Part shown: positions 1-41,459 of the stretch, piece by piece
How positions within the stretch are numbered: the stretch's first letter is position 1
Layout of the letters: each line of letters begins with the position of its first letter
Assembly (NCBI GenBank): GCA_017463375.1
Contig: JAFTPG010000012.1
Coordinates: forward strand, 1-41,459
Source of the DNA: Ruminococcus sp.
Lineage (GTDB): Bacteria > Bacillota > Clostridia > Oscillospirales > Ruminococcaceae
Direction of reading: 5' to 3'
Length of the DNA: 41,459 nt
Program-made: the position numbers and the translations under genes
Notes under the pieces: generated by a model
What the model saw: only the letters and a program-made list of their open reading frames with translations
Told to the model about the DNA's origin: nothing
The model's database searches: none

Positions 1-1
1 C

Positions 2-18
2 CTTAAAATAATCTTAAG
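2..18 (-). promoter_or_regulatory. OmpR-family-type direct repeat (left-edge copy)
   Basis: Read on the minus strand this is CTTAAG-N5-TTTAAG, two 6-bp half sites repeated at 11 bp. Sixteen of its 17 bases match the box at 252-268, which points the other way. An 11-bp direct repeat is the usual geometry for OmpR/PhoB-family response regulators, and the half site resembles the enterobacterial PmrA box. In this orientation a controlled -10 element would lie just beyond the left edge, so the target promoter cannot be seen. The regulator is an inference. Confidence 0.45.
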
Positions 19-87
19 CTTTTTATAAATTCAGACAATGGCGACGTTTTTTGAATTCGAGTACACACAGAGTTGCTTCCTGATACT

Positions 88-116
88 ATTATAGCATATT
101 CAACAATAAAATGCAA
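88..116 (-). promoter_or_regulatory. Leftward housekeeping promoter
   Basis: On the minus strand TTGCAT and TATAAT are separated by 17 bp, with an extended -10 (TG one base upstream). It should drive a gene beyond the left edge of the window. The direct-repeat box at 2-18 lies downstream of it, so the leftward gene may have both a constitutive and a regulated promoter. Confidence 0.6.
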
Positions 117-251
117 CATCCTCATTAGAAAAACAGATATTTTTCATCAAACATACAAAGAACATACGGATGTATACATTAATATGTATAATAAGGAAAG
201 CTGCCTGAGATGATTGTGAATTTTAGAAAAAATGCCTATAAATGCTGATTA

Positions 252-284
252 TTTAAGATTATTTTAAGCTTATGTGACTATAAT
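252..284 (+). promoter_or_regulatory. Candidate regulated promoter of the dockerin gene
   Basis: TTTAAG-N5-TTTAAG (252-268) ends 10 bp upstream of a perfect TATAAT (279-284). There is no good -35 hexamer at the expected position; the repeat occupies it. This is the arrangement of an activator-dependent promoter bound by an OmpR/PhoB-family response regulator (known for E. coli PhoP and PmrA). The rest of positions 1-344 holds a second, weaker TATAAT near 187-192 and no gene. Confidence 0.5.
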
Positions 285-344
285 CTAAAACATAGTAAAG
301 GCCACCTCGATTCTACCCCTAAATGATAAAGGAGAATGATTAAC

Positions 345-3512
<3,168 letters not shown>

Positions 3513-3529
3513 TATAACACTTGTATAGA

Positions 3530-3556
3530 CAGGACTGATTTTTCAGTCCTGTTTTT
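3530..3556 (+). terminator. Terminator of the dockerin gene
   Basis: A perfect 9-bp stem (CAGGACTGA / TCAGTCCTG) with a TTTT loop is followed by a T-run, 18 bp after the stop codon. Confidence 0.9.
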
Positions 3557-3649
3557 ATTCCCATTCATTCAAAATGCACAAATTGGTATCTAAGTGTTTG
3601 TATGATATGTAGAATCTATATTTTATTTTCAAAAGTCGAAGATTTTCTA

Positions 3650-3678
3650 TTGACAATGCACAAAAACTGTGGTATTAT
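3650..3678 (+). promoter_or_regulatory. Strong promoter of the 3.7-4.3 kb RNA locus
   Basis: A perfect TTGACA, a 17-bp spacer and TATTAT. No conventional open reading frame follows on the plus strand for about 600 bp, so the promoter points to a non-coding or micro-ORF transcript starting near 3685. Confidence 0.8.
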
Positions 3679-3768
3679 ATAAACAACAAAAGAGAACACA
3701 AACAAAAGGTTCTCAAGACTAGATTTACTTGGTTTGAGGTAACACTCAATGTAAATGAATTTTAGCGG

Positions 3769-4197
3769 AAAGGTGAGTGAGTCCAATGGCAGAAAGTGAA
3801 AATCAGCAGCGTGAAGTCGGCGGGCTTGCTGAGTAATTAAAATCAATCACAGGGATTATAGAACTTCAGTTTTGATCCATTATTGAAAAGAAAACATTGA
3901 TTCAAATTATGACGCTAACGCAATGCTGTACAGGAAATCGGCTTCAGCTCTAAAATTAGATACAGGATTATCTGAGATTTCGACTTTACGTCTTGAAATA
4001 TAGAGCCGAAAACACTAAATTTATAATAAAGGTGAGACCGATGAGAAAGTAACTTTTTTAATTTGAACTATATCAATTGAAAAAGGTGAGCCCAATGGAA
4101 GGATATAGATTTTACATACTTTAAAGAAAGAATGTGATCTTATGAAAGTTTTCAGGTATAACTTTAAAGAATAATCTGAAAGGGTGAGTCCACAGGG
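3769..4197 (+). repeat. Four copies of a Shine-Dalgarno-like element, AAAGG(G)TGAG-NCC
   Basis: Copies lie at 3769-3788 (with an extra TGA), 4028-4043, 4082-4098 and 4179-4197. The shared core is AAAGGTGAG, one variable base, CC, and usually ATGG or ATGA. The core matches the complement of the 16S rRNA 3' end (which contains AGGTGATCC) except for a G inserted or replacing the T. The first three copies precede ATG codons opening frames of 16, 3 and 9 codons; the fourth has no ATG after it. They may be translation starts, RNA structural modules, or ribosome-contact sites. Confidence 0.65.
3786..3836 (+). CDS. Possible 16-residue micro-ORF in the structured RNA
   Basis: ATG with AAAGGTGAG upstream, encoding MAESENQQREVGGLAE and then TAA. 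Similar micro-frames in the same transcript encode MRK (4041-4052), MEGYRFYIL (4095-4124) and MKVFRYNFKE (4142-4174, without the repeated element directly before it). I recognise none of these peptides. Translation is suggested only by the ribosome-binding-site-like sequence; the frames may be incidental to RNA structure. Confidence 0.2.
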   Translation: MAESENQQREVGGLAE

Positions 4198-4245
4198 TAA
4201 TTCAGCTAAGTGATGAAAGTCGCTTAATACAATTTAATACAAAAC

Positions 4246-4279
4246 AAACCTCAGGTTGTCAGCCTGAGGTTTTTGTTTT
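4246..4279 (+). terminator. Bidirectional terminator between the RNA locus and rarA
   Basis: A 10-bp stem (AAACCTCAGG / CCTGAGGTTT) with a 7-nt loop. On the plus strand it is followed by TTTTGTTTT; on the minus strand TTTGTTTTG follows, and the rarA stop codon lies in the loop. It serves both convergent transcripts. Confidence 0.88.
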
Positions 4280-5548
4280 GCTGTCGTTTCCGAGAATTTT
4301 CTGACGATAAAGAAAAGCGGACTGTTCCTGTTTATTATCACCAAATCGGTAATAAACACGGTCTTTCAGAGCGTCAGGAAGATACTGCTGCTTCACATAA
4401 TGATTAGGGTAGTCGTGAGGATAGAGATAATTCTGACCGACAACATCTGCGCCTTTTCCATCGAAATGCTTATTCTGGAGATGACGCGGAAAATCAAGCG
4501 CATCGCATGACCTTACATCAGCAATCGCAGCATCAATCGCCGCCTCAGCGCTGTTGGATTTCGGAGCTGTCGCAAGGAGAATTATTGCCTCCGCAAGAGG
4601 AATTCTCGCCTCCGGCAGTCCGAGCTGGAGTGCAGAATCTACACAGCTTTTAACAATCGAAATCGCCTGCGGATAGGCAAGTCCGACATCTTCGGCGGCA
4701 ATTACAAGCAATCGCCGTGAAAGTGAGATAATGTCTCCAGCTTCCATCAGACGAGCAGCATAGTGGAGAGCCGCATTTTCGTCCGAACCACGGATAGATT
4801 TCTGCAAAGCCGAAAGCAAATCGTAGTGCTGGTCGCCGTCACGGTCATAGCGCATATTGCTTCGCTGAGCTAGGATTTTCAGCGATTCCTCAGTAACAGT
4901 AATCTTTCCGTCGGAAATTTCACCGCAGACCACACAAAGCTCCGCAGTATTCATTGCCTTGCGCACGTCACCTCCGCAGCCGTAAGCGATCGTTCGGCAA
5001 ATTTCATCGCTTGCAGCAATTTCAGTTCCGGACTCCTCAGAAATTATACGAAAAGCCCTTTTTATAGCAGGTATAAGCTGTTCAGCTGACACCGGCTTGA
5101 ACTCAAAAACAGTACTACGGCTGATAACAGCGTTGTAGACAGAGAAATACGGATTTTCCGTAGTTGAAGCAATCAGCGTGATATCGCCGTTTTCGATATA
5201 TTCAAGGAGACTCTGCTGCTGCTTTTTGTTGAGATACTGGATCTCATCAAGGTATAGGAGTATTCCGTTCTCCGAGCCGAATGTGCCGATTTCAGCAACA
5301 ACGTCCCTTATGTCTGAGGTTGAAGCATTAGTACCATTGAGCTTATGGAGCGTCATATCGCAGTTCTCGGCAATAATGCGTGCAACGGTAGTTTTTCCAA
5401 CTCCCGACGGACCATAGAAAATCATGTTAGGGATTTTTCCACTGTCAATTATTCGGCGGAGCGGCTTACCCTCAGCAAGAATATGCTCCTGTCCCACAAC
5501 ATCGGCAAGGGTTTTGGGGCGTATTTTATCGGCTAATGGTGTGGACAT
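4259..5548 (-). CDS. rarA: Replication-associated recombination protein A (AAA+ ATPase)
   Basis: RarA/MgsA/WRNIP1 proteins are AAA+ ATPases related to clamp-loader subunits that act at stalled replication forks. The 429-aa length is normal. Walker A is at residues 46-54 (GPSGVGKTT), Walker B at about 97-104 (LLYLDEIQ), and the family's opening PLADKIRPKTLADVVGQEH is intact. The C-terminal half matches the helical tetramerisation region (LARYPQA-like segment LAYPQA, ATAPKSNSA). The ATG is preceded by AAGGAGG with a 6-bp gap. The DUF1801 gene ends 42 bp upstream with no clear promoter between, so the two may be co-transcribed. Confidence 0.95.
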   Translation of the reverse strand: MSTPLADKIRPKTLADVVGQEHILAEGKPLRRIIDSGKIPNMIFYGPSGVGKTTVARIIAENCDMTLHKLNGTNASTSDIRDVVAEIGTFGSENGILLYLDEIQYLNKKQQQSLLEYIENGDITLIASTTENPYFSVYNAVISRSTVFEFKPVSAEQLIPAIKRAFRIISEESGTEIAASDEICRTIAYGCGGDVRKAMNTAELCVVCGEISDGKITVTEESLKILAQRSNMRYDRDGDQHYDLLSALQKSIRGSDENAALHYAARLMEAGDIISLSRRLLVIAAEDVGLAYPQAISIVKSCVDSALQLGLPEARIPLAEAIILLATAPKSNSAEAAIDAAIADVRSCDALDFPRHLQNKHFDGKGADVVGQNYLYPHDYPNHYVKQQYLPDALKDRVYYRFGDNKQEQSAFLYRQKILGNDSKTKTSG

Positions 5549-5590
5549 GGTGTGCCTCCTTTTCGTTGTGTTAGTAATATAAATCAGAAT

Positions 5591-5923
5591 TTATCTTCCT
5601 AAAGTTTCAGCAAATACCTGTATTAAAATCTCATTCGGTATATTCTGATTCACATATATCTGCAACATACCTTTGGGAGTAATTTTATAACTTATCAATT
5701 CTTCCATATGCTGAATTACCGCTTGAGCCTCAATATTAATATGGTCTTTAAACGGTATCAATCTCACGAAAGACTCACCAACATAATAACTTGGCAATTT
5801 TGCCCACATTGTTTCTACTAAATCAAAAGAAACACTGTTATATATCAACTGGCGCAATGCATTGAACACATCCACAATTTCCGCAGGATATTTTTCGATA
5901 TACATTTTAACCTGTTCATTCAT
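5591..5923 (-). CDS. DUF1801 (YdhG-like) family protein
   Basis: A 110-aa protein with the small fold of the DUF1801/YdhG family: an N-terminal helix (VFNALRQLIY), then MWAKLPSYYVGESFVRLIPFKDHINIE-type strands, here with the core W-x-K-L-P-S-Y. Some members are described as iron-chaperone-like, but the biochemical role is not firmly known. The start follows GAGGT with an 8-bp gap. It lies between the glyA terminator and rarA. A 13-bp palindrome (5948-5960) sits just upstream of its start and may be an operator. Confidence 0.7.
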   Translation of the reverse strand: MNEQVKMYIEKYPAEIVDVFNALRQLIYNSVSFDLVETMWAKLPSYYVGESFVRLIPFKDHINIEAQAVIQHMEELISYKITPKGMLQIYVNQNIPNEILIQVFAETLGR

Positions 5924-5947
5924 TTTACATACCTCATCAAATTATGA

Positions 5948-5960
5948 TTTGTATTACAAA
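5948..5960. promoter_or_regulatory. Perfect 13-bp palindrome upstream of the DUF1801 gene
   Basis: TTTGTA and TACAAA arms flank one central base, 25 bp before the DUF1801 start and just after the glyA terminator. Its placement would suit a small dimeric repressor's operator. No recognisable -35/-10 pair could be fixed around it. Confidence 0.3.
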
Positions 5961-5965
5961 ACATA

Positions 5966-5999
5966 CTAAAAACACAGGGACGGACAGCCCGTCCGTCCC
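5966..5999 (-). terminator. glyA terminator
   Basis: A perfect 9-bp GC-rich stem (GGGACGGAC / GTCCGTCCC) with a 5-nt loop lies 14 bp beyond the glyA stop and is followed on the minus strand by TGTGTTTTT. Confidence 0.9.
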
Positions 6000-6013
6000 A
6001 AATATTGCATCTA

Positions 6014-7270
6014 TTACTTATAAAGCGGATACTTATCGCAGATTTCAGTAACACCGGCACGAATTTCGTCAGCCTTGTTCTCGAAATCAGTAGCACAGAG
6101 GTAGATATACTCAGCGATCTTCTCCATCTCCTCAACGCCGAGACCACGAGTAGTAACAGCAGGAGTACCAATTCTGATACCGCTTGTTACGAAGGGCTTC
6201 TCAGGATCGTTGTGGATAGCGTTCTTATTAACTGTGATGTAAACCTCATCGAGTCTGTGTTCAAGCTCTTTACCAGTGATATTGAACGGACGGAGGTCAA
6301 CGAGCATGAGGTGGTTATCAGTACCGCCTGAAACGAGGTTGAAGCCTCTCTTTACAAGACCGTCAGCGAGAGCCTTAGCGTTCTCAACGATTCTGGTCTG
6401 ATACTCCTTGAACTCAGGCTTGAGAGCCTCACCAAAGCAAACAGCCTTAGCAGCGATAGTGTGCATAAGCGGACCGCCCTGAGTACCGGGGAAGATAGCG
6501 GAATTAATCTTCTTAGCGAGATACTCATTATTAGTAAGAATCAGACCGCCTCTTGGACCTCTGAGAGTCTTGTGAGTAGTTGTAGTAACGATGTCTGCAT
6601 ACGGTACAGGTGACTCATGGAGACCTGCTGCTACGAGACCAGCGATATGAGCCATATCGACCATGAATAATGCACCAACGGCTCTTGCGATTTCAGAAAG
6701 ACGCTTGAAGTCAATAGCTCTGGGATAAGCAGAAGCGCCTGCTACGATAAGACGAGGCTTTGCCTTAACAGCAAGCTTATATACTGTATCATAGTTAATA
6801 GTCTCTGTCTCGTCATCAAGACCGTAGGAAACGAAGTTGAAGTACTTACCTGAAAGGTTAACAGGTGAACCGTGAGTAAGGTGACCGCCGTCTGCAAGGC
6901 TCATACCGAGAACTGTGTCTCCCGGCTGGAGAACTGCGAAGTAAGCAGCAGTATTAGCCTGAGCACCTGAATGGGGCTGAACATTAGCAAACTTAGCGCC
7001 AAAGAGCTTACAAGCTCTCTCAATAGCAATCTTCTCAACTACGTCTACGCACTCACATCCGCCGTAGTAGCGCTTGCCGGGATAACCCTCAGCGTACTTG
7101 TTAGTGAGAACAGAACCCATAGCAGCCATAACTGCGGGAGAAACGATATTCTCACTTGCGATAAGCTCGAGGTTTCTCTGCTGACGAGCAAGCTCCTTGC
7201 CCATAGCCTCGCCGACCTCGGCGTCATAATTTGAAACAAAACCGATTGAATCCATAAGATCGTTATACAT
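6014..7270 (-). CDS. glyA: Serine hydroxymethyltransferase
   Basis: The PLP enzyme interconverts serine plus tetrahydrofolate with glycine plus 5,10-methylene-THF, the main cytosolic source of one-carbon units. Length is 418 aa, normal for bacteria. The substrate and cofactor signatures are present: [35 protein letters not shown] and VDMAHIAGL. The PLP lysine is near residue 234 in [24 protein letters not shown] precedes the ATG. The gene has its own promoter (7327-7355) and terminator, so it is monocistronic. It supplies methylene-THF to thyX, which is encoded elsewhere in the window. Confidence 0.98.
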
Positions 7271-7326
7271 TTGAGTAACACTCCTTTTTTAGTCTGAAAC
7301 TGCCAGATAACGGCATTATCATATTT

Positions 7327-7355
7327 ATTATACACTACTGCGGCACAAATTTCAA
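7327..7355 (-). promoter_or_regulatory. glyA promoter
   Basis: TTGAAA, a 17-bp spacer and TATAAT (with TG one base upstream) on the minus strand, 57 bp before the start codon. Between this promoter and 7545 I see only AT-rich DNA and an inverted repeat ATTATC/GATAAT near 7470-7490; no gene. Confidence 0.85.
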
Positions 7356-7545
7356 TAGCTTGTACAGAAAAAATTGGATTATTCGGATTTTCCTATAGAA
7401 AAAATCGCCAAACTTTCGTAAAAATTATATTGAATAATTGTAATAAATACTTAACAATACTCTGGGAATATTATCGAATTCTTTGATAATACAGATAAAA
7501 AGGGCGTATTTTGTGATGATGTTGTAAAATGTCGGAAAATTTTTC

Positions 7546-7574
7546 TTGATTTATGATCCCGAGTATGATATAAT
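7546..7574 (+). promoter_or_regulatory. Promoter of a small plus-strand RNA
   Basis: TTGATT, a 17-bp spacer and TATAAT. It points right, away from glyA and into the amidase terminator, with only a 14-codon frame downstream. Confidence 0.75.
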
Positions 7575-7580
7575 ATCATT

Positions 7581-7653
7581 CGTAGAACAAAAGAAAAATA
7601 GAAAAAAAGAACAAAGGAAAGGTGTCGGAGTATTTATGCTGCGGCATTTTTTC
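7581..7653 (+). ncRNA. Candidate small RNA, about 72 nt
   Basis: The transcript should begin near 7581 with an unstructured A-rich leader. It ends in an 11-bp stem with one mismatch and GU pairs (7623-7633 with 7636-7646), followed by six T residues. An internal AAAGGAAAGGTG resembles a Shine-Dalgarno sequence. A 14-codon frame (ATG at 7636, MLRHFFYLHKNRTA) begins inside the hairpin and runs into the next terminator, so it could instead be a peptide leader. I do not recognise the RNA. Confidence 0.5.
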
Positions 7654-7663
7654 TATTTACATA

Positions 7664-7695
7664 AAAACCGTACAGCTTAATCGCTGTACGGTTTT
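7664..7695. terminator. Bidirectional terminator between small RNA and amidase gene
   Basis: A 13-bp stem (AAAACCGTACAGC / GCTGTACGGTTTT) with a 6-nt loop. The minus-strand copy continues into TTTTTATG and ends the amidase transcript 4 bp after its stop; the plus-strand copy backs up the small RNA terminator. Confidence 0.85.
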
Positions 7696-7698
7696 CGA

Positions 7699-8436
7699 TC
7701 ATATTGTGATGAACTGACTGCTTGCGTATCCTACGATACCATTATAGCTGACAACGTACCATCCGTTGGTTTCGCCGTAGATAGTTACTGTTGAGCCGTT
7801 TGGAATCGAACCGATAACGGCTGAGTTGACAGACGGGAATTTGCGTATATTCAGGTTAGAGCCGTCTGTAGTAACGGTACCCCATCTGACAGCTGTCGGG
7901 TAAATGAACGGAATCCCGAAATAATCACAGAGCGACCGCACAAGATTCACAGCAATTTCGTTGAGATTATTTTTGATCCAGGCTTCATCAGCATAATTAT
8001 CATGATATCCCAGCTCGCAGAGAACAGCAGTAGCTTTTGTCTGAGTGACTTCGCCGAGCGTTGTGGTCGGACGTGCAGTTACTTTATCAGGCAGAGGATA
8101 AATCGCCATCAGGTTATTGGCGATAATATTGGCAAGCTTCTCACTGTTCTGACTGACGGGAGAATAATATATATCAATTCCCCGCAGTTTTCCGGCAAGC
8201 ATTTCCGGAGCAGCATTTGAGTGAAGTGCAAGATGAACATCAAAATTTCCAGAGTTTGAATCGCTGATAGCGCCGGCAACATTTCTGGAAGGATCGTTGC
8301 GGACATACTGGATACCGCTTGAACGCAGATAAGGCTCCATTCTGTCAGCAATCAGATTCATATACAGCTCCTCGTTGCCCTCAGTTGCGTATTTATTCCA
8401 TTCCTGAGTCGAGGGGCTTAAAAATACCTTTGGCAT
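7699..8436 (-). CDS. N-acetylmuramoyl-L-alanine amidase with C-terminal SH3 domain
   Basis: A 245-aa protein: an Amidase_3-type catalytic domain (about 1-175) and a bacterial SH3 domain (about 184-245, SNLNIRKFPS... NGWYVVSYNGIVGYASSQFI). The family cleaves the amide between MurNAc and the stem peptide using zinc. Candidate zinc ligands are the glutamate in TEGNEE and the histidine in ALHSNA, with the catalytic glutamate in CELGYHDN. The usual first histidine of the DPGHGG motif is replaced by SPSTQEWN. There is no signal peptide, so it may be a lysin-like enzyme or leave by another route. A serine hydrolase gene lies 70 bp upstream in the same direction. Confidence 0.82.
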   Translation of the reverse strand: MPKVFLSPSTQEWNKYATEGNEELYMNLIADRMEPYLRSSGIQYVRNDPSRNVAGAISDSNSGNFDVHLALHSNAAPEMLAGKLRGIDIYYSPVSQNSEKLANIIANNLMAIYPLPDKVTARPTTTLGEVTQTKATAVLCELGYHDNYADEAWIKNNLNEIAVNLVRSLCDYFGIPFIYPTAVRWGTVTTDGSNLNIRKFPSVNSAVIGSIPNGSTVTIYGETNGWYVVSYNGIVGYASSQFITI

Positions 8437-8456
8437 AATAATTTTCCTTTCAGTGA

Positions 8457-8475
8457 ATTGAGATTACATCTCAAT
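8457..8475. promoter_or_regulatory. 19-bp inverted repeat upstream of the amidase gene
   Basis: Arms ATTGAGAT and ATCTCAAT flank three bases. On the minus strand it lies about 20 bp upstream of the amidase start with no T-run after it, so it is not a typical terminator. A possible TTGGCA-18-TAATCT promoter overlaps it, which would suit a repressor site. This is weak. Confidence 0.3.
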
Positions 8476-8506
8476 ATTATTTTATGCCAATGGATCAAAA
8501 ATGGTA

Positions 8507-9658
8507 TTAAAGACTTTTATAGACTTCTTCGCAGATAAATTCAGCCTGCTTGGTAGTACCTGCACCGCTTATCTGAGTGAAATAGAGCACAGCAATATTA
8601 TTCGCTGGATCAGCACAGAAGAAAGTACCTGTCCAGCCATCCCAGCCGAACTCGCCTTTGACAGTCTTTAGCTGAGAATACTCAGGCTCGACAAGAATCC
8701 GCATAAAATTTGCATAATTATAGCCTTTAAGTCTGTCCCACATACCGCTGAGCTGAGTGCTGTTAAGCTGGGGAGTTGTCATGAATTCAAAAGTTTTCTC
8801 ACTGAACAGTCTCACACCATTGAATTCGCCTTTATTGGCAAGCAAACGTGCAAATTTTGAATAGTCCTCAATTGTTGAAACAAGTCCCGCACCGCCTGAC
8901 TCAAACGCCGGGGATTTTGTATAATCGGTAAGACCGAGGTAATTATTATAATCACGTCCGAGACCATTTTCCTGCCACGAATAAAGAGCTGCGAATCGGT
9001 TGAGCTTATCGGAAGGAACATAAAATCCGGTATCATTCATCCCGAGCGGTTCAAAGATATTTTTGCGGAGAAATTCTCCGTATTTCATACCTGAAATCAC
9101 TTCAACGATTCCGCCGATAATATCAGCTGAAATGCCATAATACCAACTATCACCCGGTTTGAAAAGCAGCGGTATCCCGGCAGCCTTTCTGCAAATCTCA
9201 GCAGTGGTAAGCTCAGTGCCGTTTTTCTGCCCCAGAATTATCTCATCGAAGAGCTTTGCAGCGCCCCTTACAGAAGCTCCCCAGTTGTCTGCATAGGGGA
9301 TACCCGAAGTCATATTGAGAAGATGGGATATTTTCATATCAACAGGACAGGGAAGGATTTTCTCATCCTCAACATAGGTCAATGACGAGAATTCCGGAAA
9401 ATATCTGGAAACAGAATCGTCAGGGGAGAGAAGACCTCTGTCGATCAGAATCATCGCAGCTGCGGAGGTTATAGATTTTGAGAGAGAAAAAAGCCTGAAA
9501 ATTGTATCTCTCTTCATCGGAATTTTGCTTTCTCTGTCGGCATAGCCGAAAAAGCCTGAATAAATCTCCTCGCCGTCTTTGAACAACAAACAATTTGAAC
9601 CTACAGTCTCTCCGAAATTGAGAGCGTCGCCTATAATTTTATCAATATAATCTTTCAT
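8507..9658 (-). CDS. Serine hydrolase, beta-lactamase / class C penicillin-binding family
   Basis: A 383-aa PF00144-type protein. The nucleophile motif SLSK is at residues 58-61, the YxS-type second motif is in WYYGISADIIGG, and the C-terminal third of the fold is present (GWDGWTGTFFCADP, with an aromatic/glycine-rich substitute for KTG). Members include esterases, D-amino peptidases and muropeptide-processing enzymes, so the substrate cannot be named. No signal peptide is evident, which favours a cytosolic esterase or peptidase. It has a perfect promoter (9692-9720) and the amidase gene follows it. Confidence 0.82.
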   Translation of the reverse strand: MKDYIDKIIGDALNFGETVGSNCLLFKDGEEIYSGFFGYADRESKIPMKRDTIFRLFSLSKSITSAAAMILIDRGLLSPDDSVSRYFPEFSSLTYVEDEKILPCPVDMKISHLLNMTSGIPYADNWGASVRGAAKLFDEIILGQKNGTELTTAEICRKAAGIPLLFKPGDSWYYGISADIIGGIVEVISGMKYGEFLRKNIFEPLGMNDTGFYVPSDKLNRFAALYSWQENGLGRDYNNYLGLTDYTKSPAFESGGAGLVSTIEDYSKFARLLANKGEFNGVRLFSEKTFEFMTTPQLNSTQLSGMWDRLKGYNYANFMRILVEPEYSQLKTVKGEFGWDGWTGTFFCADPANNIAVLYFTQISGAGTTKQAEFICEEVYKSL

Positions 9659-9691
9659 ATTTATCTACCTCGAATCAGTAATTCTGCAAAT

Positions 9692-9720
9692 ATTATAGCC
9701 TACTTCTGGGAGGATGTCAA
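9692..9720 (-). promoter_or_regulatory. Serine hydrolase promoter
   Basis: Perfect TTGACA, 17-bp spacer, perfect TATAAT on the minus strand, 34 bp before the start codon. Confidence 0.88.
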
Positions 9721-9776
9721 TAAACGAGCGAAAAACCGTATATTTTTAGATAAAACATAAAAATATACCACAGCTC

Positions 9777-9805
9777 TTGATTTTTACGCTTTAAACTGGT
9801 ATACT
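9777..9805 (+). promoter_or_regulatory. tyrA promoter
   Basis: TTGATT, 17-bp spacer, TATACT, 34 bp before the chosen tyrA start. Confidence 0.8.
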
Positions 9806-9838
9806 ATGAAAAGAATACTTTAATCGGAGATGGAAGAT

Positions 9839-10690
9839 ATGAAAATACTTGTTGTCGGACTTGGACTTATCGGAGGTTCTATCTGTAAGGCACTGAAAAA
9901 ATATACCGATTACACTGTTATCGGAAGTGATTTGAATAAGGAAACGGAACAGACCGCTCTTGCGGAAAAAAGCATTGACACAGTCTTTTCAGGAGATTTC
10001 AGTGAATCAGACCTGGTTATTATTTGTCTGTATCCTGAAGCTGCTGAAAAATATTTTGCTGAAAACGCTTCATCTATGAGCAGCGGAACTCTTGTTACAG
10101 ATGTCTGCGGAATAAAGGGCAGTTTTGCTGAACGAATGAAGAAAATTGCCGCTGATAACTCAATGGAATACATTGGTATTCATCCTATGGCTGGAAAAGA
10201 GTTCGGAGGATATGCGAACAGTACGCCCGATCTATTCGTTAATGCCAACTTTATCGTGGCTCCGTTTGAGGACAGCAGCGAGAAAAATACCGATCTTTTG
10301 AAAAAACTTGCACAACAAATGGAAGCCGGTAAAATAGTTGTAACCTCTCCCGAGAATCACGATAAAATGATTGCGTATACTTCACAGCTTGCACACATTG
10401 TTTCAAGTGCATATGTCAAGAGTCCCGAACTCGAGCTTGAATGCGGATTCAGCGGAGGAAGCTTCCAGGACATGACCAGAATTGCGACCATGAACGAAGT
10501 TATGTGGACAGACCTCTTTATGCAGAATAAAGAGAATCTCAAATTCGAGCTTGATACTCTTGTTAAAAATCTCAAGAAATACAGCGACGCTCTGGAGAAT
10601 TCTGACGCTGAAACTATGAGAGAGCTGATTCGTGAGGGAAGAATTCTCAAGGAAGAAAACCTGAAGAGAAGAATCGGACAGCCAAACTGA
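9839..10690 (+). CDS. tyrA: Prephenate dehydrogenase
   Basis: It converts prephenate to 4-hydroxyphenylpyruvate with NAD(P), the tyrosine branch from chorismate. The ATG at 9839 is chosen because GGAG lies 9 bp upstream; an in-frame ATG at 9830 abuts the GGAG. The product is 283 aa. A Rossmann fingerprint GLGLIGGS is at residues 7-14. The prephenate site motif is recognisable in GIHPMAGKEFGGY, with a second active-site histidine in SQLAHIVSSAYV. There is no fused chorismate mutase and no C-terminal ACT domain, so tyrosine feedback through ACT is not expected. The gene has its own promoter and lies about 1 kb upstream of the aro operon. Confidence 0.93.
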   Translation: MKILVVGLGLIGGSICKALKKYTDYTVIGSDLNKETEQTALAEKSIDTVFSGDFSESDLVIICLYPEAAEKYFAENASSMSSGTLVTDVCGIKGSFAERMKKIAADNSMEYIGIHPMAGKEFGGYANSTPDLFVNANFIVAPFEDSSEKNTDLLKKLAQQMEAGKIVVTSPENHDKMIAYTSQLAHIVSSAYVKSPELELECGFSGGSFQDMTRIATMNEVMWTDLFMQNKENLKFELDTLVKNLKKYSDALENSDAETMRELIREGRILKEENLKRRIGQPN

Positions 10691-10697
10691 TTCAGAT

Positions 10698-10728
10698 AAA
10701 ATCAGCCAATTAAACATATTCTGATTTT
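10698..10728 (+). terminator. Weak terminator after tyrA
   Basis: AAAATCAG pairs with CTGATTTT around a 15-nt loop, ending in TTTT. It lies 7 bp after the tyrA stop and just before the next promoter. Confidence 0.5.
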
Positions 10729-10732
10729 CCAC

Positions 10733-10761
10733 TTGATTTTTTGTCGGATATGTTGTATAAT
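10733..10761 (+). promoter_or_regulatory. Promoter of the DUF1292 gene
   Basis: TTGATT, 17-bp spacer, TATAAT. Any start codon upstream of about 10770 would not be transcribed from it, which supports the ATG at 10805. Confidence 0.8.
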
Positions 10762-10804
10762 GTATTATATCAAATGGCTTAAGCCGGATTGGAGATTATA
10801 TATT

Positions 10805-11158
10805 ATGTCAGAGATGAACGAATACACACCCGAGCTTTTTGAGCTTATCGATGAAGATGGTAATAAAAAGAATTTTGAAATGATTGACGCTGCTGAACTT
10901 GATGGTGAGCAGTATTTCGCAATGGTTCCTGCAATCGAAGACGATGATTTTCTCAATGCTGACTGCGACCTCGTTATTCTCAAAGCAATCGAGGATAACG
11001 GTGAGGAAATTCTCGCTTCAATAGAAGATGATGCTGAATTTGAAAAGGTATGTGCATTCTTCATGAAGCGTCTTGAGGAAGCTATGGATGAAATGGATGA
11101 GTGCGACTGCGGCGATGAAGACTGCTGCTGCCACGACGATTCCTGCGGCTGTCACTAA
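10805..11158 (+). CDS. DUF1292 family acidic protein with Cys-rich tail
   Basis: The 117-aa product starts at the ATG at 10805 (GGAG 10 bp upstream). It fits the DUF1292 family (B. subtilis YrzB), with the core pattern ELIDEDGNKKNFEMIDAAELDGEQYFAMV and a conserved FFMKRLEE segment. The function of the family is unknown. It is strongly acidic and about 25 residues longer than YrzB. The extra part is a C-terminal tail rich in Cys, His and Asp (CDCGDEDCCCHDDSCGCH), which could bind a metal; that is inference. It is monocistronic, with its own promoter and the 6S RNA gene after it. Confidence 0.85.
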   Translation: MSEMNEYTPELFELIDEDGNKKNFEMIDAAELDGEQYFAMVPAIEDDDFLNADCDLVILKAIEDNGEEILASIEDDAEFEKVCAFFMKRLEEAMDEMDECDCGDEDCCCHDDSCGCH

Positions 11159-11185
11159 TTTTTTACAAAATACATAAATTAGGTA

Positions 11186-11214
11186 TTGATTTTTTGATTT
11201 ATATGTGCTATAAT
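11186..11214 (+). promoter_or_regulatory. 6S RNA promoter
   Basis: TTGATT, 17-bp spacer, TATAAT with an extended -10 (TGC before TATAAT). Transcription should start near 11220. Confidence 0.82.
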
Positions 11215-11220
11215 ATAAAC

Positions 11221-11412
11221 AGATAAGAGATATTCTGCCTTGTTCGGGTAATTATAGTTTTTATAATCCAACACATCTTAAAAGGGAATTCAGCTCCGGC
11301 TGTGGACTGCAGACCTCCCGCTTGCGGAAGAAGGGAGCGAGAAGCATTCGGGCGTTTACCCACCTGCTTCGTGCGGGTTTTATACGCTATATGACGGCAA
11401 GGCGGTTTATTT
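11221..11412 (+). ncRNA. ssrS: 6S RNA
   Basis: 6S RNA binds the housekeeping RNA polymerase holoenzyme by mimicking an open promoter. The closing stem CTGCCTTG (11235-11242) pairs with CAAGGCGG (11398-11405) with one GU. TTCG follows the 5' strand and GACGG precedes the 3' strand. E. coli 6S has the same layout, with its stem followed by UUCG and preceded by GCGGCGG. The interior is a long irregular duplex including CCTGCTTCGTGCGGG. Length of about 190 nt fits. No gene overlaps. A terminator follows at 11433. The 3' end is approximate. Confidence 0.78.
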
Positions 11413-11432
11413 TTATCTATATATGTATTGCG

Positions 11433-11456
11433 AAAGCGGTTTATACCGCTTTTTTT
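11433..11456 (+). terminator. Terminator of the 6S RNA transcript
   Basis: AAGCGGT / ACCGCTT stem with a TTAT loop and a run of seven or more T residues. Confidence 0.9.
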
Positions 11457-11498
11457 GTTGCGTAAGGCTAATAAAAGCGTTTTTTCATCATCATGTAC

Positions 11499-11527
11499 TT
11501 GACAAATTTATCAAAGCATGATATAAT
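11499..11527 (+). promoter_or_regulatory. aro operon promoter
   Basis: Perfect TTGACA, 17-bp spacer, perfect TATAAT. It lies about 215 bp upstream of aroF, leaving room for the leader peptide and attenuator. Confidence 0.9.
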
Positions 11528-11554
11528 GAAGAAAAAATTAGGAGAACAATTTCA

Positions 11555-11644
11555 ATGAATAATAAGTGCTTTAACAACTTATATTTTTATCAGAGCTCAA
11601 GCTTCTTTTTTAGCTTCGAGTTTATTTCTGGTGCCCAAAATTAA
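11555..11644 (+). CDS. Aromatic leader peptide of the aro operon
   Basis: A 29-codon frame starts at an ATG preceded by TTAGGAG (9-bp gap) and ends 97 bp before aroF. Seven Phe and two Tyr codons make up nearly a third of it, concentrated in LYFYQ and SSSFFFSFEF. That composition, directly behind a strong promoter and ahead of an intrinsic terminator, is the hallmark of transcription attenuation by ribosome stalling, known for enterobacterial pheA and pheST leaders. It senses charged tRNA-Phe and perhaps tRNA-Tyr. A hairpin, CTCAAGCT with AGCTTCGAG (11596-11603 / 11612-11620), covers the Phe codons and could act as a pause or competing structure. Confidence 0.75.
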   Translation: MNNKCFNNLYFYQSSSFFFSFEFISGAQN

Positions 11645-11648
11645 AGTT

Positions 11649-11721
11649 CGCAAAGCATGGATTTATTGATTAAAAGTGTAATTAAAACCGTTGCTTTCGT
11701 ATATTAAAGCGGCGGTTTTTT
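11649..11721 (+). promoter_or_regulatory. Attenuator: terminator and candidate antiterminator of the aro operon
   Basis: The terminator stem is 13 bp (AAACCGTTGCTTT 11685-11697 with AAAGCGGCGGTTT 11706-11718, two GU pairs) plus a T-run ending 21 bp before the aroF start. An upstream strand, CG-C-AAAGCA (11649-11657), can pair with TGCTTTCG (11692-11699) and would disrupt the terminator's 5' arm. Terminator formation is clear; the exact antiterminator pairing is inferred. Confidence 0.7.
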
Positions 11722-11741
11722 CGTTCTCAGGAGGTAATATT

Positions 11742-12755
11742 ATGATTATTATTCTTAAGGAAAATGCAAACAAGAACGATTACGATTCACTTCTCGGAAT
11801 GCTCTCGGAAAAAGGAGTAAAGGTTTCCGGAATCAACGGCGTAAACCACAATATTCTCGGTCTTGTCGGTGACACTTCAAAGCTTGACATTGAGCTTATC
11901 AATGCTCAGCCTGTTGTTGAGCGAGTTCAGCGTGTTCAGGAGCCGTACAAGGCTTGCAACAGACAGTTCCATCCCGAGGATACTATCGTTGACGTATGCG
12001 GCAGAAAAATCGGCGGCGAGCATATTCAGATCATCGCAGGTCCCTGCTCAGTTGAAAACGAGGATCAGATTATCGAAACTGCTGAGGCAGTAAAAAAATC
12101 AGGCGCTACAATGCTCAGAGGCGGAGCATTCAAGCCCAGAACCTCTCCCTACGCTTTCCAGGGACTCCACGGAGAGGGAATCAGGCTTCTTCTGGCTGCA
12201 AAGAAGGCTACAGGACTTCCGATTGTAACAGAAATCATGGCTGCCGAGCACCTCGACCTCTTTGCTGATGTAGACATCATTCAGGTAGGCGCAAGAAATA
12301 TGCAGAATTTCGAGCTTCTCAAACAGCTCGGAAGAAGCAATAAGCCAATTCTTCTCAAGAGAGGTCTCGCTAACACTATGGAGGAATTCCTCATGTCTGC
12401 TGAGTACATCATGGCAGGCGGAAACAATAACGTAATGCTCTGCGAGAGAGGTATAAGAACTTTCGAGACTTATACAAGAAATACTCTTGACATCGCAGCA
12501 GTTCCGCTTCTTCACCAGCGTTCACATCTCCCGATCGTTGTTGACCCCAGCCACGCTACAGGTCTTACATCTCTCGTTGAGCCGCTTTCACTTGCTTCAA
12601 TCGTAGCAGGAGCTAATGCTCTCATTATCGAGGTTCATAACAATCCTGCCAAAGCTCTCTCTGATGGTGCACAGTCACTCACTCCCAAGCAGTTTGACGA
12701 TGTGATGAACAAGCTCAAGCCGCAGATTGAATTCAGCGGAAAAATCCTCGGCTAG
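11742..12755 (+). CDS. aroF: DAHP synthase, type I-beta with N-terminal regulatory domain
   Basis: It condenses phosphoenolpyruvate and erythrose 4-phosphate to DAHP, the first step of the shikimate pathway. The start is the ATG 7 bp after AGGAGG; an in-frame ATG 51 bp upstream lies in the attenuator. The product is 337 aa. Residues 1-70 form a ferredoxin-like ACT-type domain as in the Thermotoga enzyme, where it gives Tyr/Phe feedback inhibition. The barrel carries GPCSVE, RGGAFKPRTSPYAFQG, QVGARNMQN, LLKRG and VVDPSHATG. It heads an aroF-aroB-aroA-aroC operon and appears to be doubly controlled, by allostery and by the leader peptide. Confidence 0.96.
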   Translation: MIIILKENANKNDYDSLLGMLSEKGVKVSGINGVNHNILGLVGDTSKLDIELINAQPVVERVQRVQEPYKACNRQFHPEDTIVDVCGRKIGGEHIQIIAGPCSVENEDQIIETAEAVKKSGATMLRGGAFKPRTSPYAFQGLHGEGIRLLLAAKKATGLPIVTEIMAAEHLDLFADVDIIQVGARNMQNFELLKQLGRSNKPILLKRGLANTMEEFLMSAEYIMAGGNNNVMLCERGIRTFETYTRNTLDIAAVPLLHQRSHLPIVVDPSHATGLTSLVEPLSLASIVAGANALIIEVHNNPAKALSDGAQSLTPKQFDDVMNKLKPQIEFSGKILG

Positions 12756-12789
12756 GATGACATAAATATAGGATACAGAGGTGGCTGTT

Positions 12790-13833
12790 ATGAAAAGAAT
12801 CAGAGTTAATACAAGCAAACCATACGATGTTGTGATCGAACGCGGAAGCATAAACAAATGCGGTAAATATATCGCTGAAATTGCAAAGTCTAAAAAAGCT
12901 GCAATCATCAGCGACGATATCGTTGAGGAACTCTATGGAGAAACCGTCATTAATTCACTTAAAGAGAACGGTTTCGAGTGTACTATGTTCTCTTTCAAGA
13001 ATGGAGAGGCTTCAAAAAATCTCTCTGTCCTGAGCGATATCTACGAATTTCTCTGTGCAAGCAATATTACGAGAAACGACCTTATAATTGCTCTCGGCGG
13101 AGGAGTTGTCGGCGATATTACAGGCTTTGCCGCTGCTACTTTCCTTCGCGGAGTAGAGTTCGTTCAGATTCCAACAACTCTTCTTGCACAAATCGACTCC
13201 TCGGTAGGAGGCAAAACCGCAGTTGATCTTAAATGCGGAAAGAACCTTGCCGGAGCTTTCAAACAGCCTGCCCTTGTAATCTGTGACAGTAATACTCTTA
13301 AAACTCTTACTCCCGAGATCCTTGCCGATGGCATGGCTGAAGCAATCAAGTACGGAATGATTCGTGATGAAAAACTCTTCGATCTGATTGCTCAGCACAA
13401 TCTTGATAATGTCGATGAAGTTATGGACGAAATCGTTTACACCTGCATTGATATCAAGCGTATCGTGGTCGAGAACGATGAATTCGACAGGGGAGAGCGA
13501 ATGATTCTTAATTTCGGTCATACGATCGGTCATGCAATCGAGGGATACCATAATTACATAAATTTCACTCACGGAAAAGGCGTTGCAGCCGGAATGGCAT
13601 ATATCACACGCAGATTTGCCCCCGATTTATCTGAACAGCTTGAGAACTGCATAAAAGCATACAGACTCCCTATCGACTCCGAAGCTCCTATGAACGAGCT
13701 TCTGCCGTTCTGCTCCAAGGATAAAAAGCGTGAATCAGGCAATATAAACTATATTGTCTGCAAGGAGATCGGAAAAGCTGAAATCGTAAAAACAACTGTT
13801 GCCGAGTTTAACAGACTCATGGAGGAAGCGTAA
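12790..13833 (+). CDS. aroB: 3-dehydroquinate synthase
   Basis: It turns DAHP into 3-dehydroquinate using NAD and a divalent metal (shikimate step 2). The ATG at 12790 is preferred, with AGAGGTGG just upstream; an in-frame GTG at 12781 overlaps that site. The product is 347 aa. The nucleotide-binding GGGVVGDITGF, the catalytic PTTLLAQIDSSVGGKTAVD and the metal-ligand NFGHTIGHAIE are intact. It lies 34 bp after aroF, and its stop overlaps the aroA start by one base. Confidence 0.96.
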   Translation: MKRIRVNTSKPYDVVIERGSINKCGKYIAEIAKSKKAAIISDDIVEELYGETVINSLKENGFECTMFSFKNGEASKNLSVLSDIYEFLCASNITRNDLIIALGGGVVGDITGFAAATFLRGVEFVQIPTTLLAQIDSSVGGKTAVDLKCGKNLAGAFKQPALVICDSNTLKTLTPEILADGMAEAIKYGMIRDEKLFDLIAQHNLDNVDEVMDEIVYTCIDIKRIVVENDEFDRGERMILNFGHTIGHAIEGYHNYINFTHGKGVAAGMAYITRRFAPDLSEQLENCIKAYRLPIDSEAPMNELLPFCSKDKKRESGNINYIVCKEIGKAEIVKTTVAEFNRLMEEA

Positions 13834-15068
13834 TGGATATAAGAATACAGCCTTGCAAACTGAGCGGAGATGTTTCAATTCCGTCCTCAAAAAGCTATGC
13901 TCACCGTGCGTTGATCTGTGCCGCCCTTGCATCAGGAAGATCTGTAATTGACGGAATAAGTATGTCAAAGGATATCGAAGCAACTATCTCGGCAATGTCA
14001 GCTCTCGGAGCCGACTGCACAGTAGGCGAGAATGGCAGAATCATCGTCGATGGAATCACAGCTCCATCTGAGAAAGCAATAATTGACTGCAACGAAAGCG
14101 GTTCAACCCTGCGTTTTGTAATACCAATCGCTGCCGCTCTCGGAGCTGATGCTGAATTCCGGGGCAGAGGACGTCTCCCCGAAAGACCTATTGATATTTA
14201 CACCAGAGAACTTTCTAAAAACGGCATAAAGTTTGAGTATAATAATACCATGCCCTTTGAGATTTCAGGTCAGCTTTCTTCCGGAGTCTACGAAATTGAA
14301 GGAAATGTCTCCTCACAGTTTATTACAGGACTGCTTTTTGCTCTTCCTTTGCTGAAAGGAGATTCCGTAATTAAGCTCACTTCAAAGCTGGAATCCAAGC
14401 CGTATGTTGATATAACTATCGACTGCCTGAAACGTTTCGGTATTGAGATTGAAGAGAGTGACGAAAGCTATATCGTCAAAGGCTCCCAGAAATACATCCC
14501 GTGCGACGTAACTGTTGAGGGAGATTACTCTCAGGCTGCATTCTTCTACACTGCGAATGCACTCGGCAGCAGCATTAACCTTAAAAATCTGAACCCTGAA
14601 AGTGTTCAGGGAGATAAGAAAATCCTTGATATTATCTCTGAAATGTGCTATAATGGAACAGTATTGAAAAAATTTAATGCAGATTGCTCTGATATTCCTG
14701 ATCTCGTGCCGATTCTCACCGTTTTAGGCTGCTTCGGAACCGAAACTTCAGAAATTTTCAATGCAGAACGTCTGAAAATCAAGGAAAGCGACAGACTTGA
14801 AGCTATTTCTGTAACGCTGAACAAGCTCGGCGGAAATGTAACCGTTACTGAGGATGGATTGATTATTGAACCAGTTTCCTCACTTCACGGCGGCATAGTT
14901 GACAGCTTCGGAGACCACAGAATTGTTATGTCTGCTGCCATTGCGGCAACTATGGCTGACGGAGACATAATCATCAAGAACGCACAAGCAGTAGAAAAAT
15001 CGTATCCTGACTTTTTCAGAGACTATAATAATCTCGGAGGTAAAGCTAATGTCATCACTTTGGAATAA
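13833..15068 (+). CDS. aroA: 3-phosphoshikimate 1-carboxyvinyltransferase (EPSP synthase)
   Basis: It adds the enolpyruvyl group of PEP to shikimate 3-phosphate. The start overlaps the aroB stop as TAATG, so translation is probably coupled. Length is 411 aa, slightly short for the family. SKSYAHRALICAALASG supplies the N-terminal lysine and serine, GRGRLPERPID follows, and KIKESDRLEAI and GDHRIVMSAAIA close the second domain. The PEP-site loop reads NESGSTLRF where E. coli has GNAGTAMRP: the loop glycine is kept, but the proline (P101 in E. coli) is Phe. The aroC start lies inside its 3' end (20-bp overlap). Confidence 0.95.
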   Translation: MDIRIQPCKLSGDVSIPSSKSYAHRALICAALASGRSVIDGISMSKDIEATISAMSALGADCTVGENGRIIVDGITAPSEKAIIDCNESGSTLRFVIPIAAALGADAEFRGRGRLPERPIDIYTRELSKNGIKFEYNNTMPFEISGQLSSGVYEIEGNVSSQFITGLLFALPLLKGDSVIKLTSKLESKPYVDITIDCLKRFGIEIEESDESYIVKGSQKYIPCDVTVEGDYSQAAFFYTANALGSSINLKNLNPESVQGDKKILDIISEMCYNGTVLKKFNADCSDIPDLVPILTVLGCFGTETSEIFNAERLKIKESDRLEAISVTLNKLGGNVTVTEDGLIIEPVSSLHGGIVDSFGDHRIVMSAAIAATMADGDIIIKNAQAVEKSYPDFFRDYNNLGGKANVITLE

Positions 15069-16143
15069 CCGTATTTCCATATCCATTTTCGGCGAATCCC
15101 ACGGTCCCGCTATAGGAGTAATTATTGATAATCTGCCGCCCGGCGAATATATAGATATCGAAGAACTCGGACGTTTTATGTCCAGAAGAGCTCCCAAAAA
15201 AGACGGAACTACAACTTCAAGAAGCGAAAAGGATATGCCGCAGATTCTGTCAGGTGTGTTCAATGACAGAACTACGGGAACTCCTCTCTGTGCTTTCATT
15301 CAGAATACCGACACTCATTCAAGCGATTATTCAAATATTTCAAAGCTTGCAAGACCGGGACATGCAGATTATACCGGAGCAATACGCTACAGAGGATTCA
15401 ATGATGTGAGAGGCGGAGGTCACTTCTCAGGACGCCTTACAGCGCCGCTTTGCTTTGCCGGAGCTGTCTGCGGGCAGATTCTCGAGCGCAGAGGCATCTA
15501 CACAGGCGCTCATATTGCTGAAATCCATAATATCAAGGACTCTGCTTTTGACCGAGTAAACGTTTCCCGTCAGGATATTATAGATGTGCGCTATAAGGAA
15601 TTTCCTGTAATTAACGATAAGAAGGGCGCTCAGATGAAGGAGGATATCCAGAATGCTAGAATGGGATGCGAATCTCTCGGAGGCATTATTGAGTGCGCTG
15701 CAATCAATGTTCCGGCAGGAATCGGTTCTCCGATATTTGACGGACTTGAGAATTCCATAGCTCAGCTCATTTTCGGAATTCCTGCTGTAAAGGGTTTGGA
15801 ATTCGGTGCAGGCTTCATGGCAGCTAAAATGGTCGGAAGCCAGAACAACGATGAATTCTATGCAGACGAACACGGACACGTCCTCACTAAGACCAATAAT
15901 CACGGAGGTATTCTCGGAGGTATATCTTCAGGTATGCCGATAACTCTTAACGTTGCGATCAAGCCGACTCCTTCTATCTCACAGCCTCAGAATACTGTTG
16001 ATTATCACGATATGAAGAACGAGGTTCTCAGCGTTAAAGGTCGTCATGATCCATGCATCGTTCCCAGAGCTGTACCGTGCGTTGAATCTGCGGTTAATAT
16101 TGCTCTTCTTGCTCATATGCTTGATTACCCCAACTTCAGTTAG
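15049..16143 (+). CDS. aroC: Chorismate synthase
   Basis: It removes phosphate from EPSP to give chorismate, using reduced FMN. The product is 364 aa. The signatures GESHGPAIGV (N-terminal), RPGHADYTG, RGGGHFSGRLTA and GRHDPCIVPRAVP (C-terminal) are all present. The ATG lies within the aroA coding region behind CGGAGG, giving a 20-bp overlap. The pathway steps encoded by aroD, aroE and aroK are absent from this operon and must lie elsewhere. Its product feeds prephenate formation and so tyrA. Confidence 0.97.
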   Translation: MSSLWNNRISISIFGESHGPAIGVIIDNLPPGEYIDIEELGRFMSRRAPKKDGTTTSRSEKDMPQILSGVFNDRTTGTPLCAFIQNTDTHSSDYSNISKLARPGHADYTGAIRYRGFNDVRGGGHFSGRLTAPLCFAGAVCGQILERRGIYTGAHIAEIHNIKDSAFDRVNVSRQDIIDVRYKEFPVINDKKGAQMKEDIQNARMGCESLGGIIECAAINVPAGIGSPIFDGLENSIAQLIFGIPAVKGLEFGAGFMAAKMVGSQNNDEFYADEHGHVLTKTNNHGGILGGISSGMPITLNVAIKPTPSISQPQNTVDYHDMKNEVLSVKGRHDPCIVPRAVPCVESAVNIALLAHMLDYPNFS

Positions 16144-16153
16144 GTGATTTGCC

Positions 16154-16747
16154 ATGCAGGATGAAAATATCTTCAAAATGTCTCAGGCAGCTGACTTTGA
16201 AATAAAGGACGTGCCGACTCTTAATATACTGCTTTGCTATCTTATGTATAAGATCGACCGTTCTGTTGAGGTTGAACACCTTTATGAAATTGCAGTAAGT
16301 ACCGGACTTATAAATTATTTCTATTATCAGGATTCTATTGATTATCTGATAAAAAATGAATGTATTCTGGTAGAAAAAAACGAAAGCGGCACGGAGCAGT
16401 ATGTGCTTACATCTAAAGGCACTACATGTGCCAAACAGCTGAAGAATTATGCTCCTAAAGCTTATAGAGACAAGCTTGTGCTTGCTGCTTTGAAATATTT
16501 TGCAAGACTGAAATTTGAGCAGGAAATTAAGATTGAATATATTCCGCTTGAAAACGGATATTACACTCATGTAAGATGTCTTGATGCAAAGTGTGATTTA
16601 ATGGATTTAAAGCTTTACGCTCCCGACCTGAGACAGGCTAAGCTCCTCGGAGAAAAAATAATGCTCAATCCTTCGGGATTCTATGGAAAAGTAATTGATC
16701 TTGCTCTTTCCAATAAAGAAATTCCTTATGATTTGACAGATAATTAA
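16154..16747 (+). CDS. DUF4364 family protein, winged-helix-like
   Basis: A 197-aa protein resembling the clostridial DUF4364 family. The first half looks like a winged helix (LNILLCYLMYKIDRSVEVEHLYEIAV... then YYQDSIDYLIKNECILVEKN with an ITSKG-like wing, VLTSKG). The second half is a beta-rich region (IEYIPLENGYYTHVRCLD). The family is annotated as a possible transcription regulator, but its targets are unknown. It starts 10 bp after aroC, behind TAGGTGAT, and is the last gene of the operon. Whether it regulates aromatic synthesis is not shown by the sequence. Confidence 0.7.
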   Translation: MQDENIFKMSQAADFEIKDVPTLNILLCYLMYKIDRSVEVEHLYEIAVSTGLINYFYYQDSIDYLIKNECILVEKNESGTEQYVLTSKGTTCAKQLKNYAPKAYRDKLVLAALKYFARLKFEQEIKIEYIPLENGYYTHVRCLDAKCDLMDLKLYAPDLRQAKLLGEKIMLNPSGFYGKVIDLALSNKEIPYDLTDN

Positions 16748-16748
16748 T

Positions 16749-16779
16749 AAAAGCTCCCGATTTGAAATCGGGAGCTTTT
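16749..16779. terminator. Bidirectional terminator ending the aro operon and the U32 gene
   Basis: A perfect 13-bp stem (AAAAGCTCCCGAT / ATCGGGAGCTTTT) with a 5-nt loop lies between the two convergent genes, with T-runs on both strands. Confidence 0.93.
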
Positions 16780-16782
16780 AAT

Positions 16783-17997
16783 TTATGTCTCGCGTCTGAT
16801 AACAGTACCCTCAGGAAAAATCATATCGGACCTGAAGGAAAATTTCATCATTGCATGATTAGCGGTAGATATCGCCTGATCATTCTCGTCAAAGAGCTTT
16901 TCAAGAGTCATTGTAACAGGTTTCTTTCCGGGAGAGAGTATCTCAACCGTATCTCCGGCAAAAAAACGATTTCTCTGAGTACAGTAAACCGTACCGTTCT
17001 CGCATTTTTCCACTACAGCAACAACATCATAGTTTCTGATATAACCGCTGTTTTCGTAGTACTGGGATTCTTCAGGAGTACCGAAAAAGAATCCGTTTGA
17101 GTACTTTCTGTGGCTTACCTTATAAACTTCATCGTGAATCCAGTCTGACAGCTTGAAATTATCAGGATTTTCATAGTACTCGTCAACTGCCATTCTGTAG
17201 GCATTTGTCACGACGGCAACATAATACGCAGATTTTGCACGGCCTTCTATTTTCAGACTCATTACGCCTGCGTCGGCAAGCTTGTCAATGTGATCGATCA
17301 TGCATAAATCCTTGGCATTGAGAATATATGTACCCTTTTCGTCCTCAAAGACAGGGAAGTACTCTCCGGGACGTTTTTCCTCCATAAGATGATATCCCCA
17401 GCGGCACGGCTGAGCACATTCCCCACGGTTGGCGTCACGATTTACAAGATACTGAGAAAGCAGACATCTTCCGGAGAATGAAACGCACATCGCTCCGTGG
17501 ACAAAGGCTTCAATATCAAGCTCGGGACTGGTTTTTGCCCGGATTTCGGCAATTTCATCCAATGAAAGCTCCCGAGCGAGAACAATGCGCTTTGCACCCA
17601 TATTATAAAGCTCTCTTGCAGTGACGTAGTTAACGATTCCCGTCTGAGTTGAAATATGTATTTCCATATCAGGAGCATATTTCTTTATCAAAGCAAGCAG
17701 ACCGATATCAGCCACAATCAGTGCGTCTACCTTAGCCTCTGCAGCTTCTTTGACAAACTGTTCAAACTGAGGAATTTCGCTGTTTCTTGGGAGAGTATTA
17801 CAGGTAAGATAGACCTTTATTCCTCTTGCATGAGCTGTCTCAACAGCCTGAACAAGACCTTCAAAATCAAAATTCATAGGTGAGGAACGCATACCAAACT
17901 GTTTTCTGCCGAGATATACAGCGTCTGCACCATAATCAATTGCTGCTTTGAAACGTTCAGCATCTCCTGCCGGAGCAAGAACTTCAAGTCTGTTCAT
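16783..17997 (-). CDS. U32 family protein, probable tRNA uridine 5-hydroxylation enzyme (TrhP/YrrO-like)
   Basis: A 404-aa U32 protein with N-terminal LEVLAPAGDAERFKAAIDYGADAVYLG and the U32 signature EAFVHGAMCVSFSGRC, followed by GECAQPCRW; these cysteines suit an iron-sulfur site. Relatives TrhP (E. coli YegQ) and B. subtilis YrrN/YrrO make 5-hydroxyuridine at tRNA position 34 using prephenate. Older annotation as a collagenase-like peptidase is probably misleading. Its start overlaps the mltG stop (TAATG). In B. subtilis, yrrL (mltG), yrrM, yrrN and yrrO are also neighbours; the methyltransferase yrrM is missing here. TrhP versus another U32 subgroup is inferred from length and context. 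Confidence 0.82.
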   Translation of the reverse strand: MNRLEVLAPAGDAERFKAAIDYGADAVYLGRKQFGMRSSPMNFDFEGLVQAVETAHARGIKVYLTCNTLPRNSEIPQFEQFVKEAAEAKVDALIVADIGLLALIKKYAPDMEIHISTQTGIVNYVTARELYNMGAKRIVLARELSLDEIAEIRAKTSPELDIEAFVHGAMCVSFSGRCLLSQYLVNRDANRGECAQPCRWGYHLMEEKRPGEYFPVFEDEKGTYILNAKDLCMIDHIDKLADAGVMSLKIEGRAKSAYYVAVVTNAYRMAVDEYYENPDNFKLSDWIHDEVYKVSHRKYSNGFFFGTPEESQYYENSGYIRNYDVVAVVEKCENGTVYCTQRNRFFAGDTVEILSPGKKPVTMTLEKLFDENDQAISTANHAMMKFSFRSDMIFPEGTVIRRET

Positions 17998-19427
17998 TAT
18001 TCATCACCCTCCTGAGCTTCGCTTTCCTTAGCGGCAGCAATATCCTGTTCGATCTGAGCCTGATAAGCTTCATGCTCTTCAAGTGTAGCAGAGAAATAAG
18101 TCTGCCCCGTATTGACATTAGCGATAAAGTAGAAATACTCACTCTCAAATGCAGCAAGAACAGCGTCAATGGCTTCAATACCGGGATTACAGATAGGTCC
18201 CGGAGGAAGTCCTGTACCAACATAAGTATTATACGCATCAATGATCGCCTGATCATAAACATCCATATGCGGCTTGATCACATTTTCAGCATAGAGTCTT
18301 GTCGGGTCGGACTGAAGCTGCGGGAAAATATCGGGATTATTCAATCTGTTCCAGAATACGGAGGCAACCATAGTCATGGAATCCATAGTTGCAGCCTCAC
18401 GCTGTACAATTGAAGCAAATGTAATCAGCTGATCGAGAGAGAGATTGAGCTGTTCCATTTTCTGATAGCGTTCTTCAGTCATTTTATTGTCAAAGTTGAC
18501 ATAAATCTTCATGCAGACCTGCTCAGGATCCATATCTTTGTAGAAGAAGTAGGTATCAGGGAACAGGAAGCCTTCCATTCTATAGAATCTGAGACTGGAC
18601 GGAGGAGAAAGTCTGTCCTCAAATGCAAAGCCGAGGTCGCCAGCATTGAAGTTGAAGAGGAAATCGTCAACAGAGCAAACACCGTTTTCTTCGAGAATTT
18701 CCGCAGCCTCATACAGCGTAATACCCTCCGGGAAAGTAACTTCAACAGATTCCTTTTTTTCACTCTCCAAAGAAGTAAGCTCCTGAATGATTGTTTCGTA
18801 CGCCATATTCGGACGGACAAAATGCTCACCGGCAATATATGCTGAGTCCGAATTACTGAGACGTGAGAACAGTTTAAAAAATTCGGGAGATTTAATGATT
18901 CCATCATTCTCAAGGATACGAGCGATGTCCTCAGTTGTAGCGCCATCAGGAATAACGATACGCTGAGTTTTCTCACTCTTTCCGATACCAAGCATATCCT
19001 TGCCGTAAGCAATGATAACCAAAGAGAGACAAATTGAAACAGCAAAAATAAATGTAGTCAGAATCAATACTCCCGGCAAGCGGCTTCTTTTCTTTTTGCG
19101 TTTTTTCTTTTTATTCTTTGAACCATTAGAAGGTGCTGTGCTCTTTCTTTTCATCATATCCTCAGACGGATATCTTTCAGGAGCCTTTCGTATTCTTACC
19201 TCAGACTGATAATTCTGAGGTACGGCATTGACTTTTTCGCTCTTCTGATTTGAAAAAGTTTCTGTTTTTGAAAAGTCATCCACAGGCTCATCAGATGACG
19301 GAGACTGTACGCTTTCAGTTCGATACAAACCTGTAGCTTCTCTGTCGGGAACAGCAGGTTCATTCTTCTTATCCAGCTCGTTCAGTATATCATTGATGAT
19401 ATCGTCATTATTACCTTTATTTGCCAC
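17997..19427 (-). CDS. mltG: Endolytic murein transglycosylase MltG
   Basis: MltG cuts nascent glycan strands at the membrane and sets their length. From a GTG start at 19427 the product is 476 aa. An ATG at 19463 would give 488 aa but has no clear ribosome binding site, while GTG has GGATGGTG 7 bp upstream. The cytoplasmic part is about 115 residues, ending in a Lys/Arg-rich stretch. One membrane segment follows (LPGVLILTTFIFAVSICLSL), then the extracellular YceG domain. The catalytic glutamate is in FASIVQREA, and LQSDPTRLYA and GLPPGPICNPG are conserved. The start overlaps the cyclo-ligase gene by 11 bp. Confidence 0.93.
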   Translation of the reverse strand: MANKGNNDDIINDILNELDKKNEPAVPDREATGLYRTESVQSPSSDEPVDDFSKTETFSNQKSEKVNAVPQNYQSEVRIRKAPERYPSEDMMKRKSTAPSNGSKNKKKKRKKKRSRLPGVLILTTFIFAVSICLSLVIIAYGKDMLGIGKSEKTQRIVIPDGATTEDIARILENDGIIKSPEFFKLFSRLSNSDSAYIAGEHFVRPNMAYETIIQELTSLESEKKESVEVTFPEGITLYEAAEILEENGVCSVDDFLFNFNAGDLGFAFEDRLSPPSSLRFYRMEGFLFPDTYFFYKDMDPEQVCMKIYVNFDNKMTEERYQKMEQLNLSLDQLITFASIVQREAATMDSMTMVASVFWNRLNNPDIFPQLQSDPTRLYAENVIKPHMDVYDQAIIDAYNTYVGTGLPPGPICNPGIEAIDAVLAAFESEYFYFIANVNTGQTYFSATLEEHEAYQAQIEQDIAAAKESEAQEGDE

Positions 19428-19980
19428 TGCAATACACCATCCTTTCTTCTGTAACAACAGCATTAACTCTTAAATCATGAGAAAGAGCCGGAAGTTCAGC
19501 AACAAGCAGCTCTTCATAAGTAAAACCGATCGTATATAATTTTGGAAAAACAGCTGTGAATCTGTCATAGAAACCGCCGCCGTATCCCAGTCTGATACCT
19601 GTTTCGGTAAAAGCAAGTCCGGGGACGATACAAACCGTCCTGTCCGTAATCTCCGGAGTATCATTGCTCTCATCCGGTTCGGGAATGCCGTATTTTCCCG
19701 GTTTAAGGCTGTCGGGAGAACTGATATAATAGAATTTCATTATTCCGTTATCATAGCATTTAGGACAAGCTATTTTTTTCTTTAATGACAGCAGCTTATC
19801 TATCAGATAACCTGTTCCAAGCTCAGAACCAAACGAAGCATACAACAGAATCGTATCGGCAGCTGCTATTTTATTGCACTCAAGCAGAATATCAGCAGCA
19901 GCTGAGGCTTTTGATTCCTTTTGTCCGATCAGACTGCGTTTTTCCTTATACAATCTGCGTAAGTATTTCTTATCCTGCAT
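19417..19980 (-). CDS. 5-formyltetrahydrofolate cyclo-ligase
   Basis: It converts 5-formyl-THF to 5,10-methenyl-THF with ATP, returning an inhibitory folate to the one-carbon pool. The product is 187 aa from the ATG at 19980, one base after the DJ-1 stop codon; an in-frame GTG at 19989 overlaps that gene. The basic N-terminus (KKYLRRLYKEKRSL) and the ATP-site motif GYGGGFYDRF are typical. It sits in a tight run with thyX upstream and mltG downstream. Confidence 0.92.
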   Translation of the reverse strand: MQDKKYLRRLYKEKRSLIGQKESKASAAADILLECNKIAAADTILLYASFGSELGTGYLIDKLLSLKKKIACPKCYDNGIMKFYYISSPDSLKPGKYGIPEPDESNDTPEITDRTVCIVPGLAFTETGIRLGYGGGFYDRFTAVFPKLYTIGFTYEELLVAELPALSHDLRVNAVVTEERMVYCSGK

Positions 19981-19981
19981 A

Positions 19982-20524
19982 TCAATCACAGAGAATAGCC
20001 TTACTGAGCTTATTGCTAGCTTCTGCGGACGTGAGCTTCTCCACGAGCTTCAGACCAAACTTAACTGCAACTCCTGCTCCTCTTGCGGTAATAATATTTC
20101 CATCAGCCTCAACTGAAGAAGAACCGATTACAGCGCCTTCAAGCTGATTTTCAAAGCCCTCATAGCAAACCGCAGTCTTACCTCTGAGAAGTCCTTTATG
20201 ACCAAGGATCGAGGGAGCTGCACAGATTGCTCCGATATAGATGTTTTTTTCGGTGCAGTAGTCAATAGCTTTCTGTACATATTCATTTTTCTCAAGATTG
20301 AGAGTACCAGGCATACCACCTGGGAGAACGATCATCTCGAGGTTGGTATCAAGAACGATTTCCTCAGCAGCAATATCAGCGGTAACCGGAATATTATGTG
20401 CACCCATAACTGTTTTGCCGCTGACTCCGACTGTAATTACCTCTTTTCCGCTTCTTCTGAGCAGATCAATGGGTGAAATAGCTTCGATTTCCTCGAAACC
20501 GTCTGCAAGAAAAACATAAATCAT
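19982..20524 (-). CDS. DJ-1/PfpI family protein
   Basis: A 180-aa protein with the DJ-1 layout: VFLADGFEEIEA at the N-terminus with Glu14, LPGGMPGT, and the nucleophile elbow GAICAAPS with Cys101, matching Glu18/Cys106 of human DJ-1. The C-terminal ITARGAGVAVKFGLKLVEKL is also typical. Members act as glyoxalase III or protein/nucleotide deglycases or in redox protection; the exact substrate is debated. GGAGG precedes the ATG. It is the third gene of the thyX run. Confidence 0.88.
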   Translation of the reverse strand: MIYVFLADGFEEIEAISPIDLLRRSGKEVITVGVSGKTVMGAHNIPVTADIAAEEIVLDTNLEMIVLPGGMPGTLNLEKNEYVQKAIDYCTEKNIYIGAICAAPSILGHKGLLRGKTAVCYEGFENQLEGAVIGSSSVEADGNIITARGAGVAVKFGLKLVEKLTSAEASNKLSKAILCD

Positions 20525-20566
20525 AAAAAATCCTCCAATACCGCAGCATTAAAGCGTGCGGTTTTC

Positions 20567-21457
20567 TTATTTAAAAGTAACTATATACTTATTATGAATG
20601 AATGCCGGATGATATGAGAGCTTAGACTTTCTCAATCCCTCAAGCCCAAGATCCTCCTCACGGTTAATATACTCATAATCGGAAGCAAACTCCCTGGCAA
20701 AGCAATTGTTGATTCCTGCATATATACCGTTATAGGAGGTATCTCCCTTTTCGATATGAATGCAGAAAGTATTGGAATTCAATCTCTCTCCGATTGTAAA
20801 TGCAGCTGTCTGACCATCAATTCTTATAATACCGCCTTTGAGTCCAAGCTCGTTAAAATAGGTAAAATAGGTATTGATCGCAAACTGTTCGGCAACATAG
20901 GAATGAGAGCTTCCATCTGTCTTGTTGTTATAGGTAATCGCACCAAAAGCAATACAGTCATCGAAATCTTTTTCTGTAATTGCGGAGAAAGAAAAATTCT
21001 GCTTTCTGAAATTAGCAAGATGATTCCTTTTACTGTGATATTTTTTTCCGGCAAGATTAATAAGGTCATCCGAACGATAAATGTAATCAGAGCTGTCTCT
21101 GTCGTATTCACTTTCGATCTGTCCCGGATACAGCTCATTAAGAAAATCAAGAAGCTCATCCGTAACGCCGGACACTCTCAAAGGCTTACCCATGAATTCT
21201 GTATATCTTCGCATTTCGGCAAAGAGTTCCTTGTAATCGCCCTCACCGGCAGGAAAAACAAATGATGGGATTCCGTCCTCGGTTGTGAAAGCGCCGGTAA
21301 TGTAGAAGTCCTTATAAAAAGTAATCTTGGAATCTGAAAGCCTGCGCCATGCCATATTATTGGCGAAGCTGTATTCACATCCCATGAAATCCGATTTTTG
21401 CAAAGCGGAGTTAATTTTATCCTTATCTGAGATATCAATATCTCTGAATTCAAGCAT
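20567..21457 (-). CDS. DUF2156 (phosphatidylglycerol lysyltransferase C-terminal-like) protein
   Basis: The 296-aa product starts at the ATG 7 bp after AAGGAGG; a longer frame to 21484 is not supported. It is a soluble double-GNAT protein of the DUF2156 family, with YHSKRNHLANFRKQ after the first lobe, GGIIRIDGQTAAFTIGERL in the second, and a C-terminal YINREEDLGLEGLRKSKLSYHP. The same fold in MprF transfers aminoacyl groups to lipids, but there is no membrane domain here. The real substrate is unknown. It lies between thyX and the DJ-1 gene. Confidence 0.8.
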   Translation of the reverse strand: MLEFRDIDISDKDKINSALQKSDFMGCEYSFANNMAWRRLSDSKITFYKDFYITGAFTTEDGIPSFVFPAGEGDYKELFAEMRRYTEFMGKPLRVSGVTDELLDFLNELYPGQIESEYDRDSSDYIYRSDDLINLAGKKYHSKRNHLANFRKQNFSFSAITEKDFDDCIAFGAITYNNKTDGSSHSYVAEQFAINTYFTYFNELGLKGGIIRIDGQTAAFTIGERLNSNTFCIHIEKGDTSYNGIYAGINNCFAREFASDYEYINREEDLGLEGLRKSKLSYHPAFIHNKYIVTFK

Positions 21458-21493
21458 CGCCAAACCTCCTTGGGCCCAGAACAAATTATATGC

Positions 21494-22261
21494 TTATTTA
21501 TCTCTTAAAGTGCTGAACAGCTCACGAACCTGTGCTGCATTGCCGCACGACATTTTCCCTTCAGTGCAGACACCGGTACAGCAGGGAGGTCCTGCATTTT
21601 TGAAAATGGTCGGAGCAGCCTTATAACAGAGCTTATACATTTCAATTGCAAGCTCTCTGATTTCCCACTGAGCACGATTGCAGCAGCGGTGTTTGAAGAA
21701 ATTGAAAAGACTGCGAACATTCATTGTAACAACGATTTTTGTCTCACAGGCATTAGGAAGCACAAAACGAGCATCCTCATTTGCCTTTTTGCGAGCCTTT
21801 GCTACAGCTTCCTTTTCAGAGATTCCCTGAGCTATAAATTCGGAAGTGTGATGTTCCGTAAGAATATCAGCAATTTTCTCATAGCTTTCCGTTACCGCTT
21901 TCATCTGTTTTTCAAATTCAGCTTTTGCTTCAGGAACTGCTTCAATCTCGGGGGGAATAATATATTCAAAGCCGTTTTCATTCACATATCGCTGACTTTT
22001 CTGTGAATACGAAGCGATTCTGTGTCTTACAAGCTGATGAGAACAGGCTCTTGATATTCCCTCTATAGCAAAGGTAAAAACTGCATGCTCCATCGGACTT
22101 TCGTGTCCTATGGAAGCGAGCATATCCACAAATCCGGCTGCTTTTTCATCAGTCATATTATCCATAATATCCGCAGCTCCCGAATCCGAATAGCAAAGCC
22201 TTGCTGCCGCTGCAACAAGCTTTTCAGGAGACGGAGTATGCGAAATCAAAGTAACGTTCAT
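21494..22261 (-). CDS. thyX: Flavin-dependent thymidylate synthase
   Basis: ThyX methylates dUMP to dTMP with methylene-THF, FAD and NADPH, releasing THF, not dihydrofolate. The ATG at 22261 is 7 bp after AGGAGG; a TTG directly before it is less likely. The product is 255 aa. The signature RHRIASYSQKSQR starts at residue 79, HESPMEHA is upstream, and NVRSLFNFFKHRC-NRAQWEIRELA is the conserved C-terminal core. The tail carries CCTGVC and SCG, a Cys cluster found in clostridial ThyX. It heads a six-gene run with its own promoter and is linked functionally to glyA and the cyclo-ligase. Confidence 0.97.
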   Translation of the reverse strand: MNVTLISHTPSPEKLVAAAARLCYSDSGAADIMDNMTDEKAAGFVDMLASIGHESPMEHAVFTFAIEGISRACSHQLVRHRIASYSQKSQRYVNENGFEYIIPPEIEAVPEAKAEFEKQMKAVTESYEKIADILTEHHTSEFIAQGISEKEAVAKARKKANEDARFVLPNACETKIVVTMNVRSLFNFFKHRCCNRAQWEIRELAIEMYKLCYKAAPTIFKNAGPPCCTGVCTEGKMSCGNAAQVRELFSTLRDK

Positions 22262-22309
22262 CAAAAAACCTCCTAAATATCAAGTCAAAAGCCTCGATAC
22301 ACTTTTAAT

Positions 22310-22338
22310 ATTGTATCACTTTTGAGCCGTTTAGTCAA
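22310..22338 (-). promoter_or_regulatory. Promoter of the thyX operon
   Basis: TTGACT, 17-bp spacer, TACAAT on the minus strand, starting 5 bp after the rluD stop. Confidence 0.75.
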
Positions 22339-22342
22339 GTTG

Positions 22343-23284
22343 TCAGACCAGTTTTTCAAAATCAGGAACGGGAGCCTCAAAAGTTTTGCCGTTAAGATAT
22401 TCAAGAGGAGAGCCCGGATCAAATCTGAACTTCAAGGAGTAGGCGCACAGCAGCTGATAATACCTATTATGCTTCTTGTTTTCGGCAGGATTTCCGTACT
22501 TTCCGTCTCCGAGGACGGGACAGCCTATGCTTGAAAGATGTGCTCTGATCTGATGAGTTCTGCCGGTATAAAGGGTCACTTCAACCAAAGCAAGAGATTT
22601 TCCGGTACGCAAAATCCTGTATCCGGTTTTAATCTCCTTATAGCCGTCTAAAGGAACAGGGGAGACTCTGACAATATTGCCATCGCTTTCCTTATGGTGA
22701 TATGCAGTCATAATATCCTGCTTCTTCGGAGGCACTCCTGCTGTAATGCAATGATAAATTTTATCAGTTTTACCGTCACGAACAGCACTGTTGATTTCAC
22801 GGAGAGCGGCAGCATTTTTTGCCGCAGTAACCAGTCCGCATGTATTTTTATCCAATCTGCTGCACAAAGCCGGCGCAAAGGAGTTTTCAGACTCAGGATC
22901 ATAGCATCCCTTTATATAAAGATAGTGCTTTACACGATTAATAAGAGTATCCTGTTCATGCTCGTTGTCGCAGTGCACTGTCAGACCGGCAGGCTTATTT
23001 ACTATCAAGATATTCTCATCTTCGTATACTATATTAATCTCTGGCGATGCCTCTTTAAAGGAAAAATCCGTCTTGTTTCCGGAAAATTTCTCATGTATGT
23101 AAACAGAGACAGTATCTCCCGTTTGCAGACGGGTTGATATTTCACAACGCTTTCCGTTAACCTTGATATCCTTTTTGCGTATGAGCTTGTACATCATACT
23201 TTTAGGAAGCTCAGGAAACACCTTCATAATGAACTTGTCTACTCTCTGATCGCTGTCATTTTCGTTTATTATAAAATTTTTCAA
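22343..23284 (-). CDS. RluA/RluD-family pseudouridine synthase
   Basis: It isomerises specific uridines in rRNA (or tRNA) to pseudouridine. The product has an N-terminal S4 domain (about 10-70, DQRVDKFIMKVFPELPKSMMYKLIRKKDIKVNG) and a catalytic domain with the Asp in CSRLDKNTCGLV and the GRTHQIRAHLSSIGCPVLGDGKYG motif. The start is probably TTG at 23284, 8 bp after GGAG; an in-frame GTG at 23293 overlaps that site. The product is 313 aa. It has its own promoter. The substrate position cannot be told from sequence alone. Confidence 0.9.
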   Translation of the reverse strand: MKNFIINENDSDQRVDKFIMKVFPELPKSMMYKLIRKKDIKVNGKRCEISTRLQTGDTVSVYIHEKFSGNKTDFSFKEASPEINIVYEDENILIVNKPAGLTVHCDNEHEQDTLINRVKHYLYIKGCYDPESENSFAPALCSRLDKNTCGLVTAAKNAAALREINSAVRDGKTDKIYHCITAGVPPKKQDIMTAYHHKESDGNIVRVSPVPLDGYKEIKTGYRILRTGKSLALVEVTLYTGRTHQIRAHLSSIGCPVLGDGKYGNPAENKKHNRYYQLLCAYSLKFRFDPGSPLEYLNGKTFEAPVPDFEKLV

Positions 23285-23312
23285 TCTAATCACTCCATAA
23301 CTCGTATTTTAT

Positions 23313-23341
23313 AGTATACCATAATTAGAATCTCAAGTCAA
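23313..23341 (-). promoter_or_regulatory. Promoter of the rluD-like gene
   Basis: TTGACT, 17-bp spacer, TATACT on the minus strand, 29 bp before the TTG start. Confidence 0.78.
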
Positions 23342-23407
23342 ATTTCAGCGTGTTACACAAAATCGGATAGTTGAATTTGAACAAAATCTTAAAATTTACA
23401 ATGCATC

Positions 23408-23436
23408 TTGAATTCTTTGTGCAAATGTGCTATAAT
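23408..23436 (+). promoter_or_regulatory. Promoter of the GH25 gene
   Basis: TTGAAT, 17-bp spacer, TATAAT with extended -10 (TG one base upstream). Confidence 0.82.
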
Positions 23437-23469
23437 TACATTGATTTCGGTTTTTGGAGGTAGATAAAA

Positions 23470-24534
23470 ATGAAGCCGCTTAGCAAATTAATCACATGTG
23501 TAGTAACAGGAGCAGTTTTTCTTGCTTCACTTACGGGAGCTTCCGTAATCAGTGCAGAGGAAATTTCAGGCGTTATGCCCGAGGTAACTCTCTATAATTA
23601 CGATCAGCTTTCATCCCAGACTAATACATATGCTGCCGCATCAGCATCTTCTGAGTCTGTTGTTACAACAACTGCAGCAGAATCCAGCGCTGTCGTCACA
23701 ACTACTGTAACTGCAAAGTCTGTTGTAATTCCCGCCGTAACTTCTGCTGTTACAGAAACTCCGGCAGTTGTAACTACAAATACAGCTTTCAATGTTTTTG
23801 ACATATATGACGCACATATTAAATTTGTCGCTACTACGACTACTGCGCCGCCAAATCAGACAGTTACAACAACTACTGCCAATCCTAATACTGCCCCATC
23901 AAAAGACTTTGAAAGCGGAGTGAAGGGTATTGACGTTTCAAAGCATCAGGGATTGATCAACTGGAACAGCGTTAAAAATGAGGATGTAAACTTTGCAATT
24001 ATCAGAGCAGGTTACGGTATGTATGCTTCTCAGGAGGACCCTTATTTCGATACTAATATGGTCAATGCCGAGAAGGCAGGTATCCCGAGAGGCGTATACT
24101 GGTACAGCTATGCAACTACCGTTGAAGAGGCTTATCGTGAAGCAGAGGTTTGCTATCAGATCATTAAGGATTACAACTTCGAGTATCCTCTCTTTTTCGA
24201 TATTGAAGAGGATGAACATGAGCTGTTAAGTACGGCAACTGTGTCAGCCATTATTGACGCTTTCTGCTCTACTATGCAGGATAAGGGCTATTACGTTTCT
24301 GTGTACAGCTACGCAAGCTTCCTGAATACAAAGGTATATTCTTCCATTCTTGATAAATATGATGTATGGGTTGCACATTTCAATGTAAGCTCTCCCAGCT
24401 ACTCAAGACCCTATGGAATCTGGCAGTATTCTTCAACAGGCCGTATCAGCGGTATTTCGGAGTATGTTGACCTCAATTATGCATATAAAGACTATCCATA
24501 TATTATCTCTTCAGAGCACTTTAACGGATATTAA
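23470..24534 (+). CDS. Secreted GH25 lysozyme with Thr-rich linker
   Basis: GH25 enzymes cleave the MurNAc-GlcNAc bond. The 354-aa protein has a signal peptide (about 1-29, cleavage near ISA-EE) and a low-complexity linker of about 120 residues rich in Thr, Val and Ala, including TTTTAPP- and TTTTANP-like runs. The catalytic domain spans about 155-350. It opens with KGIDVSKHQGLINW and contains the acidic pair in FFDIEEDEHE; WQYSSTGRISGI is the usual C-terminal motif. TTTTGGAGG lies upstream of the ATG. The linker suggests a surface or secreted enzyme for remodelling or for attacking other bacteria. No anchor or dockerin is seen. Confidence 0.93.
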   Translation: MKPLSKLITCVVTGAVFLASLTGASVISAEEISGVMPEVTLYNYDQLSSQTNTYAAASASSESVVTTTAAESSAVVTTTVTAKSVVIPAVTSAVTETPAVVTTNTAFNVFDIYDAHIKFVATTTTAPPNQTVTTTTANPNTAPSKDFESGVKGIDVSKHQGLINWNSVKNEDVNFAIIRAGYGMYASQEDPYFDTNMVNAEKAGIPRGVYWYSYATTVEEAYREAEVCYQIIKDYNFEYPLFFDIEEDEHELLSTATVSAIIDAFCSTMQDKGYYVSVYSYASFLNTKVYSSILDKYDVWVAHFNVSSPSYSRPYGIWQYSSTGRISGISEYVDLNYAYKDYPYIISSEHFNGY

Positions 24535-24548
24535 CAGAAACTGAACTG

Positions 24549-24577
24549 AGCGCATACTGCATCTTGCGGTATGCGCT
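24549..24577 (+). terminator. Hairpin between the GH25 gene and addB
   Basis: A 9-bp stem, AGCGCATAC / GTATGCGCT, with an 11-nt loop and no clear T-run after it. It may be an inefficient terminator or a processing site. Confidence 0.45.
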
Positions 24578-24597
24578 TCGTATTATCGGAGGATAAA

Positions 24598-27500
24598 ATG
24601 ATAAAATTTATTACAGGAGCTGCCGGTAGCGGCAAATCAACTGAAATGATCAGGCAGATTGATAAGCTTGCTGATTCAGGAGCAGAGATCTGCATTATTG
24701 TGCCTGAACAGTTTTCCTACGAATTTGATAAAAACCTATACAAATCTATTGGCGCTCAGAAATTCAATAAGCTGTTTTCACTTAGCTTCACAGGAATTGC
24801 CCGACAGCTTTTTCAGCTGTTTGGTGACGGTAAAAGAAAAGGTGAATATGCTGACGAAACTGTCAGAATGATTCTTGTCTATCAAGCGATTTCGGCAGTT
24901 CAGAAAAATCCGCAGGCAAGAAGATTCTTCAATAAGCAGCTGAATCATACAGGCTTTGCGGAGGAAATACTGAAATTGATCAGCGAAATGAAAAAGTCCG
25001 GTGTAACTCCGGAAGAGTTGATAAACAAGTCCGCATTCCTTGATAAGAAGCTCATGGATAAAACCAATGATATTGCTCTCATTTACCTTGAATATGAGAA
25101 GCTGATGCTCGAATATAATTTCAAGGACAATTGGGATGATATTAAGGAAGCTGCCAATATTGCTGCTCTTAACAGATATTTCAGCGGAAAAAGTGTTTTT
25201 ATTGATGAATTTGAAAGCTTTACCGGTGATCAGCTTGATTTTATAGAGACGATAATTTCTAATGCTGAAGATGTATTTATAACACTGAGAACAGATGATG
25301 TAAATGCAGGGGAGTACACTCTTTTTGAGACTGTTAACAGTACTTACCGCAAGTTAACTGACCTATGCCGGAAAGCCGGCAAGAAATTCCAGAATATTAC
25401 ATGCAGCGGAGATTATCGTTTCCGTAATCCTGATATTTCATATCTGAGCAGGAATATTTTGCGTACCAGTATTCAGGAATCGAAGCAGGTTATTCCGCAG
25501 CCGTCAAATATAACTATTTTTGAAGCAAAGGATTACTACAGCGAAGCCGAATATGTATGCGCCTCGATAAAGAGACTTCTTTGCAGCGATAAGACTATGA
25601 AATATGGCGATATTGCGGTAATTGCAAACAATATCGAGGAGTATGCTGATGTACTGGAGGCTGCATTTGAACGTTATGATATCCCGTATTTTCTCAGTCT
25701 TGAGAAACCGGTAATGCATACCTCAATTATGATTTTTTTCTCCACGCTTCTTAACATCGTTTCGAGAAAAAATTTTAACTCTGAGCTGATTTACAGATAC
25801 ATGAAATGCGGCATGCTTGATATATCTCTTACGGAGATTTCCATGCTGGAAAACTACTGCTTCAAGTGGGGAATCGACGGAGAGGTCTGGACTGAGAATT
25901 TCAGGGCTCCTGACGAAAATCTTGAGCTTCTGGAGCAAATACGTTTCTCTGTAATTGCTCCGCTTGAGAATCTCAGAAATAATCTCAGAAAAAACACGAC
26001 TGCAAAACAATTCTGCCGTCAGCTTTACGATCATCTTGTGAAATGCGGAGCTGAAAAAAGTGTTTCTGAAACAATCGGAAATCTGATACTCGAAAATAAG
26101 GATTACTCCGCATCCGAAGTCAAGAGACTCTGGTCATGTCTCATGGATATTCTTGACAGTGTTTCCGGGACGCTTGGAGATTCCGAAATATCTGTCACAG
26201 AGCTAAGAAAGATCTTTAATTCGCTTATCGGAAGAATAAACTACTCTGTACCTCCGCAGACGCTTGACAGCGTTACTGCTGCATCGGCGAGAACTGCACG
26301 TCTGAATGCGCCCCGTGCAGTTTTTGTTATGGGAGCAAATGACGGAGATTTCCCTAATACTGTAAATGTTCACGGAATTTTCTCGGAAACCGACAAACAA
26401 AAGCTCTCTGAAAACGGTATTGAGATTTCACGCCGCCTTCCTGAGCTTATTGCTTCCGAACGTCTTATTGTATACAAATCTCTTTCAGCAGCTTCGGAAA
26501 AGGTATACATAACATACTCTCTTTCAGATTTATCAGGTCAGATGAAGTATTCTGCACCTGTTATAGATTCAATAATCAAGCTTTTCAACGACAAAAGCAT
26601 TCTTATAACTGAGTCACAGATAAGCTCTGATTATTATGCAGTAACCATGAAATCGGCATATTACAGATATATGCAGGACAGAAAGCTTAACAACAGCTCG
26701 ATATCCTCAATAGAAAAGCTTTTAATGGATGATTTTGATTACCGCAGAAAGCTTACTTATGTTATGAGTGCAGCCCAGCAGAAAAGAGACTATAAAGTCA
26801 GTATCCCAACAGTCGAACTGCTGAAAAACTTTAAACCTATGAGGATCTCGCCTTCTTCTTTTGAATTGTACAACAGATGTCATTTTCAGTATTTCTGTCA
26901 GGAATGCCTGAAGCTTATGACTCGTGAAAAAGTAGATTTAAATGTGCGCTACTCGGGAAATATAATTCACAGCTGCTTTTATAACATTATTTCTAAAAGG
27001 AATAAAGCGGAGTTTCTTAAACTGTCCTACGAGGAGCTCAAACAGGAGATATCCGATTGTGCAGATAATTATCTCCACAACAGCATGGGCGGAGAATTTG
27101 CGAAAACTCCTCGTTTTGAGTTGGGATTCAAAAAGCTTTCAGAGCGTCTAATAAACGTGTTTATGCACACTCAGCAGGAGCTTATGGTCTCCAGCTTTGA
27201 ACCGCATTCGTTTGAAGTAAATCTTAGGGATGAAAATACTCACCTTCGGCTGCCGTTTGGAAATGGTAAATATCTGAGCTTCGGAGGAATCATTGACCGT
27301 GCGGATATATGTATGGTTAACGATGAAAAATATGTACGCATTATCGACTATAAGAGCAGCAGAAAAAATATTGATAAATACACACTCAGCAATGGAATAA
27401 ATATGCAGATGCTTCTTTATCTGTTCGCAATAACGCAGGAAAACGGTATCTTCTCCGAATACAAGCCGGCAGGAGTTCTTTATTCGCCTGTTTCGATTTC

Positions 27501-27954
27501 ATCTATTGACGCTGATGAAGTAAAGAATAATACAGAAAATCTAACTCTGATAAACTCAAAGCTGAAAACAAGCGGATTGATTCTTGGTGAAAAGGACGTT
27601 CTTGAAGCAATGGAACAGAATATCTCCGGCAAATATATTCCTGCGAAGCTCAATAAGCAGAATGAAATTGATGAGAAATCCAGCTGTCTTTCTCCCGAGG
27701 CATTTTCTCAGCTTAAAGACTATACATACAGAAAGCTTACGGAAATGGCAGAGTCGGTGTACAGCGGCGATGCAGATGCGAATCCTCTCATTTTCAATGA
27801 AACGGATAATCCCTGCAATTACTGCGAATACATCAATATATGCGGCAATTCGCCTGTTATAAGATACCGCAGCGCACATGATTCCGATACCGCCGAAGCC
27901 GAGGAGATTCTCAGCAATAAAACAAAGGAGAAAAATGAAGATGGCATGGACTGA
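24598..27954 (+). CDS. addB: AddAB helicase-nuclease, subunit AddB
   Basis: AddAB processes double-strand breaks for RecA loading, the Firmicutes equivalent of RecBCD. The start is the ATG 6 bp after CGGAGG; the frame opens 27 bp earlier inside a hairpin. The product is 1118 aa, normal for AddB. Walker A GAAGSGKS is at about residues 7-14. The RecB-type nuclease motif is IIDYKSSRK near residue 920. An iron-sulfur cluster is indicated by one Cys in YNRCHFQYFC and three in NPCNYCEYINICG at the C-terminus. The stop lies inside addA (14-bp overlap). Confidence 0.96.
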   Translation: MIKFITGAAGSGKSTEMIRQIDKLADSGAEICIIVPEQFSYEFDKNLYKSIGAQKFNKLFSLSFTGIARQLFQLFGDGKRKGEYADETVRMILVYQAISAVQKNPQARRFFNKQLNHTGFAEEILKLISEMKKSGVTPEELINKSAFLDKKLMDKTNDIALIYLEYEKLMLEYNFKDNWDDIKEAANIAALNRYFSGKSVFIDEFESFTGDQLDFIETIISNAEDVFITLRTDDVNAGEYTLFETVNSTYRKLTDLCRKAGKKFQNITCSGDYRFRNPDISYLSRNILRTSIQESKQVIPQPSNITIFEAKDYYSEAEYVCASIKRLLCSDKTMKYGDIAVIANNIEEYADVLEAAFERYDIPYFLSLEKPVMHTSIMIFFSTLLNIVSRKNFNSELIYRYMKCGMLDISLTEISMLENYCFKWGIDGEVWTENFRAPDENLELLEQIRFSVIAPLENLRNNLRKNTTAKQFCRQLYDHLVKCGAEKSVSETIGNLILENKDYSASEVKRLWSCLMDILDSVSGTLGDSEISVTELRKIFNSLIGRINYSVPPQTLDSVTAASARTARLNAPRAVFVMGANDGDFPNTVNVHGIFSETDKQKLSENGIEISRRLPELIASERLIVYKSLSAASEKVYITYSLSDLSGQMKYSAPVIDSIIKLFNDKSILITESQISSDYYAVTMKSAYYRYMQDRKLNNSSISSIEKLLMDDFDYRRKLTYVMSAAQQKRDYKVSIPTVELLKNFKPMRISPSSFELYNRCHFQYFCQECLKLMTREKVDLNVRYSGNIIHSCFYNIISKRNKAEFLKLSYEELKQEISDCADNYLHNSMGGEFAKTPRFELGFKKLSERLINVFMHTQQELMVSSFEPHSFEVNLRDENTHLRLPFGNGKYLSFGGIIDRADICMVNDEKYVRIIDYKSSRKNIDKYTLSNGINMQMLLYLFAITQENGIFSEYKPAGVLYSPVSISSIDADEVKNNTENLTLINSKLKTSGLILGEKDVLEAMEQNISGKYIPAKLNKQNEIDEKSSCLSPEAFSQLKDYTYRKLTEMAESVYSGDADANPLIFNETDNPCNYCEYINICGNSPVIRYRSAHDSDTAEAEEILSNKTKEKNEDGMD

Positions 27955-30900
27955 GCAACAGAAAAACGCAATTGAAATAAGAAATTCATCGGTCATAGTA
28001 TCCGCTGCTGCCGGAAGCGGAAAAACAGCTGTTCTTACTGAGCGTCTTGCCCAGCTTATAGCTGATGAAAAGGCGCAGATCCGTGCTGACAGGATCATTG
28101 TCGTAACCTTTACAAACGATGCGGCATCCGAGCTGAGAAAACGGCTTGATTCAAAGCTCAGAGCGATGATATCGGAAAATCCTGGAAACAATTATCTCTT
28201 AAAACAACAAACCCTGCTCCAGAGTGCGAAAATTTCCACGATCAACGCATTTTGTTTCGACCTTCTTCGTGACAATATAACGGATCAGGGTATTACCTCG
28301 GGTTTCACTGTTCTTGATGAGTCACAGAACGAGCTTATCAAGGCTCAGGCCATGGACGAGCTGATAAACTATTTCAGCAGTAATGAATACGATAAGATAT
28401 CATTTCTGTACGATAAATTCTGCTTAAAAAGTGATGAAAATCTTGCTGAGGCGATCAATCTTGCTGACCGTTATCTTGGCTCCGCTGCAATGAGAGATAA
28501 ATGGCTCAACGATGCAGTTAATGCCTTTACTGAACCGCCTTATGAATCTGTGTATTATAAAAGACTCACAGAAAGCGTATCGGCTAAGCTCAGGAAAGCA
28601 GTGAAGCTTGCTCAGCAGCGATGTGACATGCTCGAGGACATTTTCGATGACATGGAAAAGACAAGCCCAGCCAAATACTGTGCTCAGGCATCAGAGGATC
28701 TGATGAGAGCTGAAAAGGCTCTAGCTATTATTGAAAACGGCTCCGTACCCACTCATGAGGATATTGAGTTCTGTACTGCGTTCGGACGATTAGTAACAGT
28801 CAAGCGAACTGAGGACGTGGATGCCTCTATGCTTGAATTCTGCAATACTAAACGAAAAAGTCTCATACAGACTGTGAAAGATTCACTGCAGGTTTTCGAT
28901 GTGTTCGAGGATGATTTCAATGAAAGCCGTCAGGTAGCTGAAATTCTTGCTGATATGCTAAGAAAATATCATTCTCTGATATGGGAGAAGAAATGCGAGA
29001 AGAATGCGATAAGCTTTGATGACGGCGAACGTCTCGTGCTGGAGCTTCTTGCCGATACTGATGAAAACGGCTGTATAATCCAGTCAGAAGCGGCTTTGAG
29101 AATATCTGAATTCTACGATATAATCATGATAGATGAGTATCAGGACTCGAATAACAAGCAGGATCTGATTTTCAAGCTCATCTCGAAAAATTATCATCTC
29201 AATGCGGATGGTATTCCCGTATACGGAAACAATGCATTTGTCGTAGGTGATGTAAAGCAATCAATTTATAAATTCAGACTTGCAAATCCAAAGAATTTTA
29301 TAAGCACAATCAATAACTCTGATACTTATACCAAAGATACTATATCCGATAACTACTCTATTTTCCTTAACAGGAATTTCAGAAGCTCTCACGGAGTTAT
29401 TGATTTCGTGAATTTTGTTTTCTCTCAGCTCATGTCCGAAAATTGCGGAGATATTATATATTCCTCGGATGAGCAGCTCTATTTCGGAGCTAAGGAATAC
29501 GAATCCGTACAGCAGCCTCCGAATTGCACCACAAATATTGCATTCATCAACACCGACGCTGACGATGATGAGGATGAGGAATCTGAGAAAACAGCAGCTT
29601 CATACAATCCTGAGGCTGCCTACACTGCACAGAAAATACATTCTATGATCGCAAAAGGGGAGCAGGTGGTTCTGAAAAATGGTACGTTGCGCCCATGCGA
29701 AGCCTCGGATTTCTGCATTCTCATAAGGAAGAACAAGTATGCAAAGGAATATATTACGGAGCTTGGTAAGCTTGGAATTGAAGCAAGGGGAGAGGAAGAG
29801 AAGGGGTATCTTACTTCAAGAGAAATCGCAGTACTGCTTGATCTTCTTCGTGTAATTGATAATCCGCTGCTGGATGTTCCGCTTGCGGCAGTAATGATGT
29901 CTCCGATGTATATGTTTGAATTTGAGGAGCTTGCATTTTTAAAAACACTTGGTCGTGATCAGCATCTATTTACTATAATGAGTGATATAGAAGCTAATAA
30001 ATATGAGGAAAATATCAATATTTTCTTTGCAGAAAGATGCTCCGCTTTTCTGAGAGCCTTGAACAGCTTCCGGCTTTCTGCTGTAACAATGACTGTCAGT
30101 GAGCTTATAGGAAAAATCTATGACAACACTGATTTCATATCAGTTATGCAGCTCTATACAGACGGGGATAAGAAACGTGCTAATCTGCGTGCTCTTATTC
30201 AGTATGCTAAAAATTATGAAAGCAGTTCTTCATTTGAGGGTTCAGGAGGATTATCCGGATTCGTCAGATATATCGACCGCATACTCGAAAACGGAGCAGA
30301 CCTCACACAAGGAAAAATAAGTTCCGCAACCGGAAACTACGTCTCTGTAAAAACAATACATAAATCAAAGGGACTTGAATATCCGTTTGTATTTCTTGCA
30401 GAGACCTCTTCTAAAATCAGAAACGATCATCCGTCATTAATCTGTTCAGATGACAGCCGAATCGGATTTACCCTATACGATCAGAAGCTTGTCCGCAGAT
30501 ATCACACAGTTGCTTACAATCAGATATGCGAAGAAAACAACAGAGATACGTTAAGTGAAGAGATCCGTTTGCTCTATGTAGCATTGACAAGAGCCAAGCA
30601 GAAGCTGTTTATCAATCTCAAATATAGTGAGAAAAAGAATCGTGAAATTGAAAAAATGATAGGCTCTTATTATCTTGAAAACGAGAGTCTCAGTGAACTA
30701 GCCGGATATGCCAAGAGTCATGCTGACTGGATATGGATGTCACTGTTTGAGCATTCGCAATTTGCCGATATAGCTCATACTCTCGGAATTGCTAACGAGA
30801 ATCTCGGATACCCTGCTTCAAAGCTCAGCGACAAGCTTTTTGAAACCGAATTTGTAAATTCAGCTTCAATACTTTCTGTGGAAAAGGATGAAGAAGTGTG

Positions 30901-31606
30901 CTCCAAGACCTTACCTAGCATCGAAATCTGTGAGGAACTGAAAGAAATAATAAATTATGATTATGACAAGCTGCTTTCTGAGACTCCGGCAAAGCTGAGT
31001 GTAAGTCAGATAGTAAAGAAGTTCAAAGGCGATGCAGACAGCTTCGATTTCAAGTTAAAGCGTCCGAAATTCGCTGAAGAGAGCTCTGAGCTTACAGGAG
31101 CTGAAAAGGGAACTGCTATTCATACTTTTTTCCAATACTGCGATTTCAATGAAGCTCAGAATAACACTGAATCTGAAATTTTCTCAATGATTGAAAAGGG
31201 ATATCTCAGCGAATCAGAAGCCGCTTCGATCAGCAGGAGAAACATTGCAGCATTCTTTGAGAGTGATTTATTTGAACGAATTTCTGCTTCAGATAATGTG
31301 TATCGTGAAAAGAAATTTATGGTAGCCGTTGCTGATCTGGATATTAAGAATTCTCTTATGGAGGCATTCAGAAAATCTGACGGTATGCTGAAAGGAATCG
31401 TTGATCTTGCATTTGAAGAAAACGGAAATCTGGTAATTGTAGACTATAAATCGGACAGGGGAGTTTCAGCAGAAACCCTGAAAGAACGCTACAGAATGCA
31501 GCTTAGGCTGTATAAATCTGCTCTTGAGCTTACAACTGGCATGAATGTTTCCGAAGCATATCTGTACTCCTTTGAGCTTAAACGCAAAATTCAAATCGAA
31601 TTATAA
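27941..31606 (+). CDS. addA: AddAB helicase-nuclease, subunit AddA
   Basis: The 1221-aa UvrD/RecB-type 3'-5' helicase carries a C-terminal nuclease. Walker A is SAAAGSGKTAVL, motif II is IDEYQDSNNKQ, motif III is GDVKQSIYKFR, and the late helicase motifs TIHKSKGLEYP and LLYVALTRAKQ are intact. The nuclease motif IVDYKSDRG is near the C-terminus. The ATG at 27941 has AAAGGAG 10 bp upstream. A second in-frame ATG two codons earlier (27935) is an alternative. The overlap with addB implies coupled translation and balanced subunits. Confidence 0.96.
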   Translation: MAWTEQQKNAIEIRNSSVIVSAAAGSGKTAVLTERLAQLIADEKAQIRADRIIVVTFTNDAASELRKRLDSKLRAMISENPGNNYLLKQQTLLQSAKISTINAFCFDLLRDNITDQGITSGFTVLDESQNELIKAQAMDELINYFSSNEYDKISFLYDKFCLKSDENLAEAINLADRYLGSAAMRDKWLNDAVNAFTEPPYESVYYKRLTESVSAKLRKAVKLAQQRCDMLEDIFDDMEKTSPAKYCAQASEDLMRAEKALAIIENGSVPTHEDIEFCTAFGRLVTVKRTEDVDASMLEFCNTKRKSLIQTVKDSLQVFDVFEDDFNESRQVAEILADMLRKYHSLIWEKKCEKNAISFDDGERLVLELLADTDENGCIIQSEAALRISEFYDIIMIDEYQDSNNKQDLIFKLISKNYHLNADGIPVYGNNAFVVGDVKQSIYKFRLANPKNFISTINNSDTYTKDTISDNYSIFLNRNFRSSHGVIDFVNFVFSQLMSENCGDIIYSSDEQLYFGAKEYESVQQPPNCTTNIAFINTDADDDEDEESEKTAASYNPEAAYTAQKIHSMIAKGEQVVLKNGTLRPCEASDFCILIRKNKYAKEYITELGKLGIEARGEEEKGYLTSREIAVLLDLLRVIDNPLLDVPLAAVMMSPMYMFEFEELAFLKTLGRDQHLFTIMSDIEANKYEENINIFFAERCSAFLRALNSFRLSAVTMTVSELIGKIYDNTDFISVMQLYTDGDKKRANLRALIQYAKNYESSSSFEGSGGLSGFVRYIDRILENGADLTQGKISSATGNYVSVKTIHKSKGLEYPFVFLAETSSKIRNDHPSLICSDDSRIGFTLYDQKLVRRYHTVAYNQICEENNRDTLSEEIRLLYVALTRAKQKLFINLKYSEKKNREIEKMIGSYYLENESLSELAGYAKSHADWIWMSLFEHSQFADIAHTLGIANENLGYPASKLSDKLFETEFVNSASILSVEKDEEVCSKTLPSIEICEELKEIINYDYDKLLSETPAKLSVSQIVKKFKGDADSFDFKLKRPKFAEESSELTGAEKGTAIHTFFQYCDFNEAQNNTESEIFSMIEKGYLSESEAASISRRNIAAFFESDLFERISASDNVYREKKFMVAVADLDIKNSLMEAFRKSDGMLKGIVDLAFEENGNLVIVDYKSDRGVSAETLKERYRMQLRLYKSALELTTGMNVSEAYLYSFELKRKIQIEL

Positions 31607-31608
31607 AG

Positions 31609-31636
31609 CAAAAACGCCGTCTGATTTCAGACGGCG
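31609..31636 (-). terminator. Terminator between addA and the FkbM gene
   Basis: A perfect 10-bp stem (CGCCGTCTGA / TCAGACGGCG). The minus strand continues into TTTTTGC, ending the FkbM transcript; the plus-strand side has only AAATTTATTT, so it is weaker for addA. Confidence 0.85.
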
Positions 31637-31647
31637 AAATTTATTTA

Positions 31648-32712
31648 CTATACTGTAGCATACAGATTTGTTTCCCATGCAGGAATATAGAGCTGATGTC
31701 TAATATACAGCTTGTATGCAGGATTAAGCTTTTTAATAAGCAGGGGAAGTTCAAAAATATCCTCGTTTCTGTGATAGAGGGAAACCATCAATTTTGGCGA
31801 ATGATGTGCAATTGTTGAAGAAGCACCCCAGATGGCTTCACGTTCAAAGCCCTCCACATCCATTTTGATGAGAGTAGCCGGCTTTCCATTGAGAATGCTG
31901 TCAACCGAACGGGCAGCTACAGTTGTAGAAGCGTTTGCAGATATAGCCGACTGACGTCCTGCCTTTGAAGCGAAAGGAAGCTCCGAATCAGTACACCATG
32001 CAGCTGCATTGTAGGCAAAAACGTGCTTCATACCATCCACAAATTTAGCAAGCTTCTTAAAGTTTTTTCTATCAGGCTCAAGCGCATAAACCGCAGCATA
32101 TTTACCGTAAGTAAACTCCATAAGCTCACGGATAGTATCTCCGTTATAAGCACCCAGATCAACATAGACCTCATTCAGCCCGGGCTTGATGATTTTTTTA
32201 TAGATTTCTGATTTAGCAGTTGTAACAGCTGAAAGGTACTCAATTTTGCCGCTGATTTTGAAATTTATAATATTAGCGTAAACTTTTCTGGAATAATCAT
32301 CAGCAAGACTATTGTAAACCTGAGCAATTTTTTCCTGATTCTCTACGCAATACTCATAAGTGAAAAGACCGTTACCGACTACAGGGACATCCGGCACATA
32401 CAGAGTATGGCGTGAAGCGATATTATAGATTTTGTCAACTATTTCCTGATATCCGGCTGCAAATGCAAGAACAACAACAAAATCTGATACCATTTCTTCA
32501 ATTTCTGACAGCTTGTGAACTCTGTAGCCCTCAAAGGAATGACCTCTCACGAAATCATCACTTGCAAAGATTCCTGAAAGGGTAATATTTTTTTGTCTGA
32601 AAACAGACATGATCTTAAGCGCTCCGTCACCCATACCATAAATGAAAATGGGTCTTTTTTCGGCTTTAAGACGCTCCCAGCACGACTGCTTTTCCGTAAT
32701 AAAAGAAAGCAT
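31648..32712 (-). CDS. FkbM family methyltransferase
   Basis: A 354-aa protein in two parts. The first (about 1-130) has a Rossmann-like opening IFIYGMGDGALKIMSVF and resembles NAD-binding or sugar-modification domains. The second is an FkbM-type SAM methyltransferase with YVDLGAYNGDTIREL (SAM loop), ALEPDRKNF, LIKMDVEGFEREAIWGA and a C-terminal HHSPKLMVSLYHR. FkbM enzymes often O-methylate sugars or polyketides; the substrate here is unknown. It lies 18 bp after the PH-domain gene and shares its promoter. No other glycan gene is close. Confidence 0.85.
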   Translation of the reverse strand: MLSFITEKQSCWERLKAEKRPIFIYGMGDGALKIMSVFRQKNITLSGIFASDDFVRGHSFEGYRVHKLSEIEEMVSDFVVVLAFAAGYQEIVDKIYNIASRHTLYVPDVPVVGNGLFTYEYCVENQEKIAQVYNSLADDYSRKVYANIINFKISGKIEYLSAVTTAKSEIYKKIIKPGLNEVYVDLGAYNGDTIRELMEFTYGKYAAVYALEPDRKNFKKLAKFVDGMKHVFAYNAAAWCTDSELPFASKAGRQSAISANASTTVAARSVDSILNGKPATLIKMDVEGFEREAIWGASSTIAHHSPKLMVSLYHRNEDIFELPLLIKKLNPAYKLYIRHQLYIPAWETNLYATV

Positions 32713-32730
32713 TACAACACCTCGTTAAAA

Positions 32731-33120
32731 TTAATAAAAACCATCGTGATCGCAGTCATCAAGATCCATAAGGTCTCTGCCTCTTATTCCGTACTTATCA
32801 CGCATTACATTGAGATACTGATCAATCAACTCAGAAACCTTTCTAGGCTGTTTAATGCAGTGAACCTCTTTTGAAGGCGTGTCAGTATCCTTACTGTAGA
32901 TAATGATGCTTCCGCAGCCAACGAGTCTCTGCCAGAAGGGGAAACACACCTTTTTATCAGTTATTTTATATAAATCAATTTCATCCTCATCAACACTGAA
33001 AATTCCGGTTCTTGTAATGAACTTGGTTTCTGTGAGATAATATCTTGTGAAAGAAAGGGGGAGACCTAAAAAAGTGCGTTTCTTACCGGTCCAAACATAG
33101 TCAAATTCGTTTTTTCTCAT
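32731..33120 (-). CDS. Bacterial PH-domain-like protein
   Basis: A 129-aa soluble protein that resembles the bacterial PH fold (DUF304/YdbS-like): YVWTGKKRTFLGLPLSFTRYYLTETKFITRTGIFSVDEDEI-type strands, then KVCFPFWQRLVGCGSIIIYSKD and a helix PRKVSELIDQYLNVMRDKYG. The acidic tail DLMDLDDCDHD is unusual. No membrane segments are present, unlike YdbS. AGGAGG precedes the ATG. It is the first gene of a two-gene unit with the FkbM methyltransferase. Function unknown. Confidence 0.7.
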   Translation of the reverse strand: MRKNEFDYVWTGKKRTFLGLPLSFTRYYLTETKFITRTGIFSVDEDEIDLYKITDKKVCFPFWQRLVGCGSIIIYSKDTDTPSKEVHCIKQPRKVSELIDQYLNVMRDKYGIRGRDLMDLDDCDHDGFY

Positions 33121-33163
33121 ATCTGAATCCTCCTAAAAAGATATGCTAGTAGAGTATATACAT

Positions 33164-33192
33164 ATTTTATCATAAAAAACTCAAATAGTCAA
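33164..33192 (-). promoter_or_regulatory. Promoter of the PH-domain/FkbM unit
   Basis: TTGACT, 17-bp spacer, TAAAAT on the minus strand. Confidence 0.7.
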
Positions 33193-33223
33193 TAAAAATC
33201 TGCATTTACAGCACAAATCAGGG

Positions 33224-34219
33224 TTATTCGCTGTCTTTTTCCGCTTTCTTCCGTTTAACGTCAGCAAGCGGATTGCTTTCAATGGCATTTCGTACTATAT
33301 CATTGTTCAGATGTGTGTATACCTCGGTTGTCGAAATACTTGCATGACCAAGCAGCTCCTTCAAGGTGAGGACATCAGCATTGCCATACTGATACATCAG
33401 GGTTGCAGCAGTATGCCTGAGCTTGTGTGTGGTAATTCCTTTTCCGTCGAGGCCTGCGTCGGACAGTGTTTTTTCCACGATTTGCTGGACGCGTCTCTTG
33501 GATATACGCTTATTCTGATTACTTATAAACAGTGCAGGCTCAGCAGAGGCTTTCGGAATATTTTTTCTGATTACCAGATATTTTTCCAAAGCGTCTATAC
33601 AAGCTGCATTCAGATACACCATTCGCTCTTTATTGCCTTTGCCGAGAACCTTCATGCGATTTTCGTAAAAGTCGATATCTGAAATATTGATTCCGACAAG
33701 CTCGCTGAGTCGTATTCCGCAGTTAAGAAAAAGAGTTATCATGCAGTAATCTCTTTTTGAGTCATTATTGTCAGATGCTTCTAAAAGTCTCAGACTTTCA
33801 TTTAATGACAGAAATTTTGGCAATGAGCTCTTTGGTACAGGAATATCCAGATCCTTTGCCGGATCATTATCTATAATGTGTGCTGTTTTGGATAAATATC
33901 TGAAAAAACTTCTTAGTGACGAAACTTTTCTGTAGCGTGCACGATCGGAGTTCTGACGTTCATCCGAAGTATAGAAAATAAAGTTATATATATCCGAAAC
34001 AGAGATTTTTTTCAAATCTTCAGAGTTCATTTTTGATATGTCCATGTCAACGATTTCACCATCAACGTCATTTGACATACAATATATGTATTTCAAAAAC
34101 AAACGTATATCAAAATAATATTCCTGAATCGTTCTGTCTGAAAGCATTTGGACAACCTTGATATGTACCAGATAATCATTAAGAAACTCAGGATTTTCAT
34201 TGCTGTTATAATTTTTCAA
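33224..34219 (-). CDS. Xer-type tyrosine recombinase
   Basis: A probable 331-aa product from a TTG start, 7 bp after AGGAGG; the in-frame ATG at 34240 precedes that site and is less likely. It has an N-terminal SAM-like core-binding domain (about 10-120) with an extra segment of about 30 residues (DISKMNSEDLKKISVSDIY) compared with XerC/XerD. The catalytic set is complete: R in CGIRLSEL, K in GKGNKER, H-x-x-R in HKLRHTA, H in LLGHAS and Tyr in TTEVYTH. Length lies between XerC/D (about 300) and XerS/XerH (about 355). Chromosome dimer resolution is the likely role because nothing mobile surrounds it. A 13-6-13 inverted repeat lies just upstream. Confidence 0.88.
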   Translation of the reverse strand: MKNYNSNENPEFLNDYLVHIKVVQMLSDRTIQEYYFDIRLFLKYIYCMSNDVDGEIVDMDISKMNSEDLKKISVSDIYNFIFYTSDERQNSDRARYRKVSSLRSFFRYLSKTAHIIDNDPAKDLDIPVPKSSLPKFLSLNESLRLLEASDNNDSKRDYCMITLFLNCGIRLSELVGINISDIDFYENRMKVLGKGNKERMVYLNAACIDALEKYLVIRKNIPKASAEPALFISNQNKRISKRRVQQIVEKTLSDAGLDGKGITTHKLRHTAATLMYQYGNADVLTLKELLGHASISTTEVYTHLNNDIVRNAIESNPLADVKRKKAEKDSE

Positions 34220-34246
34220 ACACTTTCCTCCTAACTGCATTCTCTA

Positions 34247-34278
34247 AAGTTGCGCCAAACTTGCATTTGGTGCAACTT
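34247..34278. other. Candidate dif-like recombination site, 13-6-13 inverted repeat
   Basis: Arms AAGTTGCGCCAAA and TTTGGTGCAACTT (one mismatch between arms) flank the 6-bp centre CTTGCA. The site lies between the promoter and start codon of the tyrosine recombinase gene. Xer sites have about 11-bp inverted arms around a 6-8 bp centre, and single-recombinase systems such as XerS/difSL keep the site beside the gene. It does not resemble the B. subtilis dif sequence. It could instead be an operator or an RNA hairpin. Confidence 0.4.
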
Positions 34279-34300
34279 CATGTCAAGCTTTAACATATAT

Positions 34301-34329
34301 ATTATATCATACTTAATCAGATTATGCAA
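34301..34329 (-). promoter_or_regulatory. Promoter of the tyrosine recombinase gene
   Basis: TTGCAT, 17-bp spacer, TATAAT on the minus strand. It is back to back with the radical SAM promoter, with 15 bp between the two -35 elements. Confidence 0.8.
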
Positions 34330-34344
34330 TGTATTAGTTCGTAC

Positions 34345-34373
34345 TTGACAATTCCCCTGATATGGTTTATCCT
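34345..34373 (+). promoter_or_regulatory. Promoter of the radical SAM gene
   Basis: Perfect TTGACA, 17-bp spacer, TATCCT. The frame's first ATG (34362) is inside this promoter, so the real start must be later. Confidence 0.65.
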
Positions 34374-34409
34374 ATACTTATCAAAATTTACATGAAAGAA
34401 ACGATTTAT

Positions 34410-35306
34410 ATGAATGCTATCACAAACTGCAATTTATGTCCTCGCAGATGCGGAATTGACAGAACAACTAATATCGGCTACTGCGGAACTACAGACAAAG
34501 TGCTGCTCGCCAAAGTAATGCTCCACAGATGGGAGGAACCTTGTATTTCCGTAACCAATGGTGCCGGAACCGTATTTTTTTCAGGCTGTAATCTACACTG
34601 CTGCTATTGTCAGAATAATGCTATAAGCAATGAAATATACGGAAAAAGTGTTACAATTGAACAGCTCGCCAATATTTTCTTATCGCTTCAGGAGCAAGGA
34701 GCTGATAATATTGAGCTTATCACTCCAACACATTATGTAACCCAGATAATCAAAGCTCTCGATATTGCAAAGCCACATCTGCATATCCCGATTGTTTATA
34801 ACACAGGCGGCTATGAGCTTTCTGAAACGATTAAATTACTTAACGATTATATAGATGTCTATATTCCTGATTTGAAATATTTCTCTCAGGAAGCTTCATT
34901 GCGGTATTCTCATGCTGCTGATTATTTTAAATATGCGTCCGAGTCGATTCTGCAAATGATTAGTCAGGCTGGAAAGCTTGTCTACAATACTAACGGCGGA
35001 TTGATAAAAGGCACGATTATAAGACATCTCGTGCTGCCCGGACTTCGTCACGATTCCTTGAAAATACTCGACTGGATTGCTGAAAACACATCATCTGACG
35101 AGGTGCTGGTCAGTATTATGAGTCAATATGTCCCCTTTGATTTCATTCCAGATGAATTTTTTGAAATAAAAAGACATGTCACAAAAATGGAATACAACAG
35201 CGTAGTAAAGCATTCTGCTGAATTGAAACTCAATGGTTTCACGCAGCAGAAAAGCTCAGCCTCTGAGGATTTCGTACCGGAGTTTGACCTTTCAGGGATT
35301 ATATAA
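34410..35306 (+). CDS. Radical SAM protein, PflA/PflX-like (COG1313)
   Basis: The product is 298 aa from the ATG at 34410; an ATG at 34392 is an alternative only about 12 nt from the expected transcript start, and neither has a strong ribosome binding site. The N-terminal CNLCPRRCGIDR and the GYCG motif suggest an additional metal or Fe-S site. The radical SAM cluster motif C-x3-C-x2-C is FFSGCNLHCCYCQN. YNTGGYE and DVYIPDLKYF are typical of COG1313, a family related to pyruvate formate-lyase activating enzymes but of unknown target. No glycyl radical enzyme gene lies nearby. Confidence 0.85.
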   Translation: MNAITNCNLCPRRCGIDRTTNIGYCGTTDKVLLAKVMLHRWEEPCISVTNGAGTVFFSGCNLHCCYCQNNAISNEIYGKSVTIEQLANIFLSLQEQGADNIELITPTHYVTQIIKALDIAKPHLHIPIVYNTGGYELSETIKLLNDYIDVYIPDLKYFSQEASLRYSHAADYFKYASESILQMISQAGKLVYNTNGGLIKGTIIRHLVLPGLRHDSLKILDWIAENTSSDEVLVSIMSQYVPFDFIPDEFFEIKRHVTKMEYNSVVKHSAELKLNGFTQQKSSASEDFVPEFDLSGII

Positions 35307-35310
35307 GCAA

Positions 35311-35337
35311 AATTCCCCGTCGGATTGACGGGGAATT
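35311..35337 (-). terminator. Terminator between the radical SAM gene and tRNA-Arg
   Basis: A perfect 11-bp stem (AATTCCCCGTC / GACGGGGAATT). The minus strand continues into TTTTGC, so it mainly ends the tRNA transcript and may also stop the radical SAM transcript. Confidence 0.8.
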
Positions 35338-35340
35338 CCA

Positions 35341-35415
35341 TGGTACGCCTGAATGGAATCGAACCATCGCACATGGCGTCGGAGGCCACTGCTCTATCCA
35401 CTGAGCTACAGGCGC
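35341..35415 (-). tRNA. tRNA-Arg, anticodon CCG
   Basis: The cloverleaf reads cleanly on the minus strand: acceptor GCGCCTG with CAGGCGT (a G-U closing pair), D-stem GCTC/GAGC, anticodon stem GTGGC/GCCAT around loop CTCCGAC (anticodon CCG, codon CGG), T-arm GATGG-TTCGATT-CCATT-type, discriminator A and an encoded CCA end. Its own promoter and terminator flank it. Confidence 0.95.
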
Positions 35416-35447
35416 AAAAGCAAATGCACGATTACATCGGCTCTATT

Positions 35448-35476
35448 ATTATAGCAAAGATTCTTGAACTTTGCAA
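35448..35476 (-). promoter_or_regulatory. tRNA-Arg promoter
   Basis: TTGCAA, 17-bp spacer, TATAAT with extended -10 on the minus strand, about 33 bp before the tRNA 5' end. Confidence 0.82.
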
Positions 35477-35525
35477 GTGACTGCGATATAATATTTTATA
35501 ATAACAACATTCCACACTACAAAAA

Positions 35526-35819
35526 TTAATTAACAACAGAAATTAATCCAGAAGAAAGTCTGATCTCGTCTGGTGAAACCAGATACAGCAAGTAATACAG
35601 CTTGCTCTCAGGCAAAAATTTCTCGATATTCAGATGAAATGTATTTTCAAGAATCGTCATTTCGGCTGTCTCTGCGCTGAGATTCAGACTCGCAGGACTG
35701 ATTTTTTCTGTTGTAAGCCTGTTATATGAATTTGCGTAGGACATCAGAAACATCCATAATCCTGTGGTCAGCAATGTATAAAAGAATATTAGTTTTATAA
35801 CGGTTCTTTTTCTTTTCAT
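35526..35819 (-). CDS. Small single-pass membrane protein following spoIIP, unknown function
   Basis: A 97-aa protein with a basic N-terminus (MKRKRTVIK), one membrane segment (LIFFYTLLTTGLWMFLMSYA) and a likely extracytoplasmic tail of about 65 residues. It starts 10 bp after the spoIIP stop codon behind AGGAGAAATA, so it is almost certainly co-transcribed. I do not recognise a family. Position and topology suggest a membrane protein made with the engulfment machinery, but that is inference. Confidence 0.65.
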   Translation of the reverse strand: MKRKRTVIKLIFFYTLLTTGLWMFLMSYANSYNRLTTEKISPASLNLSAETAEMTILENTFHLNIEKFLPESKLYYLLYLVSPDEIRLSSGLISVVN

Positions 35820-35829
35820 TATTTCTCCT

Positions 35830-37005
35830 TTATTTCAGTGAGTTTAATGCCCTTGCAAGTGACGAACCTATAAGCTGTCCGGAATATTGAACCTGTTCCA
35901 GTGTATTGCCATGCGAGCCTACCTCAATTAGCAGACTGCCTGTTGTCAGATCCTGGTTATATTTACGATAGTCAAAGAGTATAGGCCGTGTGAATCCCGG
36001 ATAATCGCTTTCAAGCTGCTGCTGAAGGTAGGATGCAAAATGAAAGTTTTTCATGTAGTTAGGCATATCAAGAGTACCGTCATCACAGCCTGAGATTATC
36101 ATAATCTGTGCAGCCTCTTTTCCGTTTATATCAACTACAGGCTGATAAGCACCATTGTCGTTTGATATAGCGTCACGATGAATATCAAGTACAACCTTTA
36201 TCGTCGGATATTGTTCAAGAATTTTAGTTATCGTCTCCCTGCTTCGTGCGTATGAACCGTTGTAGGAAGGATAATCATGTATGTCCTTTGCATGAATAAC
36301 ACCTATCCCCTGAGCTTCAAGCTGTTTGCAGATTTCCTCCCCTACCATAACCATATTTTTTGTCTCATCTGTAGTACGATAATTGAAGCTTGCATCAAAA
36401 AAATCACGCACATATGGCTCAAAGCTTTCGGTTGTATGAGTATGATATATAAGAACCTGAGGCTCAGAGGTCTCAGAAATTGTAAAATCCGGGAGATATC
36501 TGCTTTCCTCCTTCAGAGTCTCGTTTGGGACACTGGTTTTATTGTTAACCTGTCCGCTTTTTTCAAGATCAAAATATGTGGTTCCGCTGAATTTTCCGTA
36601 TGTGGTACGAATTATATCCCCTCCCCTTGTCCATTCCTCTTCTGACGGATACGGTTTGGGACCCGGATTCTCTGAGACTGCATTCAGCGGATTTACTGCG
36701 TCAGACACTACAGGCTGATCTGCTGTCTCTTCGGCTATACCATAGCCCTCGGAGATAATGTATTGCTCATTGAAAATATCTTCGCTGTCCTCGGAGAACT
36801 CCATGCTGTAATATGATTGCTCAGCTTGCATTCCTGCACGGTTTTCGGTCTGCTCGTTTTTGCCGAGAGATACGTTTCCGGCTTTCTGAAACAGCACACC
36901 TATGTCAGCTGCACCGTTTAATACAGCAGCGGCTGTTATCGGAAGTATAAGCATTGTGCAGCACTTTATGACGCTCAGAATTCTCCTCTTTTTGTGCCTG
37001 GTCAT
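35830..37005 (-). CDS. spoIIP: Stage II sporulation protein P (peptidoglycan amidase/endopeptidase)
   Basis: SpoIIP works with SpoIID and SpoIIM to degrade septal peptidoglycan during engulfment. The 391-aa protein has a basic N-terminus, one membrane segment (about 14-33) and an acidic linker. The C-terminal LytC-like catalytic domain contains VLIYHTHTTESF, VVLDIHRDAI and LLIEVGSHGNT, giving the expected His/Glu metal ligands. GAGGTGAG precedes the ATG. I found no convincing housekeeping promoter upstream, which fits control by a sporulation sigma factor such as sigma-E, but I could not fix that site. The presence of spoIIP implies sporulation ability or recent loss of it. Confidence 0.93.
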   Translation of the reverse strand: MTRHKKRRILSVIKCCTMLILPITAAAVLNGAADIGVLFQKAGNVSLGKNEQTENRAGMQAEQSYYSMEFSEDSEDIFNEQYIISEGYGIAEETADQPVVSDAVNPLNAVSENPGPKPYPSEEEWTRGGDIIRTTYGKFSGTTYFDLEKSGQVNNKTSVPNETLKEESRYLPDFTISETSEPQVLIYHTHTTESFEPYVRDFFDASFNYRTTDETKNMVMVGEEICKQLEAQGIGVIHAKDIHDYPSYNGSYARSRETITKILEQYPTIKVVLDIHRDAISNDNGAYQPVVDINGKEAAQIMIISGCDDGTLDMPNYMKNFHFASYLQQQLESDYPGFTRPILFDYRKYNQDLTTGSLLIEVGSHGNTLEQVQYSGQLIGSSLARALNSLK

Positions 37006-37125
37006 AAGCTCACCTCATTAATAGATTAATAAAGTATATTCGCCTATGACAGTAATTATGTCAGCTCTTATATTCTGTCCATATTCCCGGAAATTAACCA
37101 TATTTAAAACAGATTGGAGATTAAA

Positions 37126-37524
37126 ATGAAAACAAAACGCAGAAATCTTATCATAACACTTCTTCCGGCAATCATCATTCCGCTTGCATATCTCGCTGCT
37201 TTCGTCTATCAAAGATATATCAGAATCTATATATTCCCCTGTCCGATAAATTTTTTCATGCACATTTATTGCCCTGGATGCGGCGGAACACGCTGTGTCT
37301 ATGCGCTTCTCAGCGGAAACATTCTTCGCGCTTTGCGATGCAATGCGATATATACTACAATTGTATTTTTCTGCGTGCTCGTCTGGATTGAAAATCTGGC
37401 TGCGCTTTTTGGAAAAGAGGTTAAAATAATTCCCCGAAGCAAAGCATTTTACATCATTGCCTCGGGGATTGCTGCTGTATATTTTATTCTCAGAAACTTT
37501 ATTCCGGCAATAGCTCCGGTTTAA
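37126..37524 (+). CDS. DUF2752 family membrane protein
   Basis: The 132-aa product starts at the ATG 8 bp after TTGGAG. It shows the DUF2752 signature CPGCGGTRCVYALLSGNILRAL after the first membrane segment, and about three hydrophobic segments in all (IITLLPAIIIPLAYLAAFVY, TTIVFFCVLVWIENLAALF, FYIIASGIAAVYFIL). Function unknown. It is divergent from spoIIP and convergent with a DUF4190-like gene. Confidence 0.82.
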   Translation: MKTKRRNLIITLLPAIIIPLAYLAAFVYQRYIRIYIFPCPINFFMHIYCPGCGGTRCVYALLSGNILRALRCNAIYTTIVFFCVLVWIENLAALFGKEVKIIPRSKAFYIIASGIAAVYFILRNFIPAIAPV

Positions 37525-37538
37525 GGATTTAAGAGAAA

Positions 37539-38087
37539 TTACTCTTCTATATTGATTCCTGATTCTTCAATTACGTCACGGAAGAAATCATCGAAATCAT
37601 CATAACCGGCTGATTCCCAGAAAGCCTCATACTCTTCACCATTGTATTTTTCGAGATAGTCAGGAAGCTCTCCGTCTTCAATAAACTCTTCGATTACGGT
37701 ATCCACCTCGGCTGCAAATCTGAAATAGTCCTTGATAAACTCTCCGTAGATCACAGCCATATATATGGATGCAAGAAGTGAAACTGCTGATATTACGATG
37801 CCTGCTATTGCCATACCCTTACCGCCATGGCGTTTTACCAAAGCGATTATTCCAAAGATAAGCGAAAGAGGTGCCGCAATGAAGCCTAAACCGCAGCAGC
37901 AGCACAGCAGACCAATAAGTCCGAGCACCAATGAAGTTACCGCAAAACCAATCTTGCCTTTATTGGATGGCTGAGCCATTTCGTCCATGTAGTAAGCATT
38001 ATTCTGATTACCGTATCTGCTTTCATCATAATAATTGTTATCATTATAATTATAGTTATTCTCATTATTATTGAATTCTTCGTTCAT
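37539..38087 (-). CDS. DUF4190-like membrane protein with Asn/Tyr-rich N-terminus
   Basis: The 182-aa protein opens with about 40 residues dominated by Asn, Tyr and acidic residues. Two to three hydrophobic segments follow: IGFAVTSLVLGLIGLLCCCC, AAPLSLIFGIIALVKR and GMAIAGIVISAVSLLASIYM. An acidic, aromatic C-terminal tail completes it. The middle resembles the DUF4190 family, of unknown function. A run of four Cys in the first segment is notable. AAAGGAG precedes the ATG. It begins 17 bp after metA, so it is probably the last gene of that run. Confidence 0.75.
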   Translation of the reverse strand: MNEEFNNNENNYNYNDNNYYDESRYGNQNNAYYMDEMAQPSNKGKIGFAVTSLVLGLIGLLCCCCGLGFIAAPLSLIFGIIALVKRHGGKGMAIAGIVISAVSLLASIYMAVIYGEFIKDYFRFAAEVDTVIEEFIEDGELPDYLEKYNGEEYEAFWESAGYDDFDDFFRDVIEESGINIEE

Positions 38088-38104
38088 AATTACTCCTTTG
38101 TCAT

Positions 38105-39052
38105 TTACATTGATGTTTCCCAGTACCAGTTGCGAACCTCTAATTCTTCAAGATTAAACGGCGTCTTCTGATACACACAATAGTTAAGCCAGTTTGCAAA
38201 CATGAGATTTGCCGTACATCTCCATGAAAATACCGGCTGTCTTTCAGGATTATCGTCAGGAAAATAATTATACGGAATCTGTATATCAATTCCCTTATCC
38301 AGATCTCTGAAAAACTCATTTGCAATAGTTTCCCTGTCATATTCCGAATGACCTGTTATAAAATACTGTCTGCCGTTGCGGTTTGCAACAATATGGACTC
38401 CCGACATCTCGGATGATGTAAGAATCTCAAGCTGAGGAATTTTCAGGATATCTTCCCGTCTCACTTCAGTGTTTCTTGAATGAGGAACCAGGAATATATC
38501 ATCAAAACCTCTGAGAAGAGCACAGTTTTCCACCTCAGCCTTATGAGGAAATATTCCGAACATTTTCTGCTTCAAAGGATATTTTGGAACTCCGAAGTGA
38601 TAATACAATCCGGCTTGTGCAGCCCAGCATATATACAGTGTTGAAAAGACATGCGTCTTTGACCACTCCATGATCTTGCAGATTTCCTCCCAGTAATCAA
38701 CCTGCTCATAATCAAGCAGCTCTACGGGAGCACCTGTAATAATCATTCCATCATACCTTTTATCCTTAATGTGGTCAAACGTGGTGTAGAATGACTCAAG
38801 ATGGTTCAGCGAAGTATTTTTCGATACATGAGAAGCAACCTGAAGCAGCTCCACATCAACCTGAAGCGGAGTGTTGCTCAGAAGTCTGAGCAGCTGGCTT
38901 TCAGTCTCGATTTTTTTTGGCATTATGTTCAAGATTATGACTTCCAGCGGACGGATATCCTGATGCTCAGCTCTTTCGCTGGACATTACAAATATATTTT
39001 CTTTTCCAAGCGTTTTGAATGCCGGAAGCTCCGATGAAATTCTGATCGGCAT
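38105..39052 (-). CDS. metA: Homoserine O-acetyltransferase (MetA type)
   Basis: It acylates homoserine, committing it to methionine. The 315-aa length is normal for the MetA fold. The catalytic Cys142 ([10 protein letters not shown]), His235 and Glu237 (FITGHSEYD) are in the family positions. Residue 111 is Glu (ITGAPVE); in this family Glu111 goes with acetyl-CoA, and Gly111 (as in E. coli) with succinyl-CoA, so acetyl transfer is predicted despite common succinyltransferase annotation. It follows rluB by 55 bp with a weak hairpin between and no S-box or other riboswitch visible. AAAGGGG lies upstream of the ATG. Confidence 0.94.
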
Positions 39053-39083
39053 TTCAAATTGCCCCTTTCATTGTAAATTCTAA

Positions 39084-39109
39084 AAGTCGGCGAAGCTTCT
39101 CGCTGACTT
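39084..39109 (-). terminator. Weak hairpin at the rluB-metA junction
   Basis: AAGTCAGCGA pairs with TCGCCGACTT (one A-C mismatch on the minus strand) and is followed by TTTTAG. It overlaps the rluB stop codon. It may reduce read-through into metA. Confidence 0.4.
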
Positions 39110-39839
39110 ATTTTTCTTTTCCGATAGCGTTACGCAAAGCTCTGAGCTCCTCGGCAGTAAGCTCTCGGTAGGTGCCCGGTTTGAGCATTCCCAGTCTGAG
39201 AGGGCCGATGCTTATACGGCGCAGACGTGCAACTTCAAGACCAACTGCCTCGCACATCTTACGAATCTGTCTGTTTCTGCCTTCCTTGATTGTAATCAGC
39301 AATACAACTCTGCCTGCTTCTTTTTCCTTTACAACAACGGTTGCCGGAAGAGTCTTTCTTCCGTCGATTTCCACACCCTCAGAAAGAGCCGCAAGCTGAT
39401 CGTCGCTTATGCTTGGACGGACTGTAACTCGATATGTTTTAGCGATATGACGGCTTGGATGCATAATGCTGTTTGCAAATTCGCCGTCGTTTGTAAAGAG
39501 AAGCAGTCCCTCTGAGTTTCTGTCAAGACGTCCAACGGGATAAACTCTCTCCTCAACACCTTCAAGAAGATCCATAACGCATCTTCTGTCGAGTTCATCG
39601 GATACAGTTGTAACGTATCCTCTCGGCTTGTTGAGCATAATGTAAAGAAAATTTCTCTTCCTTGGCATATAAATGCGCTCACCGTCGATCGTAATGAGAT
39701 CCTTATATCCGCACTTGTCGCCAAGCTTGACAGGATGACCGTTAAGCTTAACTCTGCCCTGTGAAATGAGAAGTTCTGCTTTTCTCCTTGAACAGCAGCC
39801 TGAATCTGCTATCATTTTCTGAATTCTGATTTTTTCCAC
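39108..39839 (-). CDS. rluB: RsuA/RluB-family rRNA pseudouridine synthase
   Basis: The 243-aa protein has an N-terminal S4 domain (RIQKMIADSGCCSRRKAELLISQGRVKLNG) and a catalytic domain with VGRLDRNSEGLLLFTND (catalytic Asp) and KEGRNRQIRKMCEAVG. RluB modifies 23S rRNA in E. coli; RsuA modifies 16S, so the exact site is inferred. It follows dacF closely, matching the common Firmicutes neighbourhood of ytfJ or spm genes, a D-Ala-D-Ala carboxypeptidase and rluB. Confidence 0.93.
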   Translation of the reverse strand: MEKIRIQKMIADSGCCSRRKAELLISQGRVKLNGHPVKLGDKCGYKDLITIDGERIYMPRKRNFLYIMLNKPRGYVTTVSDELDRRCVMDLLEGVEERVYPVGRLDRNSEGLLLFTNDGEFANSIMHPSRHIAKTYRVTVRPSISDDQLAALSEGVEIDGRKTLPATVVVKEKEAGRVVLLITIKEGRNRQIRKMCEAVGLEVARLRRISIGPLRLGMLKPGTYRELTAEELRALRNAIGKEK

Positions 39840-39869
39840 TTTTATCTCCTTAATATCGGCTCAGAAAGA

Positions 39870-41021
39870 TTAATCCCTGAACCATGCAATAATTTTTTCA
39901 AAAAAGTTCTTTTTGCCGCCTGAATTCTTTGAAGTATCCTGAATGACATCATAGTCGCCAGCAGCAAGCAGCGGAACTATGCATACTTCCCTGCCCTGAT
40001 ATGCAATTCTGAGCGCCGCAGCCTGCTCTCCCGTCTTTATCGGTGCATAAACAAACGGCGGAGCTATTACTTCATATGAGAATTGCGAAAAATCATCAGC
40101 CGCTGTAGCAATCTGAGCTGCTGACATATCAGGCTCCAACGTAATTTTATCCTGCTGTGCTCCGACAATATCCAGTTCAAATGTTTCCGGAAGTTCCGGA
40201 GATTTATTTTGAACTGTCTGAAATCCATATTCATACATGGCAATATGATCGTTCCAGTCATTTTTATCGTTCAGGGTAACGCAGATAAGATTCTCTCCGT
40301 CACGTTCACAAGCTGAAACAAGACATCGCCCTGCTTCATCAGTGAATCCTGTTTTAACTCCGTAAACTCCGTCATCCATTGACAGAAGCTTATTAGTATT
40401 TGTCAGCCATCTGTCATACGGAGGATTCCCGAACGACAGCTTGATTGTTTCGGATGAACAGATTTCACGGAAAGTTTCATTTTTCAGAGCTTCCCGAGCA
40501 AGCAAAGCCATATCATAGGCAGATGAACCATGACCTTCACCATCAAGACCTGATGGTGTTACAAAATAGGTTTTTGTAAGACCGATTTCCTCAGCCCGTT
40601 CGTTCATCATTTCCGCAAAAGCCTCTATGCTTCCTGCTATCCTGACAGCAGCAGCATTTGCAGCGTCGTTTCCCGATGGAAGAAGCATTCCGCAGCAAAG
40701 TGCATATTTGGTGACAATATCGCCCTCCTGCAATCCCATAGACGAGCCCTCAACCTTGATAGCTTCGCTGTCAACAACAAATTCCTCATCGAGATTACCG
40801 CTTTCCAGACACAATAAAGCAGTCATAATTTTCGTCGTACTTGCCATAGGTAGCTTTGCTTCATGATTGACTGAATAGATTATCTCACCCGTATCGGCTG
40901 AAATAAGTACTGCTGCCAACGCAGAAACCGATGGTTTGCCAGCTCCATATACCTCAAAGGACGGCAGCAATGTTATAAGCATAGCTGCCGCAGCAAAAAA
41001 TGATATTATTCTGTTTCTCAA
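39870..41021 (-). CDS. dacF: D-alanyl-D-alanine carboxypeptidase (DacF/PBP5 type)
   Basis: It trims the terminal D-Ala from peptidoglycan stem peptides. The start is a TTG 8 bp after ACGGAGG; no ATG is available. The product is 383 aa. It has a signal peptide (about 1-27), the penicillin-binding motifs S61-x-x-K64 (ASTTK), S116-G-N and K224-T-G, a C-terminal beta domain, and an amphipathic end (KKNFFEKIIAWFRD) that could sit on the membrane. The neighbouring ytfJ and rluB favour the sporulation-linked DacF group, though dacA or dacB naming is possible. An 11-bp inverted repeat spans its start region. Confidence 0.92.
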   Translation of the reverse strand: MRNRIISFFAAAAMLITLLPSFEVYGAGKPSVSALAAVLISADTGEIIYSVNHEAKLPMASTTKIMTALLCLESGNLDEEFVVDSEAIKVEGSSMGLQEGDIVTKYALCCGMLLPSGNDAANAAAVRIAGSIEAFAEMMNERAEEIGLTKTYFVTPSGLDGEGHGSSAYDMALLAREALKNETFREICSSETIKLSFGNPPYDRWLTNTNKLLSMDDGVYGVKTGFTDEAGRCLVSACERDGENLICVTLNDKNDWNDHIAMYEYGFQTVQNKSPELPETFELDIVGAQQDKITLEPDMSAAQIATAADDFSQFSYEVIAPPFVYAPIKTGEQAAALRIAYQGREVCIVPLLAAGDYDVIQDTSKNSGGKKNFFEKIIAWFRD

Positions 41022-41071
41022 TGTGCATACCTCCGTAACAAGTCCATTTAATACTACAGAGTATGCACATT
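41020..41071 (-). promoter_or_regulatory. Inverted repeat enclosing the dacF ribosome binding site
   Basis: Perfect 11-bp arms (AATGTGCATAC / GTATGCACATT on the minus strand) are 30 bp apart. The downstream arm covers the gap between GGAG and the TTG start, including its first two bases, and the Shine-Dalgarno lies at the edge of the loop. Folding would hinder translation. No T-run follows, so it is not a terminator. Confidence 0.5.
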
Positions 41072-41088
41072 ATTAGCACAATATGACG

Positions 41089-41459
41089 TTATTCTACGGT
41101 AATATCCACAGGAGCTTCCGATGATGCTTCAGTGCCATCACCTTTTTTCTTTTTAATAAAACCAGTAATTTTGTCAACAGCCTCAGGAACAGAACCAATA
41201 ATTGCGCTGATAGGATCGCTTCCAGCACTCATAGGAACCATCTTTGCAGTGCCGTTTGAGATTACAAGGAAGCCCTCGGGCTTGATTGATACTCCCGCAC
41301 CTACGCCGCCTCCGAAGAGATTCTTTTCGGATTTTGATGGAAGATCAGATCCGCCTGAAGCAAATCCATACGATACCTTTGAAATAGGAATAATTGTTGT
41401 TCCGTCGTCAAGCTTGATAGGATCGCCGATAATTGAATTGATATCAGCCATTTCCTTGA
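41089..41459 (-). CDS. ytfJ: GerW/YtfJ family sporulation protein (5' end outside the window)
   Basis: The YtfJ family (PF09579) is conserved in spore formers; B. subtilis GerW is needed for normal germination. The visible part contains DINSIIGDPIKLDDGTTIIPISKVSYGFASGG, FGGGVGAGVSIKPEGFLVI and the C-terminal helix with a Lys-rich end, which is the family core. An ATG at 41451 is in frame, but the reading frame stays open to the window edge (KE before M), and family members usually have about 20 more N-terminal residues, so the gene is probably truncated here. dacF follows 67 bp later. Confidence 0.88.
   Translation of the reverse strand, partial: KEMADINSIIGDPIKLDDGTTIIPISKVSYGFASGGSDLPSKSEKNLFGGGVGAGVSIKPEGFLVISNGTAKMVPMSAGSDPISAIIGSVPEAVDKITGFIKKKKGDGTEASSEAPVDITVE

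Follow-up and report, generated by a model that had tools for sequence, protein, structure and literature searches.

What does a conserved stretch of DNA do in Ruminococcus when it carries its own promoter and terminator with no conventional gene between them? The locus lies in a window (the whole stretch of 41,459 nucleotides that was analysed) of a Ruminococcus sp. genome, and its limits are marked by three features:

3650..3678, + strand: sigma-70 promoter TTGACA-17-TATTAT with TG ahead of the -10 element, read from the sequence and conserved in relatives
3685..4279, + strand: predicted transcript, its ends placed by the promoter and the terminator
4246..4279, + strand: intrinsic terminator, read from the sequence

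The initial annotation called the promoter perfect. Its elements (TTGACA at 3650-3655, TATTAT at 3673-3678), 17-nt spacer and conservation in relatives hold, but with consensus bases at 11 of 12 positions it is better described as near-perfect. The terminator was recovered as described, as a 12-pair stem (4246-4272) followed by a T-run. Between positions 2500 and 5500, promoter-like matches numbered 8 against 5.6 in shuffles and terminator-like matches 4 against 2.7; since these raw counts are close to those of shuffles, support for both signals rests on conservation. The RNA spanning from one to the other is a standalone predicted transcript under a strong promoter. The absence of a conventional gene was borne out, and the sole ORF of at least 40 aa lying mainly inside the interval is antisense (3616-3846). 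That there is no normal reading frame is literally correct, but this description overlooked four short ORFs with ribosome-binding sites.

The folding energy of the RNA is -136 kcal/mol (z -2.87), and none of 100 shuffles was equally stable. The 5′ domain folds into several conserved helices, 45 pairs in all, in which 94.5% of cells were paired and double-changed cells numbered 163, compared with 37.3 in shuffles; this covariation was matched by none of 500 shuffles. The 3′ hairpin also covaries (99.2% paired; 19 double-changed cells against 1.6 in shuffles). The 5′ elements are as follows:

3722..3757, + strand: helix P1, a hairpin (GAUUUAC.../...GUAAAUG), from covariation
3812..3946, + strand: long-range helix P2, pairing 3812-3819 (within ORF1) with 3939-3946, from covariation
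3833..3910, + strand: helix P3, pairing 3833-3841 (over the ORF1 stop codon) with 3902-3910, from covariation
3853..3878, + strand: hairpin P4 of the 5′ domain
3947..4006, + strand: previously noted stem 3947-3952/4001-4006 around P5 (3963-3974) and P6 (3982-3992), conserved with little covariation

Double changes were seen in 8 of the 9 pairs of P3. The stem closing around two others, which the initial annotation had pointed out, is present, and its UCUAAA/UUUAGA strands are conserved in relatives, but double-sided compensatory change is not clear there. Covariation, which had been proposed as a check, was found, but helices with stronger covariation, P1, P2 and P3, were absent from the earlier list of stems.

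On this fold and downstream of it, several strong Shine-Dalgarno sites are each followed by a fixed spacer, an AUG and a stop a few codons further on, and further Shine-Dalgarno sites have the start codon replaced. Read from the sequence, with the frame test in addition for the class B units, the modules are:

3769..3836, + strand: class A module, Shine-Dalgarno AAAGGUGAG..GUCC and ORF1, MAESENQQREVGGLAE* (ATG at 3786, stop at 3834-3836)
4028..4052, + strand: class B mini-ORF 1, AAAGGUGAGACCG followed by AUG AGA AAG UAA (MRK*)
4082..4124, + strand: class B mini-ORF 2, AAAGGUGAGCCCA followed by MEGYRFYIL*
4142..4174, + strand: class C ORF for the basic peptide MKVFRYNFKE*, ending just 5′ of the dead site
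4175..4228, + strand: class D 'dead' module, where CAG (4193-4195) stands at the AUG position behind Shine-Dalgarno AAGGGUGAGUCCA, followed by a covarying UGAAAG-loop hairpin (4208-4213/4220-4225)

The patterns for classes A, B and C were drawn up with these same sequences in view, which leaves the frame comparison unaffected and makes summaries of length and charge partly dependent on them.

Class B ORFs are opened by a recurring motif, GGUGA.UCC.AUG, downstream of the first ORF. A stop within 9 sense codons was found in frame 0 for 143 of 149 distinct elements, compared with 61 and 69 of 149 in the frames shifted by +1 and +2. The elements represent 85 loci, 21 elements being from other genera, and all lie beyond position 250, a limit that excludes class A; duplicates, matches in the P1 hairpin and elements <110 nt from the start were omitted. 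Element counts are not independent, because many elements are homologous copies of one another. For 30 hand-picked loci, about one per genus (g71 twice), with the first element of each locus split off by list order, the 28 class B elements had a median of 1.5 codons against 6.5 and 10 in the shifted frames (Wilcoxon 2e-5 and 7e-6); the first elements alone showed no shortening in these loci (p 0.5 and 0.6). The same loose pattern elsewhere in the window gave 19 sites without frame bias (8 in frame 0 vs 11 and 4). When the motif was replaced by a general Shine-Dalgarno energy cut, stops after AUG were not earlier than in frame +1 (p 0.24) and weakly earlier than in frame +2 (p 0.007); the effect is mostly lost under this cut because class A and class C ORFs are longer. 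All three stop codons follow the 149 elements (TAA 87, TGA 43, TAG 19), and GTG starts occur in 8 of 160 elements, several of them doubtful. Thus constituted of a Shine-Dalgarno site, a start codon, one to few sense codons and a stop, these units have the sequence form of minigenes.

At the class D sites the Shine-Dalgarno is kept and the start codon is lost. There are 89 such sites across 83 of 107 stretches, with AAG (40), ACA (25), CAG (14) or other codons (10) in place of the start. Median Shine-Dalgarno duplex energy at these sites is -8.5, the same as at 145 sites with a start codon (the totals 145, 89 and 19 are per site, each counted once even if several GG starts fit) and within the range of ordinary ORFs in the window (quartiles -9.7 and -2.9 in a crude set of 34 ORFs). 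By these energies several sites on the RNA are complementary to the 3′ tail of 16S rRNA, taken from FD-1 only (...GGCUGGAUCACCUCCUUUCU); a pattern search for the 16S end found none in the window's own genome and four further genomes. Of the 76 genus stretches that carry a dead site, 69 have a short ATG ORF that ends no more than 30 nt before it or overlaps it by up to 6 nt, and the commonest gap is 7 nt (33 of 69, a raw count without chance control).

In the Ruminococcus flavefaciens group the locus is conserved, with matches in 100 of 125 genus genomes, its own included (blastn E<=1e-4). The remaining 25 gave no match in this search and 42 of 125 gave none in the R1 search; many of these genomes are incomplete and some are fairly complete, and universality in the genus is not proven. 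Beyond the genus, at least 15 further genera of the family carry related arrays, as does one locus (L147) from another family of the order. R1 gave matches in 79 of the 396 genomes of the family and in 11 of 147 from the order, 8 of them outside the family; these are matches rather than verified loci, as weak ones in two genomes (G191, L154; G307, L160) fall in protein-coding sequence and two others (L142, L148) lack an array. Arrays were confirmed by eye in a subset of loci, and the sequence viewed at L149, L150, L151 and L156 was mostly upstream of the RNA. At class level, the R2 search (E<=0.05) matched 15 of 245 genomes. Of these, 11 lie outside the order, and no array was found in the six of these 11 matches that were inspected, by sequence (L206, L211, L207) or by motif only (L208, L210, L214). 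Module copy number varies between loci: the FD-1 genome has 12 pattern matches, among them four GGTGAGTCCCATG spaced 70 nt apart, and G013 has four 3′ modules.

These features suggest that the RNA engages ribosomes rather than encoding protein, as a candidate decoy or sensor. The anatomy of the array is well supported, and the transcript is very probably an array of mini-ORFs read by ribosomes. Transcription and translation of the locus are presumed from its sequence signals. Its function we infer, and we give an even chance to a ribosome decoy or sensor. According to this model, several 30S/70S ribosomes would be loaded simultaneously on one RNA. At the mini-ORFs a ribosome would initiate and stop at once, leading to slow termination, peptidyl-tRNA drop-off or reinitiation at the same site. 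Dead sites would pair with the 16S tail while initiation is blocked from proceeding. Since the 5′ strands of P2 and P3 lie within ORF1 and across its stop codon, a ribosome translating ORF1 would open both helices, and ribosome traffic could then switch the fold. As the net effect, free ribosomes (or initiator tRNA) would be titrated or sensed and translation capacity tuned. A more specific and tentative version, which we hold at clearly less than even confidence, is a dedicated RNA that serves as a translation counterpart of 6S RNA: ribosomes would be parked on arrayed start-stop minigenes and on Shine-Dalgarno sites lacking a start codon, and a translation-sensitive 5′ fold would read the number of free ribosomes, in one family and at least one more of the order. 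In this version the dead sites, a few nt 3′ of the basic ORF's stop codon, would capture each ribosome by its 16S tail as it terminates. One point against a pure decoy is that the peptides of ORF1 and the basic ORF may be of importance, and a decoy would have no use for them.

Other readings of the same anatomy have to be weighed. The initial annotation saw a large structured RNA of ruminococci, and a discrete, conserved RNA of this kind was supported, with homologues and covariation. Taken as purely noncoding, with a purine-rich motif that binds protein or RNA and AUGs that are incidental, such an RNA could account for the covarying folds in the genus and for an A.UUUAGC-like stretch that recurs in 51 dead elements chosen for GUGAG.CC and would be superfluous for a plain ribosome-binding site. 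However, the simple noncoding reading is not supported, because motif-linked AUGs stop almost immediately in their own frame (143 of 149, where the control frames gave 61 and 69 and the 19 background sites showed no bias) and because a set of start-less Shine-Dalgarno sites exists; the use of all three stop codons is also against it, and we regard it as very improbable. It is unlikely, though less so, that the locus is a micropeptide operon whose products are the acidic ORF1 and basic class C peptides, the fold and mini-ORFs serving only to regulate their translation. Class A peptides, taken only with 11-26 codons after the start, resemble one another across genera and are acidic in 16 of 22; the first ORF has 13-25 codons across loci, and the ORF1 peptide is partly conserved between genera (frame 0 z 8.8 vs 4.1 and 6.0, 20 loci). 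Class C ORFs, typically about 10 codons long and also present in other genera, keep to a narrow range of 7-13 codons after AUG in 27 of 31 (10 and 6 in the other frames), and 26 of the 27 are basic. Against this, third codon positions of ORF1 are no more variable than second ones (identity 0.366 vs 0.368), ORF1 overlaps the covarying P2 and P3 in the genus, so that constraint on the RNA may explain its conservation, and class B ORFs, retained as start-stop units, have next to no coding content.

Ribosome binding might also only stabilise or localise a structural RNA in which the 5′ fold is the working part and the mini-ORFs and dead sites keep RNases off. Strong selection on that fold would agree, and work reported in PMC8708949 found that binding alone at a strong Shine-Dalgarno before a mini-ORF stabilised the transcript. 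Shielding has no obvious need for stops behind each AUG or for start-less sites, however, and we consider this explanation about as doubtful as the micropeptide operon. Least credible is a cis-acting leader or attenuator of the downstream gene. Leader-peptide attenuators likewise consist of short ORFs, helices and a terminator, and in 13 of 29 named loci the next gene is HtrA-like and co-directional; but the downstream gene is a convergent rarA in the window and in 10 of the 29, another gene in 4 and none called in 2, and the number of modules varies. No conserved co-directional target gene was found across these 29 loci. Since the neighbour varies there is no common cis target, and cis-regulation was rejected on this ground.

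A known RNA class was rejected as well. The initial annotation could not match the RNA to OLE, ROOL, GOLLD or tmRNA, and the Rfam covariance models gave no match in the window (tmRNA RF00023 included) or, for OLE, ROOL and GOLLD, in 20 related loci. No Rfam 15 family reached its gathering score at the locus, and in the window cmscan reported tRNA and 6S alone, both away from the locus. With the cut-off relaxed to E up to 10, all 13 matches between 3400 and 4500 stayed far below the gathering score, and the 20 related loci gave only tRNA and 6S. A substitute for a missing tmRNA was rejected by the presence of a separate tmRNA in all three genomes tried (G000, G009, G240), the gene above cut-off in G000 sitting elsewhere, on C27. 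A phage origin was likewise rejected: 26 phage records match, and the 20 listed ones align only at the promoter end, over about 40-50 nt. In the literature searched, mostly open-access papers, nothing describing such an RNA was found; the supplementary table of PMC8040213 may hold fragments of it.

Likeness to known systems is partial. Bacterial minigenes, of which phage lambda bar is one, have a strong Shine-Dalgarno, AUG, one or two codons and a stop, and the AUG AGA UAA units here are identical in form. However, the minigenes known to us are single cis elements of a leader or upstream gene, whereas here several to many are combined with dead sites and a covarying fold on a transcript of their own. 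The two-codon mg2 of axe-txe and the LEE1 mini-ORF are also bacterial minigenes (PMC8708949). OLE, ROOL and GOLLD likewise have several hundred nucleotides, an elaborate covarying fold and an unclear role; OLE could sequester the ribosomal protein RpsU, and GOLLD was bound by ribosomes in pull-downs (PMC12286853). Unlike them, the present RNA has no Rfam match and carries mini-ORFs in modular arrays whose number varies. tmRNA and dual-function small RNAs are structured RNAs that hold a short ribosome-read ORF, as here, but with one tag or one small protein instead of many start-stop units. CsrB-type sponges present a repeated short motif in variable copy number on a free-standing transcript, with GGA hairpin loops for CsrA. 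The RNA shares the repeated motif, the variable copy number and the free-standing transcript, and is set apart by the nature of its motif: a ribosome-binding site whose AUG and stop are frame-constrained, rather than GGA loops.

To our knowledge, no free-standing bacterial RNA is an array of minigenes and start-less ribosome-binding sites. The setting or sensing of translation capacity in bacteria is otherwise credited to hibernation proteins and ppGpp, and RNA would join these means if our reading is true. In addition, natural start-stop minigenes in rumen and gut commensals offer a directly testable case, and they warn that RNAs classed as noncoding may consist of ORFs below gene-finder length. 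6S RNA imitates an open promoter for RNA polymerase, and its likeness to the present RNA is in idea only: a stable RNA could restrain a core machine by mimicking its natural substrate. The difference is that translation start sites would be mimicked here, by an RNA without Rfam match to 6S. The window itself has a 6S gene 7 kb from the locus, and 6S was found within 3 of the 20 scanned loci.

The interval 3650–4280 carries a sigma-70 promoter with a TG before the −10 element; the initial annotation called it perfect, but with 11 of 12 consensus bases it is near-consensus. The intrinsic terminator of the RNA was confirmed, with a stem of 12 pairs. In line with the lack of a normal reading frame noted at first, no sense ORF of at least 40 amino acids lies inside the interval, but short ORFs follow Shine–Dalgarno sites. 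The predicted fold of the interval RNA (z −2.87) was more stable than 100 of 100 shuffles.

Homologues were found, and the 5′ domain covaries, in line with the large structured RNA proposed at first. In the alignment of 56 genus homologues (from 82 listed stretches), the consensus has 42 pairs, and at 24 a double compensatory change occurs at least once. A 45-pair version showed 94.5% paired cells and 163 double-changed cells versus 37.3 in shuffles, none of 500 shuffles reached any of five measures, and pairing drops to 44% when the alignment is slid by one column. Consensus helices are as follows, in window numbering:

3722-3728/3751-3757 and 3735-3739/3744-3748, + strand, helix P1
3812-3819/3939-3946, + strand, helix P2
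3833-3841/3902-3910, + strand, helix P3
3853-3863/3870-3878, + strand, helix P4
3963-3966/3971-3974, + strand, helix P5, conservation only
3982-3984/3990-3992, + strand, helix P6, conservation only

Support for P5 and P6 comes from conservation because their sequences hardly vary. The stem 3947-3952/4001-4006 noticed at first is present, encloses P5 and P6 and has a conserved counterpart in relatives, but lacks clear covariation. In the same alignment, UCUAAA is missing from the divergent members L109, L108 and L084; in L109 the 3′ strand of P2 could pair instead with AUGAAAUC further downstream, a hint that another fold may form. The 3′ modules share a 6-bp hairpin with the loop UGAAAG (63 distinct modules), with 99.2% of cells paired and double changes at 5 of 6 pairs; 0 of 500 shuffles reached four of five measures, and 163 of 500 reached the fifth, the number of pair types.

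The repeat AAAGGTGAG occurs in four copies in the RNA and, judged by sequence, is a Shine–Dalgarno site, because it is complementary to the 16S tail, found in strain FD-1 as GGCUGGAUCACCUCCUUUCU; the pattern search gave no 16S end in G000 or in four further genomes. Such sites precede ORFs of three kinds. The first ORF of the RNA (ORF1) makes up class A; it has 13–25 codons in 22 loci and reads MAESENQQREVGGLAE then stop in the window. Class B has the site pattern GG.TGA.TCC.ATG followed by a few codons and a stop; its ORFs read MRK, MRI, MRN, MR, ME, MQ, MK or MENFYIA, and AUG-UAA in L042 and L161. Class C, with the site type AAGGAGTGATGC.TTATG, is a short basic ORF (MKVFRYNFKE then stop in the window); 27 of 31 such ORFs have 7–13 codons after the start, versus 10 and 6 in control frames, and 26 of the 27 are net positive.

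Stops lie close behind the class B starts in one frame. Across 234 motif matches in 107 stretches (a set that is partly redundant and includes 28 frames of zero codons, mostly P1-hairpin matches), the mean distance to the first stop was 3.7 codons in frame 0, the frame of the AUG, versus 13.0 and 12.7. Filtering out duplicates and P1 matches, and keeping only what lies beyond position 250, left 149 elements from 85 loci, 21 of these elements from other genera; a stop came within 9 codons in 143/149 in frame 0, versus 61/149 and 69/149 in shifted frames, and the stops were TAA (87), TGA (43) and TAG (19). When the sample was limited to roughly one locus per genus, the medians for 28 class B elements were 1.5, 6.5 and 10 (Wilcoxon 2e-5 and 7e-6), and the stop distances of 26 first elements were alike across frames. 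The same loose pattern was present at 19 sites of the window outside the RNA; of these, 8, 11 and 4 had a stop within 9 codons in frame 0 and the two shifted frames, hence without frame bias. Moreover, a control chosen by energy cut without the motif showed little frame effect (p 0.24 and 0.007), which ties the effect to the motif class.

Other sites keep Shine–Dalgarno and spacer with another codon at the AUG position, and we call them dead sites; in the last module of the window this codon is CAG. Counted by site, 89 lack a start codon (in 83 of 107 stretches) and 145 have one, with a median predicted pairing energy of −8.5 in both groups. The codons at the dead position are AAG (40), ACA (25), CAG (14), AAA (4), AUC (2), and ACG, AAC, AUA and GUA once each. 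In 69 of the 76 genus stretches that have a dead site, a short ATG ORF ends at most 30 nt before it or overlaps it by at most 6, most commonly with a gap of 7 nt (33/69). Loci of other genera have several dead sites, alternating with class B and C ORFs.

Modules also vary in number. The motif GGTGANNCCNATG occurs 7 times in the genome containing the window (2.28 Mb; backward control 1) and 12 times in that of FD-1 (backward control 5); the RNA accounts for two of the former, separated by 54 nt, and for four of the latter, at 70-nt spacing. The locus L067 (G002, taken as FD-1) is a natural minigene array of four tandem units of ~70 nt with AAAGGTGAGTCCCATGAGATAA in each, probably a recent amplification. 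In L055 (G013), four dead 3′ modules at 745–1532 are interspersed with other segments and more mini-ORFs, ~1.4 kb separating promoter and last module.

We propose that several ribosomes would be engaged per RNA molecule: class B units would act as ribosome holders, dead sites would capture either a 30S or a ribosome that is terminating, by its tail, and translation of ORF1 would unfold P2/P3. On this proposed engagement, the reading that we put first, at about even odds, is that the RNA acts as a decoy for free ribosomes or senses them. A micropeptide operon is unlikely. Across 20 loci, frame 0 of the class A peptides is best conserved (z 8.8 versus 4.1 and 6.0), but variation at the third codon position does not exceed that at the second, and the genus ORF1 overlaps P2 and P3. 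A peptide function of class A is thus possible. Shielding of a structural RNA by ribosomes is likewise an improbable purpose. The large structured RNA initially annotated stands with respect to fold and covariation, but its hidden short reading frames argue against its being simply noncoding; a purely noncoding RNA is very improbable, and a cis-regulator scarcely credible.

We know of no precedent for a free-standing folded RNA of start–stop minigenes and start-less ribosome sites. The suggestion of an undescribed class is supported, since the RNA matches no family in Rfam 15 and no description was found in the literature searched; pieces may be among unnamed candidates in supplementary lists of large screens, chiefly PMC8040213.

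By blastn, 100 of 125 genus genomes matched at E ≤ 1e-4, own genome included. The usual match, among those listed, is one locus of ~600–700 nt whose 5′ end carries this same promoter; also among these, G116 (G116:C117; L052, L053) has two copies, with ~3.8 kb between them. In G047 a further 3′ module sits on a separate contig (C19 and C31). Pattern search of named genomes gave 29 loci, in R. flavefaciens strains (ATCC 19208, FD-1, 007c, MA2007, ND2009, Y1, YL228, SAb67) and related assemblies. R1, a covariance model built on the 3′ module, matched 83 of the 125 genomes of the genus, 79 of 396 from the family (31 of 126 genera) and 11 of 147 sampled from the order, 8 of these 11 outside the family; weak matches in family and order include false ones, and L142, L148, L154 and L160 were false on inspection. 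Judged by eye, arrays occur in at least 15 other family genera (g6, g27, g35, g40, g44, g71, g77, g85, g89, g96, g106, g113, g117, g122, g126) and in another family of the order (f24, L147), and L141, L143, L144 and L146 appear to have arrays that are shorter or partial. Beyond the order, the 6 loci inspected of 11 matching showed no array.

The upstream gene in the window (336–3512, +) encodes a large protein that has a GGM repeat and three stretches of the Cthe_2159 carbohydrate-binding domain; the downstream gene is rarA, in convergent orientation (an AAA+ ATPase with an MgsA C-terminal domain). Next to the RNA on its downstream side, the 29 named loci have convergent rarA (10), a co-directional gene read from its sequence as an HtrA-like protease (13), another ORF (4) or none called (2). 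Upstream, a divergent gene forms a cluster of 14; we take its product to be DUF1292-like, a small acidic protein; this gene adjoins the RNA promoter in many genomes, and also in L128, L138, L147, L149, L151 and L156. The window also contains a 6S RNA gene, at a distance of 7 kb:

11229-11412, + strand, 6S RNA gene

It also occurs within 3 of 20 scanned loci (L026, L147, L161), and hence both RNAs may share an old neighbourhood.
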